A model generated the notes under the pieces. That model was not told where the DNA came from. It did not search any database and was given only the letters and a program-made list of their open reading frames with translations. The position numbers and the translations under genes were made by a program. From Pirellulales bacterium (GTDB lineage: Bacteria; Planctomycetota; Planctomycetia; Pirellulales; PALSA-1355): 64,000 nucleotides of DNA. Shown here piece by piece: positions 1 to 64,000 of the stretch. Every line of letters begins with the position of its first letter. Position 1 is the stretch's first letter. The stretch is from NCBI GenBank assembly GCA_022844125.1, contig JALHMI010000005.1:335768-399767 (forward strand). The letters run 5' to 3'.

Positions 1-946
1 AACTCTTTATGCCCACATTTTCAAAGCCCGTAAGCTGTGCCGCTTTAATCACCAGGGCCGACATATCACTGAACACCCCGCGGACCTGTTCGCCGAGCGT
101 CCCGAGAATGAATGTGGTTCCAGTGAGGAAGTTATTGATCACTTCGAGTCCGAAAGCCGTAGCGGGCAACGCAGGCTTGCCGAGTTCCTCGAATACATCA
201 TGTACACGGGCCTTCATCTCTTTCCATTCATCATTCACAGAGCCCGTTGCTCGCGCGGCTCCCTCCTGGATTTTCTTGGTGTTATCCATGAGAAAGTTGT
301 AGCGGAGCATCATCTGTTGGGCTTCGTTCAGCTCGCCCACCTGCACTTTCCATCCACGCGCAAGCGCGTAGGCTTCCAAAGTGTCATCACGCATCACTAC
401 GCCGAGTGCCGCAAGCTGCTTTGTTTGGCCGAGCAGTCCCGTGCGCAATGCTTCGAGTGCTTGATCGTCGGAAAGCGTGGTGTAGAACTTACCGAAGTCG
501 ACTGCGAGCCGGGAAATGTCTTGGCTCATCTTCTCGACTTCCGCACCAGGGATGCGGAGTGATTGCCCGAGCGTGGCGATCGTGGTCTGGTAGCCCAGAA
601 TGTCGCCGGCAGAGCGGTTCATCGCCGTAGCGAGCTTCTCCGCCTCGGCTGACATCTTCGGAAACGAGTCACCGAAGATCACGCTAGCCCGACGTTCCAA
701 ACCTTCAAGATTGGATGCAGCGACAATGGATTCCTTCGCGACATACGCGATGCCGGCCGCGGCACCAGCGAAAGTTGCAAACTTCGCAATCCGCGAGCCG
801 CCAAGCAACTCACTGAGGCCGCCCGACTTGGAATTGAGATTCTTCGCGGACTTTTCAATGTCCTGAAGTGACGTCTGAACTTTCTTCAGCTCTCGCGAAG
901 CTTCATCTTTGCCGACGACTTTGATGATGGCGACGGCTTCAGACAC
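1..946 (-). CDS. phage tape-measure protein, N-terminal part
   Basis: The frame is open from a GTG at 946 to the left edge, so about 315 N-terminal residues are visible and the 3' end lies outside. The protein begins with a short charged helix, then a Gly/Ala-rich hydrophobic segment (about residues 45-75), then long helical stretches containing motifs usual in tape-measure N-termini, such as ALRTGLLGQTKQLAALGV and LMDNTKKIQEGAARATGS. Tape-measure proteins set tail length and lie inside the tail tube. The GTG is 4 bases after the stop of the tail chaperone frame, which is the usual order. No good Shine-Dalgarno is seen. An out-of-frame ATG at 954 was rejected. Confidence 0.85.
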   Translation of the reverse strand, partial: MSEAVAIIKVVGKDEASRELKKVQTSLQDIEKSAKNLNSKSGGLSELLGGSRIAKFATFAGAAAGIAYVAKESIVAASNLEGLERRASVIFGDSFPKMSAEAEKLATAMNRSAGDILGYQTTIATLGQSLRIPGAEVEKMSQDISRLAVDFGKFYTTLSDDQALEALRTGLLGQTKQLAALGVVMRDDTLEAYALARGWKVQVGELNEAQQMMLRYNFLMDNTKKIQEGAARATGSVNDEWKEMKARVHDVFEELGKPALPATAFGLEVINNFLTGTTFILGTLGEQVRGVFSDMSALVIKAAQLTGFENVGIKS

Positions 947-950
947 TGAA

Positions 951-1166
951 TCATTGGGAAATCGACCTTATTCTAGCAGCTTCTTCCTCAATCCTGAGAA
1001 ACTCGACCCATAGGTCAAACCTCTCCTCGGGTAGCGATCCCAATGCTTCCGGAAAGCATCCCATTGCACGACAAAGTTTGAACTCGGTGTATTCCATTGG
1101 CTCAGCCGGAACCTCGCCGATTGTGGAGAGCAGCCGACCGCGAACGGCCTCAGCTATTTTTTTTTC
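951..1166 (-). CDS. tail assembly chaperone, shifted-frame extension (gpT-like)
   Basis: This frame continues the preceding chaperone after the A9 run and codes for an extension beginning ...KKIAEAVRGRLLSTIGEV and ending ...RIEEEAARIRSISQ, stopping at 951, four bases before the tape-measure start. Relative to the zero frame it is +1 (equivalently -2), so a ribosome slip of +1 or -2 on the A run gives a fusion of about 178-179 residues. In lambda the longer product links the chaperone to the tape measure. An independent start at an ATG at 1241 would lie inside the other gene and is less likely. Transcriptional slippage on A9 is an alternative mechanism. Confidence 0.7.
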   Translation of the reverse strand, partial: EKKIAEAVRGRLLSTIGEVPAEPMEYTEFKLCRAMGCFPEALGSLPEERFDLWVEFLRIEEEAARIRSISQ

Positions 1167-1488
1167 CTTTCTCGGGGTCTCCCTTGCGTAGTTCCGTGAC
1201 CGCCTCTTCCAATTTGGCGAAGTCTTTTTGAGGCAGTTCATTGAGCCATGCGTCGGAGTAGGCGACCTCTTTGCCGTCCTTCTCTATCTTCTCGATCACC
1301 AAAGACATGACGCTTTCGTATTGGAACTCCATCTGCGTCGCTGGTACCTCCTTCACGAAATCACCCGTCTCGGCATCTTGCTTCCAGACGACTCCCTTGT
1401 TTACCGCTTCATAGAGAGCCTTGTGCATCGCATGCGTGAAGACGGTCTTGAACTGAACCTTCTCGCCCGTGGAAAGAGTGACGATCAT
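1150..1488 (-). CDS. tail assembly chaperone, zero frame (gpG-like)
   Basis: This 112-residue acidic protein lies between the tail tube and tape-measure genes, the position of the lambda G/T type tail chaperones. It starts MIVTLSTGEKVQFKT and carries the pattern of a small all-alpha chaperone. The last codons read through a run of nine A on the coding strand (plus-strand T 1157-1165) just before the TGA. A second frame continues for another 65-70 codons from this run to 951, so the gene is very probably expressed both as this short form and as a longer frameshifted form. Family assignment rests on gene order and the overlapping-frame layout, not on recognised residues. Confidence 0.75.
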   Translation of the reverse strand: MIVTLSTGEKVQFKTVFTHAMHKALYEAVNKGVVWKQDAETGDFVKEVPATQMEFQYESVMSLVIEKIEKDGKEVAYSDAWLNELPQKDFAKLEEAVTELRKGDPEKGKKNS

Positions 1489-1533
1489 TCGGGGCGTAGC
1501 GTATGCCCTGTTAGGCTAATCCGTCAAACGTTT

Positions 1534-2727
1534 CTAGTACGTCGTTACCTTCGTGTTGATGAGTAGGGCCTCGGCAGTCATCGCGCGCGTGAGGTCGTAT
1601 TCGGCCGTAAATCGAAGTGTCGCCTTGACCAGCTCGCCATTGCCGGTCGTGCGGGTGAATTCGCGGAAGCCGACGCTTGGAAGATCGATTTGAAGCGTTG
1701 GATTGGCCGAGCTGCCGATCGTAATCCCCGTGTTCGCGATCGTGAGGCGCATTGCCTGCTTCGTTGAGTCGATAACCAGGTCGCGTTGCGTGATAGCGTT
1801 GTAGAGAAAGGTGATCTCGCCGCTGATTTCTCCAAATTCCTTATTGTGGAAGGAATCCACATCGGTCGTGCCGAAAGACTGGTAACTCTCAAGGTTCTTA
1901 TTGAAGCTGATTTTGAAGCGTTCTACGGCCATGACCGAGGCAGCATCCAGGCCTGTGAAGGCGGAAGCCATCTTGAACCCCGCATGTTTCGCCATGAGCG
2001 GGTTCTGGGCGGTGAACGTCGGCGTCTGGGCTGAGGTGCTAGCGAGCTTCTTCCCCATGAACTTCGCGGAGAACTTCGTGAAGTTTCCAACGACGCACTC
2101 CAGCTCAAAGGAATCCAGCGCACAGAAGAGCGAGCGATCATCACTGACAGGATCCGAGCCGTAAATCGAGTACGTGACTGGAGTATTCGAATTTAAACGG
2201 CGGAAAACGTGATGACGAACAGCCGCCGGAGACTGGATCGTGCCACCGGTAGCCGTTGCACCGGACGTGCCGCCGGTAAGCAAGAGGCTGCCAGCAAACG
2301 TTCCTGAAGTGACTGAAACGTATAGGGCTTTTGCAGAACCACCGGCATCCAATCTGCGGAGAACACCAACCGCCCCGGAGGTTGTCTCGGTTACATTTTC
2401 CCCTTCGACGAAGGTACCAGTGATTGAACCCGGAATCGGAATCTTGACCGTTGGCCAAGTCTGGCCAAAAAGAGCATTGAGGATATGGCCGATGAAGTTA
2501 TCGCGGACGTTGCCTTCGAACACGACCTCAGTCATGTTCTTTACGTTCTCGACTCCGCGAATCGCGTCGATGACGCCATATGCTCCTTCGTCTGCTGCCG
2601 TTTCAACAACAGGGCGAAACACGCCGGAAATCTTTGGAAGCCAGTCGGTCGCAACTACGCCAGTACCCGCGACGGATTCTTTTCCAAGCCCAATCGATTG
2701 CCGACGTCCAATGTGCTCGTTTGCTAT
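1534..2727 (-). CDS. major tail tube protein, apparent ATA start
   Basis: The protein is about 397 residues if read from an ATA codon at 2727. Its N-terminus (A-N-E-H-I-G-R-R-Q-S-I-G-L-G-K-E-S) and beta-rich sequence fit phage tail tube proteins, and it sits directly upstream of the chaperone and tape-measure genes. No ATG, GTG or TTG occurs in frame between an upstream TAA (2731-2733) and a GTG at 2622, which would remove 35 residues that look conserved. The ATA overlaps the TAG stop of the preceding small gene as ATAG, so initiation may be coupled to termination. A Gly/Ala/Thr-rich insertion (about residues 100-165) could be a surface domain. A mutated or misread ATG remains possible. Confidence 0.8.
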   Translation of the reverse strand: MANEHIGRRQSIGLGKESVAGTGVVATDWLPKISGVFRPVVETAADEGAYGVIDAIRGVENVKNMTEVVFEGNVRDNFIGHILNALFGQTWPTVKIPIPGSITGTFVEGENVTETTSGAVGVLRRLDAGGSAKALYVSVTSGTFAGSLLLTGGTSGATATGGTIQSPAAVRHHVFRRLNSNTPVTYSIYGSDPVSDDRSLFCALDSFELECVVGNFTKFSAKFMGKKLASTSAQTPTFTAQNPLMAKHAGFKMASAFTGLDAASVMAVERFKISFNKNLESYQSFGTTDVDSFHNKEFGEISGEITFLYNAITQRDLVIDSTKQAMRLTIANTGITIGSSANPTLQIDLPSVGFREFTRTTGNGELVKATLRFTAEYDLTRAMTAEALLINTKVTTY

Positions 2728-2903
2728 GAGTTAGTGGGGGAAAGGCTTTCTTTGATCTTTGCGGCCACGGCATCCGCTTCCTTTTGATTCTTGGCTTGGA
2801 TCGTGATCCCATCGCCAATTGTCGGATAGTTGAAAGCGACCAGCTCGGCAACAGGCTCCTCTTTCGGAGACTTGTCGGCCGACGATTCTGATTTGCGGGA
2901 CAT
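2724..2903 (-). CDS. small phage protein, 59 aa
   Basis: This frame runs from an ATG at 2903 to a TAG at 2724-2726. The product starts with a Ser/Lys/Glu-rich stretch and continues with a short ordered part (VAFNYPTIGDGITIQAKNQ) ending in a helix. It lies between the tail terminator-like gene and the tail tube, in the same direction, and its stop overlaps the proposed tail tube start. Function is not recognised. The compact arrangement and sensible composition support a real gene, though it is short and no Shine-Dalgarno is obvious. Confidence 0.5.
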   Translation of the reverse strand: MSRKSESSADKSPKEEPVAELVAFNYPTIGDGITIQAKNQKEADAVAAKIKESLSPTNS

Positions 2904-2939
2904 TATATGGGATGTGTGCGGCTATCGTAGCACAGAGGG

Positions 2940-3374
2940 TCAAGTGCTGACGAGCGTCTTCACTTTGAGGATGATTGGGAGATACGTGGCCACGCCCTGA
3001 GCGCTCTCCTCATAGCGAACCACGGACGTTTCAATGCTGGTCTGTTCAACAATTCCACCCAGCATCCATTCGGTCGCGAGCTTGTCGAGAACGGCATCAA
3101 CTGCATCCTGAAACTCGCCTTCCGATGCGGACTTGCCGACTCCGTTTATTTGAATGGCCATGACGACATCAATGCTGAACGTGTAAACCCGATAATTCTG
3201 GAACGTATCCTCATCGGTTTTCTGTTCTTCGATCCCAATCAGGTAGAACCGAGCAGCCGGGAAGCCGGTAAATGAGGCCGTGCGGCCTGTCAGAACGCCG
3301 CCTTTGAGTTCGGAAACCGCCGCGAGGCGGGTTGAGAGAGCCGATCTGATCGAGGCGATGCTCGCGTTAGGCAT
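2940..3374 (-). CDS. tail terminator / tail completion-like protein
   Basis: The 144-residue product begins MPNASIASIRSALSTRL and has the mixed alpha/beta pattern and N-terminal amphipathic helix typical of the small proteins that cap tails, with a central strand YRVYTFSIDVVMAIQ. Position decides the call: it follows the HK97 gp10-like and head-closure genes and precedes the tail tube. Its ATG overlaps the end of the gp10-like gene by 8 bases, so the head-tail genes are translationally coupled. No catalytic residues are expected. Exact equivalence to lambda gpU is inferred. Confidence 0.6.
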   Translation of the reverse strand: MPNASIASIRSALSTRLAAVSELKGGVLTGRTASFTGFPAARFYLIGIEEQKTDEDTFQNYRVYTFSIDVVMAIQINGVGKSASEGEFQDAVDAVLDKLATEWMLGGIVEQTSIETSVVRYEESAQGVATYLPIILKVKTLVST

Positions 3375-3762
3375 TCAAAGCAGTTTGGAATTCGTCGTTT
3401 GCCATCGTACCGATCTTTTCCGTTGCTCCCAACTCAAGAGCAAAGTCGAAGAATGGTCGTTCAGGCACGACGCCCGTGCCGTCATGGACGTACGAGGCGT
3501 ATTGGACCGGAGCGTAGACCTCGGCAGCCACAGCGGACACTCTACGAGCCTGAATGCTCTGTCGAAGTCGACCAGAATCAACCGGGATACCCTTGGCCCC
3601 GTATCCCGTGGTCTTGGCAGACACCGCGGGCATCTTCTTCGTTTCATCGCGCCAAATCTGTGCACCGCGATCCACCACACGCGCGATTGCACGGTCATAG
3701 CGGCCGGGATCGAGCATCGAGGCGATCTTGTCGAAGCCTGTGAGTTCGAGCGTCACACTCAC
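3367..3762 (-). CDS. HK97 gp10-like head-tail / minor tail protein
   Basis: The 131-residue protein starts at a GTG and has the layout of HK97 gp10 family proteins: an N-terminal GFDKIASML segment, a central basic region with VDSGRLRQSI (residues about 60-70), and the conserved C-terminal PVQYASYVHDGTG and PERPFF elements. Such proteins join the connector to the tail. The GTG overlaps the TGA of the upstream gene (GTGA), and its own end overlaps the next gene. Confidence 0.8.
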   Translation of the reverse strand: MSVTLELTGFDKIASMLDPGRYDRAIARVVDRGAQIWRDETKKMPAVSAKTTGYGAKGIPVDSGRLRQSIQARRVSAVAAEVYAPVQYASYVHDGTGVVPERPFFDFALELGATEKIGTMANDEFQTALNA

Positions 3763-4073
3763 GAGGCGTCTTTGGAAATGACGGCCCGCTTATGAGCCAA
3801 ACCGCCAAATTGAGCGGAGAAGATCTGTTCGACGAAGTAGGTTACGCCATCGATCACCAGCTTGTCCGTCACGCGGATATCAGCCGAAGCATCGGCGTAC
3901 AGCTCATGCGGATCGAGATAGACGTTCCCGAGCAGTGCATGCTGTCTGCGATCGAGCGGCAAGAACGCCGCGTCAATCGTTGCACTCGCGGAGACGGGAT
4001 AGACCTTGTCTCCCGTGCTCGGTAAATGATAGACCGCCACACTCTTCCGAATCTGACGAGGGAATGGTGCCAC
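3759..4073 (-). CDS. head-tail joining (head closure) protein
   Basis: This 104-residue beta-rich protein is placed between the connector adaptor and the gp10-like gene, where the head-closure protein (SPP1 gp16/HK97 gp7 type) belongs. The sequence has alternating short strands and a C-terminal DGVTYFVEQIFSAQFGGLAHKRA element, resembling closure proteins that encode an OB-like barrel. Start is the ATG at 4073, three bases after the previous stop. The call rests mainly on order and size. Confidence 0.55.
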   Translation of the reverse strand: MAPFPRQIRKSVAVYHLPSTGDKVYPVSASATIDAAFLPLDRRQHALLGNVYLDPHELYADASADIRVTDKLVIDGVTYFVEQIFSAQFGGLAHKRAVISKDAS

Positions 4074-4076
4074 GCC

Positions 4077-4793
4077 CTACAAGATGGGACGCGAATATGA
4101 CGCCAGCAGCGAGGAGACCATTTCCTTCTCCTTCGCGGTGTTGAAGGTTCTGGACCAGGTGCCAATGGACTCGCTTTGAAGATTGCTCGTGTCGTTGTAG
4201 CCCTGCTCGCATAACTCCAAGCACAGAGCTTCAAGATCATCCGGCACGTACGGTTGAGCACTGCCGACCTGATAACCTGCGGTGCATTTGAAGCGGTAGT
4301 TCCGCTGACCTGGCGTGAAGCGCCCATGAAGTAGTCGGATCACACCATTTGTGTAATCGACGATGTAGTCATCCCATTCGACGAGGGTTGCGGTGTCCCA
4401 CAACTCGCCGCCTGAGACCGTGGAACCGCGGGCAGAGAGAACTGCAAGCTCAACGACCAGTGCATTCGGATTCGATCCGCTGAACTTCTGAATCGGGTAC
4501 TGATGCAAATAGAATTCGCCTTGCCCCATTTCCGAAATGATCGTGTGACCACCTTTGTTCTTGGTGGTGCCATCGAAATAGATGTAGTCCTCGGCGGCAA
4601 CGCCGGTCGTCGCGTGCGTACCGCTATTGCCGTTGTAGTTGCGGGCTTTGAGTTTGCGGCCCGTCTCGGATTGGATCCACTTAGAGACGCGATTGATGAC
4701 GCGTTCGAGGGCACTGTCCTCTGCACTCGTCGTGATTCCGAGCGTCTCTTTCAGATTCGCCAATGTGGTCAAAGCGTCCGCATTCAAGGCCAT
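4077..4793 (-). CDS. head-tail connector adaptor (gp6-like)
   Basis: The 238-residue protein has an N-terminal helical part (LANLKETLGITTSAEDSALERVINRVSKW, in pieces) that matches phage connector adaptors of the gp6/gp15 type, and a C-terminal helix with PDDLEALCLELCEQGY, also usual in the family. Between them is a beta-rich insertion of about 100 residues, making it longer than the usual 100-150. It would bind the portal ring and extend the connector. It lies downstream of the capsid and two small genes in the same direction. Confidence 0.75.
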   Translation of the reverse strand: MALNADALTTLANLKETLGITTSAEDSALERVINRVSKWIQSETGRKLKARNYNGNSGTHATTGVAAEDYIYFDGTTKNKGGHTIISEMGQGEFYLHQYPIQKFSGSNPNALVVELAVLSARGSTVSGGELWDTATLVEWDDYIVDYTNGVIRLLHGRFTPGQRNYRFKCTAGYQVGSAQPYVPDDLEALCLELCEQGYNDTSNLQSESIGTWSRTFNTAKEKEMVSSLLASYSRPIL

Positions 4794-4870
4794 TCGCGGA
4801 TCAGCTTACCACAGAAAGAGCGAGGCCCATCCGGAACCCCGCTCGATCTGATTTTCCCGTAGTCCTATGA

Positions 4871-5455
4871 CTATTCGCCGAGGTTGTCTTCCACACGAAC
4901 AGTGATGCGAGCTTTGAAAGAAGCGTTTGGAGTGCCGCGCGGAGTGTACTTGATGAACTGATTTCCCTGCCAGTTCGCCGTGCCGGTCGTGTAGCTAGAT
5001 ACGCAGCCCGACGATGTACAAGTGTCATTGATCAGCGTCGATCCAGAACCGTCGTCGAAGCAGCTTCGAACGAAACCGATGTCGCCACCCATGGCGTTCG
5101 GGTTCGAAATGTTGAAGTAGTCGAGTCTCAATATGATTCCCGAGTTGGCTCCGCCAATGGTTCCACCTGTTCCGAAGCCGACGTTGTACAGCGGATTCGC
5201 CAGACACGCACCATAGAACTTGCCGCCTGCCTTTCCGTCTTGACCTGTCGTCTTGACGGTCCCACCGCTTGCAGTGACGTATGCAGTCATTGGCAGATCA
5301 TGGATCACGACCTGTGTGGCACTTGGAAGATTTCCGGGCGTGAAGTTTCTCGACGTCAGAGCATTCCCGACGATCGTTCCAGTTGTTCCGCCGACCCCTG
5401 CGATCAGGAATGCGACGACTGCGATTACTTTCTTGGACCAAGGCGTTGTAGCCAT
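4871..5455 (-). CDS. putative membrane-anchored or exported phage protein
   Basis: The 194-residue product begins with a basic residue pair then a hydrophobic helix (about residues 8-30, VIAVVAFLIAGVGG...), followed by a Gly/Thr/Asn-rich beta domain with paired cysteines (FDDGSGSTLINDTCTSSGC). It is either an exported host-interacting protein or a decoration-type protein whose N-terminus is buried. It sits between the capsid and the connector genes, which would favour a virion role, but a signal-anchor there is odd. Function is not recognised. Confidence 0.6.
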   Translation of the reverse strand: MATTPWSKKVIAVVAFLIAGVGGTTGTIVGNALTSRNFTPGNLPSATQVVIHDLPMTAYVTASGGTVKTTGQDGKAGGKFYGACLANPLYNVGFGTGGTIGGANSGIILRLDYFNISNPNAMGGDIGFVRSCFDDGSGSTLINDTCTSSGCVSSYTTGTANWQGNQFIKYTPRGTPNASFKARITVRVEDNLGE

Positions 5456-5497
5456 ATGAATTGTGAGAAGAATGAAGTGAACTCAGGATAGCACACG

Positions 5498-5725
5498 CTA
5501 CTTTTTCGCGCGAGAAACGCGACTCTTAGCGAGCTTTGAGGCTTTAGGTCCGCGAACCTCCGCAGCGTGACCTTGGGTGGTCTGGCGGACGGGCTTCAGC
5601 AATCCCGGTTCATTGTGCATGTAGTTCGCTGCCACATCTTCCGGCAGCTCGATGATTTCGCCAGGCTCGGGCTTTCTGCCGAGCTGAGGAAACCACCATG
5701 ATTTTCCGACTTGGTACTGGGCCAT
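5498..5725 (-). CDS. small phage head-region protein, 75 aa
   Basis: From the ATG at 5725 the product is 75 residues (MAQYQVGKSWWFPQLGRKP then a basic C-terminus rich in Lys/Arg/Ser). The segment GEIIELPEDVAANYMHNEPGLLKPV resembles small proteins found just after capsid genes in many phages that keep the tube or connector attached, where an 'E-x-L-P-E-D-x-A-x-x-L/Y' pattern is common. An upstream in-frame GTG at 5755 would add 10 residues. Role is unknown; a minor head protein is likely. Confidence 0.6.
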   Translation of the reverse strand: MAQYQVGKSWWFPQLGRKPEPGEIIELPEDVAANYMHNEPGLLKPVRQTTQGHAAEVRGPKASKLAKSRVSRAKK

Positions 5726-5794
5726 AAAGAGCTTGGGAAGTGATAGAAGGCTCACGGGCAGCCCCGCGATGGGGGCTGCTTCGTCAACCTACGA

Positions 5795-7201
5795 TTAGGC
5801 TGCGAGTTTCAAGATCGAGAGAGCGTTCGGGTCGACCACCACGCTATCGAAGAACTCGATGACGCGGACGGAAGCCTGAGCGGTTTCACCGAGGCTGACT
5901 GGGGAGCCGCCATCGTCGATCGTAGCTTGATCGAGGATATCAACACGGAAGCCAGGCTCGAATCCGCACCAGACGTGTCCGAGGTTACCGAAGATCCCCA
6001 CCTTGTCATCCAAGGCAAGTGCCGGCGAGATTCCGTCCGGAAGGCTGAGCACACGCTGTGCGCTGTAGCCGAAGATCTTCTTCTGGTTGCGAAGCTCGCG
6101 GGATTCGTCGAGGTAAACTCCCGTCGTGTCTTTCTTCTTCTTCAGTTCCTGCATGAGAGCATGCGGAATGAAGTACTGAGGAGCACCTCCGATGATTCCC
6201 GATCCCTGGATGTCGTCACCCATGAGGTACTGAGCGGCGAGAGCCGATTCGAGGTCAACAAGATCATCGAATTCGAGCGAGGCGTAACCACCAGCGGCAG
6301 AACCGCGGACGACGTTGTTGGTGGAGCTTGCACGGATACCGTTACCGGTCGTTCCGAACACCAAGGCGTCTTCGGCCTTGGTCATTTCGATGATGGCCCA
6401 CTGCAACAAGAGGGGGATGATTGCTGGATTTGCCTTTTCAATCATTTCGATTGAGACAGGGCGAGTCTTCGACATGATCTTCTTGGTCGTCAACTGCTTT
6501 TGGCTGAGCACCGGCTGACTGTTGGTTCCAGCAGCTGCTTCAGCAACGACTGCGGCGGAAAGCCCCGTCGTCACAGTCGGGATGTTGATGACTTCGTTTC
6601 CGTTCATCGGGATCATCGTGGCGAACTTACGCACAAGCGACGTGCGAGCAATGTTCTCGTACAGCATGTCCGAGAAGAGCTGTGGAGCGAGATATCCACC
6701 CGACGAGTCAGTGCCGAGCGACAAGGCGCGAGTCTCGCGACCGTACACACGCTTATGGTATTCGCCTTCCTCATCAAGGATGCGCTTATACGCATCCGGT
6801 TTGCCCTGGCGAGCGAGGTAGATGCCGCGGAACACCTTGGCAGCCATTTCCCAGTCGGCACGCTGGTTCGTCCATCGTTGCTCAGAGGATACGAAAGATC
6901 TCTCGGCAATCTCCTTGGCCTCGGAGGCACCGAGGTGGTATTTGCGTTCGACTTCCTTTGCGGCTTCCTCAACCGCTTTCTTGGCCTCGGATGCTCCGAG
7001 GGTTCCCATGCGTTCGAGCAGCGTAGTGAATTGCTCAGAGGTCATGATCGCCGCGCCGCGCTTGGCGAGGTCATCACCGCCGATCGATACGGCGTATTCT
7101 TGCAGGATCGCATTGCGTTCCTGATCGGTCTTGGCCTCGTTGTACCGCTTCGCCAAGTCAGCGGGGAGGTTTACCTCCGTTTTTTCAAGAGTCTGTTCCA
7201 T
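5795..7201 (-). CDS. HK97-fold major capsid protein
   Basis: The 468-residue protein has the layout of HK97-type capsids: an N-terminal charged helical delta-like domain (residues 1-150, AKRYNEAKTDQERNAILQEY...), which the protease would remove, then TDSSGGYLAPQLFSDMLYENI (in part) marking the start of the mature fold, then the N-arm/E-loop and the P and A domains ending near the C-terminus. It follows the protease gene, overlapping it by 17 bases. Start at ATG 7201 is preferred over 7234. The capsid shell and its cleavage by the neighbouring protease are inferred from the family. Confidence 0.93.
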   Translation of the reverse strand: MEQTLEKTEVNLPADLAKRYNEAKTDQERNAILQEYAVSIGGDDLAKRGAAIMTSEQFTTLLERMGTLGASEAKKAVEEAAKEVERKYHLGASEAKEIAERSFVSSEQRWTNQRADWEMAAKVFRGIYLARQGKPDAYKRILDEEGEYHKRVYGRETRALSLGTDSSGGYLAPQLFSDMLYENIARTSLVRKFATMIPMNGNEVINIPTVTTGLSAAVVAEAAAGTNSQPVLSQKQLTTKKIMSKTRPVSIEMIEKANPAIIPLLLQWAIIEMTKAEDALVFGTTGNGIRASSTNNVVRGSAAGGYASLEFDDLVDLESALAAQYLMGDDIQGSGIIGGAPQYFIPHALMQELKKKKDTTGVYLDESRELRNQKKIFGYSAQRVLSLPDGISPALALDDKVGIFGNLGHVWCGFEPGFRVDILDQATIDDGGSPVSLGETAQASVRVIEFFDSVVVDPNALSILKLAA

Positions 7202-8297
7202 CGGTAGATGTGGGGAATGAATTGACAACGACATTGTTCATGCCGTCGATGAGAGACAACGCATCCTTCACCGGTAGTCCACGGCGTAGGGCTTCTACGC
7301 CAGCCTCCGTATATGCCCGCGTCAAGGACGGCAGGTCACTCAGGAGGGAGAATGGAACTTGAACGAAGGCTTTTCGTTCGGCCTGCGGGGCTTCCGCAGA
7401 TGGAGTGGGGATGATTGGCTCAGTTGGTGCTGCTTCTGCCGGCGTCTCGGTTTTAATGTCTTCGGCAACCGGCGCCGGAATGATTTCCTCCGGGGAGGGT
7501 TCCATCGCGTCGATTCCTTCGGTCATTCGTTTCCACGCTTCCTTTTCGTCAGCGGGTAGTTCCTCGTCGAGAACTTTCGTGAAGAACTTCTTCAATGCCC
7601 GAGAAGCGAGCTTGTTCACCGGCTGTTTATTCTTGTAGTACTTCCGCCATTTCTTCACGTTTTCGTCAGTTGGCTCATCCTCGTCGTCCTCCTCGGGTTC
7701 ATCGTCTTCCTCCTCTTCCATTTCTTTGGCTCGCGTCTCGACTTCGAGAAGCATTGTGCGAAACTTATCCGCGTCTTCTTCTCTATTCAAAGCCTTCGAA
7801 CGTCTGACAATCAGCGTTTCGTCATTTGCCGGAATCGTCACGATCGAGACTTCAAGTAGCTTCTGACGTTTGTAAACGCGGACAGAATCACCGTCCTCTT
7901 TCTCCTCGTTGGTCCATTCAATCGCCTCAAAGCCAACCGAGAGGCCGTTCAAGAAGCCTTCTGCGATCAGCAGGAAGACCTTGTAACCGAAATCATTCAC
8001 CTCTTTCGGGGTAAATTGAATTCGCATCAAGAGCTTGTTCCCTTCAACGCGAACCGTTTCCGGGAGTGCCCGAGCTACTGGCAGACCAGCAGAGGCCGTG
8101 AAGCCGCGATCGTCGTGCGCATAGAGAATCTGCGGGTTGCGCTTGAACTGTTCAAGGTTCCAACCGGCCGCATCAATTCGTGAGTTGTAACTGTCCAGTG
8201 CATCGGTTGAAGCGATAATGTCGACCGTCAGATCGGTCGTGTTGACCGCGCGCGTTTCGACGGAGGTATGGATGCGTTCCTGGGTAGCGGTTTGCAT
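7185..8297 (-). CDS. HK97-family prohead protease with C-terminal scaffold-like extension
   Basis: The 370-residue protein has an N-terminal serine protease domain of the herpesvirus/HK97 type: His61 in QILYAHDDRG, and Ser120 in GFLNGLSVGFEA, with the following strand LLEVSIVTIPAND. After about residue 165 comes a long acidic low-complexity region (EMEEEEDDEPEEDDEDE) and a Pro/Ala-rich tail, so the C-terminal half probably acts as an internal scaffold cleaved away with the capsid delta domain. Its ATG overlaps the TGA of the MuF-like gene (TGATG), and its end overlaps the capsid start. Confidence 0.92.
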   Translation of the reverse strand: MQTATQERIHTSVETRAVNTTDLTVDIIASTDALDSYNSRIDAAGWNLEQFKRNPQILYAHDDRGFTASAGLPVARALPETVRVEGNKLLMRIQFTPKEVNDFGYKVFLLIAEGFLNGLSVGFEAIEWTNEEKEDGDSVRVYKRQKLLEVSIVTIPANDETLIVRRSKALNREEDADKFRTMLLEVETRAKEMEEEEDDEPEEDDEDEPTDENVKKWRKYYKNKQPVNKLASRALKKFFTKVLDEELPADEKEAWKRMTEGIDAMEPSPEEIIPAPVAEDIKTETPAEAAPTEPIIPTPSAEAPQAERKAFVQVPFSLLSDLPSLTRAYTEAGVEALRRGLPVKDALSLIDGMNNVVVNSFPTSTDGTDS

Positions 8298-9070
8298 CAG
8301 ATCGGGGGGAACTGTGAGAGCACGCGATTGCGTTGCTCTAGAAATGCTCGACGCAATGATACCACAAAGCGATTCTCAATTGCGCCGTGCGTTCGAAGGA
8401 ACTCTTCGCCGAGCACTCGCTTGCGATCTTCCGGCAATCCCGCGCCAACAATCGCACAGCGGCAGTTAATCGTTTCACCTGGTGGCAGCATCGGATCACC
8501 CGGAGCAAATGCCGAAGCGCCGCCGATTTTGAAGTAGTCATCGATTCCGACAATTTGGCCATCGGCCTCGGCATGCGTCTCCCGTTCCCGCCCATCTATG
8601 ACCGTCGACCATTCTTTCTGCTGATAGCCTTCCTTTCCTAGCGTCTTTACCGTTCCATCATTGATGACACCGGTCAGCTCTGTCCTAGCAATTCGGAGCG
8701 AGCGATAGCCCGTTGACTGTCCGTAGAGTTGATCGATCCGTTTGGCTAGTTGCCTTACACTTTCACCCTGCTCTATCGATGCCTTCAGAGCCGCGGCGAT
8801 TTCGTCCTTCGTGGTGAAGATAGCCTTGGAAGCATGTTCGAGGCTTCGAGCTTCGAGTGCTTTTCGCACGGCGAGCGTGAACACATCTTCCGGCTTGGCC
8901 TTGCCCGGACCCTGCTTGAGCCCCATATCGATGCCCTTGCGAAAGGCGAGCACGAAGAATGGGAAATAAAGCGCAGCCCACGATTTCTTCTCCGCCTCTT
9001 CATCGAAGAACTCGTCGGCCGAACTGGGGATGCTTTCGAGGAGCCGTCGCTGTGTTTGTTTTTGCTCTAC
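8297..9070 (-). CDS. MuF-like head morphogenesis protein, apparent GTA start
   Basis: The frame encodes 257 residues if read from a GTA at 9070. Its C-terminal half holds the phage Mu gpF/SPP1 gp7 type domain with SLRIARTELTGVINDGT, WSTVIDGRERETHAEADGQ, and the closing PPGETINCRCAI, whose cysteines probably hold a metal. The frame opens after a TGA and has no ATG, GTG or TTG until 8953, which would cut 39 well-coded residues (EQKQTQRRLLESIPSS...). The GTA overlaps the portal TAG stop as GTAG. MuF proteins are minor head proteins bound to the portal. Confidence 0.85.
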   Translation of the reverse strand, partial: VEQKQTQRRLLESIPSSADEFFDEEAEKKSWAALYFPFFVLAFRKGIDMGLKQGPGKAKPEDVFTLAVRKALEARSLEHASKAIFTTKDEIAAALKASIEQGESVRQLAKRIDQLYGQSTGYRSLRIARTELTGVINDGTVKTLGKEGYQQKEWSTVIDGRERETHAEADGQIVGIDDYFKIGGASAFAPGDPMLPPGETINCRCAIVGAGLPEDRKRVLGEEFLRTHGAIENRFVVSLRRAFLEQRNRVLSQFPPI

Positions 9071-10344
9071 GTTAAAGGGGCCAACTCAGGGGGCGGCTGG
9101 CCGGCAGGGATGCTCATGAGCGGCTGATATGGCACGTCCGTCACACCGACAATGCCGAGCGGCTCCATCCCGAACATCTTGCGCATCTCGTCTGGCGAGA
9201 TTGCTCCGCTATTGAACAGCAGCGATGCTGTTTGGCGCTTCTCCTCCACGTTGTCTGGCACCGGATCGTCAAAGGAGAACTCATTCCTCTGATTGCCTGT
9301 GAATGCCGGCTTGAAGTCATTGTTCAACGTGTCGAATACGCTTTCGACGAAAGGCAGAACTCCGAATCGCATGAACACGTAGATTGCGGCCTCGGCGTTG
9401 GCACGAGTCACGGAATCGGTCTGACCAAGCACCTCCAAGCTGACGCCATAGTTCGCGAGAATCTCGTCCTTATTCGAGTCCTTGCCCTCCAAGAACTGCA
9501 TGTCGGAGTTCGTCTGCTGGGTCTCCTTGAAGTCCATACCGCCTGTGAGCACGCCGACTCGCCCAGCATTCTCAGTACCCTTGTAGAGTGAATCCCATGT
9601 CGTCTTAAGTCGCTTAAGCCTGGCCTCATCCGGATTCTTGTCTTCAACTTTGATGAACCCCGGCGGAACACCGTTATTCTCAAGCCGCTTGAGGTTCATT
9701 TTCTCAGCTTCTCGGTAGGTATCGAGCGCGTACCGAATTTGCTGTGTCGGCGCATGACCGCGCGTCCAGTCCTTCGGATCAGGGAGCTTGAAGTGGACTA
9801 CGTCGAGTGGATCGAGAATGGTTTCTTTGCCCGGAATCTTATAGATGTAGTGCAACAGATCGCCAGTGTTCGGGTCGTTCTTGATGTAGACGTTGCCCGG
9901 CACCAAGAGATCGAGACGCGTCGGCACACCATTGATGCGACGTCGGCCGTCGAGCAACCAGAAGGCTTCACCAAGTAAGCACAGGTGCATTCCCGTGATG
10001 TAGCGAAGCTGGAATCCCGTGAGCTTCGAGCGGCCCGCGGCAATCGGCTGCGGACAATTGAGGACTTCGAGCAAGTCGCTCTCATCGTTCTCGAAGTACC
10101 GATAGCCGTCCTTTGTTTTTGTTCGGAGCCGCGGCGTGATGCGGGCTAGTTCTCCCGCGATCTTCTTTACCGAAGCCCCAAGCCAGACGTTGTAGTCAAA
10201 TGCTTCAAGCGATTCCTGCGGCTTAAACGGTGCGGGAACGCCGGTGTATTGGTAGTTCAACTGGTTCGGCAGCGGCTGTGACCGAAAGACGCGTCCAAAA
10301 GCTGAAGCAGCTTTGCCGAGACGCGACACGAAAGATTCGGGCAT
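9067..10344 (-). CDS. HK97-family portal protein
   Basis: The 425-residue protein forms the head vertex ring through which DNA is packaged. It has the family order: N-terminal basic segment, the clip/stem helices, TRANAEAAIYVFMRFGVLPF near residue 350, and the DPLDVVHFKL plus YGVSLEVLGQ elements. I start it at the ATG at 10344; the upstream ATG/GTG at 10386 adds 14 poorly coded residues. Downstream, the TAG stop overlaps the MuF-like frame. The nearest terminase gene is 4.6 kb upstream, unusually far, because of the intervening accessory island. Confidence 0.93.
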   Translation of the reverse strand: MPESFVSRLGKAASAFGRVFRSQPLPNQLNYQYTGVPAPFKPQESLEAFDYNVWLGASVKKIAGELARITPRLRTKTKDGYRYFENDESDLLEVLNCPQPIAAGRSKLTGFQLRYITGMHLCLLGEAFWLLDGRRRINGVPTRLDLLVPGNVYIKNDPNTGDLLHYIYKIPGKETILDPLDVVHFKLPDPKDWTRGHAPTQQIRYALDTYREAEKMNLKRLENNGVPPGFIKVEDKNPDEARLKRLKTTWDSLYKGTENAGRVGVLTGGMDFKETQQTNSDMQFLEGKDSNKDEILANYGVSLEVLGQTDSVTRANAEAAIYVFMRFGVLPFVESVFDTLNNDFKPAFTGNQRNEFSFDDPVPDNVEEKRQTASLLFNSGAISPDEMRKMFGMEPLGIVGVTDVPYQPLMSIPAGQPPPELAPLT

Positions 10345-10447
10345 TGACGTGTGGGATTGTACACGTCGATGGAGCGATGACGCCAATCATGATGAGCTAT
10401 GCTTGATTGCGTGGACCCAATCCACTGTCACTCATGAGGGCCGGACA

Positions 10448-10723
10448 ATGAAGCGTATGGTCGGACAAGTCGCCGTTCTCGAAATATCGAGTCGCGACAC
10501 ATTCAACTGGGAAAAAAGAAACGAACAAGAGATCGAATGGCTGCGATACCAAGCAATCTCATTTGCGATTGAAAACAATGCGAGGGAATACAAGATCATC
10601 AATGCCGAGCAAAGAGAATTCGAGCACAAACCCACACCGTCCGCCCTGCCCGAACTGACCTACGTGAAGAAACCGGCTCCCAAGCCCGAAGACCCAGATC
10701 AAATCCCACCGAAACGTGAATAA
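10448..10723 (+). CDS. small hypothetical protein, 91 aa
   Basis: This is a rightward gene in a leftward region. From the ATG at 10448, preceded by GAGGGCC about 9 bases upstream, it codes for a 91-residue protein with a helical core (NEQEIEWLRYQAISFAIEN) and a Pro/Lys-rich tail. It converges with the next leftward gene and overlaps its end by 25 bases. No family recognised. Composition and a plausible ribosome site support it, but it could be one of the accessory genes acquired by the phage. Confidence 0.5.
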   Translation: MKRMVGQVAVLEISSRDTFNWEKRNEQEIEWLRYQAISFAIENNAREYKIINAEQREFEHKPTPSALPELTYVKKPAPKPEDPDQIPPKRE

Positions 10724-10884
10724 CCATTATTCGGCCGCATGCCATTGTACTCGCCCTTCGGCCGGAGCGTGGCCTTACCCCATGCATGGCAGGCACAGAA
10801 CTTGGAGCCATCCATTGCCTCACGCATGCACTTTCGGTGCGAGCAGATAAGGACGCCTGCGATGAACAGGGTCTTAAGCCTCAT
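10699..10884 (-). CDS. small cysteine-containing protein, 61 aa
   Basis: The ATG at 10884 overlaps the end of the upstream gene by 11 bases. The product starts with a short hydrophobic stretch (LKTLFIAGVLIC) followed by cysteines and histidines in a C-x4-C then C-x-C-H arrangement, which might bind zinc or be a short lipoprotein-like signal. Function is unknown. Confidence 0.45.
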   Translation of the reverse strand: MRLKTLFIAGVLICSHRKCMREAMDGSKFCACHAWGKATLRPKGEYNGMRPNNGYSRFGGI

Positions 10885-11188
10885 CAATGGTCGGTTTGGC
10901 ATTCGGTACATCCTCCGGCTTCAGCAATCGGTGCCCACGATTCGGCAGGAACTTCTTCAATTCGCTGCGCTTATTCAGGAAGGCCTTCGGAGCGAAGTAA
11001 ATCCACCGGTGCGAGTGGAAGTCTTTCGCCATCTTGAGAATGCGGCGATGCGACAGAACGAATGTCGCTGGGTAGACGTCCGTCGCAACCCCTTCAAGCC
11101 TCGCTCCACACAGCCAAAGGTATGCTGCCAGCCCAATGTCGGTCGTATTGATCACCGTGATGCGTGGAGTCGATCTAAACAAGCCCAT
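10874..11188 (-). CDS. DUF5659-like small phage protein
   Basis: The 104-residue protein contains TTDIGLAAYLWLCGARLEGV, VYPATFVLSHRR and SELKKFL, an arrangement like the small DUF5659 family of phage and bacterial proteins, in which a D-I-x-L-A-A-Y-L segment is followed by an aromatic strand and a closing helix. The match is from memory and partial. It lies in a run of overlapping small genes between portal and terminase (start 11188, overlapping the gene upstream). Confidence 0.6.
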   Translation of the reverse strand: MGLFRSTPRITVINTTDIGLAAYLWLCGARLEGVATDVYPATFVLSHRRILKMAKDFHSHRWIYFAPKAFLNKRSELKKFLPNRGHRLLKPEDVPNAKPTIDEA

Positions 11189-11346
11189 CAGCGTTTGCGG
11201 AACAAATCAGAATGTCTCTCCGCATAAGCCAAGAGGAGATCAAGGAGCTTCGAGCGACCACCACGTCGGCCGTAGCCGAGCTTCACAGCCAAGTTTGTCC
11301 AGCTGTCGAAGAGAGGGCCTTTGATGGTTGGCCGTCGGAGCTTCAT
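11188..11346 (-). CDS. small basic protein, 52 aa
   Basis: Starting at the ATG at 11346, which overlaps the upstream stop as ATGA, the product is basic and mostly helical (LFDSWTNLAVKLGYGRRGG then SKLLDLLLAYAERHS). The layout is compatible with a small DNA-binding protein, but no clear helix-turn-helix is visible. Tight coupling with its neighbours makes it likely to be translated. Confidence 0.5.
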   Translation of the reverse strand: MKLRRPTIKGPLFDSWTNLAVKLGYGRRGGRSKLLDLLLAYAERHSDLFRKR

Positions 11347-11516
11347 GAACGACGACCGTAATGAAATCGCCACTCAAAGCTCAATCCAGCGATTCCAAAG
11401 CCGAAGTGCCCGACCCTTTGATTCCTCGGGCAAGCGCAGTCCTCACTCCAGAGTGCCAGTCCGAACCAGATGAACTCGCTTTCGGAACGCCAGTGATTCT
11501 CAAAGTCGAACGTCAT
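11343..11516 (-). CDS. small phage protein, 57 aa
   Basis: From the ATG at 11516 the product begins MTFDFENHWRSESEFIWFG and is rich in aromatic residues and glycine (FGFGIAGLSFEWRFHYG), like the small beta-strand proteins often found scattered in phage genomes. The stop overlaps the following start. Function unknown; a second in-frame start at 11537 is possible. Confidence 0.5.
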   Translation of the reverse strand: MTFDFENHWRSESEFIWFGLALWSEDCACPRNQRVGHFGFGIAGLSFEWRFHYGRRS

Positions 11517-11578
11517 GCTTGCGCCAGAGTAGCGCAAAGAGTCCCTGATGCAAGCGGATCAAGGACATCACTTGACGC

Positions 11579-11986
11579 TCACCTACGATTCATGCGGCGT
11601 TGCGCCAGCCCCTCAAATGCAAGAGTAGAGATCTGCATCCGGGCATCATCGAGCGATTCCTTCAGCCCTTTCGTCATTGGAAGAGACGATGCGAAGATCC
11701 GCTCGACTATGTCGCGCACGTCCTGAGAGCGAACCGCCCGCTTCCCCATGTGCTCGACATGCACTCCCATCGAAACGATCGCAGAGAGACCCTGCCAGTG
11801 CTTGATGCATTTGTCGAACGCGTCCTCACTCGTCGGCTCCGGTAATGCCTGAAGGTCGCTCATCCGTTTTGTTGCCAGCTTTTGAAGCAGCGACGAACTA
11901 TTGCGAGTCATATGAGCGATGAACACATCGCCATTGATAAGTTGCATCTTCCAGTCGTTTTTAATTCGCTCGGGCGTGCGTTTCAT
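11579..11986 (-). CDS. hypothetical protein, 135 aa
   Basis: The ATG at 11986 is preferred over 12004 because the latter lies inside the upstream gene. The protein is mostly helical (DWKMQLINGDVFIAHMTRN..., ALAFEGL) with a Lys/Arg-rich end. It is the first of two adjacent genes without recognised family; its start overlaps the upstream gene by a few bases near 11994. No membrane segment or signal peptide. Confidence 0.55.
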   Translation of the reverse strand: MKRTPERIKNDWKMQLINGDVFIAHMTRNSSSLLQKLATKRMSDLQALPEPTSEDAFDKCIKHWQGLSAIVSMGVHVEHMGKRAVRSQDVRDIVERIFASSLPMTKGLKESLDDARMQISTLAFEGLAQRRMNRR

Positions 11987-11993
11987 GGTTCGG

Positions 11994-12539
11994 TTACTTC
12001 CCAAGTGGCAAATGGGGTGCGAACTCCTTGAGTGCCTTGCGGGCAGCTTCCTCCGTTGCCCACTGAATCTGGCATCGCTTATATCTCAGCCACGGATCGT
12101 GATGGTCTGGGCTCGCCGGATCGAAGAACTCCTCGGGCATCGTGCTCTGATACATGCAGTTCAGAATTCGATCCTCCTGGACGGTCACTACAACCGCGTG
12201 GAGGAATTTCGTGCATATCCCGAAGACTGCCTCAGGAGTTGGCTCGTCCAAGCTGGTCAGCATCTCAATGACGACGCGCTTCGGGACGACATGCTCGTGG
12301 CATAAGGCCGCGTATTTCTTTCCATCCCTGCGATTCATCGCATAGACGATCATCGCCATCCCTGTCCAGTATGGGCATCCTTCGTACTTTCCGTTGAACT
12401 CCGTCCACACCCACATTGCGTCCTTGAGTACAGCTAGCTTCGTTCCAAGTTTGACTGGCGCCTTCAGAATGAAGGCGATGTCCGTTGCGATCTCTTCCTT
12501 CGAACGGAAGCGAGGACTGCCGGGCTTTATTTGAACCAT
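11994..12539 (-). CDS. hypothetical protein, 181 aa
   Basis: Read from the ATG at 12539 (a GTG at 12542 is adjacent), this 181-residue soluble protein has mixed alpha/beta sequence with KLGTKLAVLKDAMWVWTEF, and two cysteine/aromatic pairs. No domain recognised. The ATG shares its A with the TGA of a very short upstream frame (TGATG), the same coupling used elsewhere in this phage. Confidence 0.6.
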   Translation of the reverse strand: MVQIKPGSPRFRSKEEIATDIAFILKAPVKLGTKLAVLKDAMWVWTEFNGKYEGCPYWTGMAMIVYAMNRRDGKKYAALCHEHVVPKRVVIEMLTSLDEPTPEAVFGICTKFLHAVVVTVQEDRILNCMYQSTMPEEFFDPASPDHHDPWLRYKRCQIQWATEEAARKALKEFAPHLPLGK

Positions 12540-12610
12540 CACTCATCATCCTTCAGTGGCTTTTCAACGGCGTCTGGTATCTCGATGTTGAAAGGTCCGA
12601 TGATTGGCAC
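12539..12610 (-). CDS. very short ORF, possibly the 3' end of an interrupted gene
   Basis: The frame RLVLRVPIIGPFNIEIPDA is well coded, ends PLKDDE and its TGA overlaps the next ATG. The only ordinary in-frame start is a GTG at 12610, giving 23 residues; the open frame continues upstream into the end of the SEFIR-domain gene without a stop. It may be the truncated tail of a gene that was cut when the cassette at 12.7-14.9 kb arrived. This is an inference. Confidence 0.3.
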   Translation of the reverse strand: MPIIGPFNIEIPDAVEKPLKDDE

Positions 12611-12657
12611 GCGCAGAACAAGTCGACGGTCGGACGCTGCACATTGGCTTGACAGCC

Positions 12658-14121
12658 TTATAGCCGATCGCGCCTGGCGACCTCCCGGATGACCTCGATA
12701 TTCAAAGCATCTGCGATGCTGAGGCTGTGGAACCTGTCCAGCCTCCTAACAAGCTGGCCATTGAGTTCTGCTTCGCGGTACTTCTCCACGAGCGCTCCGA
12801 GTGACGATACCCGAAGAAGCTGCTTTATTGCCTTTGCTCCCATAGGCGATGTGGCCTTTGCGAACAACTCCACGCTTCCCTTCACGTAAACTGCACAATG
12901 CGGATACCAAGAATTCGCCGATCCACCGGGAAAGAAGCCGCTGATGAATAGCAAAAAATCCGCCTGTACGAGTTCGCGAGCAGAGATACGCGGATCCGTC
13001 GCACGTTCAACGATAAGTGAGGCCACCACGCTAGTTCGATTCAGCTTCAGTCGGTTATTTCGAAACTCATCCAAGCTCTGCATGTAGATGTTGAAGGCAC
13101 CGATTTTTTCCTGCGCGAACTCGCCACGCCCGAGCTGCATCTCCACCGAGTACGTGGTCTCCATCAACAGTGCCGCAGTCGAGTAGCGTCGTCTTTTGAC
13201 CAAACACGCGATGGCGTACAGGATCAGCTCATAAATTATGAATCGATAATTGTCGAACGAGACCTCGGTGTACGAGCCAAGATGGACCGGATGATCTCGG
13301 TATGGCGCGATGCGCTCCAAGAATGAAATCAATAGTGCCTGCGATTCCTCGTCATCCATGTATCCGGCGATCAGAAGCATTGTTTCAATGAAGCTGTTCC
13401 GATAGGGCAAGAAATCCCCAATGCTCTTTACGACCTTTTCGTCGCACTCCTTTTCGTGGGCAACGATAGTGATTCGGAAACCCTCCAGCGCCTCCAGAAA
13501 CTCATCGAAGTAATCCTGCAAAAGGGCATGGACATGCGGCTTTCCCTTGCTTACAGCATCTCGTAAGCGAGCCAGCGGCGCAGTGATTCTCGGCAGAGGG
13601 GCGGCGTCCGCAAGCAAGTAGGACGGCGTCTTCCCTAGCGGCGGCTTGGCAAGGTCTGGCTTGCCATAGATGTTCCGCAGAAGTCGATCCATCGACGTTT
13701 CGAATTCCGCATCGTTGCAGAAATCAATGTATATCCGCCCCCGTAAGTAAACAGGGACGCACTCTTTGCCTTCACCATCGCGCTCGCGAATGATCGGAAT
13801 AAATTTCTCTTGCTTTGCCTGGCTATAAACCTCGGATGAAATGATCAGCGTCTCGGTCCCCACTCCACCTCGCCTGCCATCGGCCTTGTCGGCGTACATC
13901 TGGTCGCTGACGATCAACACTTTGACGATAGATTGATCTGTGACCATTTGCTCCATGAAGGCGTGCTTATCGTGGCCTTCCTTAAGGTCCCACTGATCGA
14001 AAACCACCTCGACCCCGTCAGCCATAAGGCGTTGCGCGAGCTGAACCACCCACTCGACATGTTCTTCTGACGTCCAGCTATATGAGATCGCGACTTTCGG
14101 GAGTTTTTCTTCTTCAGTCAT
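12658..14121 (-). CDS. SEFIR/TIR-like domain protein, candidate phage-defence effector
   Basis: The 487-residue protein starts (ATG 14121) with a domain of the SEFIR/TIR group, about residues 8-135: KVAISYSWTSEEHVEWV, LMADGVEVVFDQWDLKEGHD, IVKVLIVSDQMY and TETLIISSEVYSQ, followed by RGRIYIDF. Such domains in bacteria serve in antiphage systems, many by cleaving NAD+; Glu97 (in SSEVY) is a candidate catalytic residue but this is not proven here. The remaining 350 residues are helical with no recognised domain and may sense the trigger. It is the last gene of a three-gene operon, in phage DNA, so it may exclude competing phages. Confidence 0.75.
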   Translation of the reverse strand: MTEEEKLPKVAISYSWTSEEHVEWVVQLAQRLMADGVEVVFDQWDLKEGHDKHAFMEQMVTDQSIVKVLIVSDQMYADKADGRRGGVGTETLIISSEVYSQAKQEKFIPIIRERDGEGKECVPVYLRGRIYIDFCNDAEFETSMDRLLRNIYGKPDLAKPPLGKTPSYLLADAAPLPRITAPLARLRDAVSKGKPHVHALLQDYFDEFLEALEGFRITIVAHEKECDEKVVKSIGDFLPYRNSFIETMLLIAGYMDDEESQALLISFLERIAPYRDHPVHLGSYTEVSFDNYRFIIYELILYAIACLVKRRRYSTAALLMETTYSVEMQLGRGEFAQEKIGAFNIYMQSLDEFRNNRLKLNRTSVVASLIVERATDPRISARELVQADFLLFISGFFPGGSANSWYPHCAVYVKGSVELFAKATSPMGAKAIKQLLRVSSLGALVEKYREAELNGQLVRRLDRFHSLSIADALNIEVIREVARRDRL

Positions 14122-14161
14122 GACTTTCTCACGCTTAACTGTAAATGGCACGTGTTCGAAA

Positions 14162-14554
14162 TTAACCCGATCCCAGTGTGGCCTTGCACACCGTGCACTG
14201 CCGACGCTGCGAGTTCAGCCGCGTCGTCGGAGACTTCTGGCCTTTCGTCGACCAACATGCCGGGCAGTAAAGCTCTGTATCCCCTTCGAACAAATAGCAG
14301 CCCCATTTCTTCTTCGGCTGTTCACCTGCATTTTTCTCCTTGAGCTTGCGATTCTCCTCCAGCAGCTCACCGTACTGCGTTTTCAGTTCCGCCATCTGAA
14401 GATTTGCCTCAGCGAGCTGTTGCGCCAACTCGGCGATCAACATCTTCAGTTCGGCATTTGCCAGCACCTTCGAGGCTTCGTAGACTTTCTTCGACGTGTC
14501 GTATGCCGTCTTTACGGCCCCGACCGCTGCTCCTACGCTAAAAGCTTCAGGCAT
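14162..14554 (-). CDS. coiled-coil protein with C-terminal zinc ribbon
   Basis: The 130-residue protein has a short hydrophobic start (FSVGAAVGAVKTAYD), a coiled coil (about residues 35-75: LIAELAQQLAEANLQMAELK) and a four-cysteine zinc ribbon at the end (CPACWS...RRQCTVCKATLG). It overlaps the upstream gene by 8 bases and precedes the SEFIR-domain gene by 40 bases. It could be an oligomerising partner or adaptor of that effector. Function is inferred only from context. Confidence 0.6.
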   Translation of the reverse strand: MPEAFSVGAAVGAVKTAYDTSKKVYEASKVLANAELKMLIAELAQQLAEANLQMAELKTQYGELLEENRKLKEKNAGEQPKKKWGCYLFEGDTELYCPACWSTKGQKSPTTRLNSQRRQCTVCKATLGSG

Positions 14555-14918
14555 CGATCTCCTCCTTCAACGCGTCCTTGAATCCATGCCAATCGAACGC
14601 AAACTTACTCTTCGGCCCCTCATCGGTTTGCTGAAAGTCGAAGCAGACGCCTCTGTAATTCATGGATTCCAATGCCCCCATGAATCCGTAAAGCTGCTCC
14701 CAGAAATCGATGCATCGAATCAGGTAACCCTCCGGTCGGGCGCGTTCCGCGAGTAGCTCCTCAGAGAAGAGGCACATGTAGTTGCCTTTCTCAGCGTTCA
14801 TCGTAAGTAGGCTGTTCCCCGAACTGATTGCGAATAACGGCAAGTCAAAGTGGCAGTCGCCGATCTGCATTTCCAGTGCTCCAAGCAGCGCGTGTACATG
14901 CGTCAACCAACCCCTCAT
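14547..14918 (-). CDS. hypothetical protein, first gene of the SEFIR cassette
   Basis: The ATG at 14918 gives 123 residues; longer versions run into the terminase gene. The protein is soluble, with acidic and aromatic segments (MRGWLTHVHALLGALEMQ, FWEQLYGFMGALESMNYRG). It heads the three-gene cassette, about 82 bases after the terminase stop, so a promoter could lie there. No recognised domain. Confidence 0.5.
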   Translation of the reverse strand: MRGWLTHVHALLGALEMQIGDCHFDLPLFAISSGNSLLTMNAEKGNYMCLFSEELLAERARPEGYLIRCIDFWEQLYGFMGALESMNYRGVCFDFQQTDEGPKSKFAFDWHGFKDALKEEIDA

Positions 14919-15000
14919 TGTGGCAATTCGCGGTCCCCCGTCAAGAACCCAGATTCTGCCCAAAAAATCTGGCTTGCGCAAAATTTGGAAACGCAGGCCG

Positions 15001-16497
15001 CTACAAGATGATGATCTGCCCAACCTCGGCATTGCTCGCAGCCACAAGCGACAAAGCGCATCCGTCCGGAGCGTCGTCTCGGGCACCAGGTTTGTCGGGA
15101 TGATGGACGCTCAAGTACTCGCCTTCCTTGAGATATTCGCGTTCCAGCTCGATCATCTGACCCTCAAATTCTGATGTGAGCGAGTGATCCGCAGGATAGG
15201 TGAACCGCAGTTGGTCCTCCGGATCCCGGAACAGGGCAGCTTCAAAGTGCAGGTACAGCGTGTTTTTTGACTGGGTCGTGAATGCGAAGTGGCTGTCTTC
15301 GTCGATCGGGAGCTGGGTTTTCGAGGCCAGCATCTCCATCGGGGCGTCGCCGGCCGAGCCTGTGGAGTCACCGCGGACGGCTGAGATTCGCTCAGCATAG
15401 GTGAATTCCTCCTCCACGATCGAGCCGTCGTCCTTCAGGACCAAGCGTTTCCGCTTCTCGGCTAGCCATTCGTCGATCAGGCGGCACTGCTCTTCGTACG
15501 GCACGTGCGGCACCTTCAGCATGTCCACCAGGTCATTGAACTCATTTGCGACCATTGCCCACGTGTTGTCGCTCCGGCGCGCCCAGTCGATGCCCAGGCC
15601 CAGGCGATCCATCCTGATCGGCGTCGCCATCGGCCGACCACAGGAGATCAGACGTTCGCGCGACACGAAGTTCCCAGCTTCGATCGTGTCTTCGAGGTAG
15701 AAGTTGCGTTTAATCTCCGGATTCTCGCGGCCGAGCTGGCGAAGCAGCCTTTGGAACGCGTTCTCATATTCGAGATGCTTCGGGTTTCCGGTCTCATCGA
15801 ACTTCTTCCGGCGATCCGCGATCACCCGGTCCACGTTGCAGACGATCGACCTGCTGTGCGGAAGCTCCCCGTCGCAGCCTTTCTTGAAGTCGCAGACATG
15901 CGTGCAGCCGACCCCGATCATCCATTTGACGCCGCCGGTTGAAGCCAACATCGGATCTAATTGGTCCGAGCGCTTCTGATCATCGGTCTTGTGGGCCTCC
16001 TCGACGATGAGCAGGTTGAGCGTCTTTGATTCGTTGTTCGTCGTGGGCGCCAGGGAGAACGTGAAGATTTCAGCAGCGAGCTTGTCGAATCGATATGCCC
16101 GGATTGTGTAGTTGTTGAACTCGCGATCCTCGACCTGCCAGGACTCGCGGAGAGCAACCAGCGACTTCTTGATGCGATCCGTGTCGGTCTTTGCCTGTTC
16201 ACCTCTTGGCGAGGCAATGCCGGCCATCAACGGATCGCCGACGAGCAAGGCGTAGAAGATAATCAGGAACCGGAGCAACAGCGTCACGGTTTCCGTCTTG
16301 CCCGATTGACGAGCGAGTTTGATGAAGACATCGACTGGCTCGACCAGGAGGGACGAGAAGCAGGCCTCGGCTATCTCGTTTTGATAGTCATACAGGTCGA
16401 AATCGAAGTTCAGCTTGCAGAAGACCCTGAAGTATCGAAGGGTCTTCTTGAGCGTGCGTTGACGCTGAGCCGGAGAAAGATCATGGAGAAAGGGCAG
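15001..16497 (-). CDS. terminase large subunit, frame starts at CTG
   Basis: The frame gives 498 residues from a CTG at 16497. It carries the ATPase Walker A LARQSGKTETVTLLL (about residues 63-77), Walker B-like LNLLIVEEAH, and the nuclease GLGIDWARRSDNTWAMV and later acidic residues. It pumps DNA into the prohead. The nearest ordinary in-frame start, GTG at 16287, lies after the Walker A and cannot be right. An ATG at 16507 just after the preceding stop is out of frame by +1 and would hit a stop after eight codons. So the gene uses a CTG start, a shift, or carries a frame error. Confidence 0.85.
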   Translation of the reverse strand: MPFLHDLSPAQRQRTLKKTLRYFRVFCKLNFDFDLYDYQNEIAEACFSSLLVEPVDVFIKLARQSGKTETVTLLLRFLIIFYALLVGDPLMAGIASPRGEQAKTDTDRIKKSLVALRESWQVEDREFNNYTIRAYRFDKLAAEIFTFSLAPTTNNESKTLNLLIVEEAHKTDDQKRSDQLDPMLASTGGVKWMIGVGCTHVCDFKKGCDGELPHSRSIVCNVDRVIADRRKKFDETGNPKHLEYENAFQRLLRQLGRENPEIKRNFYLEDTIEAGNFVSRERLISCGRPMATPIRMDRLGLGIDWARRSDNTWAMVANEFNDLVDMLKVPHVPYEEQCRLIDEWLAEKRKRLVLKDDGSIVEEEFTYAERISAVRGDSTGSAGDAPMEMLASKTQLPIDEDSHFAFTTQSKNTLYLHFEAALFRDPEDQLRFTYPADHSLTSEFEGQMIELEREYLKEGEYLSVHHPDKPGARDDAPDGCALSLVAASNAEVGQIIIL

Positions 16498-16511
16498 GCA
16501 AGCTCATTATG

Positions 16512-17288
16512 TCATTCCTCGGAGGGCGTGTCAGTCTCCAGCTTCTCCGGGCCGGTGGCTTCTGCAAGTTCCTTCATTCGTGCCGTAAAGGCATCTCGAG
16601 TTGTGATGGCCTCCGCGTGCACTTTATCCTGCTCGGCCTTAAACCACCCATAGAAGTCCTCGATCTTTTGCTTGTACTGAGCAAAGACATCAACAAGATC
16701 GATATTGTTTCCTGCATTCGCAATGAACTTCTTAGCATCGGATGGCCAACCCGAGAATTTGTCCACCTCGGCTTTACTGATCGGAATACTCCACGTGATC
16801 CCGCGGGTTCCGAATTCGAGACCAAGGCCGACGAAGACCAGGGGCAATCTTACGTGTTGACAGAACTGCCTCAGACCAATCACGAAACGCGCCAGGGGGT
16901 CCGTGCTGAAACGCTTGTTGATCTCCTCCTGGTATTTGTCGATCGCACCAGACTCTTTGTACATCTCGTTGTAGAACACGCGCGTCGTATCCACCAACGT
17001 CATTGCGCCGGCCGTGACGTTGTGCATCAACCTAGTAATCTCAACGAGGTATTCCTCGACCCATTGAGAAGTCTGCATCCTGTAGAGCACCTCTTTGTGG
17101 TCTTTGGGCCGTAGCTCCTCGATATATCGCTCCCATTCCCCGTAGTTCCGATGAAACACGCTCAGCGACAATTCGAAGACCTTGATCTTTGTCAGTGTTT
17201 TACACGCATCAGACTCTCGCCACGCTTCGACAACCTCAATCCGCGTGAGCATCTTCTTGAGTCGTTCATCGAGTTCAGGTGTCGTCAC
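16512..17288 (-). CDS. hypothetical protein between terminase subunits
   Basis: From a GTG at 17288 (14-base overlap with the terminase small subunit end) the product is 258 residues; a longer start at 17336 would overlap by 62 bases. The protein is helical and soluble, with WERYIEELRPKDHKEVLY and LRQFCQHVRLPLVFVGLGLEF as its most ordered parts. No family recognised. Its place between the two terminase subunits suggests it was added as an accessory gene. Confidence 0.5.
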   Translation of the reverse strand: MTTPELDERLKKMLTRIEVVEAWRESDACKTLTKIKVFELSLSVFHRNYGEWERYIEELRPKDHKEVLYRMQTSQWVEEYLVEITRLMHNVTAGAMTLVDTTRVFYNEMYKESGAIDKYQEEINKRFSTDPLARFVIGLRQFCQHVRLPLVFVGLGLEFGTRGITWSIPISKAEVDKFSGWPSDAKKFIANAGNNIDLVDVFAQYKQKIEDFYGWFKAEQDKVHAEAITTRDAFTARMKELAEATGPEKLETDTPSEE

Positions 17289-17895
17289 GATTTTTTCCTT
17301 CTTGCAGCATGTTCGCAGCCAATTCAGCAGCCCCATCTTTCGAGACCTTTACGGTGTGATCAATGTGCTGCGGATTCTTCCAACCAAAGTTGGAAAGCCC
17401 AAATATGGTTTTGGCCGGGGGAACTCGATTTCTGTGCAGCTCCTCTTCAAGTTCGCGTTCGATCCTGAGATACGCGTTTTTTATAGGGCCGGAAAACTCG
17501 TCACGCTCGCCATAGCTTTTGACTGTTTCCTTCTCACAATCAAGCCAAAGGGCAAGTCCCGTGACCGTCGGAGTGATTCGCTCCTTCAGCTTCCCTGAAA
17601 TAAGTAGGCAACCACGCGTCGGAAGGTTGTATTCGTCGAGCACTCTGCCGCGGCACTCCTTGCAACGAGTAACAATTACAGCCTTCTTCTCCTCCCACTC
17701 GAACGTCTCGCCGTGCGTGTATTGTCGAGTGTCTTCTTCTCGTTCACATTCGATGAAGTAGGACTCAATTGACGCCGCCAGTTCCGCTGCATCTTTGAAT
17801 TTTAGCGGTCTTCCGCATTCGCAGTACGCCTCGGCGACCACGCCAGCAACTTTCTTGGGTTTGCAACAACGGCCGCAGAGATTTACCTCATCCAT
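17275..17895 (-). CDS. terminase small subunit with N-terminal zinc motifs
   Basis: The 206-residue protein contains the family signature TVTGLALWLDCEKETVKSY, GPIKNAYLRIERELEEEL and TIFGLSNFGWKN (residues about 105-175), as in small terminases that recognise packaging sites. The N-terminal 100 residues are unusual: CGRCCKPKKVAGVVAEAYCECG and RCKECRGRVL look like zinc-binding knuckles. It starts the packaging module, upstream of the terminase large gene. Confidence 0.8.
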   Translation of the reverse strand: MDEVNLCGRCCKPKKVAGVVAEAYCECGRPLKFKDAAELAASIESYFIECEREEDTRQYTHGETFEWEEKKAVIVTRCKECRGRVLDEYNLPTRGCLLISGKLKERITPTVTGLALWLDCEKETVKSYGERDEFSGPIKNAYLRIERELEEELHRNRVPPAKTIFGLSNFGWKNPQHIDHTVKVSKDGAAELAANMLQEGKNRDDT

Positions 17896-17927
17896 GCCAC
17901 GACTCTACGCCACATCCGACAAAGGAA

Positions 17928-18383
17928 TCAACAACTCTTCAGGGCACTCGCTTTGGTGGTTTGCCGGTCAGCAAGTAGGCGCCGAACCCGTCCTTCGATC
18001 ATCGGATCGATCGCCTTGAGGCAATCTGCGATGTCCCGCAGGTCGTCATCCGACATCTGCTCAAGCTCCTCGGTTGCATGCAACATGCTCCGCGCAAAGC
18101 CTGCGATCGCCTTCGGATGCACCTTGGGGTGCTTCAATCGAATGAAGTCGCGCAGCCCGAGAGCTTCGCGAATCAATTGGAGAAATACTCTAGTTGGGTC
18201 ATGCACCAAGTGCTCGTCCATGAGCCATTTGCTTCCCTCGTCCATCGCCGCCAGAACCGAAGCCAAATCAATACGACCGAGTGCAAGCACATTCTCGGCG
18301 GTCATGGCTTTCGCGTTCAGGGCATCCAACATTTCCTGGAATGCACGCACCTGACGCAGGCGTTGCTTCTCGACATAGTTCAT
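17928..18383 (-). CDS. hypothetical helical protein, 151 aa
   Basis: ATG at 18383 is preferred over 18407 (an 8-residue extension). The protein is helical throughout (MNYVEKQRLRQVRAFQEML, LIREALGLRDFIRLKHPKV). No domain recognised. It lies between the small terminase and secreted protein genes and is probably part of the same leftward transcript. Confidence 0.5.
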   Translation of the reverse strand: MNYVEKQRLRQVRAFQEMLDALNAKAMTAENVLALGRIDLASVLAAMDEGSKWLMDEHLVHDPTRVFLQLIREALGLRDFIRLKHPKVHPKAIAGFARSMLHATEELEQMSDDDLRDIADCLKAIDPMIEGRVRRLLADRQTTKASALKSC

Positions 18384-18413
18384 GATGTCCTCCTTTGACG
18401 AATCCACTTTTGA

Positions 18414-19049
18414 TTAGCCACCCCATTCCGGCGGTCGCATCCCATACAGGCAAAACACTTCCCAACGTTTCTTCCAAAGCAAGGATCGCCGGCGTCGTGA
18501 TGCCTCCGAATTCCCGAATAACTCAGGAAGCGCGCCGCGGTTGTTCATGTCCGGCAACTGGCGGAGCTTAAACCCGTACTGCTGATTCAGTTGCGGGACC
18601 GTCATGCCGCTGCCAATCCTGTCGTACCATATCCGCTCGTATTCGAGCAATTGTTCTATGTTTCGCTCGAAGCCACGCGGCCCATCCTCTGGCAAGAGAA
18701 CCTTATCCACACGATGAACCCAGGACTTTGCGGGCGCCACGCCGGTTGGCGGTCCAGAAATATCACTGATTGATCCGGGATGACGCGTGCGTTCCTCGAA
18801 CTCGATTGTCCAAATTGAGCCCTCTACTGCTCGATCGGCTGGGATCACGATCTGATATGCGCTGCCACGGGTTCTGCCGCGAATCGGGGATGGATCTCCT
18901 GCACGCTTCGCCAGAACCGATAGTCCGAGCGGCTGTTGAAACTCCGAGAGGTCTTCTTTCAGAATCCGGCCATGGATCAAGTACACATCTTGGGCATGGG
19001 CCGTGCCAACCAACAAACATACGAGGACAAAGACTAAGCGGCGCATCAT
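18414..19049 (-). CDS. putative exported protein
   Basis: From an ATG at 19049 (GAGG about 9 bases upstream) the 211-residue product has a signal peptide (MMRRLVFVLVCLLVGTAHAQ, cut after AHA) and a secreted domain. The mature part is mixed with aromatic residues and no cysteines pairing. It follows the membrane protein at 19072-19983 by 22 bases and may form a pair with it. Role in a phage is unclear; a lysogenic conversion factor acting at the envelope is possible. Confidence 0.55.
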   Translation of the reverse strand: MMRRLVFVLVCLLVGTAHAQDVYLIHGRILKEDLSEFQQPLGLSVLAKRAGDPSPIRGRTRGSAYQIVIPADRAVEGSIWTIEFEERTRHPGSISDISGPPTGVAPAKSWVHRVDKVLLPEDGPRGFERNIEQLLEYERIWYDRIGSGMTVPQLNQQYGFKLRQLPDMNNRGALPELFGNSEASRRRRSLLWKKRWEVFCLYGMRPPEWGG

Positions 19050-19071
19050 GTTGTGGTTCCTCACTAGCCAA

Positions 19072-19983
19072 TCATTTTTTTATCATGTCAATAGTAAATC
19101 CCTCCTGGAAAGACTCGGGCTTCGCTCCTGGCCTGCGCTCGATTGCAACAACCACACGATCACGTGGTTCAAGCGTCGGCAACTCAACATCGAGTCGATA
19201 CTCTGCCGAACTGGTGTCTCGGTATATCGCAAACGGTATCGCCGTCAGCGAGCCATCGGTTGTTCGCTCGATCCACCCAAAAAAATGCGCCAGCGGCGGC
19301 TCGCTTCGGCTGTAGTCCGCACCGTGCGCTTCGATCGACATCACGTTGATGACGTACATCCCGCCAGCGGTCTTCCACTCGACGTGAGGTGCCCCCTCTA
19401 AAATCACGGAATGCCACTGCTGCGATTGATCACTGATTCCTGCGAGGGACGCTTTGAACATCGTACGTTTGGCGACTTCTCGCCGCCCGTCCGGTGTTCC
19501 CTTCAGTCCTTCCGTCGTTTCCTCGAAGTAATTTCGAGCGGCCCGTACACCGAGACGGAGAGAACTCAGGGGTGCTGCCGGTGGCCGCTCCGCCGTAGGC
19601 GTGGGCAAGATATAGGAGCGCAACGGCATAGGAACGTCGAAAAACGTACTCGTTGTGATTAGAACGGCGACCACGCTCAAGAGCCCTAAGCTAAACCAAA
19701 CGGCTGCGATGGCTGGCCGTGTCAATGTGGTCTTTGGCAGTTGCGAGGCACGAAAAGCGACAACGAGCGCCAGAAATGGGATGCAGCATAGAGCCGCCCC
19801 AAGAATGGTCACGGGCCAGGGAAGTCCTAACTGCCAACCGCCAGCAAGCACCAAAACGGCCACTACTGCTATTAAGCTAGGCGCCAACCATGTGTGCTCT
19901 CGGACTATCTCGACCACGAGGCCCAGCGCACCAGAGGTAGGCTTGGCGCCGTCGCTCGTTTCTGTTGGTTGTTCTTCAGTCAT
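19072..19983 (-). CDS. membrane protein with three predicted TM helices
   Basis: Starting at the ATG at 19983 (303 residues), the protein has an N-terminal cytosolic tail, then three hydrophobic helices (about residues 35-55, 58-80, 95-115) and a C-terminal domain of about 175 residues facing outward or inward (topology not decided). The C-terminal half contains HSVILEGAPHVEWKTAGGMY and HFFGWIERTTDGS, which are not recognised. It precedes a gene for an exported protein. Confidence 0.55.
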   Translation of the reverse strand: MTEEQPTETSDGAKPTSGALGLVVEIVREHTWLAPSLIAVVAVLVLAGGWQLGLPWPVTILGAALCCIPFLALVVAFRASQLPKTTLTRPAIAAVWFSLGLLSVVAVLITTSTFFDVPMPLRSYILPTPTAERPPAAPLSSLRLGVRAARNYFEETTEGLKGTPDGRREVAKRTMFKASLAGISDQSQQWHSVILEGAPHVEWKTAGGMYVINVMSIEAHGADYSRSEPPLAHFFGWIERTTDGSLTAIPFAIYRDTSSAEYRLDVELPTLEPRDRVVVAIERRPGAKPESFQEGFTIDMIKK

Positions 19984-20081
19984 TGGGGGTTTTCTCCAGC
20001 CGAAGATCTTATACCGTCTAGAGCTGCCCCTCAATCCCGGGGGTATTGCCTAACACTGAGTCGCGATCAGGCCCGCGAATA

Positions 20082-20681
20082 TCAGCTAGGACGCACAAAC
20101 TGACGCACTCGCATGAACCGCTCGAATTCAGTTTCCTTGACCATCTGAGGTGGCTCTTTGCGTTCGAGGGCGTTCCACCAGGGAACTATCCCTCGCGGCC
20201 CGGTATAAATTGGTTCTGGCTCAGGTTCTGGCTCCGGGATGCTGTAGGTGACTTCCCAATAGAGCGTATCAACGCGGACATCTTCATTCTGGTTGATCGA
20301 ACCAGCAATCAGATGGGTCTGAGCGAGAGCCGCAAATTGAGCTTGCGTCCACTGGCCGGTGAAGGTGACCGAGTCCCACGTTCGGCTCGACCTTGACGGC
20401 AACAACTGTGAAGGCAGAACGTCGGCTCCAATTCCGACTGCAATACGCAAGCTGCCGCCTTCGGTGTAATGGTACAGCCAGGCAGTGATCCCAGTGATGT
20501 TGTCGACGCCCGGATTCGACATGCCGTAAAGCTGGGTCTCGTGGTCATCGTTCTTGTTCGCGACAATCATCGTGCCGTTGCCGACCGCGGGTTGAAGAAT
20601 CTCTTCATTGATTGAAGTGTAGGGATTGCTTTGCCACAGGGCGTTTCCGTTGCTCGACGGACGGGAGATGGCGATGGGCAT
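20082..20681 (-). CDS. putative phage structural/appendage protein, 199 aa
   Basis: The ATG at 20681 shares its A with the upstream TGA (TGATG). The N-terminal half is beta-rich and Gly/Thr-rich, and the C-terminal tail has a short Pro-Glu repeat (PEPEPEPEP) followed by YTGPRGIVPWWNALE. It belongs to a tight group of four genes (20.1-22.8 kb) with beta-rich products, likely tail-tip or virion appendage proteins that bind the host surface. Confidence 0.6.
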   Translation of the reverse strand: MPIAISRPSSNGNALWQSNPYTSINEEILQPAVGNGTMIVANKNDDHETQLYGMSNPGVDNITGITAWLYHYTEGGSLRIAVGIGADVLPSQLLPSRSSRTWDSVTFTGQWTQAQFAALAQTHLIAGSINQNEDVRVDTLYWEVTYSIPEPEPEPEPIYTGPRGIVPWWNALERKEPPQMVKETEFERFMRVRQFVRPS

Positions 20682-21169
20682 CAGGATTTGTGCATGACAA
20701 CGACCTCTTCGTTTGCGGTATTTCTTTCCCGAACGATCCGGTCGTACTTCTGCGCCACGCTTGCCACGATCTTCGCTCTCGTCACGAATCCCATGTTTCC
20801 GAGCATGTCTTTCGGAAGCCGCACATCGTATTCCTTCACCCCGTGTCGGGCGCAATATTCGTCGGCCTTTGCGGTCCAGATGTCGAGGCCCGTCTCAATC
20901 GCAATATCCCCTGAACACCAGGCATTGGCTATGCGATACCGTCCAGTGCCGTTCTTGAAGAGCATTGTGATTCCGAGCTTGAAGCCGTCGCCGTAATAGA
21001 TCCACGCTTCGCAATCGATCTTGTCCCGTACGAAGTGGTAGACATCCTCGAGCGTGCGAGTCTGGTAGTGCTCGCGGACGGTTTTGAGCCCTTGGAGATA
21101 CTCCTCGCAGAGTGTTCGATCCTTCAGGGTAACCTGTACCCAGCCTATGTTGTGCTTGGAATCGGGCAT
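20681..21169 (-). CDS. hypothetical structural-region protein, 162 aa
   Basis: The ATG at 21169 overlaps the preceding TAA as TAATG. The protein is rich in charged and aromatic residues (VREHYQTRTLEDVYHFVRDKI, LDIWTAKADEYCARHGV) and appears alpha/beta. It sits between two beta-rich appendage proteins. It could be a tail-fibre assembly or attachment factor. No recognised family. Confidence 0.45.
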   Translation of the reverse strand: MPDSKHNIGWVQVTLKDRTLCEEYLQGLKTVREHYQTRTLEDVYHFVRDKIDCEAWIYYGDGFKLGITMLFKNGTGRYRIANAWCSGDIAIETGLDIWTAKADEYCARHGVKEYDVRLPKDMLGNMGFVTRAKIVASVAQKYDRIVRERNTANEEVVVMHKS

Positions 21170-21666
21170 TACTTCTTTACGATAACACGAACCTTGTCGT
21201 ATGAAAGCATCGGTCCGGGAGGACCTTGGCCATTGTCCGTCCCAACCCTGATCCGCACGTTCCATCCAGCCCCAAAATCGGCTGCACTCCATGAGCCCAC
21301 GAACGTAAGCGTGTATTCGTGGTACACCCCCGATGCATCATCGATTCCTGGTCCGATGAGTTGTTCTTCCGTCAATACTCCATTGATCTGCAATCGGAGG
21401 TTTCCAGGGATCGTAAAGTTCTGCTGTCGCTTCTGCCAAATTGTGACTCTAACCTCGGTCGCATCTATCTCGGGACTCGACAGTGGCCACCACTCAACCT
21501 CATTGTCATCGTCTTTTGATGCCACGACGGGATCATTGTCGAGAGACAGCAGTTTCGTGTACTCGTGCACGCTCCAGACACCTGCACCGTTGCCGGTTGG
21601 AAACACCTCGACGCCTGGATCACCCGCCGATGCGCGTAGCCTGCGCATGAGAATCGGGATCTGCAT
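21169..21666 (-). CDS. beta-rich appendage protein, 165 aa
   Basis: The product starts MQIPILMRRLRASAGDPG, a motif nearly shared by the next gene, and continues as a beta-sandwich-like domain (VTIWQKRQQNFTIPGNLRL, WSAADFGAGWNVRIRVGT). The shared start suggests a common anchoring peptide for several virion proteins. It lies within the four-gene appendage group. Confidence 0.55.
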   Translation of the reverse strand: MQIPILMRRLRASAGDPGVEVFPTGNGAGVWSVHEYTKLLSLDNDPVVASKDDDNEVEWWPLSSPEIDATEVRVTIWQKRQQNFTIPGNLRLQINGVLTEEQLIGPGIDDASGVYHEYTLTFVGSWSAADFGAGWNVRIRVGTDNGQGPPGPMLSYDKVRVIVKK

Positions 21667-22488
21667 CTATTGAAGCGGCGGATTGTAAACTTTCCATTTC
21701 GCAATGTCGTCTTCGCCGACGAGCGTTGAGCAGATCACCGGCTGATAGATTTGCCCCGTGAAGTTGACGCTCGGCCATGAGACGTTTCTTGCTCCGATAC
21801 TCAGGTTGTAGTTGGCATTCCCTGTTCCCAGGTCCGTATTTGGCGTCCCTGCCGTGGGCGTATTGTTATTGAGCTGCACGGAGATTTGATTGGCTCCCAC
21901 TCCTCCGAGACGAACGACCACTGTATTAAAGTTCGTGTTGTTGGCAACCGCCGATGTCACAATACTCAAGGGACGTGCAACAGATTGTTTGTCGATACCG
22001 AATTCAATCGCCCCAGTGCCACCGACGACACGCAGATAAAATCCATTGAGCTGCCCACCGCCTCCTTGGAAACCACAGTTATCCAGAAGCATTCCTCCAT
22101 CACCGACATTGTTCAATTTGAATCCAACCATGATGGTTCCGATTCCAAGCGTGTGAATGCTGTTGAATGATCCCATCGTGTTCTGAGCGCGCATTGCTCG
22201 GACCGTCGCGGCGATGTTTCCAAACAGCAACGAGCCGTCCGCTTGCACAAACGGTCGTCGGGTCGATGCCTCAGCATCAATGTCGAGGTTCTGAATTGCT
22301 TCGTCGACGTGAAAGATTTCATCCCCCGCCGCCGTCGCTTTCGTTGTCTCGCCATCGTCCGTCGACATGCTAGCGAGCAAATGCGTCGGAACCCATATGC
22401 CCACACCAGGAATGTCAGCAGGCATCCAAGCTGCGGCCAAAGTGCTTGGGGCTCGCAATCGCCGCATCAGGATCGGCACGTTCACCAT
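21667..22488 (-). CDS. concanavalin A-like (LamG-type) appendage protein
   Basis: From ATG 22488 (273 residues; TTG at 22491 adds one) the protein has the N-terminal VPILMRRLRAP motif, then about 200 residues resembling a concanavalin A-like lectin/LamG domain: GGQLNGFYLRVVGGTGAIEFG, VVVRLGGVGANQISVQLNNN, NLSIGARNVSWPSVNFTGQI. Such domains in phage bind cell-surface glycans. It ends near the upstream gene with a short tail. Confidence 0.65.
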   Translation of the reverse strand: MVNVPILMRRLRAPSTLAAAWMPADIPGVGIWVPTHLLASMSTDDGETTKATAAGDEIFHVDEAIQNLDIDAEASTRRPFVQADGSLLFGNIAATVRAMRAQNTMGSFNSIHTLGIGTIMVGFKLNNVGDGGMLLDNCGFQGGGGQLNGFYLRVVGGTGAIEFGIDKQSVARPLSIVTSAVANNTNFNTVVVRLGGVGANQISVQLNNNTPTAGTPNTDLGTGNANYNLSIGARNVSWPSVNFTGQIYQPVICSTLVGEDDIAKWKVYNPPLQ

Positions 22489-22497
22489 CAAGCCGGC

Positions 22498-22809
22498 TTA
22501 CGTGTAGAGGCGACAGAAAACCGTCGTGGATTCGCCGGATGCGCAGATGAACTTTACGTCGCTGATGTTTCCCAATGGGATGAACAGGCGTTCCTTGCTC
22601 TCCAGCTCGTCGCCGTTCCCGGCTTCACCGGACGTTGGCGTTGTGCCGTCAGTTCGAAAGTAGGCGGACTTTGAACCCTTGTTTTTAAATTCAAGGTATT
22701 CGGCGCCGGCAGTGTCGAGATTCACAACCGGATCATCATCAATCGTGAGCGTGAGTTCGGTGATTCGATGTTTGCGAACACCTGGAATTCCATCGATTGG
22801 ATCGGCCAT
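22498..22809 (-). CDS. small phage structural protein, 103 aa
   Basis: A 103-residue beta-rich acidic protein (RITELTLTIDDDPVVNLD, GAEYLEFKNKGSKSAYFRTD, SKERLFIPLGNISDVKFIC) resembling small structural or decoration proteins near tail appendages. It is the rightmost of the appendage group, followed by about 340 bases without a confident gene. Confidence 0.55.
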   Translation of the reverse strand: MADPIDGIPGVRKHRITELTLTIDDDPVVNLDTAGAEYLEFKNKGSKSAYFRTDGTTPTSGEAGNGDELESKERLFIPLGNISDVKFICASGESTTVFCRLYT

Positions 22810-22884
22810 GACGAGAGAGGGGAACTGTCGCGTCCATCATATCACAGGTTCCCCATCACACTGGCCAGTGGTTATCGCGATGGG

Positions 22885-23127
22885 TCATGCGCTCGCTGAT
22901 GCAGTGAAGGCGTGGTGACCTCCAGGGTCCCACCAGGTCGAGCGGTTCAGATCGGCACGAGCGCGAAGAAGAAATCCCCAGGCTGCCGTCGGTCGACGAA
23001 CACAGACCGAAGTCTGCCAAAGCCCGCAAGACGGGCGATCGGCGGTGACAAACAGGCGAGTAGGCCAGTGTGAAGGGGCTGTGTGATTCTCCGCCATTGA
23101 TCCATCCGCTGCATCGGTCAGCAGCAT
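22885..23127 (-). CDS. doubtful short ORF, 80 aa
   Basis: This is the only open frame filling the gap between 22810 and 23146. The product from the ATG at 23127 has no recognised motif, no convincing ribosome site and low-complexity Arg/Ser/Trp composition. I give it low weight; the gap may be noncoding and could hold the promoter for the appendage genes. Confidence 0.15.
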   Translation of the reverse strand: MLLTDAADGSMAENHTAPSHWPTRLFVTADRPSCGLWQTSVCVRRPTAAWGFLLRARADLNRSTWWDPGGHHAFTASASA

Positions 23128-23146
23128 AGCACGGCACACTTTTGAG

Positions 23147-23374
23147 CTACGGGCTCGGCTTGATGATGTTCGAATCATCGGTCGGATAGAAGCTCTTCAC
23201 GCGGCGGAAGACGGAGAACTCTGGCTTCTCCTCGACGAGTTCTTCCAGGTAGAAGGCAAGGCCTCGGCCGTGTAAAGTTCCCCAAAACTGCTCGGCATCT
23301 TTTTTGTTTTTGAAGTATGCGGCGTGGGCCACGCCGCCTGCGTCCAGGTATTCGATCACGTATCGTTGATTCAT
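23147..23374 (-). CDS. small protein, 75 aa, downstream of Type III R gene
   Basis: The 75-residue product (MNQRYVIEYLDAGGVAHAAYF...) is alpha/beta with a C-terminal Lys-rich tail. It follows the res gene by 10 bases in the same direction, so it is likely co-transcribed with the restriction system. Function unknown. Confidence 0.6.
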   Translation of the reverse strand: MNQRYVIEYLDAGGVAHAAYFKNKKDAEQFWGTLHGRGLAFYLEELVEEKPEFSVFRRVKSFYPTDDSNIIKPSP

Positions 23375-23383
23375 AGGTCCACC

Positions 23384-25708
23384 TTACAGGTTTGCATCCA
23401 AAGCGGCCGCGATTGCCTCAGCCGGATTCTTACAGTGCTTGTTGCGAATGACGCCACCCCGCCCGAGATACCAGACCGTGTTGCCCTCGGCTGAAATTTG
23501 TTCACCGGGGTCGCGCCATTTCCCCAACGTCAGCAGTCTCACGACGACCTGCCGCTTGTCGTTTTCGTCTCGAATGTCGAGAAGTTTGCGTCCTGCTTGC
23601 TGGCCGATCAGATGCTCGCCCTTGGGATCGAGGCAATACACCAGGTCGTCTTTCCACACGATAAAATCGGGAAAGAAATTAAAAGTATCGCCCGCCTGAA
23701 GCAGCGGAATCGAATAGCCACCGTTCGAGGGATTACGGACCCACGGATATTTGAGCGAATCGATCGCGCGAGCGAAGGGACGCTCAAAGTCTTTCAGATC
23801 GCTATAGCCACGGTGCAACGAGTACTTGAACGTGTCGTGATCCTTGGGCTTGAGCAGCACCGGCCCTACGGTGTACGGGTTTCCTTCCTCAAACGAAAGC
23901 TCACTGTTTTCGAGATACACTTCGACCAGCTTCCGTGCTTCGTCTGCAAGAATACCAGCGGCGCTGCTCGTCATTTCGATCCGTGCGTCGAAACGTGAAT
24001 CGGCCCAATCCATCGTCATGCTGGCGCGAGGATAGAGCGACTGGACAGCACGGCGGACAATCCAGCGGGCCATGACTCGGTTGCTGTGGGCCATTTCCTC
24101 GACGACGACCGGCACTTCCACTTCACCGGCACCTACGTCGTGGATTGCTCGCAAACGTTCGCCCCGTCCCGTCGTAATCCGGCTCTCTTCGCGGAAGTCA
24201 GGAATCCGGGTAATGGCCTCGAAGATCGGCTCGTGCTTCGTAATGACGTGGATTTCCGGAATGGTGCGAACTTCCTTCGGTTCGACGCGACTGCGGTCAC
24301 GGTCCCGAGGATCAGCGTATGCATCGAGACGAATCTCCGGCATCTCAGCCATGATCTTTCGCTGAACAACTTCGAGAATCTCCGGAAACACTTGCCGGTT
24401 ATCGATACGAATGTAGAAGTCGCCCGTGTTCAGATCGGGATCAGGATAGTGCTTGGCTCCAGGCTGACGTAGCACGCGACCGATCACCTGCTCAACCTGA
24501 ATCGACGAGCCCATGCTCTTGTCGATGTACGCGAAGCAGCAGGCCGGATCGTCCCAGCCTTCTTGCAGGCTTTGATTGAAAATAATATGCCGATAGTTAC
24601 CGGCACTGAATACCGCGAAATCGTCTTCGCCACCGGAGAAATGAATAAACTCGGCCGGGGGCGGGAACGCCCGACGGTCAAACTTGAGGTCGCAGTACAC
24701 TGCAATCTCTTCAGGCGGGATGCCTTTGGTTTCAACGAGATAGCGCCAGATTAATATCGGCGGGGCCTTGCGATCCTTGAACGCGGCCGAGGCATTGTCC
24801 GGCCGACCATCTTCTTGCGAAATATTCGTGCGGCAAACGTAAATCGCCTTCGGTAGAAATCCCGTCCGGAGCTTCTTGGCTTTCTTCGTAACAATCGACA
24901 TGGCTTCAATCATGTCGTTCAAGGCCGACTCCATGATCGTCGCATAGCCGCCGATAATGATTTGCTTCTTCACTAGCCCGCGTTTCACAACATCCTTGCT
25001 GTTCACGCTCGTCACAAGGTCTTCGTCTGACCAGCCGTACTCACGCAGGCGATTGATCAATCGAGCCAGCCGTTGCGGGTTCCGCATCGTCGCACTGGCG
25101 ACCAGGATGATATCTGGTTCCAATTCGAGCAGCAGCTCAGTTTGCTGGTCTGAAAGATTGTGGCCTTCGTCATAGACGACAATAAGCGGCCGTCGCACAC
25201 CGTTCGTAGCCGGACGGTTCTTGATCAAATCCCACAGCGATTCACTGCCACGGTCCTCGTGGACCTGATGCACGCGAAGCGAGCCGTCCTCTTTATCCTT
25301 CTGATTAAAGCTGCCCACGGTCGACATGGCGATGATGGGCGTCGTCGTATCCCAAATCTCCGAGGGAGTCAGGTCGGACAGCGAGCAAAGAACGAAACCT
25401 TCAACGATGTGGGCATATTTTCCACCACCTTGGAAATTTGCGTGCGTCTGCTCGACGACGGCCTTCGCTTTCGAAATCCAAAGCACGAGGGGCTCGCCCC
25501 CCTTGACCGCCGTACGGAGTTGGGCCACAGCATCAGCCAAGATTGGCGTCTTACCGGCACCTGGCAGAGCCGACAGAGCCTGGTAGTACGGCACTGCCCA
25601 TTCGGCAAATTCCATCGGTCGACGCCGGTCAGCAGCAAGCTTGCGATAGCGGGCGACGATTTGGTCTGAAGCCTCGGTCTGAAAACCGAACAGTTCAATG
25701 CTGGCCAT
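23384..25708 (-). CDS. res: Type III restriction enzyme, Res subunit
   Basis: The 774-residue protein is a superfamily 2 helicase-nuclease. Motif I PGAGKTP is at residues 49-55, motif II is DEGH at 181-184, motif III SATM at 206-209, motif VI QVIGRVLRQPG in the second RecA domain, and a PD-(D/E)XK nuclease near the C-terminus (FFPDFIVWKDDLVYCLDPKG, ending about residue 698). With the Mod subunit it would cut DNA at a distance from two unmethylated asymmetric sites while hydrolysing ATP. It starts where the mod gene stops (shared base at 25708), so the two are one operon. Confidence 0.93.
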   Translation of the reverse strand: MASIELFGFQTEASDQIVARYRKLAADRRRPMEFAEWAVPYYQALSALPGAGKTPILADAVAQLRTAVKGGEPLVLWISKAKAVVEQTHANFQGGGKYAHIVEGFVLCSLSDLTPSEIWDTTTPIIAMSTVGSFNQKDKEDGSLRVHQVHEDRGSESLWDLIKNRPATNGVRRPLIVVYDEGHNLSDQQTELLLELEPDIILVASATMRNPQRLARLINRLREYGWSDEDLVTSVNSKDVVKRGLVKKQIIIGGYATIMESALNDMIEAMSIVTKKAKKLRTGFLPKAIYVCRTNISQEDGRPDNASAAFKDRKAPPILIWRYLVETKGIPPEEIAVYCDLKFDRRAFPPPAEFIHFSGGEDDFAVFSAGNYRHIIFNQSLQEGWDDPACCFAYIDKSMGSSIQVEQVIGRVLRQPGAKHYPDPDLNTGDFYIRIDNRQVFPEILEVVQRKIMAEMPEIRLDAYADPRDRDRSRVEPKEVRTIPEIHVITKHEPIFEAITRIPDFREESRITTGRGERLRAIHDVGAGEVEVPVVVEEMAHSNRVMARWIVRRAVQSLYPRASMTMDWADSRFDARIEMTSSAAGILADEARKLVEVYLENSELSFEEGNPYTVGPVLLKPKDHDTFKYSLHRGYSDLKDFERPFARAIDSLKYPWVRNPSNGGYSIPLLQAGDTFNFFPDFIVWKDDLVYCLDPKGEHLIGQQAGRKLLDIRDENDKRQVVVRLLTLGKWRDPGEQISAEGNTVWYLGRGGVIRNKHCKNPAEAIAAALDANL

Positions 25709-27735
25709 TACTTGCTCCCCTTGTTCGAGAACGGTTCGGTGATCGCGTTAAAGCCGATCTTTTCCAAAATCCGATCGGGGATTTGATAAAACTCAATGTT
25801 CGGACCCGAATACGTGCAGATACGGGCGTAGCAGTGATACGGCGGCTTAAGGTTCGCCTTTTTCGCTTCTTCCGTGATCGCACGGAAGGCGTCACGGTCC
25901 AGGATCGACGGCTTGCCCGGCACATTCCAAACCAGGAAGAAGCCCTCGCCACGTCCGCTGTATGCGAACAGATGCTTGTGGGTGCCAGCCGGGAAACGAC
26001 GTAGGTGAGCACCGCTTCGCTCCGCCTGGTCCCAGTGAGTTGTGATAAGCAGATCGACCATCTCTTCGCGTTCGAGAGCGAGAACTGCGTCTGCGTCGAT
26101 TGCGTCGGTCAGCGTTGTAAACCGAAAGCCGCCGGGAATGGGCGTGCCACGCTTCTCCGTCTTGTTGCCTTTCGCACGCTCGCCAGTGATCACACGGCGG
26201 ATGCGTTCGGCGGTTAGGGCACGGGCATATGAATCGCCTCGCTCCGGCCGACCCTGCTCGATCAAGACAAAGCGACGGTTGGCCTCGCTCTCGACGTTCA
26301 ACTCAAGCACTGCATGACCAGTCGTGCCCGATCCGGCAAACGGATCCATCACGAGCCCGCTCGGCGGACACCACAATTGGATGATTTTCTTGAACAGTTT
26401 CAGAGGTTTGACCGTCTCGAAACCGTGACCCTTGCCAACAATATCGTTCAGCTCGTTCACTCCGGTTTGGCTATGGCCAGACTGCTTGTGGCCCCAGGAT
26501 GTGCTGCCTACTTCCATCGGCACGGCGTAATCGTCATCCGACCAATACGTCGTCGGCACCATACCTTGCTTTACATCTTCAAGGTAACGCTTGAGTGCAA
26601 AGGCACCAGTGCCGCCAGCTCCCCAATATGCCACTGGCCACGGGCCACCGGTCAAAATTTTCTCAGCCGCCTTACGTGATTTCACGAGTACCTTGTGGTC
26701 TTCGCCAAAATCATCCTCAGACGGCAGAGGGGCGTTCTTAATGACGAGGGCCTTCTTTTTGCCGTCTTTAAGTTCACGCTCCACGTAGGTCGAACCCCAC
26801 GATTCGAGAAACTCTTTCATGCGTCGTTTCTCGGCACCCCAACAGCGGCCTTCAGACGGGTAGTGCAATGCGCCTGTGAAGGGTGATTGAATGGCATAGA
26901 TCATGCCCGGATGAGTCGCGGCTCCAGGAGCAGTGATATCACTCTCCTTCCATCGCCGCGCGTCGCCATCTGGCGATTTGTAGCGGGCATTCATCGCTTC
27001 AGTACGCGGCAACAGCGACGTATTCGCACGCTCATCATTTTTCGCGTAAACCAAAACGTATTCCGTCGCACTCGACAAGTGCGTTTGATCGTTCCGGGGC
27101 GCGTAAGACTTCTGCCAATTGATGATCCCGAGGCGATTCTGCTCACCAAACAACTGGTCGAGAAGCATTCCCATCCGATAGAGTTCGCGATGGTCGATGC
27201 ACATCGCCAGCACCCCGCCGGGGCGAAGCATTTCCTTCATCATGTAAATCCGCGGTGTCATGAACCGAAGCCATTTGCTGTGCCGCGATCCATCATCCTC
27301 CGGGATCAACTTACCCATGTCCGGATCGTTCGGGTCCGTATCCCATTTATCGTTGTACCGAAAATCATTTCCCGTGTTGTACGGCGGGTCAGTCGGGATA
27401 AGATCGATCTGGCCCCGGTACTTGTACAGCGAGACCATCGCCTGGAGATTCTCCCCTTCAACGATCAAGTTCGAGCACTGTAACTCCTCGTCACCCGTGC
27501 AGAATTTTTCCAAGATCCGCTGGCTTCGAGGTTGCACCAGCCGAACGATTTGCCATGGCGGGGTCTGGCCCGCGTAGGACAATCGAAGTCCCCGGGATTC
27601 CAAAAGGTCGCGATCCTCAAGCAGCGTGATGAGTTCCTCGCGGCGCAGATCGTGGTAGCCTTCAAGCTTTTTGGCTGCCGGCTGCGGTTCCACAGCGGAG
27701 GCAGGCTTCTTGGTCGCTTTTGTTCCCGTACCCAT
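25708..27735 (-). CDS. mod: Type III DNA methyltransferase, Mod subunit
   Basis: The 675-residue protein from the ATG at 27735 has motif IV DPPYNTG (residues 116-122) and motif I DPFAGSGTTGHAVLELN (about residues 460-475), the order IV before I of beta-class amino-methyltransferases, giving N6-adenine methylation. The central 300 residues carry the target recognition part. It protects DNA from the Res subunit and provides target specificity. The upstream 180 bases are a divergent spacer to a rightward gene and contain the likely promoter. Confidence 0.93.
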   Translation of the reverse strand: MGTGTKATKKPASAVEPQPAAKKLEGYHDLRREELITLLEDRDLLESRGLRLSYAGQTPPWQIVRLVQPRSQRILEKFCTGDEELQCSNLIVEGENLQAMVSLYKYRGQIDLIPTDPPYNTGNDFRYNDKWDTDPNDPDMGKLIPEDDGSRHSKWLRFMTPRIYMMKEMLRPGGVLAMCIDHRELYRMGMLLDQLFGEQNRLGIINWQKSYAPRNDQTHLSSATEYVLVYAKNDERANTSLLPRTEAMNARYKSPDGDARRWKESDITAPGAATHPGMIYAIQSPFTGALHYPSEGRCWGAEKRRMKEFLESWGSTYVERELKDGKKKALVIKNAPLPSEDDFGEDHKVLVKSRKAAEKILTGGPWPVAYWGAGGTGAFALKRYLEDVKQGMVPTTYWSDDDYAVPMEVGSTSWGHKQSGHSQTGVNELNDIVGKGHGFETVKPLKLFKKIIQLWCPPSGLVMDPFAGSGTTGHAVLELNVESEANRRFVLIEQGRPERGDSYARALTAERIRRVITGERAKGNKTEKRGTPIPGGFRFTTLTDAIDADAVLALEREEMVDLLITTHWDQAERSGAHLRRFPAGTHKHLFAYSGRGEGFFLVWNVPGKPSILDRDAFRAITEEAKKANLKPPYHCYARICTYSGPNIEFYQIPDRILEKIGFNAITEPFSNKGSK

Positions 27736-27921
27736 CAACACACCTCGCCGTTGCAGAAAAGTAAGCGCTCGGGAAAAAGTTGAGATACCTAACTATATCC
27801 CGGATTTGCCCAGCGCCTAGCTATTTTCCGTAAGTCGCTACCGTGCCATCGGTTGCGATTATTGCGATACAGGCGCAATGTCCTTTCGTCTGAGTCGTTG
27901 CTCATTCAGAAAGGAGGAAAC

Positions 27922-28122
27922 ATGGACCCCAATCGAGCTTGGCGGGAGCTGGCAGACGCGTATCAGGCCCAAGAATTGGACCAATGCGTCGAGCTGGCTG
28001 AAGGGCTAGTTCAATGGCTAGCCAAAGATGGCTACCCGCCCACAATCACTCGCCACCAGGCGTTTGACCGCCATGTAGTAAAGAGCGCCTGCGAGGCAAT
28101 TCTGGCCGAAGTCGCAGGATGA
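27922..28122 (+). CDS. small conserved accessory protein, 66 aa
   Basis: An ATG after AAAGGAGGAAAC gives a 66-residue helical protein MDPNRAWRELADAYQAQELD..., with a Trp-Leu and Gly-Tyr-Pro-Pro segment. A clear homologue occurs at 61032-61223 (MDPNQTYRDMQDA...), also a rightward gene next to a mobile module. The two share the D-P-N start, a W-L-x4-G segment and an A-x-x-E end. Function is unknown. Confidence 0.7.
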   Translation: MDPNRAWRELADAYQAQELDQCVELAEGLVQWLAKDGYPPTITRHQAFDRHVVKSACEAILAEVAG

Positions 28123-28133
28123 TTCAGGCCAAG

Positions 28134-28154
28134 CCCCCAGCAGGTTGCTGGGGG
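28134..28154 (+). terminator. hairpin terminator after the 66-aa gene
   Basis: A perfect 9-bp stem (28134-28142 with 28146-28154) and a 3-base loop, beginning 12 bases after the rightward gene stop. The trailing sequence is TATTTAAAG rather than a full T run, so termination strength is uncertain. Confidence 0.6.
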
Positions 28155-28170
28155 TATTTAAAGAAGGCAA

Positions 28171-28200
28171 CAAAAACGCCCCGACTTCCCTGCCGGGGCG
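28171..28200 (-). terminator. rho-independent terminator of the lectin gene
   Basis: On the minus strand the stem CGCCCCG/CGGGGCG (28194-28200 with 28177-28183) is followed by five T (28172-28176). It lies 28 bases beyond the leftward PEP-CTERM lectin gene stop. Confidence 0.75.
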
Positions 28201-28227
28201 TGCGTCGCCATTGAACTTCAAGGCGAC

Positions 28228-28776
28228 CTACCTACGACGCCAGACGATCGCGATCCCAGAGAAAGCGAAGCAAGCCATGACGAGCGTGCTCGGCTCAGGC
28301 ACTTCGACGACGGCGTACACGACATCGCCGGATTCAAACCGTAGATCGTGCCACTTCCCCGGCTCCCAGAAGTTCAGAAGGATGCCGCCGTAGTCTTCGC
28401 CGTCTCCTACGGAACTGTGCGGCTCAGTGGGAACCCAATTCGTGTAGGTCACAGGTGCTCCATCGATCCATGACCACGGAGTCGAAATGTCATTCATCCC
28501 GATCAGAAGGGATTTGATGTTCGATGCGGGTTCAGCGGCCAGTGCCGTTGGACCGAACGTCGAGTAAATCCAAGCGTCTTCGGCAGCGTCTTGAATCGAA
28601 GTCAGATCGCCGCCCAGGCTGAACGCTTCAGCTCGAATTGCATCCCACGAATTGACATTCGTCTCGTACGGAGCGAGCAAGTGGTACGTGTGCCCATTTG
28701 CCGGGTTCACCGCTGTCTGAATAACTGCCCCCTGCACTGATCCACAGAGCATTGCGAACACAATCACAGCCTTCAT
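28228..28776 (-). CDS. PEP-CTERM protein with C-type lectin domain
   Basis: The 182-residue protein has a signal peptide (residues 1-16, MKAVIVFAMLCGSVQG), a C-type lectin-like domain (residues 22-150: NGHTYHLLAPY, FSLGGDLTSIQDAAEDAWI, TPWSWIDGAPVTYTNWVP) and a C-terminal PEP-CTERM tail (VPEPSTLVMACF...WRRR) that an exosortase would process. It is a planctomycete envelope protein type, with a strong GGAGG ribosome site and its own terminator. Its position inside phage-like DNA suggests host-derived cargo, perhaps altering the cell surface of the lysogen. Confidence 0.85.
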   Translation of the reverse strand: MKAVIVFAMLCGSVQGAVIQTAVNPANGHTYHLLAPYETNVNSWDAIRAEAFSLGGDLTSIQDAAEDAWIYSTFGPTALAAEPASNIKSLLIGMNDISTPWSWIDGAPVTYTNWVPTEPHSSVGDGEDYGGILLNFWEPGKWHDLRFESGDVVYAVVEVPEPSTLVMACFAFSGIAIVWRRR

Positions 28777-29078
28777 CGTCGACCTCCATCATGGTGTGCT
28801 GAATGAAACGCGTGCTGCACTCTATGCAGACCGCGTGAGGCAGTTCAATCCTTCAATTCAACATTTCAACTACCGACGACATCTTTGTGTCGGCTATGAA
28901 GAAATGAGCTGTTTGTGCTGTTACCGACGCTGACTTTGTGTCGGTTGTCTAACTCGCTTGATCGGAACAGTGACTGTTGATACGAGTGTTGCGCACCTCC
29001 GAGGAACAGGTCTACGCTCTCGACGACTGAGCACGTTGCTCACGTCAGTAGCTGTTCTCTCACATCGGAGGATCTTAG
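28777..29078. promoter_or_regulatory. divergent intergenic region with two related hairpins
   Basis: This 302-base gap separates two divergent genes. It holds two copies of a short hairpin, CCGAC-(11 nt)-GTCGG, at 28873-28893 and 28924-28944, both with TTTGTGTCGG on the right arm, 51 bases apart. They may be operator or regulatory RNA elements for one or both genes. A GGAGG ribosome site lies before the DUF932 gene at 29079 and before the lectin gene at 28776. Confidence 0.5.
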
Positions 29079-29843
29079 ATGACTACGGCCATGACCCTTC
29101 ATCGCGGTGCACGACTCGTTGAACTGGAGGAACTCGAACGAGTTCCGTGCCCGCCGCCCACTGACACCTGGTTCCCTGTTCCGCATCACGCTGTGTTGCA
29201 CACCGTCGCCGAACAACTGACCGGTGCCGGCTTCGCCATCGACAAGATGGAGCTTGCACTGTCACGCGACGACGCTCGCTTCTTTGGCACCATGCGGCTC
29301 AAGAACAGGATCAACGAACATGCGGCGCTTACAGTGGGCATTCGTAGCTCGATGGATAAATCTTTTCCCATCGGGCTTTGCATGGGCTCGACGTGCTTTG
29401 TTTGCGACAATCTCGCGTTCTCGTCCGAGATCGTTATTGCTCGCAGGCATACCAAGCACGGAAGCGATCGCTTCGCTGAAGCTACGTGCAAGGCAGTCCT
29501 CAACCTCAACGCGTATCAGATTTCGGCGGCACAACGGATCACTGCAATGGAGGCGTGGGAACTCTCGCCTCAGGCTGCGGATTCACTTCTGCTGCGGTCA
29601 TTTGAAACGGGCATAGTCTCATCGAGACTGTTGCCTGATGTCATTAAAGAATGGCGGAATCCCCGTCATCCTGAGTTTCGCCCAAGGACGGCGTTCTCGA
29701 TGCTGAACTCGTTTACGGAGGTGTTCAAGGAACGGCAACGTTCCAATCCTCAAGAAGCGGCATTGCAGACAATCCGCCTTCAACGTCTGCTTGATCCGCA
29801 AGGTAGACAGGATGTCATCGACGTGCCATCAACTCCGGCATAG
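29079..29843 (+). CDS. DUF932 family protein
   Basis: The 254-residue protein resembles the DUF932 phage/plasmid family through VGIRSSMDKSFPIGLCMGSTCFVCDNLAFSSEI (in parts; about residues 85-120) and the segments before and after it. DUF932 proteins are common in mobile elements and some are linked with replication or antirestriction, but the role here is unknown. Start ATG 29079 has a GGAGG site 7 bases upstream. It is a rightward gene with a terminator-free end. Confidence 0.75.
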   Translation: MTTAMTLHRGARLVELEELERVPCPPPTDTWFPVPHHAVLHTVAEQLTGAGFAIDKMELALSRDDARFFGTMRLKNRINEHAALTVGIRSSMDKSFPIGLCMGSTCFVCDNLAFSSEIVIARRHTKHGSDRFAEATCKAVLNLNAYQISAAQRITAMEAWELSPQAADSLLLRSFETGIVSSRLLPDVIKEWRNPRHPEFRPRTAFSMLNSFTEVFKERQRSNPQEAALQTIRLQRLLDPQGRQDVIDVPSTPA

Positions 29844-29903
29844 AGAAACAGTCCGCACTCATGGATGGGTGCACCCTTCAGTGCTTCGGCATTGGAGGGT
29901 TTT

Positions 29904-30335
29904 TCAGCGAGCCATAAGCTTCCGAATCGATCCTGTCGTGGCAGCTGCAATTCCAACGACAGTCACAGCAGGAACACAGGCAGCCACACCGAGCACCGTA
30001 CCGAGGCCATTCAGAAACATCTTCAGCGGGGTTGTCGACTCCTTCTTCTTCGCCGGCATCTTCCACGAACCGGGCTTCTTGTCTTTCTTCGCGTCCTTCG
30101 GCTTCTGAACTTTTTCAGGCTTGGGTTTCTCGACCCGCTCTGGCTTTGGCTCAGGCTTTGATTTCTCCTGTTTCTCCTCCGGCCTCGGCAGCTTCGGTAT
30201 CACTGGAGCAGGCACGACTGGCTTTTCGACTTCAGGTTCCGGCTCGACTTCCTCCTCAGCCTTTTTCACGGGCTCAGGTTTCTTCTCTTTCTTCGGCTCC
30301 TCTGCCTCTGGCTCGTCCTCCTTGGGTTTTTCCAT
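29904..30335 (-). CDS. low-complexity Lys/Glu/Pro protein with C-terminal membrane helix
   Basis: The 143-residue protein is largely built of Lys, Glu and Pro (KPEPVKK, EKPKPEK style repeats) for residues 1-95, then has a basic linker and a hydrophobic stretch (residues about 105-130: LNGLGTVLGVAACVPAVTVV) that is likely a tail membrane anchor. The layout is like TonB or spacer-type proteins but without their C-terminal domain. It may bridge the periplasm in lysis or attachment. No recognised family. Confidence 0.5.
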   Translation of the reverse strand: MEKPKEDEPEAEEPKKEKKPEPVKKAEEEVEPEPEVEKPVVPAPVIPKLPRPEEKQEKSKPEPKPERVEKPKPEKVQKPKDAKKDKKPGSWKMPAKKKESTTPLKMFLNGLGTVLGVAACVPAVTVVGIAAATTGSIRKLMAR

Positions 30336-30354
30336 GCAAAGACTTTATCACAAC

Positions 30355-30385
30355 AAAAAAGCTCGACCGTTTGAGGATCGAGCTT
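30355..30385 (-). terminator. rho-independent terminator after the tRNA-like gene
   Basis: On the minus strand the stem AAGCTCGA/TCGAGCTT (30378-30385 with 30359-30366) is followed by TTTTTTG. It lies just beyond the 3' end of the tRNA-like gene (30391) and so would end a transcript containing it. Confidence 0.75.
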
Positions 30386-30390
30386 CTGTG

Positions 30391-30539
30391 TACTGGCGGC
30401 AGGGATTTGACGAGGCATCAGGGGTCAATTCCTGATAGCGGGAACTCGTATAGTCACCCTGCAATCTAGAGAAGCATCGGCAGTGTGGATCTTTGACACA
30501 CATCCTAGCCACCGCGTCTACCTATTCCGCCACGCCAGC
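30391..30539 (-). tRNA. tRNA-Leu-like gene, interrupted or degenerate
   Basis: On the minus strand the sequence starts with GCTGGCG and ends CGCCAGTA, a 7-bp acceptor stem pair with a discriminator A, and contains the class II D-arm GGCGGAATAGGTAGACGC of tRNA-Leu. The 3' part TCAAATCCCTGC completes a T-arm with GCAGGGT, but 45 bases separate them (30410-30454), including a 6-bp hairpin ATCAGG/CCTGAT. The anticodon region is not canonical (a GTGTG/CACAC stem with a 9-base loop). Total length is 149 instead of about 85-90. It may be a pseudo-tRNA or an interrupted tRNA gene; it is followed by a terminator. Confidence 0.45.
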
Positions 30540-30551
30540 GATGTGAATGAG

Positions 30552-30878
30552 CTATTGCATGTTCGCACAGCTGATCACCGTCGAGGTGAACTGGCGGCAG
30601 TCCTTGAATCCACTGCCTTTCTCGCAGTGCTTGCGTTCAAGAACGCACATGTTGGCTTCGTAGTTTTTGACGCGAAGCTCCTTGGCGATGCCCGTCACAG
30701 GATCATGTTCTGTGTGAACGTAGCGAACCTGCGGCTCGATAGATCCATTGCGGACACGATCAGAGATCTTGTACTGCTGGTCGAACCATTGTGTGGTGCG
30801 ACTGAAAGGAGCGGCAGAAGCCGCAAGGGGCGACAGCAACGATGCTGCGAAGAGAATGGAAGTGATGAACTTGTTCAT
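30552..30878 (-). CDS. putative exported protein, 108 aa
   Basis: A signal peptide (MNKFITSILFAASLLSPLAA, ending in ASAAP) is followed by about 85 residues with four cysteines (NMCVLERKHC..CRQFT..SC), which could form disulfides outside the cell. It lies directly upstream of the tRNA-like gene in the same direction. Function unknown. Confidence 0.6.
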   Translation of the reverse strand: MNKFITSILFAASLLSPLAASAAPFSRTTQWFDQQYKISDRVRNGSIEPQVRYVHTEHDPVTGIAKELRVKNYEANMCVLERKHCEKGSGFKDCRQFTSTVISCANMQ

Positions 30879-30996
30879 CGTGATAGGGAGAAAGGGAATA
30901 AAGACTTGTCTACATTGCCACGGTTATTGCCGAGCGTCAAGCTGATTTGTGTAGTCCCTACGTGCCAGTCAGCGAGGCACAAGGACGAGTTGCCAT

Positions 30997-31704
30997 CTAG
31001 AACGGCGTGACATCGACTTCACCGATATATTCGAGGACTGCTTTGACGTAATAGCCGGTGTTCGACGGGAAGAAACCAAGTGCAAGCCCGTCGCCGTTGA
31101 CTAACTCCAACAGATTGATGTCCTCGGACAGGTTCGAGCAGCCATCGTCGCCCTTTGTAAATGGAACCGCGTTCAAGATGTAGTGACCTTCGACGGTCTC
31201 GCCCTCGCCGCTTTGTAGGTGGCTAGAAGGGCTCAGAACGCGATGGCATCGACCCTGCCAGGTCGCACCGATGAATCGGAACTTGTTCCATTCACGTGCC
31301 ACATTGATTTGGCCGTCTGCGAGCAATGGCGCCGAGTATACGGCGAGTCCAGCAACGCCTTCATTCTGGCCGTTGCGGCTCAAATAGACGCTGAGGTAAG
31401 CATCGGATACGGAGCCCTTAATCTTTTGGACCTTCATCGCACGGAGACGATCCGAACCTTTGGCCTCGGCAGCAGCTTCATACGACTGATCTGCGAGCAC
31501 AATTTCCTTAATCTCCTCAGCTGAGGACGAGGAGGACGATGCCTTTGAGCTTGCAGAACTGAGTGCTGCCTGCGACACGCGATCAACTGCTTCGTAGTCG
31601 CGAGCACGCTGAGCCAGCTCTTCGGTCGTGATGCGTTCGACGCATCCACTCAAGCTGAGGACCGCAAGAGATAGAATACCGGTGGTGATAAGAGAACGGT
31701 TCAT
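30997..31704 (-). CDS. putative lipoprotein, 235 aa
   Basis: The signal sequence MNRSLITTGILSLAVLSLSGC has a lipobox LSGC at residues 18-21, so the mature protein would be lipid-anchored. A Ser-rich stretch (SSASSKASSSSSSA) follows as a linker, then a beta-rich domain of about 150 residues. It precedes the lysis genes in transcription order and may belong to the phage's envelope-targeting set. No family recognised. Confidence 0.65.
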   Translation of the reverse strand: MNRSLITTGILSLAVLSLSGCVERITTEELAQRARDYEAVDRVSQAALSSASSKASSSSSSAEEIKEIVLADQSYEAAAEAKGSDRLRAMKVQKIKGSVSDAYLSVYLSRNGQNEGVAGLAVYSAPLLADGQINVAREWNKFRFIGATWQGRCHRVLSPSSHLQSGEGETVEGHYILNAVPFTKGDDGCSNLSEDINLLELVNGDGLALGFFPSNTGYYVKAVLEYIGEVDVTPF

Positions 31705-31782
31705 ACAGAGAAAGAAAAGAAGGGGATAAGAATGGCGTCATTGTGAGAGCACAAGCGGCCGACGCCTGACTGCTTTGCTTTT

Positions 31783-32586
31783 TCATTTGAAGATTACTTT
31801 ACGGGCACCGCCATTCTTAACGTTGCGGATATTGTCGAGGCCGGCCTGTCCGATCCCCGCCCATAGATCGATACGCATGCCCTTGATGGCACCGCCGCGA
31901 TCGTGGCAGGTTACGTCCCCGATCCCTTCGATATGCAGTTTCGTGCCGAGGGGAATATTCGGAGGGCAGGCAACGACCGTGAACGGTTCAGCGTTTCGGA
32001 CATCGAATCCGTTCGCAGTGTGGAAGCAATCGCCGGCCGTACCGTCTTTGTTCAGGCCGCAGTTGATTTCCACATCTTTCAGATAGCTCTCGTGGTAATA
32101 GCTCTGCTGATCGGGAACGGGCGAATAGTACCGGGAAACGTTGTAGACCGTGCCTTGCTCCGGCTCACGCCAGGTGCCTTTGAGGGATTCAACAAGGTGC
32201 GTACCAGGGCAGGCGGTCGGACTGGCTTCCTTATGCGGGATGATCTGCTCGAATGCGTACATCTTGTCGAGCTTCGCAACCAACGATTTTAAGGCATCGA
32301 GCTGCTTGGCCGAGGGCTGTTCGTGTTCGAAGTTCCCGGCGACAACGACGGCAAGTGAACTGAGATTTACTTCCTGATTTCTCGTGTGACCGGTTCGTTC
32401 GGAGAGCGAACGATTCTGCTTGACCGATCCGTCTTTCCCGACGAGGAAGTGATAGGCGATGTGCGAACCGTAGTTGGATTCTGCATAGCCTCTTGCGGCG
32501 TGATTCTTTTCGACGGATGAGGACTGAATGTCCGATTCCGAAGCTGTGTGATGAATCACGAGTATCCGGGGAGCACCGACTGCTAC
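31783..32586 (-). CDS. endolysin: amidase_2 plus 3D domain
   Basis: The 267-residue product from a GTA at 32586 has an N-acetylmuramoyl-L-alanine amidase domain with zinc ligands in ILVIHHTASES (His12), PHKEASPTACPG (His118, Cys126) and GSHIAYHFLVGKDG, and a C-terminal 3D domain (YYSPVPDQQSYYHES..., GDVTCHDRGGAIKGMRIDLWAG) with its three conserved aspartates. It would cut the peptide from peptidoglycan during lysis. The GTA overlaps the TAG of the upstream gene as GTAG; the only ordinary start is a TTG 25 codons upstream (32661) within the other gene. No signal peptide, so a holin is needed. Confidence 0.88.
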   Translation of the reverse strand, partial: VAVGAPRILVIHHTASESDIQSSSVEKNHAARGYAESNYGSHIAYHFLVGKDGSVKQNRSLSERTGHTRNQEVNLSSLAVVVAGNFEHEQPSAKQLDALKSLVAKLDKMYAFEQIIPHKEASPTACPGTHLVESLKGTWREPEQGTVYNVSRYYSPVPDQQSYYHESYLKDVEINCGLNKDGTAGDCFHTANGFDVRNAEPFTVVACPPNIPLGTKLHIEGIGDVTCHDRGGAIKGMRIDLWAGIGQAGLDNIRNVKNGGARKVIFK

Positions 32587-32891
32587 TCCCCGCTTCCAAA
32601 AGGGCGATCTTCTTGTTGGCAGGCGAACTCCGGGGTCTCGCCGTATTCGTGCGTGAACCAATCAATAGATTCACGAAGCTTGGGGCACTGAGTCTGATCG
32701 CTTCCGTAGCAAGCGGCCGTACGTGTCCCGATGATTCCGCAGTGCCCTCGACGGGCCTTCATGCGCAATTCGTACGATTGTCGCTGGTATTCTTCAGCAG
32801 ACAATCCATTCGGGATTAGGCTGAAGCCGAGAAACAGGATGAACACGGCGGCAAACCCGATTGCCATGTTCTGTTTTGTCAAATAGCTCAT
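32583..32891 (-). CDS. small membrane protein of the lysis region, 102 aa
   Basis: The 102-residue protein has one N-terminal membrane helix (residues 9-29, MAIGFAAVFILFLGFSLIP), then a Cys-containing soluble part (CGIIGTRTAACYGSDQTQCPK). It sits directly before the endolysin and overlaps it by its stop. It may be a spanin or a lysis regulator that works in the periplasm. Its ATG overlaps the previous stop as ATGA. Confidence 0.55.
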   Translation of the reverse strand: MSYLTKQNMAIGFAAVFILFLGFSLIPNGLSAEEYQRQSYELRMKARRGHCGIIGTRTAACYGSDQTQCPKLRESIDWFTHEYGETPEFACQQEDRPFGSGE

Positions 32892-33010
32892 ACGATTTGG
32901 GGAATGGGAATCTGAAAAACTGCAACGCTCATTTGTCCGATGAGATAGGCAGTGCCTATGAAGACCAGAGCAAGGCAGATAAGGCCGATGATGTGTGTGA
33001 CTTGAGTCAC
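32888..33010 (-). CDS. single-TM peptide, possible holin, 40 aa
   Basis: From a GTG at 33010 the product is 40 residues with one hydrophobic helix (IIGLICLALVFIGTAYLIG). Its stop overlaps the next ATG. A short one-helix protein immediately before an endolysin pair fits a small holin or antiholin. A longer in-frame start exists at 33094 but has a Pro-rich N-terminus with no better support. Confidence 0.5.
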   Translation of the reverse strand: MTQVTHIIGLICLALVFIGTAYLIGQMSVAVFQIPIPQIV

Positions 33011-33374
33011 GGGAAGAGGGGGGAATATGGATATTGGTTTTGGTCGTTGATTAACGACTCTATTCACTATAGCGCAATTCACGTCAAAGCGCAATGTGAT
33101 TTGAAGGACCGCGATAGCCTCTCAGAGTGCCCTATTCAATGTATTCAGGCACACACCGCATCGCGGAGCCACTTGCTGAGAGACCGTCACGATCCTCCCA
33201 TCTGAACCGAAGAACCGAGTGGAGAAGTCTTGATGGGTGATTTCTGGAGGAAAAACGTAAACCCCCATTGCCTCATTATTCGACACACCGCTGCCGTATG
33301 ATTTCAGATTCGGACTTCTCCATTCGATTCTTCGGGTTCGATGATTTCAAAGGTCAGACCGCACGCGCGGAACT
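33011..33374. other. gap without confident gene
   Basis: About 360 bases between the lysis genes and the GHKL-like gene. The only well-formed frame is a 28-codon rightward one (33298-33384) starting ATGATTTCAGATTCGG with no clear ribosome site; I do not accept it as a gene. The region may contain the lysis promoter. Confidence 0.3.
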
Positions 33375-34664
33375 CTACAGATAAAGTCCGCAGCTCTTTT
33401 CCAGCTGCTGCAAGTATTGATCAAGAAGGTAGGTCTGAAATGCACGTGACTTATCCTGATGGCCCGTTTTCAAATGCGTGTATTCCTCGATGATCGCCAT
33501 GACGACCGTGCGTTTTCCAAGCTCGAAACAACGTTCCGACACGAAGATGGTACCCTGGTCGGCTTCACCCAATGTGTCTTGAAAGGCGAACGTGGCAACT
33601 TGGATCGGGTAGTTCACATCGACCCCGACAGTTTTCAAGAAGCTCAGACATTCGTCAACGACCGCCTTTTGACGGACGTCCATTGGGATGACAACACGCG
33701 CCGCCTGTTGGTCACTTTGCCCCAGAATGTGTACGCGCTCTGCGAAGTGCTTTTTCAATGCCCGGCAAAGACTGTTCGGAAGGACAAGCGACGTGTTTAA
33801 ATACTCCGTGAAACGTCCCGCTACATCTTCAAGAATAAGAGGCCTGCCTCCGATCACTTCAAGCCACTTGTCATTGAACGATTGCGACCAATCCCAATCG
33901 AGATTCCACTCCCACATCTTCTTGTCCGCGTTGTAAATCTGTCGAATCATCTGCTCGTCTGCGAAGTTGGAGATCCAACGAATCAACCCACCTCGGAAGC
34001 TGAAGTCCTCGGCGATGACTCGGCTTTCATTGATGCCGATCCATTGCATGTCGTAATGAAAAAGACAGGGATAGTTCACGCGATGAACACGAATGCCCTT
34101 GCGATAAACGATCAATTCATTCCCACCGTTCAGCACCTTTCCATTTGATTGTTCAAGGACGATGTCGGTACGCTTTGACGAGAAATACTTGTTCCAGTTC
34201 GCGAATACTTCATTGAGGGATTCGTGTGCTCCAATGTATACCTTTGTCTTGCCCGCTTCTGGCGTGACACTCATGGCGTGCTCCATCGTATAGCGGCCTT
34301 CGTCGACTGCGTTGCAGAATACCTCTCGAACGGCGAACCAAGGCTCCCAGTCAACACCCATTTCCAAAGTCATACCCGTGGGCTTTCCGTCAATGTATAT
34401 CTGACGGAACGTCTTTCCGCGCATTTCGACTTCTTGGCTCGTGAAAACGATTTCGTTTAAGCCAGAGAAGACCCGCAGCGGAATCCCATTTCGCAGAAGG
34501 ACTGCGATAGCATACTTCAAACCACTGCCGAAGTAACCGATCTTCGTCTCATCATCGCGCTTCGTTGATGCTCCAAGCAAGCTGAACGCATAGGGGCTTA
34601 TTTCGCCGTCATTTGTGATCTCAACATAGAGAATCTTTTCTTGAAGGGTATCGAATATGGTCAT
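33375..34664 (-). CDS. GHKL-type ATPase-like protein with C-terminal EExxH motif
   Basis: The 429-residue protein has an N-terminal part resembling GHKL ATPases: SPYAFSLLGASTK (Asn/Asp region), GYFGSGLKYAIAVLL (residues about 42-56, glycine-rich lid) and WFAVREVFCNAVDE with an Asn near residue 117. The C-terminal end has VVMAIIEEYTHLKTGH (about residues 397-412), where EExxH resembles a metal site. Proteins with this layout occur in phages and plasmids, but no function is known to me. It is divergent from the early operon. Confidence 0.55.
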   Translation of the reverse strand: MTIFDTLQEKILYVEITNDGEISPYAFSLLGASTKRDDETKIGYFGSGLKYAIAVLLRNGIPLRVFSGLNEIVFTSQEVEMRGKTFRQIYIDGKPTGMTLEMGVDWEPWFAVREVFCNAVDEGRYTMEHAMSVTPEAGKTKVYIGAHESLNEVFANWNKYFSSKRTDIVLEQSNGKVLNGGNELIVYRKGIRVHRVNYPCLFHYDMQWIGINESRVIAEDFSFRGGLIRWISNFADEQMIRQIYNADKKMWEWNLDWDWSQSFNDKWLEVIGGRPLILEDVAGRFTEYLNTSLVLPNSLCRALKKHFAERVHILGQSDQQAARVVIPMDVRQKAVVDECLSFLKTVGVDVNYPIQVATFAFQDTLGEADQGTIFVSERCFELGKRTVVMAIIEEYTHLKTGHQDKSRAFQTYLLDQYLQQLEKSCGLYL

Positions 34665-34681
34665 AGAAATGGGGAAGAAAA

Positions 34682-34918
34682 CTAAAGTACGTCGTGGGAT
34701 GAATCGTCAGGCGATTCGTCATTGAGTGGACGGCGGCTGTGAATGCAATCCTTCGCCTTGCAGAACAGGCCATGCTTTTCGACTTGCCCGTGCCCTGCGG
34801 GATGACTTGGATCGTGCGAGTCGTTGATGCACAGATCCCAATGAGTTGGCCCGTCACACTCGGGACACTTTGCCGCTGAGTCGTGGGGATAGGCCGTCGC
34901 CTGATTACTTTGAGTCAT
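34682..34918 (-). CDS. cysteine-rich small protein, 78 aa
   Basis: The ATG at 34918 starts 9 bases before the stop of the upstream ribbon-helix-helix gene, giving a small overlap. The product has CPECDGP...CINDSH...FCKAKDC, which looks like a zinc-binding module, and a Ser/Asp-rich tail. A longer start at 35002 would cover the upstream gene and is rejected. Confidence 0.5.
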   Translation of the reverse strand: MTQSNQATAYPHDSAAKCPECDGPTHWDLCINDSHDPSHPAGHGQVEKHGLFCKAKDCIHSRRPLNDESPDDSSHDVL

Positions 34919-35045
34919 GGTGCTTGGAGAGAAATTGAATCGCGTATCGGATGAGCTGACCCAGCGAGGAGAACTTGAGCTTCTTCTGAAGTTCGTCCGC
35001 ATCGCGGCGGTCTTGTTCCGATAGAGAGATGGTAGTGCGTTTCAT
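34905..35045 (-). CDS. ribbon-helix-helix regulator, 46 aa
   Basis: MKRTTISLSEQDRRDADELQ begins a 46-residue protein with the classical Arc/CopG order: a short strand (RTTISL), then two helices separated by SSLGQLIRYAIQFL. It is at the divergence point between the leftward late genes and the rightward early operon, so it is a good candidate for a phage repressor controlling one or both directions. Confidence 0.75.
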   Translation of the reverse strand: MKRTTISLSEQDRRDADELQKKLKFSSLGQLIRYAIQFLSKHHDSK

Positions 35046-35172
35046 AGTTCGATTGGAAAGATACAGGAGGTGCTATCGTATCTGCAATCATTCCGCCTTG
35101 ACAATGCAGGCAAATATGATTGCGCTTCTGCCATCACTCCTTTAGAGTAAAGGCACACTTCCCCATTCCTCT
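35046..35172. promoter_or_regulatory. divergent promoter region for early operon and RHH gene
   Basis: The 127 bases between the ATG at 35045 and the ATG at 35173 have no coding frame, and include AT-rich stretches such as TGCAATCATTCC and CAAATATGATTGCG. Divergent transcription of a repressor-like gene and the early operon makes this the probable operator/promoter region. I cannot assign exact -35/-10 elements. Confidence 0.4.
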
Positions 35173-35559
35173 ATGTCTGACTCTCAGACCACATCATCAG
35201 CATCCATTGCTCCAGCGGCTGCATCTAAGGTAGCGGCTCTCGTAGTCGAGCTATACGTCGACGGCAAATCTATCTGGGTTACGGACAAGGAAAACATCTC
35301 CAAAGAGAATGCAACTGCCTTGGCAATTTCGCACAATCACCTTTTTGACGCTGCTCAAGCAATCCTTCGTTGGGAATACAACGACGACGAACGCTCAGAC
35401 GGCGAGCTGTTGGATGAAGCATTTGAACTTCTCAGACCGCTTGTTGCTCAGGCAAAAGGAAAAACAGTCATCAAATGCACTATGTGCCACAACTATGATG
35501 CAGAATCCGAATCAAACAAAGGAATCTGTGAGACTTGCGTGGCGAATCTTCCGTTTTAA
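35173..35559 (+). CDS. hypothetical early protein with C-terminal zinc ribbon, 128 aa
   Basis: The 128-residue product begins with Ser/Ala-rich sequence, has an alpha/beta core (VAALVVELYVDGKSIWVT) and ends with CTMCHNYDAESESNKGICETC, a four-cysteine zinc site. It is the first gene of the rightward early operon. Function unknown. Confidence 0.65.
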   Translation: MSDSQTTSSASIAPAAASKVAALVVELYVDGKSIWVTDKENISKENATALAISHNHLFDAAQAILRWEYNDDERSDGELLDEAFELLRPLVAQAKGKTVIKCTMCHNYDAESESNKGICETCVANLPF

Positions 35560-35580
35560 TTCCCATTTCCCCTTTTCCCT

Positions 35581-36342
35581 ATGAAGAAGCAGATACGCGA
35601 ACTCTCAGACGACGGCTCCTCAGTTCAAATCACCATCGCCGACGAACGCTGGTACATCAAATCGCAGACCGACAAAGACGGAAACGTCACGTCTATCGTC
35701 GAGTACCCGTCCGTGACATGGATCACCGAGCACTACCCGAAAGGAATCGGCTACTTCAAGTGGCTCGCCAATCAGGGATGGGATGAGTCCCGAGCACTCA
35801 TGGAAGCCGCAGGAAACCGTGGATCGAAGGTACACGGAGCGATTACCGATCTTCTCCTCGGCAACCGAATCGAGATCGACGGCAAGCTCCCGAACTCCGA
35901 TACGCGTGAGCCTGAAGAGATCACGCTTGAAGAATACGAAGCCATCATGTCCTTCGCGGACTGGTTCAAGGAAACGAACCCGAAGCCGATCGAGAACGAA
36001 CTCGTCGTCTTCAACGAAGAGTACAAGTACGCAGGAACCGCAGACTTCATTTGTGAGATCGACGGCGAACGCTGGCTCATCGACTTCAAAACGGGACAGA
36101 ACATCTGGCCGTCATACGAGCTGCAACTCTCCGCCTACAAGCATGCTCTCCCGTCGGAACTGAAGCCCGACAAACTGGCGATCCTCCAAGTCGGCTACGC
36201 CAGAAATAGAAAGCGTTTCAAATTCACCGAGATCGAAGATCAGTTCGACCTGTTCCTTGCCGCTCGCAAAATCTGGGAGAAGGAATGCAGCACCGTCACG
36301 GTCTTCAAAAAGGACTACCCTGTTTCCATTTCCCTGAACTGA
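35581..36342 (+). CDS. PD-(D/E)XK exonuclease (RecB/Cas4-like)
   Basis: The 253-residue protein has the ordered nuclease motifs of phage RecB-like exonucleases: GNRGSKVHGAITD (His85), ENELVVFNEEYKYAGTADFI (Glu140, Asp155), LIDFKTG (Asp168, Lys170) and YELQLSAY (Gln182). It would resect DNA ends during phage recombination or replication, working with a single-strand annealing protein; the next gene may be that partner. No iron-sulfur cysteines of Cas4 are present. Confidence 0.85.
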   Translation: MKKQIRELSDDGSSVQITIADERWYIKSQTDKDGNVTSIVEYPSVTWITEHYPKGIGYFKWLANQGWDESRALMEAAGNRGSKVHGAITDLLLGNRIEIDGKLPNSDTREPEEITLEEYEAIMSFADWFKETNPKPIENELVVFNEEYKYAGTADFICEIDGERWLIDFKTGQNIWPSYELQLSAYKHALPSELKPDKLAILQVGYARNRKRFKFTEIEDQFDLFLAARKIWEKECSTVTVFKKDYPVSISLN

Positions 36343-36343
36343 T

Positions 36344-36670
36344 ATGGGCTTCCTGATTTCAAAGGAGTTTCCTCCGCGATTCCTCAAGGGCGAGGAAGTA
36401 GTAGGCCACGAAATGCAGCTCACGATTCGTGAGGTCAAAAAGGAGAACGCCTACAACCGCAACACGAACAAGAACGACCAAATAATCGTCGTCTATTTTG
36501 AAGGCAAGGAGCGTGGTGTCGTGGTCAAGAAGCAGCGAGCGATGGACATCAAAGCCCTGTACGGGGACGACACAGATCAATGGAAAGGTAAGGTGGTCCG
36601 CCTCTACACAGAAAAAAAGAAAGTCAAAGACGGCATCGTCGATGTTATCCGCTTCACCTCTCCTCAATGA
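36344..36670 (+). CDS. possible OB-fold DNA-binding protein, 108 aa
   Basis: The 108-residue protein is basic and beta-rich: FEGKERGVVVKKQRAMDIK, GKVVRLYTEKKKVKDGIVDV, ending IRFTSPQ. This pattern is common in small phage proteins that bind nucleic acid and accompany exonucleases. The start is two bases after the exonuclease stop and its stop overlaps the next ATG (ATGA), so it is coupled to both. The fold call is an inference. Confidence 0.55.
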   Translation: MGFLISKEFPPRFLKGEEVVGHEMQLTIREVKKENAYNRNTNKNDQIIVVYFEGKERGVVVKKQRAMDIKALYGDDTDQWKGKVVRLYTEKKKVKDGIVDVIRFTSPQ

Positions 36671-37098
36671 GCCTCCCTGGACGCATCAAAAACGCCATCG
36701 CCGAACTTGATCGAGACACCGCGAACATCGCCGAGCAAATGCCAGCCATGCAAACAATGCGGGATCATCAGCGAACTCTCTCATCGCTCGTCGCAGAAGC
36801 CGCAACCGTCGTCGCACAAGCGAAACGGAATACCATTGCAACCTACGTCACCCGCCGCAGGCTTCAAGCCGAGCGATTCCGCAAAGCCAGGTCGCACAAT
36901 GGCATGACCGCAAAGGATGCGGAGGAGGAGTCCAAAATTTTCGTCGGCGAAGAGTACGCGAAGGAAATGGACGCCGAGGAACATCTCACCCTGTTGGAAC
37001 TTCTCATTCAGGCACTTCGAGCCAAGCTCGACTTCTGCCGTGACGTTGCAAACGATTGCAAGTGGATCGAACGATCCTTCACTTCCAACAATCCATGA
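36667..37098 (+). CDS. helical early protein, 143 aa
   Basis: The product is almost wholly helical (LSSLVAEAATVVAQAKRNTIATY, DAEEHLTLLELLIQALRAKLDF) with a coiled-coil-like segment and Arg/Lys-rich middle. Its start overlaps the previous stop and its stop overlaps the microprotein ATG. It resembles in position, not sequence, DNA replication accessory proteins. Function unknown. Confidence 0.6.
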   Translation: MSLPGRIKNAIAELDRDTANIAEQMPAMQTMRDHQRTLSSLVAEAATVVAQAKRNTIATYVTRRRLQAERFRKARSHNGMTAKDAEEESKIFVGEEYAKEMDAEEHLTLLELLIQALRAKLDFCRDVANDCKWIERSFTSNNP

Positions 37099-37157
37099 CC
37101 CTTCTTCAATTCATCATCGGCACCGTTGGGTTCGTGTATTTCTTGCTTGCCGTATGA
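37095..37157 (+). CDS. 20-residue single-TM microprotein
   Basis: An ATG at 37095 shares ATGA with the previous stop, and this frame's TGA shares ATGA with the next start at 37154. The 20-residue product is a single hydrophobic helix: MTLLQFIIG then VYFLLAV. Double overlap on both sides makes translation probable. It may anchor in the membrane or simply couple translation of its neighbours. Confidence 0.55.
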   Translation: MTLLQFIIGTVGFVYFLLAV

Positions 37158-37408
37158 AGACGATATTCGCTCTCGAAGGCCAATGCTCAATGGATTCGCT
37201 CGTCGGATGGATCATGCGGAAAACCGATTCCCCCGTCCTGCCGAAAGAGAAACTGTGTTCCATCTTCGATTGCGACATGCCGCAGTTTTCCAAAGGCATC
37301 TGCCATCGGCATTTCAACCTTGCTCGCAAAGGCAAGAAGCTGGAGCACAGACAGTTTCAGTTTCTCGTTGAACCTCCTTCCACACCTGAAAATGACGGGA
37401 GCGCCTAG
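37154..37408 (+). CDS. small protein with CxxC...CxxxH motif, 84 aa
   Basis: From ATG 37154 the 84-residue protein contains CSIFDCDMPQFSKGICHRHFN (about residues 35-56), a cysteine/histidine cluster like the bird-like zinc fold seen in small phage HNH-associated proteins. Start overlaps the microprotein stop and its end overlaps the HNH gene start by 17 bases. Probably part of the DNA processing set. Confidence 0.6.
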   Translation: MKTIFALEGQCSMDSLVGWIMRKTDSPVLPKEKLCSIFDCDMPQFSKGICHRHFNLARKGKKLEHRQFQFLVEPPSTPENDGSA

Positions 37409-38006
37409 ACCAAAGATCATTCGGCAGAAGAACAAGCCCAAGCAACTCAAGCGGAGCCCGATTAAACCTGGCCGCAAGTGCCCCGACTGCCTAGGAACCG
37501 GAAGACGATATTTCGACAACGGGCAATTCCATCCAGACTACGTTGACTGCCCGACATGCAATGGCAAAGGCCGCGTTCGGTCAAAACCGATCGCTCGAAA
37601 AAAGAGCATGCAAAAAAAGCAGTTTGATGAGGCGGACTTTCACCGCCCGACGCTTGAGAAAATCTGGGCGACTGCCGAATGGAGATGCCCATTCACGCTT
37701 CGACGTACGAACATCAGCGAAGGTATTATCATTGATCCGGCCCACATCCTCGGACGAAGCGGAGGACGGCTCCGCCGTGGGATCTTCAGTAGCCCCTTCA
37801 ATTGCACACCGCTGCACCGTGAGATCCATCAAGGGCCGCTTCGTGACACTCCAGAAGTACGTTCGATCCTACTGAAAAGAACCGAGCGACGAATACTTCT
37901 CGCCGTGCGCGAGGGTCGATACGAAATCACTCCAATCGACCAAGTATTTCGCGAATACGCTTCGTCATTCCTTGGCGACTTCCCTTCCCCCCTACTCGAT
38001 GCGTGA
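37392..38006 (+). CDS. HNH nuclease with DnaJ-type zinc finger
   Basis: The 204-residue protein has an N-terminal zinc finger CPDCLGTG...CPTCNGKG (Cys30/33/53/56, the DnaJ CxxCxGxG pattern) and a C-terminal HNH-type site: PAHILGRSGG (His118), SPFNCTPLHREIHQGP (Asn137, His142, His146). The layout recalls phage NinG-type proteins and homing-type HNH nucleases. It could process recombination intermediates. The ATG at 37392 overlaps the previous gene. Confidence 0.75.
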   Translation: MTGAPRPKIIRQKNKPKQLKRSPIKPGRKCPDCLGTGRRYFDNGQFHPDYVDCPTCNGKGRVRSKPIARKKSMQKKQFDEADFHRPTLEKIWATAEWRCPFTLRRTNISEGIIIDPAHILGRSGGRLRRGIFSSPFNCTPLHREIHQGPLRDTPEVRSILLKRTERRILLAVREGRYEITPIDQVFREYASSFLGDFPSPLLDA

Positions 38007-38436
38007 ATGCTGCCCTCATTGCCGCCAGCCAATGCCGCTGGCATACAAGAAGCATCTTCGCCGCAATATGCTTCAGCCGCTCAAAGCTCTCGCTGAGAGC
38101 AGTGGTCCGCTGACAACTCAGGAGCTTGCCTCCGTCTTCGAGGACCGCCCTGCCCTGCGGACCGAGATCACCAAGCACTTTGCGAGCTTGCGGCACTGGG
38201 CGCTGATCGAAGAGGCCACACCGCGAAAGTATCGCGTCACCGTTCGCGGTATGCGGTTCATCGACGGCTTTGAAGCGGTCCCTGAGTGGGGATGGACCGT
38301 GAACAATGAACCTGTCGCGACGCCCGAGGGTGAAGAACCGGCCCCGCTCCGGCACATCTGGGAGATTGAGCCGAAAGACTTCTCAGAGCCGAGCCGCCAC
38401 GTGGAGGAAGCCGTGCAGTTGTGCATTCCCAACTAA
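37999..38436 (+). CDS. winged-helix-like protein with N-terminal zinc motif, 145 aa
   Basis: Beginning ATG 37999, the protein has CCPHCRQPM (a CxxC pair) and then a helical domain LLTTQELASVFEDRPALRTEI... with HFASLRHWALIEEATPRKYRVTVRG, the shape of a winged helix that reads promoters or replication sites. It is the last rightward early gene before the attachment site. The start overlaps the HNH gene by 8 bases. Confidence 0.6.
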   Translation: MRECCPHCRQPMPLAYKKHLRRNMLQPLKALAESSGPLTTQELASVFEDRPALRTEITKHFASLRHWALIEEATPRKYRVTVRGMRFIDGFEAVPEWGWTVNNEPVATPEGEEPAPLRHIWEIEPKDFSEPSRHVEEAVQLCIPN

Positions 38437-38624
38437 GGTTCATACAATAGCCGCTTTGATGATGCTTCGCACTGGAGCACGCGGACGCTTGCTGACCAAG
38501 AAGTTAGCATGCAGGGAATCAGCAGGTAATTGTGTAGAAACCTTGAAATTGATGGAAATCCTGCAATGGGTGCGGACACGCAACGCGTTATTTTCACGTA
38601 ACTTGTGAAAACTCCACCCGGGTG

Positions 38625-38673
38625 CGGCTTGCCTGGGGGTCAAGAGGTCGCAGGTTCAAATCCTGTCGCCCCG
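38625..38673 (+). repeat. attachment-site-like 3' fragment of a tRNA-Pro gene
   Basis: The sequence reads from an anticodon stem-loop (CTTGC CTGGGGG TCAAG, anticodon GGG) through AGGTC and the T-arm GCAGG TTCAAAT CCTGT to CGCCCCGA, the 3' acceptor strand and discriminator of a proline tRNA. The 5' half, including any CGGGGCG partner, is missing upstream. Such fragments are left at integration sites within tRNA 3' ends. It also encodes the last residues of the integrase (GATGFEPATS), a usual sign of tRNA-derived att sites. Confidence 0.8.
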
Positions 38674-39980
38674 ATTTTGACAACGTCTGACACGAATTGC
38701 CAAACGGCGTCGAAACCCTTGCAGTGGCGAGGGTTTTGTCGTTTCTGGTCAGTGCCTTCGTTGCCATTCAAGGACACCGAATGCCCTTCAGAGCCGCCAG
38801 AAATGCAGCGCATTTGCAGCGCGGCGTCAGGCTCCGATACAGCGCGGGGGGTATCCGCGGCAGCAGGAACTGTTTGTTGCACAACCGGCAGCGCGGCAAT
38901 CGCACGGGCCTGATCGTTGATGCCGATATGCGTGTACTTCATTGTCGTTTTAATATCGGAATGCCGTGCCAACTCTTTGGCCTCAGGCAGCGACGCACCG
39001 TTGCGAAGCAGTTCCGTAATGTAGGTATGCCGGCCTGAGGCATGGAAGTCGGCAACGCCTTCATCGTTCTTGTACGGGATGCCGACCCGTTCCAGGTCCT
39101 TTCGGACCATCACGTGCGTCTTGCGTTGCCCAAGCTTCGGGAAAAGCTTCTCCCCGGGCTGTATTCCGAGCAACCACTGGCGCAGCATTGCCGCCAACTC
39201 AGGATGCAACGGAAGTACATCTTCTTTCCGATGCTTCGAGGCCCTGGCCGCGACGGTAATCGTCGGTGGTGTGGCGTCTAGATCAAAGCTCTTCGGAGTC
39301 AGGCTGCCCAGCTCCTTGCGACGAAGGCCAGTCAGGTATGCCATGAGATAAATGCGTGCCCGTTGCTCGCCCGTGTACCGCTGAATGCTGATGCCGCTCG
39401 TGCGTGCCGAGGCGATAAGCTTGGACACTTCGTCGGCCGTGAGTGCCCTTCGGCCATGGCGCACATCGACGGCCGTATTGAGCCTCTCGACTCCGAGCAT
39501 TGGATTGGCCAACATCCGCCTGCTCGTAACGCACCAATTGCAGAAAGTACCGAATGCTTGCAAATACTGGTTGTAGGTTCGATGGCCCGTTGACTTCTCC
39601 TTGCGGCGCGACCGCAGGTACTTTTGAACGGTTTCTGCCTCAATGTCGGCCAACGTCTTGAATTTGCAGCCTTCCACCGTCCGCCGCACCTGCCCCATCG
39701 TGAGCTTGACGTATTGAGGCGAATTATCGCCCAGGCTTTCCTGAAATTCGGCAAGGTGCTCTTCAATTGGCAGAAGCCGCTGCTCCGTAATTCGATCCAG
39801 CCCCGCATCAACCATACCAGTACGCCGGAGCCGGGCTTCCGTTTCCAGCTTGCCGGCCAACTCTTCGGTCAGCCCTTTGTCAGTAAACCCGATTGCCGTC
39901 CGGCGTTTGCCACGATGGTCAAGGTACTGAATCGTGTAGGGCTCGGACTTGCGCTTTGTTCGCTTGAATATCGATGCCAT
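38640..39980 (-). CDS. tyrosine integrase
   Basis: The 446-residue protein is a phage/ICE-type integrase with N-terminal arm-binding and SAM-like core-binding parts and a C-terminal catalytic domain: Arg in YLTGLRRKELG, HASGRHTYITELLRNG (His-x-x-Arg), LARHSDIKTTMKYTHIG (His and the catalytic Tyr). The final residues are read from the tRNA-Pro fragment. It would integrate and excise the element between tRNA att sites. It lies next to an excisionase-like gene and points at the att site. Confidence 0.92.
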   Translation of the reverse strand: MASIFKRTKRKSEPYTIQYLDHRGKRRTAIGFTDKGLTEELAGKLETEARLRRTGMVDAGLDRITEQRLLPIEEHLAEFQESLGDNSPQYVKLTMGQVRRTVEGCKFKTLADIEAETVQKYLRSRRKEKSTGHRTYNQYLQAFGTFCNWCVTSRRMLANPMLGVERLNTAVDVRHGRRALTADEVSKLIASARTSGISIQRYTGEQRARIYLMAYLTGLRRKELGSLTPKSFDLDATPPTITVAARASKHRKEDVLPLHPELAAMLRQWLLGIQPGEKLFPKLGQRKTHVMVRKDLERVGIPYKNDEGVADFHASGRHTYITELLRNGASLPEAKELARHSDIKTTMKYTHIGINDQARAIAALPVVQQTVPAAADTPRAVSEPDAALQMRCISGGSEGHSVSLNGNEGTDQKRQNPRHCKGFDAVWQFVSDVVKIGATGFEPATS

Positions 39981-39983
39981 GAG

Positions 39984-40223
39984 TCATTTCCTCCGAGAAC
40001 CATTTTCGCGCGCTTGCTGCGGAGGGCAACCCTCTGCGATCCAATTCCGGATCTCGTCCTGTCGCCATCGCACGGTCCCGCCTATTCGAACAGGAGGCGG
40101 AATCAGTCGAGCCGAATTTAGGCGCCAGATGCTGCGTACCGATACGTTAAGCATCCTAGCCACCTCATCGGCCGCGACCAGCAACACTTCAGCCGGCACC
40201 TCTTGCCTGATCTCCCTAATCAT
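39984..40223 (-). CDS. excisionase-like HTH protein
   Basis: From ATG 40223 (GGAG 8 bases upstream) the 79-residue protein has a MerR/excisionase-type winged helix-turn-helix: VAADEVARMLNVSVRSIWRLNS followed by RIGGTVRWRQDEIRNWIAEG, in which the wing ends in an RW pair. It sits three bases before the integrase, the usual xis-int order, and would set the direction of recombination. Confidence 0.85.
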   Translation of the reverse strand: MIREIRQEVPAEVLLVAADEVARMLNVSVRSIWRLNSARLIPPPVRIGGTVRWRQDEIRNWIAEGCPPQQARENGSRRK

Positions 40224-40240
40224 GATGCGATCTCCTTTGC

Positions 40241-40381
40241 CTATTTGCTCAGCCAGTGGCAAAGCCGGCTCCAGGTGAGGATAGCTCGACGCTTCGCCTC
40301 GCCCGGATGCCGTTCATTGAACGCGCCGAGCTTGTACAGACCGAAACCGATGCCGATGAAGAACAAACTCGACAGCGACAT
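40241..40381 (-). CDS. small membrane protein, 46 aa
   Basis: The frame from ATG 40381 to TAG 40241 gives MSLSSLFFIGIGFGLYKLGA... with one membrane helix and a basic tail (AKRRAILTWSRLCHWLSK). It starts 3 bases after the previous gene's stop and ends 17 bases before the excisionase start, so the group is one operon. Function unknown. Confidence 0.55.
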   Translation of the reverse strand: MSLSSLFFIGIGFGLYKLGAFNERHPGEAKRRAILTWSRLCHWLSK

Positions 40382-40384
40382 TGC

Positions 40385-40648
40385 TCACCTCTCCATTTCC
40401 TGCTCTGGTTCTTTGTGCTCCACATGCTGACTGGCATACGAGTCCAGCATCTGGTTGTAGCCTTCGAGCGTGCCGATCTGCTCGGTAATCATCTGCGGAG
40501 TCGGATTACCAAGTGTTCCTGGTTCCTCGATAGGCCGAGCCGAATCCGGAAACGCGGGAAGTAGATTCTGCGAGAACTCCTTCGACCCTTGGCGTATCGC
40601 CGCCAACAACGGCGCGGTGAATGAAGGCCTCGATCGCTCTTCGGACAT
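40385..40648 (-). CDS. hypothetical protein, 87 aa
   Basis: An 87-residue soluble acidic protein (MSEERSRPSFTAPLLAAIR..., ...YASQHVEHKEPEQEMER) in the mobile-element operon between a membrane protein and the excisionase region. No domain recognised. Confidence 0.55.
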   Translation of the reverse strand: MSEERSRPSFTAPLLAAIRQGSKEFSQNLLPAFPDSARPIEEPGTLGNPTPQMITEQIGTLEGYNQMLDSYASQHVEHKEPEQEMER

Positions 40649-40664
40649 GACTTATCTCCTTGTG

Positions 40665-41243
40665 TTAGAAATTCCCGCTGCGCCAGCGATTCAACCGAGC
40701 CCGCTGTTCGATCGCAGCGTCCTGCATACGTTGCACATGCTTTCGCTCGATGGCACCATCGATCATTCCCTTGAACATCAATCCGAACGCGCCAAAAAAC
40801 ACGAACTCTCCGAGGGCCTGGTCGTGTTGGCCGAGCGCTATGCCCAGAATTACGCATAGCGGCACTTCCAGAAATCGCGCGATCCCCACCCGCTCCAAGA
40901 AAGGGAGCAGCACGCCGATCCACGAGTCGCCCTCATAGTGGCTATGAACCACGACACGGCGGAGGCGACGAATGAAGTAGCCGATCCGCTGGCAGACGAG
41001 GGCGATAACCCAGAAGCCAAAGAAATCGATCATCCCTGCGCTCTCTGGATGCCCACCCATGTAAAAAACCATGATCACGATGGCGAACAGGGCATTGAAC
41101 CCTATCGCCTCGCCACCAAAAGACCGCCGAAGAAAGACAGTAAAACACGTCGTAAAGCCGCTAAGCAGCATGTAGAAAAGATTGAGGCCGAAGCGGATAT
41201 CAAGGCCATTGTCTTGTTGGGGTGGGGCTGGCTGACCAAACAT
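40665..41243 (-). CDS. membrane protein of the mobilization region, 192 aa
   Basis: The 192-residue protein has four hydrophobic segments (about residues 18-38, 45-65, 72-92 and 130-155) and a basic C-terminal tail (DGAIERKHVQRMQDAAIEQR). It lies four bases downstream of the coupling ATPase, whose partner it may be (as small membrane proteins accompany VirD4/TraG type ATPases). No family recognised. Confidence 0.6.
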   Translation of the reverse strand: MFGQPAPPQQDNGLDIRFGLNLFYMLLSGFTTCFTVFLRRSFGGEAIGFNALFAIVIMVFYMGGHPESAGMIDFFGFWVIALVCQRIGYFIRRLRRVVVHSHYEGDSWIGVLLPFLERVGIARFLEVPLCVILGIALGQHDQALGEFVFFGAFGLMFKGMIDGAIERKHVQRMQDAAIEQRARLNRWRSGNF

Positions 41244-41246
41244 GCT

Positions 41247-42755
41247 TCACCTTTGGCTGAAAGAGACATGCAACCAGTTCTCTCCATTGGAGAATGGCAT
41301 TCCGGGACGAATCACGATGGCATCACACAGAAATCGATTGGCCGGCCCGCCCGAACGCAACCCGTTCATGAAAACGCCGGGCTGCAGGACGGGTTCATAC
41401 TGCGTGGAAAAGCTGCTCGTTGACTGAGCAACTCCGAACATCTCGTCATAGAAGCTCTCGGCCGGCTGCGTGGAACCACCAATATGCGTTTCGAGTCTCG
41501 TGCCAAGTGACTTGCTAGCCCATTCGGCAGTCTCCACATCGCCGAGTCCATGGATAATGCGGTGACCAAAGTTGCTGAGCAGCGAAAGAGTCTGCTGCTC
41601 GGCCTTTTCGGACTTCATCGCGTTGTTGAACGCCTGAAGTGACTGAGTCAGGTACACCATGCACCCCCGATGCGAACGGCACTGGGCGATATACTCCGAA
41701 TCGAATTGGTTGGCCCAACTCTGTGCTTCGTCGCACCACGTGACATGGATGGGATCGCCCGCTTTAGCGGCGGTCCGCAGCACATATCTCTGCATCAGGT
41801 ACTTGAATCCTGCGCCAATAAAGGCACCGCTGTCGCCATATACGGAGGGCGCGACGTTGACCAACAACCATTGCCTTTTGCGCCGCATTTCCTCGAAACT
41901 AAAATTGCTGCTTGTCGACACTCGTTCATGCACCATCCCATTGTTGAACACAAACAGAGTCCCAAACACGCCCGCAAGGATGCTGGACTTCGTTCGATCA
42001 GCCATCCCGGGATACTCTTGCAGGTAATAATCCACGGCCTGCTGAAGGTCATGTGCCGCCTGGCGTGACTTTTCACTCCTGAAGGCAGCTTCGATGCACT
42101 TGCTGTGAAAGCCCTGCCGCCAAGTGGGATCCGCCAGTTGCTCGCCGTTGTGAGCCGCATTCGAAATGAACTGGTGCAGGTCGGATGAGGTGACAGTTCC
42201 GCGAGCTGTCTTTAGGATCTCCACGGCATGATGAATCATCCGTTCCTGCTGCGCGACGAAAAATGCAGCGTTCTCGCCTCCTTTGCCGCCATCGCCATTT
42301 CGCAAGGATTCGCCAATGGTCGTAATGCATTTAGTTATCTCCCGCGCGTCCCCGCCATACCGGCCCGCCTCCGCGAGAAAGTTAAACCTTAGCGCACTCT
42401 TCTCAGCATCAAACACAAGCAATCGATGTGACTGCCTGCAATCCGCAAATATCTTCTGCCACATCGGCAGATCCTCCGGCTTCGCAGCCAAAATCAAGCC
42501 GAAGGTGTGTCGGTCTCGCGCCAAGGCACGGGCTATTTGCCGACCTGATGAACTCGACTTCCCGCCACCAGTGATGCCCATGATCAAGAGTCCGCCGTTA
42601 AGTAAGCCACGGACGGTAAACCAATCCGATTTCGACCATCGAAGAATTCGCCGGTCGAGCTCGCGCCCGGAAGCTCGATTCCGCCTCCGATTGGCGAAAA
42701 TAATCGCCACAAATAGAGCCATCATTCCCACACCGAGAATTTGATCGTCTTGCAT
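41247..42755 (-). CDS. VirD4/TraD-type coupling ATPase
   Basis: The 502-residue protein has an N-terminal membrane segment (residues 8-21), Walker A GITGGGKSSSS (residues 60-70), Walker B HVTWCDEAQSW (about residues 340-350) and typical FtsK/VirD4-like elements (KPEDLPMWQKIFADCRQS, LLVNVAPSVYGDSGAF). Coupling proteins bring relaxosome DNA to a mating channel. No relaxase or other mating genes are seen here, so the element may be mobilizable or its other genes lie outside. It overlaps nothing and follows the ParB-like gene closely. Confidence 0.85.
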   Translation of the reverse strand: MQDDQILGVGMMALFVAIIFANRRRNRASGRELDRRILRWSKSDWFTVRGLLNGGLLIMGITGGGKSSSSGRQIARALARDRHTFGLILAAKPEDLPMWQKIFADCRQSHRLLVFDAEKSALRFNFLAEAGRYGGDAREITKCITTIGESLRNGDGGKGGENAAFFVAQQERMIHHAVEILKTARGTVTSSDLHQFISNAAHNGEQLADPTWRQGFHSKCIEAAFRSEKSRQAAHDLQQAVDYYLQEYPGMADRTKSSILAGVFGTLFVFNNGMVHERVSTSSNFSFEEMRRKRQWLLVNVAPSVYGDSGAFIGAGFKYLMQRYVLRTAAKAGDPIHVTWCDEAQSWANQFDSEYIAQCRSHRGCMVYLTQSLQAFNNAMKSEKAEQQTLSLLSNFGHRIIHGLGDVETAEWASKSLGTRLETHIGGSTQPAESFYDEMFGVAQSTSSFSTQYEPVLQPGVFMNGLRSGGPANRFLCDAIVIRPGMPFSNGENWLHVSFSQR

Positions 42756-42757
42756 GA

Positions 42758-43570
42758 TTAGTTGCTCCGCGACTGATCCCGGACTGTCCGAACGAACGTG
42801 CCAAGTTCCAAGCCTTGCGCACGGGCGGCTCGGGCTTTCTTCAAAACGAGTTCTAGAAGCTCAATAAAGCTCTCTAGGCAGAGCCCTGGTCCCGCAGCCG
42901 ATACTGAGCGACCCTCACCCGCCAACACCGTTGCGCGTGTCGTCGGCTTGCCGTTTACCTGTGACGGCGACATTCGGTTCCGCTTGAGCTCGCCACCTAG
43001 GGCGTCGCGGGTGATCGCGCCCTTCAGCACCTGATGGGCCAACTGAGCTTGTTGGGCCGAATCCTCTATCCGTGCGAGTTGGTACGCCACACTAGCGCCA
43101 ACTCCCCGAGCCGATAGCTGGCTTGCCAACTCCTCAGGAAGCTTGAGATACGACAAAAGCTTCGTAACTTTCGAGGCCGGGAACCCGAGCCTGCTGGCCG
43201 CCTCCGATGCTGACCAGCTCATCTCCTGCATTAGCCGAGCAATAGCTCGGGCTGTCGCGAGAGGACTCACACATTCACGTTGCGCGTTGGCAACAATCGC
43301 TTTCTGAATCGCCGCGGCATCGGTGACGGCCTCACCTTCGATGATCGCCGCAATGGTTCTCGCCCCCAATAATCGCTGTGCGGCCGTGCGTCGATGCCCA
43401 TCCACGAGGATAAACTCCTGTCCCTCGCGTCGGACCCGCACCGGGTAGAGCTGCCCAACTGCCTTGATCGATTGAGCCAAGCCTTTGACGGCTTCCTCGT
43501 TGACCGAATCGCGAATGTTATCGCTTTTGAGACTCCCCAGCGGGATGTCGTGGATGACTTCATGCGTCAT
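42758..43570 (-). CDS. ParB-like nuclease/partition protein
   Basis: From ATG 43570 the 270-residue protein has the ParB N-terminal part IPLGSLKSDNIRDSVNEE, VRVRREGQEFILVDGHRRTAAQ (GHRR at residues 58-61) and a following helix-turn-helix MSWSASEAASRLGFPASKVTKLL. These proteins bind centromere-like sites or act as CTP-dependent clamps. It overlaps the gene upstream by 11 bases. In such elements it may serve in replication or partition of the excised form. Confidence 0.85.
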   Translation of the reverse strand: MTHEVIHDIPLGSLKSDNIRDSVNEEAVKGLAQSIKAVGQLYPVRVRREGQEFILVDGHRRTAAQRLLGARTIAAIIEGEAVTDAAAIQKAIVANAQRECVSPLATARAIARLMQEMSWSASEAASRLGFPASKVTKLLSYLKLPEELASQLSARGVGASVAYQLARIEDSAQQAQLAHQVLKGAITRDALGGELKRNRMSPSQVNGKPTTRATVLAGEGRSVSAAGPGLCLESFIELLELVLKKARAARAQGLELGTFVRTVRDQSRSN

Positions 43571-44444
43571 GGTCGGTCCCCTTGCGTTGGAGGCGTTTGT
43601 GCGGCCACTCAGCGATCCGGGCCAGGTTGGCAGCAAATCCGGCCCACCGGCTCACTGCAATTCCCACGAGAATGGCAAGAATCAATGCGACCAAGTTCCA
43701 GTTCACGCGTTTGGCTGCCTCGCCGGCTACTGCGCCTGGCACTGATGCGAGAGGCTTGATTGCGGCGTCTCCCACCACTTCAGCCAGTCCACGCGTGCCG
43801 TCCAGAAACTCACCGGGCGCCGTGACAAAGGCTGTAAGCCCCGCTCCGATGGAGAGGGCCCCTTTGTTACGCCAGATGAAGTCGCAGGCCCGATCACCAT
43901 GTTTGGCGACCACCGCCATCAAGTCGGGCTTGAGCGTGCCATCGGCCGCCAGCATCGCCAACCGCCGTCCGTTTTGGGGCGTAACCCGCACAAGAGCCTG
44001 GATACCTTCCTTGCCAAATCCATCGATCAGCTTTTCGCCTACAGAGCCGTGCCGAATGAGCGCGGTTGCGGCATCGTCGCCGTACCGTGCAACCGTTCCG
44101 AGTGACTTCTTACTTAGAGCGAGGACAAGGGCACCATCCCCATGCTTGGCCATGATCCTTAAGGCGATTCCGCCGTGTTCGCCGGCTTCGCTGGCGATTC
44201 GGCCCGCACGCGGACCGACTTTCTTGAACGCGCCTACGACGACCTCGTCACCGTGCGACGCGGCCAGTCGGGTCATTTTCCCGGCCATAGTCTCAATACC
44301 CTCTTCGGCGACCTCCTTTCCAAATTTCTTGGCGGTGAACTCAACCGCTTCCTGGACGACCTTGCTCGCGACCCCAGCGTTTGCCGAGCCCGAGAGTGTA
44401 AGCAGTGCGATCCCTACGGACACTACTTTTAGCGATGGGCGCAT
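43560..44444 (-). CDS. exported or membrane protein with HGD repeats
   Basis: The 294-residue protein has a signal peptide (residues 1-23), then a helical region with a repeated K/R/S-HGD or YGD motif about every 22-35 residues (SHGDEVV, EHGGIAL, KHGDGAL, RYGDDAA, RHGSVGE, KHGDRA), and a C-terminal membrane helix with a basic tail. Repeats of this type occur in planctomycete mobile-element proteins; the role is unknown, perhaps a surface or channel component. Confidence 0.6.
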   Translation of the reverse strand: MRPSLKVVSVGIALLTLSGSANAGVASKVVQEAVEFTAKKFGKEVAEEGIETMAGKMTRLAASHGDEVVVGAFKKVGPRAGRIASEAGEHGGIALRIMAKHGDGALVLALSKKSLGTVARYGDDAATALIRHGSVGEKLIDGFGKEGIQALVRVTPQNGRRLAMLAADGTLKPDLMAVVAKHGDRACDFIWRNKGALSIGAGLTAFVTAPGEFLDGTRGLAEVVGDAAIKPLASVPGAVAGEAAKRVNWNLVALILAILVGIAVSRWAGFAANLARIAEWPHKRLQRKGTDHDA

Positions 44445-44488
44445 ATTGTCTCTCCTATCTACGGGAGGGAAAATTTAGAAAGGTGACT

Positions 44489-45472
44489 TTAAGGCAGGAC
44501 TACGGCGCGAATTGAGGCACTTCGGGCCTCTGCACGGCGACTCGCATAGTCACGGAGGAGACGTTCAAGTCCTGGAGAAGACCCATCACCTTGAACGATC
44601 ACTTCTTCTAACTCACTTAGAATGTGATCGAGGCGCGTTGCGATTTCGCCCACGGGATCGTAGAACTTGTCGTATGCCCACGACACGATGTAGTCGACGA
44701 TAATCCCGATCACTAATCCGCCCATGAATGTCACCGTGCCAGTTCCGGCACCGACGCTCAGGATGCCGGCGGACGTGGCAAGCCTCGCCGCGGCAAGCGC
44801 AAGCACTTCACCGCTTACGAAACTCACGAGTTCTTTGCTCGCCGTTCCACGGAAATCCGCTTGCACCGACGCAACGGCTTCTTGGACCGCCTGCTTTAGT
44901 CGCCGCTGAATTGCCTGCCGGTCAACCTGTGCCGGCAATGCCTCAGAGGGAAGTCCCTCAAGGTCAGCTTGCAAGCGAACAAGCACCTGCGAGTCGACAT
45001 CCGATAGGTGGCGAACGCACGTTGCGACACTCGATTCAATCAGCTTGTCAAGTTGCTCCGCCCGGAAGATGTGCTCCGAAAACCGATTCTCGACAAAGGC
45101 TTCATGCTCGCTCCCACCCCCCAGGTAGTCTTTTCCCAGTAACCACTTCGATTTCCAACCCAGTACGTCTTCCGCGAAACCTCGCGTTCCTCGTCGAGCC
45201 TCCACGAAGAATTCATGCACCGGTGTGACATTCTTGGCCACGCCGAAGCTACCTTGTCTCTCCGCCCACCCTAAATGCCCATCGATAATCTCTTCCAGCT
45301 TCTGAACGTGAGCAGCATTTTCACGCAACCCTGTCGAGGCTTCGTCAAGTCCAGCACGGGCAATCCATGCGATGCCCTGACCGACAGGCACTCCCAAAAG
45401 GAGAATCAAAGCGATGCCTCGTCGTGTGCGCAAGAAGGGTGCAACCCGATGCTTCAAAAATCGCAGGTTCAT
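44489..45472 (-). CDS. membrane protein, 327 aa
   Basis: From ATG 45472 the protein has an N-terminal membrane helix (about residues 20-40, RGIALILLLGVPVGQGIAW), a long helical periplasmic-like part with coiled-coil stretches, and a C-terminal hydrophobic helix pair (about 235-280, TFMGGLVIGIIVDYIVSWA). It stops 44 bases upstream of the HGD-repeat protein gene. Possibly a channel or mating-pair protein; not recognised. Confidence 0.6.
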   Translation of the reverse strand: MNLRFLKHRVAPFLRTRRGIALILLLGVPVGQGIAWIARAGLDEASTGLRENAAHVQKLEEIIDGHLGWAERQGSFGVAKNVTPVHEFFVEARRGTRGFAEDVLGWKSKWLLGKDYLGGGSEHEAFVENRFSEHIFRAEQLDKLIESSVATCVRHLSDVDSQVLVRLQADLEGLPSEALPAQVDRQAIQRRLKQAVQEAVASVQADFRGTASKELVSFVSGEVLALAAARLATSAGILSVGAGTGTVTFMGGLVIGIIVDYIVSWAYDKFYDPVGEIATRLDHILSELEEVIVQGDGSSPGLERLLRDYASRRAEARSASIRAVVLP

Positions 45473-45668
45473 CTTTAGTCTCCCAATCGATAGTCCGCTC
45501 CTATTCATTCCCTGCTCTTATTCACGCCCAAGAAGCACACGATCGGACACGTTCCTGACAGACCACGACAAAATTTAGATTGACCTCAATCTGTCGCTGC
45601 AATAAGGTCGAACATGAATCGCGAATCACTCTCGACGGTCTCAAGGTCCCGTACGGAAGGCAATTGCG

Positions 45669-46178
45669 ATGCATTCACGCAATCATTCGTTGACGCAGAG
45701 CGACGACGGGCAGGATTGCCAACAGCCGTGGAAGGTCGGAGGATTGAGGGAGAACGCCAACGAGCCTATTCTGCCAATTCAGAATGGTTCCCACTACAAG
45801 GTGAGGCTCGCGCTAGCAGAGTGGCGGAACCTCGAACGTATGCAGCGGCGCTCACCTCGGGCGTTTCTAGCACTTGTGAATCTGTGCAACGGGACAACTT
45901 CCGTTGGTGATATTCCGCATCCCGAGGATTTCGCGATTCTAACTAGAAATGGCGCTGTCCAGCCGGATGGACAAATCCTGCCAATCGTCCGGGATGTCTT
46001 ACTTTCCAGCCTCCGAGACACTCCCGACGGTCTCGCGCTTGTGTCACCCTTCGTCCTAAGGGGACCGGAGGACATCCGTGTCCTTGAATCTGTCGCTCGC
46101 CGCGTCGAATCGTCGTTCGTCGAGCTTATTCGCGGCGCGGATCATCGGGATCGAGACGACGAATCCCCGCACAGGTAG
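45669..46178 (+). CDS. hypothetical protein, 169 aa
   Basis: This rightward gene converges on the ECF sigma gene, overlapping it by 53 bases. The product has a disordered N-terminus, then KVRLALAEWRNLERMQRR and an ordered alpha/beta part (GDIPHPEDFAILTRNGAV, GLALVSPFVLRGPEDIRVL). No recognised domain. The convergent overlap with sigma could matter for regulation. Confidence 0.55.
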   Translation: MHSRNHSLTQSDDGQDCQQPWKVGGLRENANEPILPIQNGSHYKVRLALAEWRNLERMQRRSPRAFLALVNLCNGTTSVGDIPHPEDFAILTRNGAVQPDGQILPIVRDVLLSSLRDTPDGLALVSPFVLRGPEDIRVLESVARRVESSFVELIRGADHRDRDDESPHR

Positions 46179-46707
46179 ACTCCTCAAGTAGATTACGAAT
46201 TAGGCGTTTAGCACAGGTGATTCGTCTTGAAACTGTCTTTGAGCTTATTCCAAGCCGAGCAGCAATCTCAGCATGCGAATACCCATGCCGGAGCAGTTGC
46301 AGTGTCTCACTAACTTTTTGTCCAGCCCGGACTTCAAGAAACTCAAGAAGTTCTTCGAACTCGCACTCACTGCTGAACGCCCCCGCCGAAGTCCTACACA
46401 TCAACATTCGTTCTATTCCAGGAACGCCGGACATTTCGACCAATGCCGGACGGTTTCGCGTTTTCCCAAATTTTTTGCGGAACCAGTCGCACACTACGTT
46501 CCTTGCTATGACAATTATTAGGCCTTCATTGCAGACAAGGTGCGGTGCATTTTGCGCGTCGTCAGCAGTGGCAAGAACCTTTAGGAGTACGGTCTGCACC
46601 GCGTCCTCCCTATCCGGATGCTTCATCGAAGGTGCTCGATTACATACGCCAAGTACAAGGCGTCTGATTGCTCTTTCAGTCTCTTCATTGTTGACTCGAA
46701 TATCCAT
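46126..46707 (-). CDS. ECF-type sigma-70 factor
   Basis: The 193-residue protein has a region 2-like segment (HPDREDAVQTVLLKVLA, LIIVIARNVVCDWFRKKF) and a region 4 helix-turn-helix (GYSHAEIAARLGISSKTVSRRITCAKRLIRNLL). It probably switches transcription of neighbouring genes of the element. It carries no obvious anti-sigma partner; the convergent 169-aa gene could be a candidate but shows no such domain. Confidence 0.85.
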   Translation of the reverse strand: MDIRVNNEETERAIRRLVLGVCNRAPSMKHPDREDAVQTVLLKVLATADDAQNAPHLVCNEGLIIVIARNVVCDWFRKKFGKTRNRPALVEMSGVPGIERMLMCRTSAGAFSSECEFEELLEFLEVRAGQKVSETLQLLRHGYSHAEIAARLGISSKTVSRRITCAKRLIRNLLEESTCAGIRRLDPDDPRRE

Positions 46708-47042
46708 TTCGATCGTCCCCTATCCGGCTGTGCGCGCAATTCCCTCTAAACGATCTAGCCCCAACTTTTGCCCGCCACAGTAAGACTCAACATCTCGGGG
46801 CCGTTAAACCAGGGAAACCAGTGAAACCAGGACGCTTGCGTCAACGACACCCCGACGTCGTGTGTTGCGCGCACTTTCCCTCTCCACAGCCTAGACGCTA
46901 TTACCTTCGTGCGATTCTCCGGCCACTATTGCGACTTCAATCGCAGATTTCTCTGGCGGCACCACGATGACAATTCGGAAACGAGCATTGGCGCGGAGAA
47001 AGAGCACCATTTACGTCGCTGCGACATGAAGTTGATCGAATC
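46708..47042. promoter_or_regulatory. intergenic region with direct repeats and promoter potential
   Basis: A 335-base gap between the sigma gene and the recombinase operon end. It contains the AAACCAG repeats listed separately, a rightward AT-rich stretch near 46880-46920 and a short rightward frame (46909-47100) that overlaps the recombinase end and is not accepted. It may hold the sigma gene promoter. Confidence 0.35.
46806..46830 (+). repeat. three direct AAACCAG repeats, 9-bp period
   Basis: AAACCAG occurs at 46806-46812, 46815-46821 and 46824-46830, with spacers GG and TG, giving three tandem 9-base units. Short tandem sites at this spacing resemble iterons or binding sites placed on one DNA face. 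They lie 99 bases upstream of the sigma gene start (46707). Confidence 0.6.
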
Positions 47043-48065
47043 TCAGACCGAAATCCGCTCGACGATGTTCCGGGTGATCTGCTTTTGCCGACGGTCGTAG
47101 AGCTTTGTTACTCGGCTGTCGGAGTGGCCAAGGAGGAACTGAACGTCCTCTAAGGCTACCCCATGGAGCAGCAGATCGGTCGCTGCCATCGACCGGAAGC
47201 TGTGCGGCGAAATTAGCCCCGGCAAGCCGGCGGCTTTCAGCCGTCGCTTCACCATGCGGCATATATCCACGCCATTCATCGCCCGTCGCGAGAGTGTGCC
47301 CCGTCGCCCGCTCGCCGTACGAAACACTGGGCTCTCCTTGCCAGCCGCTTCGAGACCTCCGGCCACGACGTACTCCTGAAGCACGCGCTGAAGGTCGGCA
47401 CGCACGGGGATTGAACGGGCCTTCCCACGCTTCTCGTTGAACTTCAATGAGAACTGAACGCCGTCGAACTCAAGGTCCTTGAGTCGCAGCTTCGCCACGG
47501 CACCTGCGCGAGCGGCCGTATAGATCAGTGTTGCAATCAAGGCCCGGTCACGAAAATCGACGACGGATTCCGATGGAATCGCATTCAGCAGTTGACGTGA
47601 TTGTTCGACGGTGATCTCCGGCGTCTTTCCTTCCGTCGCCGAGTACCGCTCAGTCCGCACCGAAAGTGCGGGATTGAGAACGATGACGTGACGCTGGACA
47701 AGCACGTCGAGGAAGGAGCGGATCGCAGCCAAATACAGCTTCTTGGAAGGCGTGCTGATGGCCAGTTCGTCGAAATACTGACCAACCATGCCCGGCGTAA
47801 TCCGGGGCAGTTCTATCTGCCGCCGCTCGGCCCAACTCAGAAAGTGGCGTACCGCGTGGAGGTATGCTCGTCTCGTGTAGGCATTTCTCAGTTTGCCAAG
47901 GAAGAATTCCTCCCAGGCAAACTGCGCGCTGCTGCCAGCATTCGAGATTGATTGAGGGATTACGATTTGAGAACGGTAGGCTGGCTCTAGGGGACTGAGT
48001 AAGTTCGCCGCCCGGCTCTGCGCAGGCGATTGCGGGTTGCCCCCGCCTGCAAGATCGCCACTCAC
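47043..48065 (-). CDS. tyrosine recombinase, Xer-like
   Basis: The 340-residue protein has all catalytic residues: Arg186 (YTAARAGAV), His288-x-x-Arg291 (HSFR), His314 (LLGHSD) and Tyr323 (KLYDRR). The N-terminal core-binding domain starts near residue 50 (WEEFFLGKLRNAYTRRAY). The GTG start overlaps the toxin stop as GTGA, so it is translated with the toxin-antitoxin pair. It may move a cassette or resolve dimers; no target repeats were found. Confidence 0.9.
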   Translation of the reverse strand: MSGDLAGGGNPQSPAQSRAANLLSPLEPAYRSQIVIPQSISNAGSSAQFAWEEFFLGKLRNAYTRRAYLHAVRHFLSWAERRQIELPRITPGMVGQYFDELAISTPSKKLYLAAIRSFLDVLVQRHVIVLNPALSVRTERYSATEGKTPEITVEQSRQLLNAIPSESVVDFRDRALIATLIYTAARAGAVAKLRLKDLEFDGVQFSLKFNEKRGKARSIPVRADLQRVLQEYVVAGGLEAAGKESPVFRTASGRRGTLSRRAMNGVDICRMVKRRLKAAGLPGLISPHSFRSMAATDLLLHGVALEDVQFLLGHSDSRVTKLYDRRQKQITRNIVERISV

Positions 48066-48337
48066 TGGAGGGCCTGCCTGCTATGGAAGACCCGAAGTAT
48101 CTGCACCTCGGATTCCGTCACGCGGTAGACAATGATGAATGGTAAGCCAGGCGTGACTAGCTCACGCGTTCCTTCGACCGTTCCGCGGCGTCCAGATAAC
48201 GGGAATGGCTCCAGCCGCTCGACCGCCAGTTTGATGCGGCGTGCACAATCCTGAGCCACGAACGGATTCTCATCATGGATATGTCGCAAAGAGTTGCGCA
48301 GCGTGAGCACGGCACTGCTGACCCAGCGGACCCGCAT
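48062..48337 (-). CDS. ParE/RelE-type toxin
   Basis: The 91-residue protein has the ParE layout: an N-terminal helix pair (TLRNSLRHIHDENPFVAQDCARRIKLAV), FPLSGRRGTVEGTREL, and a C-terminal strand pair (LPFIIVYRVTESEVQILRVFHSRQ). ParE toxins inhibit gyrase, RelE cut mRNA; the length favours ParE. It directly follows its antitoxin, sharing one base at 48337, and its stop overlaps the recombinase start. Confidence 0.85.
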   Translation of the reverse strand: MRVRWVSSAVLTLRNSLRHIHDENPFVAQDCARRIKLAVERLEPFPLSGRRGTVEGTRELVTPGLPFIIVYRVTESEVQILRVFHSRQALQ

Positions 48338-48570
48338 CAGCGAAACTCGTTGAACACGGCCCGAACTTCCTTGTCGGACGCAAACTGCCCGCCGTCCGCT
48401 TCGCCGATTGCCCGCTCCACTTCCTCAATCTGCCATTTATGCAGAGCGATGTATTCCGACACAGCCTTCTTGATGAGATAGCTGCGGTCACGTTCAGTGA
48501 CTTTTCCCAGCTTGTCCAGGAACGCGACGTCTTCCGCGTCCAGTCGACAGGTTACGTTGACCTTTTCCAT
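48337..48570 (-). CDS. ribbon-helix-helix antitoxin
   Basis: From ATG 48570 (77 residues) the protein has a strand KVNVTCRLDAED, then helices with SYLIKKAVSEYIAL, the CopG/ParD pattern, and a C-terminal toxin-binding tail (GEADGGQFASDKEVRAVFNEF). It would bind the ParE-like toxin and repress the operon. An alternative start at 48582 adds four residues. Confidence 0.85.
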   Translation of the reverse strand: MEKVNVTCRLDAEDVAFLDKLGKVTERDRSYLIKKAVSEYIALHKWQIEEVERAIGEADGGQFASDKEVRAVFNEFR

Positions 48571-48672
48571 AGTGCCTCGCATGGTTGTTCATGTTGAGAC
48601 ACTATCACGTCTTATTGGCTCGCGCAAGCGAATACGCTGCCATGCATCTCAGCATGCAGCAAATAACCTCCT

Positions 48673-51600
48673 TTATTTGCCATGATCAATGAAACTCGAC
48701 TTGTCGGTCGAACTATCGAAATCAAACGTCGCGGACAACTCTGCCCCCGAGTCGTCGAGTCGGTACACTCGCATGCCAAACGATTCGCCATGCTCGTGCC
48801 CCATCACGACCATGGAATCCTTGGGGTGGATCGCCGCGCAAAGGATTCGGTCGTCGGGGGCCCCCAGGGTCAGCACTTCGGTCCTGGTGGGTAGATGGTA
48901 AATGGTCACGGTTCCTACGTCCGAGCGGCTCATCAGTGTTGAGCCATCTGCGGAGATCGTTAGCCCCACAGACTTGTCGGCGGCCATCAGGCGAAACGGC
49001 GGAGCGTTGGACGTCAAGTCAAATAAATAGATCGCCGTGCTATTCCCACAGACGGCCAGTAATCGGCCATCGGCGGAGACGGCGGATATAGTCATCCTGT
49101 CATTCATTGGCCCAATCACCCGAAACTCAGTTGCCCCGGGACTTCGACGAAAGCGCAAGTAGCCAGAGGTGTCGGTGTCGAGCCAAAGTTCGCCATCCGG
49201 CGTACGGAATGAGCCGATCAAGTCTTGCGTGCCGCCACACTGAAACACCACATCACCACTGGTTGGATCGATGACTCGAGTCAGGGGCATGCCCCGAATC
49301 ACAATCGACTGGCCATCCGGTGCGAGCCACATTTGAGTGCGACCGATGTTCGAAACCGCAAGTGCCGTCACGACCTCGCCCGAATGTGTCCGGCGCAGGC
49401 TCAGCCCGTCGATTTCCTGAACCCATGCCTGCTCGCCGCTGGTGTCGAATACGGGACTCCAATCGCCGAGGAAGAATTCATGTGCACGTGGAGCGTCTGC
49501 CGGTGTCGGCGGTCTGAACGACCAGAACTTTCGCCCCGTCGCGACTTCAAATATCGAGACGCATACGTCCGCCGACAATTGCTCCGCAACCACAAGCCAA
49601 CGTCCGCACGGCGAAAATGAGGTTTGGAGCGGCCGATTGGCAATCGGAAGCTCAGCCGAGTGCCCGCTCGCGTTCAGTTCTCGGATGCGAACCATGCCAT
49701 CCACTCCACCCGATGCCAACCAATTCCCATTGCTGGAAAGGTCGCAGCATGGGGCCCGCCCCAGATGCCCCGCAAAACTTACGGGCGTCACACGCCCGCC
49801 CAACAAGTCTTCCATCCTCCAAGTGCAAACCGACCCGTCGCGAAAGCTTGCCGCCAATAGTCGCTTCTCGGGACAAAACCGTATTCCTTCGATCATTTGT
49901 CCGAGTTTGAAAGAAGTCACTAGTTTCCCGTCGCTGGCCGAAAGCAGTGCCAAGCGGTCGGCTCCGACCAGAGCCACATAGTCTGTCTCCATGGATACGG
50001 CGCAGCATGCTCCCGCAAACCACGTAGCGGACAATTCATTCCACCGCTCAATTTCATGCAGTGTCTGTGGGTCAAGGAGCACCATTTCCCACGGCGCTTT
50101 CAGAACCGCTAACAAGTTCCGTTCAGGAAGAAACGCGAATCCAGCAATTTCATTTGGGTGACTAGGATCCCATCCGCGGGCCTCACTTGAAGGTTCCAGT
50201 GGTCTAGTTTGCCGGACCGATTCGTCAGCAGTATCAATGACCGCCACGATCGCATCCCTGCCACCGACAGCCACTTGGCGACCCTCATCGATCCAAGCCA
50301 TTGCAAATACGTCGCTGGTCAGAATCCGCCGCTCGAACACGATCGAATAATCTGCTGCTCGGTACACGATGACTCGCCCATTCTCATCACCGACGGCCAG
50401 CAAGGTGCCATCAGGCGAGAACTCTGCGGATACGATCTCCTCGCCGGGGTGAGGGATCGAATGAATTTCCTTCCAACTCTTGGTATCCCAAAAGCTCAGC
50501 CTCCCATCCGCGCCACCGCAGACGAGCAAATCGCTTGCGGGAGAAAATCGCACGCAATGCACTCGCCCGTCAGTGGCAGCTAGAACATGCGTTGCTTCAT
50601 CTGTCATTTTGTCAATCAAATGCCACTCCAGTCCGCGCCGCACGTTTCCGTGCGCCATCCCTTCCGCATTCTTCAGATGATGCAGAGCCTCTGCACGATC
50701 GCCGCGATACAACGAACGGGCCGCATAGCGAATAGCGCCGGCATATTGATGCTGCCGCTCCTTCTCCTCGGCGATACTCGCCAACTTGTTGGCCGCGGCC
50801 ACTTCTTCGGCCGCTGACCGCCGCTCCTCAAACAGTGCGCCGAACAGGGCTGCCACCAGCAATCCGGCCAACACGGCGCCGCTGGCAATCGCCACACCAC
50901 GCGGATGCCGTCGGGCAAATCGCCACGCCCGCTGCAAGCGCGAGATCGGCCGAGCAGCGATCGGCTCGTGCCGCAAGAATCGGCGCAGATCGTCGGCCAG
51001 TTCACCAGCGCTCGCATAGCGACGCTGCGGCGTCTTCTCCAGACACTTAGCAACAATGGTCTCCAGATCCTTGGGGACATTCGAACGGAAAGTGCGAATC
51101 GCCCGCGGCTCTTCGCGCAGGATGCGCTCGCGAATCTGATCGCCGCTCTCACCCTCGAACGGCCGCACGCCGCTCAACAGCTCGTACAGGATTACGCCCA
51201 ACGAAAACACGTCCGATCGCGGTCCTGCTTCGGCCGATTGACCCGCCGCCTGCTCCGGGGACATGTAGCGATCCGAGCCGATGAACGCGATCGTCCGCGT
51301 GTGGTACGACGCAGCAGCCAGCTCTGGCCGACGCGCGAGCCCGAAGTCCGTCACCACCGGTCGAAACAAGCGCCCACTGACCGAGTCCGCGACTCGCCGC
51401 AACAGCACATTGCTGGGCTTGAGGTCGCGATGCACAATCCCCCTTGCATGGGCAAACTCGAGGGCCTCAGCAATATCGCGTATGAGCTCCGCGGCCAGCA
51501 GCACCGGAATCCGGTCCTGACCCAAAACCCAGCTTGCTAGCGTGGGCCCGTCGATCAGTTCGAACGCAATGTAACGAACCATCTCGACGCTGCCGGTATC

Positions 51601-51978
51601 GTACACCTGCACAATCCCCGGATGCGACAACTCGGCGATCGTCTTCGGTTCGTCGACGAATCTGCGGCTGGCCTCGGGATCCATCATCACCGCAGGCCAG
51701 GCGACCTTCAGCGCGACATGCCGATCCAGTTCCGTGTCCAACGCCTGAAAGACGACCCCATAGGCGCCTTGCCCCAACACGGACTTCAGCTGGAAGCGCC
51801 CCAATCGCGGCGGAAGCTCCGCAGGTGACTCGTCATGAGCGACGCCCGCCTCGGGATCCGCCTGGCTGTATTGCGCCAACCACAGCAAGAATTCGAGCGC
51901 CTCCGAGCTGAGACCCGCAAGTTGAGGTTCAGCAGCTCGCGAATCCTCATTCGCCCAATGTGAACCTTCGCTAATCAT
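48673..51978 (-). CDS. Ser/Thr protein kinase with WD40 propeller
   Basis: The 1101-residue protein has a Hanks-type kinase domain: GQGAYGVVF loop (residues 69-77), Lys91, HRDLKPSN (183-190), DFG (211-213), SPEQ activation end. A membrane helix follows at about 361-383, then a helical stretch and a long C-terminal WD40 beta-propeller with repeats such as HCVRFSPASDLLVCGGADGRL and AEFSPDGTLLAVGDENGR. Such chimeras are abundant in planctomycetes. Its start overlaps the ECF sigma stop by 8 bases, so the kinase may control that sigma factor. Confidence 0.92.
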   Translation of the reverse strand: MISEGSHWANEDSRAAEPQLAGLSSEALEFLLWLAQYSQADPEAGVAHDESPAELPPRLGRFQLKSVLGQGAYGVVFQALDTELDRHVALKVAWPAVMMDPEASRRFVDEPKTIAELSHPGIVQVYDTGSVEMVRYIAFELIDGPTLASWVLGQDRIPVLLAAELIRDIAEALEFAHARGIVHRDLKPSNVLLRRVADSVSGRLFRPVVTDFGLARRPELAAASYHTRTIAFIGSDRYMSPEQAAGQSAEAGPRSDVFSLGVILYELLSGVRPFEGESGDQIRERILREEPRAIRTFRSNVPKDLETIVAKCLEKTPQRRYASAGELADDLRRFLRHEPIAARPISRLQRAWRFARRHPRGVAIASGAVLAGLLVAALFGALFEERRSAAEEVAAANKLASIAEEKERQHQYAGAIRYAARSLYRGDRAEALHHLKNAEGMAHGNVRRGLEWHLIDKMTDEATHVLAATDGRVHCVRFSPASDLLVCGGADGRLSFWDTKSWKEIHSIPHPGEEIVSAEFSPDGTLLAVGDENGRVIVYRAADYSIVFERRILTSDVFAMAWIDEGRQVAVGGRDAIVAVIDTADESVRQTRPLEPSSEARGWDPSHPNEIAGFAFLPERNLLAVLKAPWEMVLLDPQTLHEIERWNELSATWFAGACCAVSMETDYVALVGADRLALLSASDGKLVTSFKLGQMIEGIRFCPEKRLLAASFRDGSVCTWRMEDLLGGRVTPVSFAGHLGRAPCCDLSSNGNWLASGGVDGMVRIRELNASGHSAELPIANRPLQTSFSPCGRWLVVAEQLSADVCVSIFEVATGRKFWSFRPPTPADAPRAHEFFLGDWSPVFDTSGEQAWVQEIDGLSLRRTHSGEVVTALAVSNIGRTQMWLAPDGQSIVIRGMPLTRVIDPTSGDVVFQCGGTQDLIGSFRTPDGELWLDTDTSGYLRFRRSPGATEFRVIGPMNDRMTISAVSADGRLLAVCGNSTAIYLFDLTSNAPPFRLMAADKSVGLTISADGSTLMSRSDVGTVTIYHLPTRTEVLTLGAPDDRILCAAIHPKDSMVVMGHEHGESFGMRVYRLDDSGAELSATFDFDSSTDKSSFIDHGK

Positions 51979-52627
51979 CGGTTTTGAGTCGGGACCTCAA
52001 CTTTGCCAGCGCTCGCTCGTACGCCATTCGGGCCGCATCCTCCTTCGATCCCGTCAATTCGGCGATCTGCTTGTAGCTCTGGCCATTCAACAGCCGAAGC
52101 TCAATGACGAATTGCTCGTGGGGCTTAAGCGATTGAAACAGCGCGTACGCGCGCTCGGCCTCCTGACGCTGCGCGATACAGATCTCGTGAGCGGCTTCGC
52201 CACTGTTGTCCTCCGCGGCACGAGCATGGAATAGCTCCCAAATCATTCGCTTGTGGTGTTCGGCATGGCGAGCCTGATGGTTGCGCGTCCACTCCAGTCG
52301 CCGGTGATAGAGTACCGACCGAGCCCATTGCTTGAAGTCAGTAAACGTGTCGCGCTCGAACTTGTCGAACTGCTGCCGCACCCGCAGCAGCGTATCCTGG
52401 ATCAAATCTGATGAACCGTGGGACAATCCTGGACTGCGGCGCCTTCGCCTGCCGGACAACTCTTCCCAAAGGTGTTCGGACAACCGCTCGATCAACTTGT
52501 CCAATGCCTCAACCGAGCCTTGGCGTGCCGCGGCGATCAAGGGGTCGGGCGTCGCCTGCGAATTAGGAACGTCATTCCCACCCCGCGACGACTTATTACT
52601 GAACGACTTTTCGGCACGGCTCGACAT
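51971..52627 (-). CDS. ECF sigma factor paired with the kinase
   Basis: The 218-residue protein contains GSSDLIQDTLLRVRQQFDKF (region 2.2-like), KQWARSVLYHRRLEWTRNHQ and a region 4 HTH GQSYKQIAELTGSKEDAARM. It is the planctomycete-type sigma that is often fused or linked to STK-WD40 proteins. It overlaps the kinase start by 8 bases (ATGATTAG). Probable targets are unknown. Confidence 0.88.
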   Translation of the reverse strand: MSSRAEKSFSNKSSRGGNDVPNSQATPDPLIAAARQGSVEALDKLIERLSEHLWEELSGRRRRRSPGLSHGSSDLIQDTLLRVRQQFDKFERDTFTDFKQWARSVLYHRRLEWTRNHQARHAEHHKRMIWELFHARAAEDNSGEAAHEICIAQRQEAERAYALFQSLKPHEQFVIELRLLNGQSYKQIAELTGSKEDAARMAYERALAKLRSRLKTDD

Positions 52628-52875
52628 ATGGCTCCGCTCCTAGGTGGGTCGATTATCTCCTGCGAGGTAACCCAATGCAAATTCGTCGCCACCGAAACAG
52701 CTCACAATGGAGCGTTTCCTTCCAATTCTCCTGTTCGCAACTCTCCCGAACGCTTTCCTGAAATTTGCTGCCGAGCGAGCCACGAACACCCGAAGAGTCG
52801 AACCAAATTACGCTCATCCGGCGCTGCCCCCGTGTATCTTTCGCCATCTGGCTCAATGCCCGCCGCTTTTGCGAT
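52628..52875. other. gap of about 250 bases
   Basis: Between the sigma gene start and the glycosyltransferase end. Open frames in both directions overlap here but none has a recognised motif or a convincing ribosome site, so no gene is called. It probably contains the sigma/kinase promoter. Confidence 0.3.
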
Positions 52876-54207
52876 TCACTCAGGCGACCCAAGTTGCCTT
52901 CGGTCGGTTCTTCCAGCACCGGCTTCTCTCACACAGCCCGCTTCGTCCAGCCCAAGTAGGCTCCGGATGAGTGCCGCAATTCTCGGCGCGGCCTTACCCG
53001 GTGGAAATGTCTCCGACACTTTCGCTTGAAGTACTTCGTTCGACTCAGTAGCGGCGAACGCTTCGCCGATGACTCTACCCCACTCCTGTGGTGAGCGCAC
53101 TTGCCTGGCGAGTCCCAACTCCGCCAACGGCAGATCGCTTCCCCCAGAAACGTACACAGGTTGGATTACTTGCTTAAGCATCAACACTGCCTCGACTCCG
53201 ACAGTCGAATTGTATGTGGCAACAGCATCGACTGCGTTCAAAGTCGGGTACAAGGGTAGATTGCTGGCCAGCCGGGCCTGCGAATCGTCAATGCCCGATA
53301 TCCATCGGCGGTACACTTCTGTCCGCTGAGAAGGATGGGGTCGGACCAGCAGGCACCCGCCATTCTCCCGTACTGCCGCGTGTATCGCTGCCAAGTCGCT
53401 GACTATCTCGGCCTCGCTCCTGACGTGAACAACGTCTGTGCCCCGCTTCCAAAAGGCTGGAACATCGATCCACAGCAGCGTCTTGCACCGATCCGGTATG
53501 CCCTTCAAATGCGTGTGCCGCCACGCGTAGTTGATAGCACCGCGATACTCGACCACGCGATCGAACGCTGGGTTGCCTGTGATGAAGAGTGTTCCCTCCG
53601 GTTTTTGTCCGCCGGCAGCCACCAGGTTCCCAATCGTCGCCGCACATAAGGTCGTAATGTATTGCGATTCAATGCGATGGAAGTGGTACATTCCGAATAG
53701 ATCGACCATGCACAGCGTGGGTATGCCGAGCTCGTTCGCAACTTGTACCGCCGCGGCTTCACTCCTCGGAGCACTGGTCACGATCACCATCGCGGGATCA
53801 ATTTCTGCAATGATTCGCTCCAGCATGGTCAGCGGCTGAAACGACCGACGGCCGCATTCGTGCCACCGCTGAGCCGCCTCCTCGTCGCCGTGCCGCGTAA
53901 CCAGATCCCAATAGCACATGCCGAGGTAAGCCACTGACTCGTCGAGCGCAATTCCACTTTCTGGGTTGTGCTCTGTCGCCGCGAGCTTCATGCCCCATTC
54001 CAACGCCGCCTTATCCTCTGGGCGCAGGAAGTCTTTGTACCCCCGAAACGGAATTCCTTGGCTCTGCAGGATTGGTCCTGCCGAAGTGCAGGCGAGAATC
54101 TCCGCTCGAATTCCCGGGTATGACTGAAGCGCGCGCCACACCGGCACCACCATCCCCACGTGCCCACCTCCGTAGGTCACAAAGAGTATTGTCGAACTGG
54201 TCGCCAT
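52876..54207 (-). CDS. GT-B-like glycosyltransferase
   Basis: From ATG 54207 the protein has 443 residues. The N-terminal Rossmann part has FVTYGGGHVGMVVPVWRAL (residues about 8-26, a Gly-rich nucleotide-sugar binding turn), and later blocks YNSTVGVEAVLMLKQVIQPVYVSG and LVRPHPSQRTEVYRR look like UDP-sugar binding motifs of GT-B or epimerase-related enzymes. It is divergent from the methyltransferase gene. The substrate is unknown; an envelope polysaccharide is likely. Confidence 0.65.
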   Translation of the reverse strand: MATSSTILFVTYGGGHVGMVVPVWRALQSYPGIRAEILACTSAGPILQSQGIPFRGYKDFLRPEDKAALEWGMKLAATEHNPESGIALDESVAYLGMCYWDLVTRHGDEEAAQRWHECGRRSFQPLTMLERIIAEIDPAMVIVTSAPRSEAAAVQVANELGIPTLCMVDLFGMYHFHRIESQYITTLCAATIGNLVAAGGQKPEGTLFITGNPAFDRVVEYRGAINYAWRHTHLKGIPDRCKTLLWIDVPAFWKRGTDVVHVRSEAEIVSDLAAIHAAVRENGGCLLVRPHPSQRTEVYRRWISGIDDSQARLASNLPLYPTLNAVDAVATYNSTVGVEAVLMLKQVIQPVYVSGGSDLPLAELGLARQVRSPQEWGRVIGEAFAATESNEVLQAKVSETFPPGKAAPRIAALIRSLLGLDEAGCVREAGAGRTDRRQLGSPE

Positions 54208-54302
54208 CCTGCCTACCACAATGCCACTTCTTCCGCTTGCACATTCGCACACACTATGCCAGACATCGTCGGATGAGCAATAGATAACTGAAGGGAGTAA
54301 TT

Positions 54303-55187
54303 ATGAGCAGCACCAGCAACTCTACCTACGACGAAGCAGTCCGCAGTCACTACGATCGAATCGCCGGTGCCCACGGCCTTTCTCCAAAAAGCACGATGGC
54401 TGATGACACCGTCAGGGCCAAAGAAACCCGAGTGGCCATCGAGTTTGTTGAACGCATCGGGCGGGAGTTATGGGCGGAGGCGATGCACAGCGGCGCTGAC
54501 GTTGATCGCCCGAGCAGCGAATACGGAGCTCAGATCCTAGACGTGGGCTGCGGAAATGGCTACACGCTGAGGCGCCTAGCCGATCATCTCCCCATGTTTG
54601 GCTTTACAGGCATCGAGTACAACGACAGGTTGAGGACGGTTGCAGAGCAGCAACTTGCTGGTCGCAAGAATGCCCGCGTCCAGCCTGGCGATCTCCGCGC
54701 CAGGGAATCCCTGGAAGTCCCGGATGAACAGGTGGATGCCCTCCTTTGCCAGCGCGTCATCATTAATCTCTTGGATCGAGAAGATCAGCGAGTGGCCTTG
54801 GAGAACATCATCCGACTTGTTCGCCCAGGAGGCTATCTCCTGTTCATCGAGGCCTTTGAACAGGGGTTGTCTAACCTGAATGACGCAAGAGCCGAGTTCG
54901 GGTTAGAGCCCATCGAACCCGCCGTTCATAATCTCTACCTGCCGGACGAGTTTTTCCAGCATCACGCGCTGCAACCTGCCGGACTAGACGGCCTTTGTAA
55001 AGCGAATCTCTTGTCGACGCATTACTATCTCTCACGTGTTCTGCATGAGGCTACACGCCGTGCAGCTGGCAGTTCCGAAGTCCAAAGAAACTCTCATTTT
55101 GTGCGATTCTTGTCTTCCGCCTTGCCTGACGAAGTTGGGGACTATTCTCCGATTCGGATCCATCACTTCAAGAAGCAGCCGACATAG
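54303..55187 (+). CDS. SAM-dependent methyltransferase
   Basis: The 294-residue protein has motif I ILDVGCGNGYTLRRLAD (about residues 78-95), the acidic end GIEYNDRLRTVAEQQL, and DALLCQRVIINLLDRED, as in class I methyltransferases of the UbiE/type 11 group. It may modify a saccharide made with the divergent glycosyltransferase. Start at ATG 54303 has GGGAG about 7 bases upstream. Confidence 0.85.
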   Translation: MSSTSNSTYDEAVRSHYDRIAGAHGLSPKSTMADDTVRAKETRVAIEFVERIGRELWAEAMHSGADVDRPSSEYGAQILDVGCGNGYTLRRLADHLPMFGFTGIEYNDRLRTVAEQQLAGRKNARVQPGDLRARESLEVPDEQVDALLCQRVIINLLDREDQRVALENIIRLVRPGGYLLFIEAFEQGLSNLNDARAEFGLEPIEPAVHNLYLPDEFFQHHALQPAGLDGLCKANLLSTHYYLSRVLHEATRRAAGSSEVQRNSHFVRFLSSALPDEVGDYSPIRIHHFKKQPT

Positions 55188-55477
55188 CCACTTCAAGCAG
55201 TGCAGCACTCGCCGACCGAGGGCGAGTGACTATGAGAATCAGCTGATTTGACGCCGCAATCGCACGCGACTCGAGTAACGAGCCAGCGAGAGTCTGCGCA
55301 ACCGGGCCTTCCGCAAGAAACTTGGGGATACGTCCGCTGGAAATCACGGGCGATATACGATTTTCGCTTCCTTTGCAAAATTTGCTGTTCGGTTTTACCA
55401 ATTGGCGCATGTAGTTCATAGGGACGTGATGTCACTCTCCCGGTACTCGGTCAATTCTCTACTTGAGGACGCAGCTC

Positions 55478-56281
55478 ATGAGCCTGTCAGGTAATTCCAG
55501 GAGCCCCAAGCGGCGTTACATCGCCCCCTTACTGCTACTTCAGCTTTTCGCCATGTTCTCCTCTGCACAGGCCGCGCCTGCTCAATTGTTCTATGGTTTC
55601 GACGCCGCAGCCGGCCCGGGCGGGCCACGACCGAATTCCGATGCTGCGCAACTCCAATTTCTTAGCGCCCTGGACGCCAACACAATCGGCGTCGAAACTT
55701 TCGAGAACCTCAACGTCGGATCGATCGAAACCCAGACCCTGCAATTTCCTGGAACAACCGTCACAGGCGCGATCGCGAACCTAGATCCGGGCGCCACTAA
55801 TTTGGTGCGTGATGCTGCCGAACCAGGCAATTTCGTCTTCGCCATCAATGGCTCGCAGTACTTGAGGAGCCTGACGGCAACGTCCACCGGCTATTTCGAG
55901 CTGACCTTCAGTTCGCCCCAGAATGGCATTGGCTTCTATGGCTCCGGGGTGAGTGACTATGCTGGATTCGGTGGAAATATCACGCCAATTCAGCTCACAC
56001 TCGACGGCGCGAGCCCAATTGATATTCTCAATGTCAATCCAACAAGCGTCCCTTATCAGTCGATTAACTTCTTCGGCATCGTCACCGACACGCCGTTCAC
56101 TACGGTGCGACTCTACAATTCAGGGCCACTCTTCGACGGTTTCGGTCTCGATGACCTAACTGTCGGCCGCCTGGAACCGGTCCCAGAACCGTCCAGTCTC
56201 GCGCTCGTGACAGTCGCAATGGTGTTCGCTGGCGCCTACCTTCAGCGACAGTTCCGGTCCACAGTTAGAGTTAAGGGCTGA
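55478..56281 (+). CDS. PEP-CTERM protein, 267 aa
   Basis: From ATG 55478 (a TTG at 55463 is rejected) the protein has a signal peptide ending near AQAAPAQ (residue about 33), a beta-rich middle with FFGIVTDTPFTTVRLYNS, GFYGSGVSDYAGFGGN and a C-terminal PEP-CTERM tail VPEPSSLALVTVAMVFAGAY followed by basic residues. It would be sorted by an exosortase to the envelope. Not located in a phage block. Confidence 0.85.
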   Translation: MSLSGNSRSPKRRYIAPLLLLQLFAMFSSAQAAPAQLFYGFDAAAGPGGPRPNSDAAQLQFLSALDANTIGVETFENLNVGSIETQTLQFPGTTVTGAIANLDPGATNLVRDAAEPGNFVFAINGSQYLRSLTATSTGYFELTFSSPQNGIGFYGSGVSDYAGFGGNITPIQLTLDGASPIDILNVNPTSVPYQSINFFGIVTDTPFTTVRLYNSGPLFDGFGLDDLTVGRLEPVPEPSSLALVTVAMVFAGAYLQRQFRSTVRVKG

Positions 56282-56391
56282 TCGCCGGTTCGCAGGCAGG
56301 CGCACTTGTCGTTGGGCAATATGCCGAAGTTCCTATACCCTGCATCGCGCTCGCAAAACATTTTCACCGGAACGGATACACCTGGGTCTCA

Positions 56392-56572
56392 CTACCGGAG
56401 AAGGCTCGTCGGCGTTCCCGTTTCGCCTTGGGTCAGTTGCTTTGCACTTCCCAGAGCCACCTGCTCCGTGTGGCACAAGCTGCTTTTCCCCGTGAGCTGT
56501 AGTCCAAACTCGATCCGGCGGACCTTGTTCAAGACGCACTGTTGGACGCGTGCCGGAACTTTGGCCAGTTCG
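56392..56572 (+). pseudogene. remnant of a planctomycete-type ECF sigma gene
   Basis: Frame +1 reads LPEKARRRSRFALGQLL, then HLLRVAQAAFPREL, a TAG at 56500-56502, and continues in the same frame with SKLDPADLVQDALLDACRN and FGQF. These match the N-terminal part (region 2) of SigPlanct-type sigma factors, which usually has the D-P-x-D-L-V-Q-D core. The rest (regions 3-4) is missing, and an in-frame stop lies in the middle, so it is a decayed remnant. Confidence 0.75.
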
Positions 56573-56676
56573 TTGCGACGGCGCTGATCTCTTCGAGCAG
56601 TAGTACCCCAAGCTTCTCCGCCAAAATGCCCGCTCGTATCTTCGACGACAGTCGTCCTGTCATTTCAGGTCCCCAT

Positions 56677-57540
56677 TCACTTTCCAAAGTTGCCCGAGTC
56701 AGTCGGGTTAACCGCTCTACTGCGACGTTTGCCAAACCCCTTCTTGCGTTCCCAGGATTCCAACACGAATAGGGTCGCAGTATGAGCAGCATGCACAGCC
56801 AGACGCGCATGGCGGGCTTCGAGCTTATAGCTCCTTTTCCCGGCACCATGGGCAGAGCTGGCGTGCGTGCGCAGCGCCCCGATTCCGTCCACCAGGGAAA
56901 TCAGTCCGGATAGAATCTTCTGAAGATCGAGGTCTTCCACCTTGCTTGGATCAAAGCCTAAATCTTTCCTCACGACCGTCCAGAGTGGCTGAAGGTCCTG
57001 CTTGGAAGGCATGTCCAAGCCTTCATCCTCGATATACGCCTTGCACAGCGACTCCAGGATGTTGCTCGCCGCAGAGACAGCTTCTCTCGGGTTCGATTCG
57101 ACATTGGTCAGCGCTCGATTGAACTCGCCGTCAATCGCCACGACATCACGCTCCCGAATAAACTCCTCAAGCGTCCTAGAGGGGCTCGCCAGCGTACCGG
57201 CGATCTTCCCACCCTTCACATATTGCAGCTCGTTCGCCGCCAGTAGCTTTGCGATTCTTTTTCGGTCAGCCAACTTGCTTTCGTGCCACCTATTGTCTGC
57301 TTCGAGTGCTTCCTCCATGTAGCCCTCGATCAGCTTCCCCAGAACGTCGAGCGGCTGAACCTTTGGGTCTTTGTTGCACAGCCTCAACCAGGCTAGTGCC
57401 TTCGCAGGCTTACTGCCCTGCGGTGGATCGCCCGGCGCCCCGGCGTAAGTGAAGAGGTTATCCAGCGATGCGTGTGTCTCCCGCGCCGCAGAAATCTCAG
57501 CGCACACGGATAGCAATGCAGCAGGAATTGATCGGCGCAT
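56677..57540 (-). CDS. Abi_C-type abortive infection protein
   Basis: The 287-residue helical protein has the Abi_C layout in its C-terminal half: AVSAASNILESLCKAYIEDE, LQKILSGLISLVDGIGALR, HASSAHGAGKRSYKLEARH and HAAHTATLFVLESW, as in the abortive infection C-terminus family. The R-T-H-A-S-x-A-H-G segment (about residues 228-236) resembles the RN..G.AHG motif of Cthe/HEPN-like proteins, so an RNA-targeting role is possible. It would protect the population from phage by halting infected cells. Confidence 0.8.
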   Translation of the reverse strand: MRRSIPAALLSVCAEISAARETHASLDNLFTYAGAPGDPPQGSKPAKALAWLRLCNKDPKVQPLDVLGKLIEGYMEEALEADNRWHESKLADRKRIAKLLAANELQYVKGGKIAGTLASPSRTLEEFIRERDVVAIDGEFNRALTNVESNPREAVSAASNILESLCKAYIEDEGLDMPSKQDLQPLWTVVRKDLGFDPSKVEDLDLQKILSGLISLVDGIGALRTHASSAHGAGKRSYKLEARHARLAVHAAHTATLFVLESWERKKGFGKRRSRAVNPTDSGNFGK

Positions 57541-57770
57541 CAGATTATGGCCCCGGTCGACTTACGGCATGCAATCCAAGCGTCAAATACTTGACGTTCA
57601 TCGTTGCGAGCTGACGCCTCACTGTTGTGTTGACAAAGTCGCGCCGTGTATCGCGCCTTGGTTCATGGACGACGTGTCATATGCCACGAATCCCTGCCAT
57701 TCGTTGAGTACGAATTCACCGGCCAGCCAATCCCGGGGTGCAACATCCCCAAGATATAGCGCCCGGATCG
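57541..57770. other. gap of 230 bases
   Basis: Between the Abi_C gene and the small gene after the carbonic anhydrase. The rightward frame from 57449 runs through but looks like a shadow. No RNA gene recognised. It probably holds the Abi gene promoter. Confidence 0.3.
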
Positions 57771-57953
57771 CTACTGAGCGCCGAACCGCACCTGCGCTGG
57801 GGCATGGATTGGATTGACGACGACCTGCTCTCCGTCTTCAGTCATGATCGAACAGCCGCGGGTCGCCAGACCGCGATAGGTGTCACAGTCAACGTACTCG
57901 CCGTCGAAGCTCAGGTAATGATCACCCTGGCGCGGCGTGCCGTTCGTCGGCAT
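57771..57953 (-). CDS. small protein, 60 aa, after the carbonic anhydrase
   Basis: Starting at ATG 57953 (GGTGAGG seven bases upstream, 7 bases after the carbonic anhydrase stop) the product reads MPTNGTPRQGDHYLSFDGEY... with a short beta-rich body. It follows the carbonic anhydrase in the same direction, so likely co-transcribed. Function unknown. The longer frame up to 58031 lies inside the carbonic anhydrase gene. Confidence 0.5.
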   Translation of the reverse strand: MPTNGTPRQGDHYLSFDGEYVDCDTYRGLATRGCSIMTEDGEQVVVNPIHAPAQVRFGAQ

Positions 57954-57960
57954 ATCGACC

Positions 57961-58719
57961 TCACCCAGGACAATACTCGACCGGCCGCCCGTTGTCCGGT
58001 TGCAGCGGGCGGTTGTTTCCGCCTGGTACATAGCCGGCGAACTTCTCGATAATCTCCGTTGTGGTATAGATTGGCGTGTCGAGGATGTGAAAGAACACCG
58101 GCTCGCTGCATGGGGGCGTAGTAAGCCCGCCCTTGTACCAGAAGTAGCTCTTCCTCCCTGGAAACCCGTCGTTCAAGCTATGCGGCTTGGGTGCCTTGGT
58201 CATGCTCTTGACTCCCGTATGCGGAAGCGTGACCTTCGGGAGTTGCTTATGGAAGAACTCCACCAGAGGGCTGGCAGTCTTGCCCTGAGCCTGAAGTACC
58301 GGGGTCAGTTCCTCGACCATGATGCCAACGACCACGCCCACGCTTTTCGGATCAGCATGGACGAGATGCACTTCCATACGAGACAGCTTGCCGTCTAGGG
58401 TATGTTCGGCCGGAATATGAAAGTGGAGTTTGACCAAGTGGTATTTGTCGGCCCCCACCTCAACGTGACCGGCATCTTTCAGCGGGTCGATCTCGATTTC
58501 AAAATGCAGATTTTCGAAGAAGAAGCCCTTCATAGCTGCTTCCACGGCATCGTCATCAAGGTAGCGCGTTGTGATTGTGCCGAGCTTCGGATTTGACGTC
58601 GCGAGGTCCGACCGCAACCTGATCGGTGACGGAAACGCCCCGCCGTTGAAGTCCGGTAGTTCGCTCCATCGAAAAGGTGGCAAACTCCGTCCGTAATCCC
58701 ACGCCGCTGATTCGCTCAT
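57961..58719 (-). CDS. alpha-type carbonic anhydrase
   Basis: From ATG 58719 the protein has 252 residues and all active-site residues of the alpha class: zinc ligands His99 and His101 in KLHFHIPAEH and His118 in EVHLVH, Glu105, and the LTTPPCSEPV segment (Thr199 equivalent) plus NNRPLQPDNGRP. No signal peptide is visible from this start, so it would be cytosolic unless a signal exists upstream (start 58788 is possible but poorly coded). It interconverts CO2 and bicarbonate. Confidence 0.93.
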   Translation of the reverse strand: MSESAAWDYGRSLPPFRWSELPDFNGGAFPSPIRLRSDLATSNPKLGTITTRYLDDDAVEAAMKGFFFENLHFEIEIDPLKDAGHVEVGADKYHLVKLHFHIPAEHTLDGKLSRMEVHLVHADPKSVGVVVGIMVEELTPVLQAQGKTASPLVEFFHKQLPKVTLPHTGVKSMTKAPKPHSLNDGFPGRKSYFWYKGGLTTPPCSEPVFFHILDTPIYTTTEIIEKFAGYVPGGNNRPLQPDNGRPVEYCPG

Positions 58720-58809
58720 CAACCGATCCTCCCCACTGAATAAAGAGACCGAAGCACCGTCGCAATAATCCGACTTTGTCTGCCGCAAACCCTTAGTAGG
58801 CGACAGGAT

Positions 58810-59547
58810 CTACGTATCCGAGATTCCTACCGCCCCGACTATTGCACCCCACGCAAGCCCAACGTACCCATTCCAGTTCCAAGGAGAAAAGCCTTCGATA
58901 TCGGATGCCATTACTCCGACGATTCCGACCCACAATACATACGCAAATGACGCGACAAGTGCTTGTCGTATCATTCTTTGCATGACGCGAACGCGGTTTA
59001 CCGCATTGAGTTCATGGAATTGCTCGTGGCCCTTAAGTCGACCCCGAAGAACGCTCGCCCGCGACTGCACACTCACGCAGCCCACTAGGGCGAGCACACA
59101 AATCCATGCCGACCCCACGACGGCAGAACTCAGTAGCGATCCAAGCAGTGTAATTAGCTTGAGCCACGCTGCACCAGATAACCACATCCGGAAGTTCTCC
59201 AGCCGTCGCTTCCAGGGGTCCGTAATTTCAGCGGAGGAGAACTTTACTGGGTCTGCAATCGCCGGAGATGCCACCGTCCCAAGAGCTGCCATTATGAAAA
59301 GCAGAGCGGCACTATTCTGTCCCGCAGTAGCACACCCAGCCGCGAGGTAGACAAGACCTGTGCACCCGATCGCGTATATCCAGACTCTCCGGCGGCTGGG
59401 GGCAGTTTCCAGATTGTGTGGATCGATGAAGGCTTGCGAGAAATGAGCGCACAGTGCCCCGACCGAGAAGACAACGGCAACAATGAACAGCACGATGACC
59501 ACGATAAACCTTCTGGCACGGATACGGATTGCTCCCGCGTCGCACAC
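58810..59547 (-). CDS. membrane protein, 245 aa
   Basis: The 245-residue protein has about six hydrophobic segments (e.g. RFIVVIVLFIVAVVFSVGAL, IYAIGCTGLVYLAAGCATAG, LITLLGSLLSSAVVGSAWICV) with a soluble loop in the middle. No transporter signature recognised. It lies next to the carbonic anhydrase, 91 bases upstream, in the same direction, and might be an inorganic-carbon related protein, but that is speculation. Confidence 0.6.
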   Translation of the reverse strand: MCDAGAIRIRARRFIVVIVLFIVAVVFSVGALCAHFSQAFIDPHNLETAPSRRRVWIYAIGCTGLVYLAAGCATAGQNSAALLFIMAALGTVASPAIADPVKFSSAEITDPWKRRLENFRMWLSGAAWLKLITLLGSLLSSAVVGSAWICVLALVGCVSVQSRASVLRGRLKGHEQFHELNAVNRVRVMQRMIRQALVASFAYVLWVGIVGVMASDIEGFSPWNWNGYVGLAWGAIVGAVGISDT

Positions 59548-60052
59548 GTTCAGATCAAGAAGTCGTTTAGCTGCATCACCTCAGAATAATTCGATTGTTG
59601 TTTCCCCGACACTGAAGAACACAGAGCACATCTTACTGCCGATCGAGCATACCAGAAAGCCACGACCACATGGCACCTCGCCCGTGGCGACCGCGCGCTT
59701 TCGGGCTCCGCTTCGCTGCGGTCCTTCGGACGCTTCGCCCCTTCCGCCCGTCTGGTGCGTCGGCCTGCGGCCTTCCATCGACACCTGAGGTGACTGAAGC
59801 GGTGCTCCTCGCTTGAACCAGGTTTAGGGGGCACATCCCCCGAACGTTCAAGGATCAGGCCGAGCGGCGGCGCGGCCTCCTCCCCCATCTTCATCCGCTG
59901 CGCTTCTTGCAGATCGGGTGCCCCTCCGCGCCGCCGTCCTTGAGCGTTCGCCCCCTGGCGCTTCGGACTTCGTCCCCCCTGCGCTGGAATACGCCCGGGC
60001 GTGCGTTTCGCGCACGGGGACATTGAGCAATTCAAGACGGAGGGACTTTCTG
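59548..60052. promoter_or_regulatory. GC-rich leader upstream of ArdC gene
   Basis: About 505 bases without a convincing gene, unusually GC-rich with repeated CTTCG-type words and a perfect GGGGG-CACAT-CCCCC hairpin near 59827-59841. Long leaders of this kind are common before ardC genes on plasmids and elements and may hold a single-strand promoter or regulatory RNA. The ribosome site GGAGGG lies 9 bases before the ArdC start. Confidence 0.4.
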
Positions 60053-60958
60053 ATGACAACCACGACCAATGGCAAACGCGTTGACGTTTACACCCGTGTG
60101 ACTTCCAGCATTGTCGAGCAGCTTGAGCGGGGTGTGAGGCCCTGGATGCGCCCCTGGAGCGTGGACCACGCTGCGGGCCGCGTTTGTCGACCGCTTCGGC
60201 ATAACGGAGAGCCTTACAAGGGCATCAATGTCCTGATGCTCTGGGCTTCGGCCGAGGTTCAAGGTTTCGCGAGCCCGTATTGGTTGACATTTCAGCAGTG
60301 CAAACAGTTGGGCGGATTCGTCAAGAAGGGCGAGCATGGCAGCCCAGTTGTCTATGCCAGCACATTCAAGAAGACAGACACGACCGACGACGGACAGGAG
60401 ACCGAGCGCGAGATTGCGTTTCTCAAGGAATACACGGTATTCGCGGCCGATCAGTGCGAAGGACTTCCGGAGCATTTCTACCAACTCGCCGAGCAGCCCA
60501 AGGAATCTATCGAGCGAATCGACGCGGTCGAGCAATTCTGTGCCAACACCAAGGCGGACATTCGTTATGGAGGCACGCGGGCTTACTACGCCATTCAGGA
60601 TGACTACATACGCCTGCCCCCCTTCGAGACGTTTCGCGATCCAGAAAGCCACGCGGCCACGCTCATTCACGAGCTGACGCACTGGACCAGGCACGAAACC
60701 CGACTCAATCGCGACCTTGGCCGCAAGCGCTTTGGCGACGAAGGCTACGCAGCGGAAGAGTTGGTTGCGGAGCTGGGTGCTGCATTTATTTCGGCCGACC
60801 TACACATCACGCCGGACGTTCGCGAAGACCACGCCAGCTACATCGCCAGCTGGCTGGAGATTCTGAAAAACGACAAGCGTGCGGTATTCACAGCCGCTTC
60901 GCTGGCCAGCCGGGCCGTTGACTACCTGCACGGACTTCAACCGCAGCCTGCGGAATGA
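60053..60958 (+). CDS. ardC: ArdC-type antirestriction protein
   Basis: The 301-residue protein has the ssDNA-binding N-terminal domain (VYTRVTSSIVEQLERGVRPW..., GINVLMLWASAEVQGFASPYWLTF) and a C-terminal zincin domain with HELTHW (residues 206-211) and Glu near 236/240 (EELVAELGAAF). ArdC proteins protect incoming ssDNA of conjugative plasmids from restriction. Its presence supports a mobile element here. Start ATG 60053 follows GGAGGG. Confidence 0.9.
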   Translation: MTTTTNGKRVDVYTRVTSSIVEQLERGVRPWMRPWSVDHAAGRVCRPLRHNGEPYKGINVLMLWASAEVQGFASPYWLTFQQCKQLGGFVKKGEHGSPVVYASTFKKTDTTDDGQETEREIAFLKEYTVFAADQCEGLPEHFYQLAEQPKESIERIDAVEQFCANTKADIRYGGTRAYYAIQDDYIRLPPFETFRDPESHAATLIHELTHWTRHETRLNRDLGRKRFGDEGYAAEELVAELGAAFISADLHITPDVREDHASYIASWLEILKNDKRAVFTAASLASRAVDYLHGLQPQPAE

Positions 60959-61031
60959 ATTCTCCACAGGCTGCCCGCCGGAGTGTTCCGGCGGGCAGCC
61001 GTTTTCATCTTTGCATCAGGAGACGATTCAC

Positions 61032-61223
61032 ATGGACCCAAACCAGACCTATCGCGACATGCAAGACGCGATGGTTGAGCAAGATCACGAGACCGCCCGA
61101 GCGTTGGCTCTTGTCTTGAAACGCTGGCTTGCCAATGGCGGATTCTATCCGCAGCAAAACACGCCCGAGGCGATCAACGCTTGTATCGCCGAGGTGCTGC
61201 GGCGAACTTCCGACTTGGCGTGA
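61032..61223 (+). CDS. small conserved accessory protein, 63 aa
   Basis: Starting at ATG 61032 (AGGAGA 8 bases upstream), this is the homologue of the 66-residue protein at 27922-28122: MDPNQTYRDMQDAMVEQDHE..., with the same W-L-x3-G-x-x-P segment. It follows ArdC by 73 bases and probably forms an operon with it. The recurrence in two mobile regions suggests a module travelling between them. Confidence 0.7.
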   Translation: MDPNQTYRDMQDAMVEQDHETARALALVLKRWLANGGFYPQQNTPEAINACIAEVLRRTSDLA

Positions 61224-61252
61224 CTAGGCAACCCACTTGAAAGGTCCTTCCC

Positions 61253-61408
61253 ATGCTTTATGTCAACTGCCCGACCTGCGAGGCACGTGTCGAGGTTCAC
61301 CCAAATGCCGTCGGACCTGACCGCACCGACCCCTGGAACGTGGCCCGTTGCGACGAATGCGACTCCGGATTTGATTACGACGACGAGGAACTTTTGTCAG
61401 ACCAGTAA
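61253..61408 (+). CDS. small zinc-ribbon protein, 51 aa
   Basis: The frame MLYVNCPTCEARVEVHP... has two CxxC pairs (CPTC and CDEC), so a zinc ribbon is likely, and an acidic tail. It lies 29 bases after the accessory protein in the same direction. Such ribbons often accompany ArdC-type genes. Function unknown. Confidence 0.65.
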   Translation: MLYVNCPTCEARVEVHPNAVGPDRTDPWNVARCDECDSGFDYDDEELLSDQ

Positions 61409-61437
61409 GCCCACAACTGCGCTTCGTCAATACTTCG

Positions 61438-61743
61438 ATGCCACTCAAGCACCTCCCGAATCGCGACGACGCTTCACGGCCGCCGCTCTTCACGCCTGAA
61501 GAGTGGCGAGCTGTCGTGCGGTCGCTTGGCTTGTCTGCTCGACAAGCCGAGGTGGTGGGCCTTGCCATTCAGAGCAAGAAGGACAAGGAGATCGCAAAGG
61601 CCTTGCGAATTCGGGAAACGACCGTCTACAGCCATATCAAGATCGCCAAGGCGAGATTGAATGCCATCGATCGTATGGGACTCGCGTATCGGGTGTTCGA
61701 GCGCTTTCGTGCCGTCGTCGATTGCAGGCATCCTCAAAAATGA
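61438..61743 (+). CDS. LuxR-type HTH protein, first of a tandem pair
   Basis: The 101-residue protein ends in a GerE/LuxR helix-turn-helix: GLSARQAEVVGLAIQSKKDKEIAKALRIRETTVYSHIKIAKARL (in parts). There is no receiver or ligand domain, so it is a small stand-alone regulator. A second copy lies 141 bases downstream (61885-62208) with the same order F-T-P/G-E-E-W near the start. Likely regulates the element. Confidence 0.85.
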   Translation: MPLKHLPNRDDASRPPLFTPEEWRAVVRSLGLSARQAEVVGLAIQSKKDKEIAKALRIRETTVYSHIKIAKARLNAIDRMGLAYRVFERFRAVVDCRHPQK

Positions 61744-61884
61744 TGATGGGGGAAATGAGGATGCACAGCGTCGAATCATCCAGCTATCCTCGACTCAGCA
61801 TCAGGGATGGTGGCTCGGACGTCATGGATGCGGCCGGGCGACGGCCGGCCGTCGTCCGGTTATTGACTCTATTTCGAGCAATTG

Positions 61885-62208
61885 ATGACGAGACGCGAAA
61901 CGGCCTTCCAACGCGACCCGGCACTTCCCCCGTTGTTTACGGGTGAGGAGTGGTGCGAAATTGTTGACCGGCTGGCACTCTCGCCCCGACAGGCCCAGGT
62001 ACTTGGCCTCGTGATCCAAAGCCACAAGGACAAGGAAATCGCCACGGTGCTCGACATCAGCCACGCCACCGTGCGAACTCACATCTGCGAGGCCAAGTCG
62101 CGGATGGTGGCAGAGGACCGCGTCGGCCTAGCTTACCGCGTCTTCTGGACATTCCGCCATCTAATTGAACCACACCGCTATCCTTGGACGCGTCGCACGA
62201 AGGAATGA
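61885..62208 (+). CDS. LuxR-type HTH protein, second of a tandem pair
   Basis: ATG 61885 gives 107 residues (a TTG at 61882 adds one). LSPRQAQVLGLVIQSHKDKEIATVLDISHATVRTHICEAKSRM shows the HTH, and the segments FTGEEWCEIV and RVGLAYRVFWTFRHL match those of the upstream paralogue (FTPEEWRAVV, RMGLAYRVFERFRAV). The pair arose by duplication. The intervening 141 bases have no gene. Confidence 0.85.
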   Translation: MTRRETAFQRDPALPPLFTGEEWCEIVDRLALSPRQAQVLGLVIQSHKDKEIATVLDISHATVRTHICEAKSRMVAEDRVGLAYRVFWTFRHLIEPHRYPWTRRTKE

Positions 62209-62252
62209 CAACGCTCGTCCGTGGCGGATAACCAGGCAATTCCAACACCACC

Positions 62253-63038
62253 ATGAGAAATGCACCAAAGATGACATTATCAAGCAAACTCGTCGCCCTA
62301 GCCATCGTGATTGGATTCTCGATTTCTCAGGTGGCTTCATCGGGCGCCGCAACATTTACGATCGCCCCCGACCAGAGCTATCTGCAATTCAGTATCGCTT
62401 TCGGGGTGAGTGACCCACAGTTTCAAGATAGCGATCGCGCGGCCTTGGCCGGCTCCTTCGACGTCGACTTGACTGCCGGCACGATTGCCTTCCCCGGCGG
62501 CATTTCCGTCACGTTGCTAGATCAGCCGAATCCGATCGAACCGCTGTCAGGCGGTCTACCCGGCAGCGCCGCGGCCAATGTCGGCATGGTCAATCTAGTT
62601 CCCGGCGGAAGCGGTGTCGTCGCGATTCGCGACTCCGTTCTCGCACTCTCGGCAAGCGGTGGGGGCGTTGTCGGAAGCGGTTTCTCGTCAGCCATGGGAG
62701 TAGCGTTCACCGCCGGAACCGCTGACGTCAACTATGACTTGTCGTTGGGCCCCCATCCCAACATCTATGGCAGTGCGGCCTTTGATTCAACGCTCTATCC
62801 GGCGGCAAGCGGCGGGACCCTGGAAATCGCCGGCCCGCTCGTAACGCTGACGATACCGGTGGAGTTCTATGTCGAGCTTGCCGGATTCCAAGTCAATGCG
62901 GGGTCCATCGGCACTCTGCCTTTGCTCATTCAGGGCGAAATCGTAGCTACCGGCCTGATCCCCGAACCAAGCTCGTCAATCCTGTCGATTATCGGCACAG
63001 TGGCATGTGTGGGTGTCACTCTGCGGCGCCGCAAGTAA
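62253..63038 (+). CDS. PEP-CTERM protein, 261 aa
   Basis: The 261-residue protein has a signal peptide (residues 1-32, ending ASSGAA), a beta-rich domain with Gly/Ser/Ala-rich strands, and a C-terminal tail LIPEPSSSILSIIGTVACVG followed by LRRRK. It is the third PEP-CTERM protein of the window. Probably an envelope or extracellular matrix component sorted by an exosortase. Confidence 0.85.
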   Translation: MRNAPKMTLSSKLVALAIVIGFSISQVASSGAATFTIAPDQSYLQFSIAFGVSDPQFQDSDRAALAGSFDVDLTAGTIAFPGGISVTLLDQPNPIEPLSGGLPGSAAANVGMVNLVPGGSGVVAIRDSVLALSASGGGVVGSGFSSAMGVAFTAGTADVNYDLSLGPHPNIYGSAAFDSTLYPAASGGTLEIAGPLVTLTIPVEFYVELAGFQVNAGSIGTLPLLIQGEIVATGLIPEPSSSILSIIGTVACVGVTLRRRK

Positions 63039-63250
63039 CCCCGCTCTTATCCTCACGTCTTTCGCGATGCTAATGCGACAAACTCTCTAATGCCGCCTGC
63101 AATGCCGTCGCGCTCCCTGGAGCGCGGGGCGTTGCACTCCGAAGTTGCCTCGCGACTTCGTCGCCACTCGGCGGCGGCCAGACTTCGGCCGTTCGGCAGC
63201 AACGTAGCTGCCCGGCCTTCACCTTTGTCGAACTCACCCGGAGACGTATG

Positions 63251-64000
63251 ATGACCACTAGTAACCGAGAAGCATTTTCCATGACCCATTCGAGTGTCCT
63301 AGCGCGCCGTGCAAGCAACGGCGCAATAGCCTTCTTGTTCCTGACTGTGCTGACTTGCGTTACGCTGGCCGCCAATTCGGCCCATGCCGACTTTGTCGGC
63401 TTTGGCAATTTCTCACAGTTCAAGATCAATCAGAACGACTCGGGCGCCGCGCCGACCATCTCGATTGCCAATGATCGGATACTGCTCACCAACGGGCAGG
63501 CAATCGGCCAAGCCCGGAGCATTTTTCACAAGACCCAACAGAATATCTCCTTAGGCTTCACTTCGTCGTTTACCTACCAAACGAGCTCCGGCGGTGCCGC
63601 GTCGAATATGGGCCTGGCATTCGTAATTCAAAACTCTCCGTCCGGTTTCAACGCGCTGGGGGGTACCTGGTACGAGGTAGGCTACGGCGGAATCCCGAAC
63701 AGCATCGCGATTGCCTTAGAACTTGAGGAGAGCGGCCGCCTAGGTCTGTTTATGAATGGAACCAAAGGGATCGCTCACGGCGGAGTCACAAGCCCCGTGA
63801 ATCTCGGCCTCGGCAATCCCATCGACGTCCTGGTCACGTACGATGGCAGCATTCTTTCGAGTACCCTGACTGATACCGTAACAAATGCAGTTTTTGGCGC
63901 GGACTTCCTGATCGACATACCGGCGGTCATCGGCAGCAACGCAGCATTCGTCGGATTTACAGGATCGACTGGGCTCGACACCGGGCGCCGCGACCAGTAC
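63251..64000 (+). CDS. secreted L-type lectin-like protein, N-terminal part
   Basis: The frame opens at ATG 63248/63251 (GGAG 7 bases upstream of the second) or at an internal ATG 63281, and runs to the right edge. After a signal peptide (AIAFLFLTVLTCVTLAANSA) follows a legume-lectin-type domain: FKINQNDSGAAPTISIANDR, MGLAFVIQNSPSGFNALGG, YGGIPNSIAIALELEESG and AAFVGFTGSTGL, as in bacterial L-type lectin proteins. Such proteins bind sugars at the cell surface. A C-terminal PEP-CTERM tail would be expected beyond the window. Confidence 0.85.
   Translation, partial: MTTSNREAFSMTHSSVLARRASNGAIAFLFLTVLTCVTLAANSAHADFVGFGNFSQFKINQNDSGAAPTISIANDRILLTNGQAIGQARSIFHKTQQNISLGFTSSFTYQTSSGGAASNMGLAFVIQNSPSGFNALGGTWYEVGYGGIPNSIAIALELEESGRLGLFMNGTKGIAHGGVTSPVNLGLGNPIDVLVTYDGSILSSTLTDTVTNAVFGADFLIDIPAVIGSNAAFVGFTGSTGLDTGRRDQY

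Follow-up and report, generated by a model that had tools for sequence, protein, structure and literature searches.

The tRNA-Leu-like element found in a prophage of a Pirellulales bacterium is almost certainly a member of a widespread phage RNA family that lies outside Rfam 15 and is new. As judged by comparison with its relatives, it is well supported as a prophage-encoded RNA derived from or mimicking tRNA-Leu. The architecture of the family is also well supported: the upper half of a tRNA is kept, a variable middle stands in place of the anticodon arm, and the branch to which this element belongs adds a hairpin inserted into the T-loop, while another branch is free of the insert. At the gathering threshold of Rfam 15, no match to the element was obtained in 13 insert-type loci, the present one included, or in 20 insert-free loci. 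No description of the family was found in the full-text literature searched, outside which lie preprints and most subscription papers, and prior notice is possible. The family has apparently been overlooked, though the genomes of the carrier phages have been public for years.

The stretch of DNA analysed (hereafter the window) comprises 64,000 nucleotides (C5:335768-399767) of a genome of 6.44 Mb, which holds a full set of normal tRNAs, including all five tRNA-Leu isoacceptors. A prophage occupies much of the first 40 kb of the window (1-40 kb), and the element lies inside it. The element is preceded by a small ORF, the stop codon of which falls 12 nt before the 5' end of the element; for the 108-aa protein encoded upstream, no relative was found in GTDB contigs, PHROGs or Pfam. 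The features are as follows.

5795-7234: major head protein of the prophage
9067-10386: portal of the prophage
17275-17895: TerS of the prophage
23384-25708: ResIII-like gene of the prophage
30357..30387, minus strand: intrinsic-terminator-like hairpin and U run
30391-30539, minus strand: whole tRNA-Leu-like element (position 1 = 30539, position 73 = 30391)
30391, minus strand: position 73, an A; CCA not encoded
30392..30404, minus strand: T-stem 3' strand CCCUGC and acceptor 3' strand CGCCAGU
30405..30409, minus strand: T-loop C56 A57 A58 A59 U60
30410..30454, minus strand: 45-nt T-loop insert, starting ACUAU
within 30410..30454, minus strand: apical hairpin of the insert, AUCAGG/CCUGAU
30449-30445 / 30414-30410, minus strand: basal helix of the insert, ACGAG/CUCGU
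30455..30456, minus strand: T-loop U54 G55, placed by comparison with insert-free relatives
30457..30462, minus strand: T-stem 5' strand GCAGGG
30463..30513, minus strand: variable middle of 51 nt, replacing the anticodon and variable arms and ending in U48
30514..30532, minus strand: U8 and Leu-type D-arm UGGCGGAAUAGGUAGACGC, D-stem GCG/CGC
30533..30539, minus strand: acceptor 5' strand GCUGGCG; the helix covaries in relatives
30552-30878: small ORF with a signal-peptide-like start
31783-32661: amidase/3D-domain lysis gene of the prophage
38640-39980: integrase of the prophage

The acceptor of the element, GCUGGCG/CGCCAGU, is paired at 7/7 positions (six Watson-Crick pairs and a G-U at 1:72) and closes the RNA as in a canonical tRNA, with no extra pairs beyond it. 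Together with the Leu-type D-arm and the 6-bp T-stem GCAGGG/CCCUGC, this bears out the original prediction, in which acceptor, D-arm and T-arm were held to fit tRNA-Leu. A canonical T-arm consists of a 5-bp stem and a continuous 7-nt loop of UUCRANY type, whereas the loop of the window element reads U-G-(45 nt)-CAAAU. The 45 extra nucleotides between the T-arm halves, the hairpin within them (resolved into the apical and basal helices listed above) and the terminator (a hairpin and U run at 30387-30357), all of which had been read from the letters, were recovered as well. Excision of the 45 bases had been expected to restore a perfect T-arm; it leaves a loop of UGCAAAU rather than UUCAAAU, and the UGCAAAU loop of the insert-free relatives places the insert between G55 and C56. 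The alternative offered at that time, a structured RNA with a T-loop insertion, was right, with the insertion site correct to within one base. The anticodon arm had been called not canonical, and no arm with a 5-bp stem and a 7-nt loop follows the D-arm; this absence is a larger oddity than the insert and is common to the family.

Standard tools gave little at this position. Whether or not introns were allowed, ARAGORN with its default settings reported no tRNA or tmRNA at the element. At lowered thresholds it returned three candidates in a 400-nt stretch, none with the element's acceptor or D-arm; two of the three overlap each other on opposite strands. The element was matched neither by ARAGORN -m nor by the Rfam tmRNA model. 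A search of 2.1 kb of the window against Rfam 15 at E up to 1 gave two sub-threshold matches and no family covering the element; one of the two, Thr_leader, lies across the terminator and the 3' part of the element and scored 20.5 bits where 55 would be required. BLAST with the window element found nothing in phages, and among 57 genomes searched with it a match was obtained only in its own. The folding energy of the single window sequence is unremarkable (z -0.98) and uninformative by itself; the proof of the element rests on its relatives.

These relatives were found by pattern. When IMG/VR was scanned with patterns that linked a Leu D-arm with a T-arm some distance away, many aberrant Leu-bodied genes were present among the matches listed, and one of the loci, L245, carried the T-loop module of the window, TGACTATACGAG...CTCGTCAAAT, flanked by another 6-bp stem (GCGAGG/CCTCGC versus GCAGGG/CCCTGC in the window). 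A pattern derived from the module led to 26 viral loci, L245 included, and a pattern leaving the insert helix free led to 17, ten of which were new; nine of these ten (seven distinct) have an acceptor paired 7/7 and a T-stem paired 6/6, and L511 is unfit. A BLAST search started from one member, copied by hand, turned up named phages that carry this RNA minus the insert; the T-loop of that form, UGCAAAU, was read in five of these phages. A pattern for this insert-free form gave at least 120 matches, of which 119 occurrences were read, 112 of them distinct. Elements of the family are about 90-205 nt in length. Over genome contigs, a T-loop-insert pattern gave 18 matches; on inspection by eye, L370 and the interrupted L358 are the only ones that seem genuine. 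In a scan of the phylum, 5/392 genomes were matched and the window element was the only real case, under a pattern that demands GACRCG, misses members with GACGCT and hence gives no survey of the phylum; three of the other matches were rejected as ordinary tRNA-Leu genes, judged by sequence, and the fourth, L328, lies in unrelated sequence.

The sequences compared were as follows. The insert-free set comprised 85 nonredundant sequences among the matches listed; 71 nonredundant sequences among the matches listed had a full acceptor, and 40 were used for the model alignment. The insert-bearing set started from 28 sequences (the 26 loci, L370 and the window), of which 19 passed a strict parser and 17 were nonredundant; the insert-type loci L329, L330, L333, L335, L338, L341, L342, L343 and L344 were not counted. 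The insert-free search pattern prescribed the T-loop, the D-arm from position 9 onward and, in the T-stem, both inner G-C pairs; those positions are therefore invariant by construction, and U8 and U48 were left free.

Among the matches listed, the acceptor is paired at 7/7 positions in 74 and at least at six in 82 of the 85 nonredundant insert-free sequences, and each of its first six positions shows four Watson-Crick types. In the insert-free alignment of 40 sequences, which was preselected for full acceptors and is therefore biased toward acceptor pairing compared with the unselected count just given, changes on both sides occur at 7/7 acceptor and 4/6 T-stem pairs, and the covariation score is 0.705 versus 0.169 in shuffled and at most 0.127 in slid alignments. 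The 17 insert-bearing sequences, the window among them, show such changes at 6/7 acceptor and 3/6 T-stem pairs (score 0.481 versus 0.127), with the T-stem 100% paired. Compensated changes of the D-stem were also observed, namely GAG/CUC in Leuconostoc phage LN34 and U10-A26 in L334.

A covariance model (R1) was built from the insert-free alignment only, with the window and the insert-bearing sequences left out. This model gave the window element 47 bits (E 2e-9 in 399 kb from 43 sources) and ranked it first over the whole source genome (E 3.2e-8), where the best ordinary tRNA-Leu reached 33 bits, below the window element. It is scarcely credible that the element is a prophage tRNA-Leu gene in decay that took up two random insertions, or that its resemblance is due to chance: the noncanonical middle and T-loop and the five normal Leu isoacceptors already present in the genome would suit such a reading, but it is refuted by the covariation of relatives from many phages that share the same plan, and the E-value of 3e-8 given by R1 speaks against it as well. 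The suggestion of a pseudo-tRNA is likewise not supported, since compensatory changes maintain both the acceptor and the T-stem.

Of the 26 other insert-type sources, R1 matched 22 (6 over a short stretch) and left 4 unmatched; in these four loci (L330, L333, L335 and L343) no Leu D-arm could be recognised beside the T-loop module, which may be an independent RNA module serving its own role. The R1 score alone does not separate the groups, since 11 sources of a further viral Leu-like group, which has a normal T-arm, also reach 33-56 bits. On comparison of the relatives, the window is tied to its own branch by the T-loop module UGACUAU-helix-CAAAU on a 6-bp T-stem. The left half of the insert base, TGACTATACGAG, was imposed by the search; the matching right half, CTCG, was not imposed and is present in 17/17 aligned insert-bearing sequences, including the window. 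Relatives found with the helix-free pattern show changes on both sides of the insert base, which reads CGAG/CTCG, CGAA/TTCG (L505), CTAATT/GATTAG (L509) or ATGGGC/GCCTGT (L502). The insert thus has a conserved frame. Nothing in these sequences marks it as an intron: no Rfam intron family matched the window stretch, and the insert is lastingly present in relatives. In L358, a MAG contig, the T-loop insert is itself split by 479 nt with a promoter-like stretch inside, and a gene for a 140-aa PDDEXK_5 (homing-type) endonuclease lies in it (L358:279-701), with GACT at both junctions; this interruption looks as if a homing gene had been aimed at the conserved module. This endonuclease raised the idea that the T-loop insert had arisen from a group I intron, which was rejected because Rfam gave no match in L358 at E up to 1.

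The variable middle has a structure of its own. In 76 nonredundant insert-free middles among the matches listed, a helix ends 2 nt before the T-stem, with a mean of -7.6 kcal at this offset versus about -2.6 at remote offsets. A second helix completes an H-type pseudoknot; among the same matches listed, both stems have a mean of -11.2 kcal versus -4.0 in shuffled sequences and 30/76 middles reach p 0.05 singly, under a score whose constraint was derived from inspecting the same sequences. A looser score (-16.3 versus -12.1 shuffled, about a third at p 0.05) separated the two more poorly and was replaced. The signal is weaker in insert-bearing middles (-10.9 versus -5.7; 5/17 at p 0.05). An H-type pseudoknot predicted in the middle is therefore supported for the family, and in the window element a pseudoknot is only possible: the candidate GUGG/CCAC plus CUAGG/UCUAG has p 0.21, which is not significant alone, and a GUGUG/CACAC hairpin competes with it. 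Among the matches listed, 71 pairs of insert-free loci have both 100-nt flanks at least 70% identical, and in 27/71 of these pairs, which share loci and are not independent, the middles are no more alike than in random pairs (mean 0.56, 95% point 0.66). In the pair L382/L487, for example, the flanks are 97% and 90% identical, the stems 100% and the middles 58%. Such swapping was seen in the insert-free branch only. In these pairs the middle is replaced and stems and flanks stay, in the manner of specificity domains.

The frame around this middle is the upper half of a tRNA. A canonical anticodon arm was detected in 0/85 insert-free sequences among the matches listed (2.2 expected in shuffles), in 5/5 normal tRNA-Leu used as a control, and in 1/17 insert-bearing sequences, namely L370, with a T-loop-like loop UUCAAUU. 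The absence of an anticodon excludes decoding by these RNAs. U48, imposed by no pattern, is present in 85/85 insert-free sequences among the matches listed and in 17/17 insert-bearing sequences, and across the aligned family the predicted elbow residues U8, A14, G18, G19, U48, C56 and A58 are kept. An acceptor that is free to vary yet must pair, together with a kept elbow, points to recognition by the shape of the tRNA upper half. Beyond the acceptor, pairing is barely extended in the insert-free form (0:73 in 50/85 and -1:74 in 57/85 among the matches listed; expected 0.43 and 0.47), and at least 3 further pairs occur in 7/17 insert-bearing sequences, unlike tRNA.

These data also bear on whether the RNA is charged. 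LeuRS might leucylate it despite the missing anticodon, the leucine then being used off the ribosome or the pool drained. In S. aureus, a special tRNA-Gly has a T-loop that reads GUGC. The A73 of the window would agree with a charged RNA, LeuRS is reported to need no anticodon (PMC9976931), and the S. aureus tRNA-Gly is reported to be reserved for peptidoglycan (PMC4810233). However, A73 is found in only 52/85 insert-free sequences among the matches listed (U in 22/85) and 12/17 insert-bearing sequences, CCA is encoded in 0/85 of the former, among the matches listed, and 0/17 of the latter, and the acceptor pairs vary freely. A single dedicated synthetase is hard to reconcile with a position 73 that varies, and a charged RNA is rather improbable.

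Several known RNAs resemble the family in part. With tRNA-Leu it shares the acceptor, the sequence of the Leu D-arm, the elbow residues and often an A at position 73, but it has no anticodon arm and no encoded CCA, the middle is of pseudoknot type, the T-stem is of 6 bp instead of 5 bp, and the T-loop is UGCAAAU or bears a hairpin insert. With tmRNA (SsrA) it shares a tRNA-like upper half without anticodon and a pseudoknot. Despite this likeness, the elements are about 90-205 nt, have a D-stem, give no tmRNA match and lack the G3-U70 alanine pair (U3-A70 in the window; G-U at this pair in 1/40 insert-free and 0/17 insert-bearing sequences), and a tag reading frame was looked for by eye alone. 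Enterococcus phage EFDG1 carries a true tmRNA (L514:1145-1495; Rfam, 140.6 bits) that ends where its element begins, so both stand side by side. The tRNA-like structures of plant RNA viruses are the 3' ends of RNA genomes, with a pseudoknot in the acceptor; they too represent viral tRNA mimicry with pseudoknots, but here the carriers are DNA phages and the pseudoknot lies where the anticodon would be. ToxI and other type III antitoxin RNAs are short H-type pseudoknot RNAs carried by phages or plasmids, a trait shared by the family, in which, however, the pseudoknot is embedded in a tRNA-like frame, with no tandem repeats, no toxin gene seen adjoining and no Rfam match.

The insert-free form was read in Lactobacillus phages Lenus and Satyr, Lactiplantibacillus phage Gut-P1, Weissella phage WC29P3 and Enterococcus phage VEsP-1, and further named carriers, likewise read in sequence, are Enterococcus phage EFDG1, Leuconostoc phage LN34, Liquorilactobacillus UCMA21115, Listeria phage LP-101, Lactobacillus phage phiJL-1 and Bacillus phage phi3T, whose element lies at 50326-50192 of KY030782. 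The feature tables inspected hold no RNA feature on the element; a hypothetical ORF extends over its 3' end in phi3T. Within 1 kb of the elements, the density of tRNA genes is eight times that found elsewhere (0.263 versus 0.033 per kb, from 72 and 30 genes). A tRNA gene lies within 1 kb of 32/124 insert-free loci among the matches listed and of 1/18 insert-bearing loci; this clustering was seen in the insert-free branch only. Other structured RNAs were also observed nearby: in LP-101, the Rfam families rli62 and mcrA closely flank the element on the same strand (L515:2812-2944 and 3187-3237), and in phi3T a DUF3800-VIII RNA lies about 1.2 kb away.

In many prophages the insert-free element has a late-activator gene (ArpU or RinA in the annotation of VEsP-1 and LP-101) on one side and HNH, TerS and TerL genes on the other. 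Around 153 elements among the matches listed, a set that was not deduplicated, contained some loci too short for neighbours to be visible and was surveyed in same-strand clusters, proteins of late-activator type were found in 20 and 16 loci (medians -207 and -427), HNH in 28 (median +536), TerS in 17 and 12 and TerL in 24 and 19 (about +1.4 to +1.9 kb), and a few such neighbours stand on the other side of the element. Insert-type members have mixed neighbours, with endonucleases as the commonest named families at no more than 4 members each (59 neighbouring proteins). The main rival to a trans-acting mimic is a cis-acting leader, that is, an antitermination or other regulatory RNA heading phage late operons with a merely tRNA-like fold. 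Many insert-free genes among the matches listed do lie in likely late-operon leaders near these genes, but others lie in a tRNA array (EFDG1) or between yonN- and yonK-like genes (phi3T), and the window element follows the lysis gene region and has its own terminator; we regard the leader role as unlikely. The nearness to terminase genes and, in several phages, to record ends (36569-36664 of 36674 in phiJL-1; 146-231 of 28022 in LN34) would also suit a DNA-packaging RNA analogous to the pRNA of phi29. This role is very improbable: the window element lies far from TerS, the EFDG1 element sits among tRNAs, and no Rfam pRNA match was obtained in the window, in 12 other insert-bearing loci or in 20 insert-free loci.

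Herein, we tentatively favour a trans-acting mimic of tRNA-Leu with an exchangeable domain, because the acceptor varies but pairs, the elbow is kept, decoding is excluded and position 73 varies. As an explanation of the whole, a tRNA-Leu mimic acting in trans through a swappable middle is the best that we can offer and still falls somewhat short of probable; the mechanism behind it is, if anything, slightly more doubtful. First, the RNA would be cut out by the tRNA-processing enzymes of the host and would act in trans. Second, its tRNA-like elbow would be held by some tRNA-recognising factor, and the exchangeable middle would supply specificity. Third, the altered T-loop and the 13-bp stack would keep the RNA out of normal translation; on established biochemistry, the stack and G55 suggest avoidance of ordinary EF-Tu use. 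The simplest role would be that of a decoy for tRNA-sensing host factors, perhaps tRNA-cleaving defence or toxin proteins, no defence system being tied to the element. In its most general form, a phage RNA class with a constant tRNA elbow as handle and an interchangeable pseudoknot domain, one branch of which adds a T-loop arm, might serve as a weapon or shield in conflict between phage and host or between phages, a reading that we hold possible and not yet probable. In this family, a tRNA body has been stripped of decoding and rebuilt around a pseudoknot, with an arm inserted at the T-loop elbow in one branch. If the middle sets specificity, the family represents an RNA-based layer of phage conflict that is open to direct test, and it offers a natural test of recognition by RNase P, RNase Z, synthetases, EF-Tu and tRNA-targeting defences.

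Several related oddities were observed. A second viral Leu-bodied group without an anticodon arm (L057, L085, L112, L143, L151, L156, L164, L167, L171, L182 and others) keeps a normal 5-bp T-stem and a loop of UUCGAAU type; several of its middles resemble pseudoknots by eye, and its R1 scores are 33-56 bits. L123, L125, L129, L153, L158 and others are class II tRNAs of chimeric identity: they have a Leu-type D-arm and a long variable arm, but position 73 is G, often followed by CCA, and the anticodon loops, for example CUGUUUA, are Asn/Asp-like. L055, L063, L089, L121 and L152 are tRNA-Leu genes, apparently of UAA type, with anticodon-loop inserts of roughly 18-35 nt by eye. Two host genes, tRNA-Ser(CGA) and tRNA-Ser(GGA) (G000:C10:264629-264711 and C7:144182-144263), have unusual D-arms and low scores of 35 and 32 bits. 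Plasmids of 38-40 kb from Pediococcus, Weissella and Lactiplantibacillus (H112-H114) show two-piece BLAST matches to an insert-free member and are perhaps phage-plasmids. Finally, L132 carries two D-arm/T-arm pairs of the family in tandem within a tRNA array.
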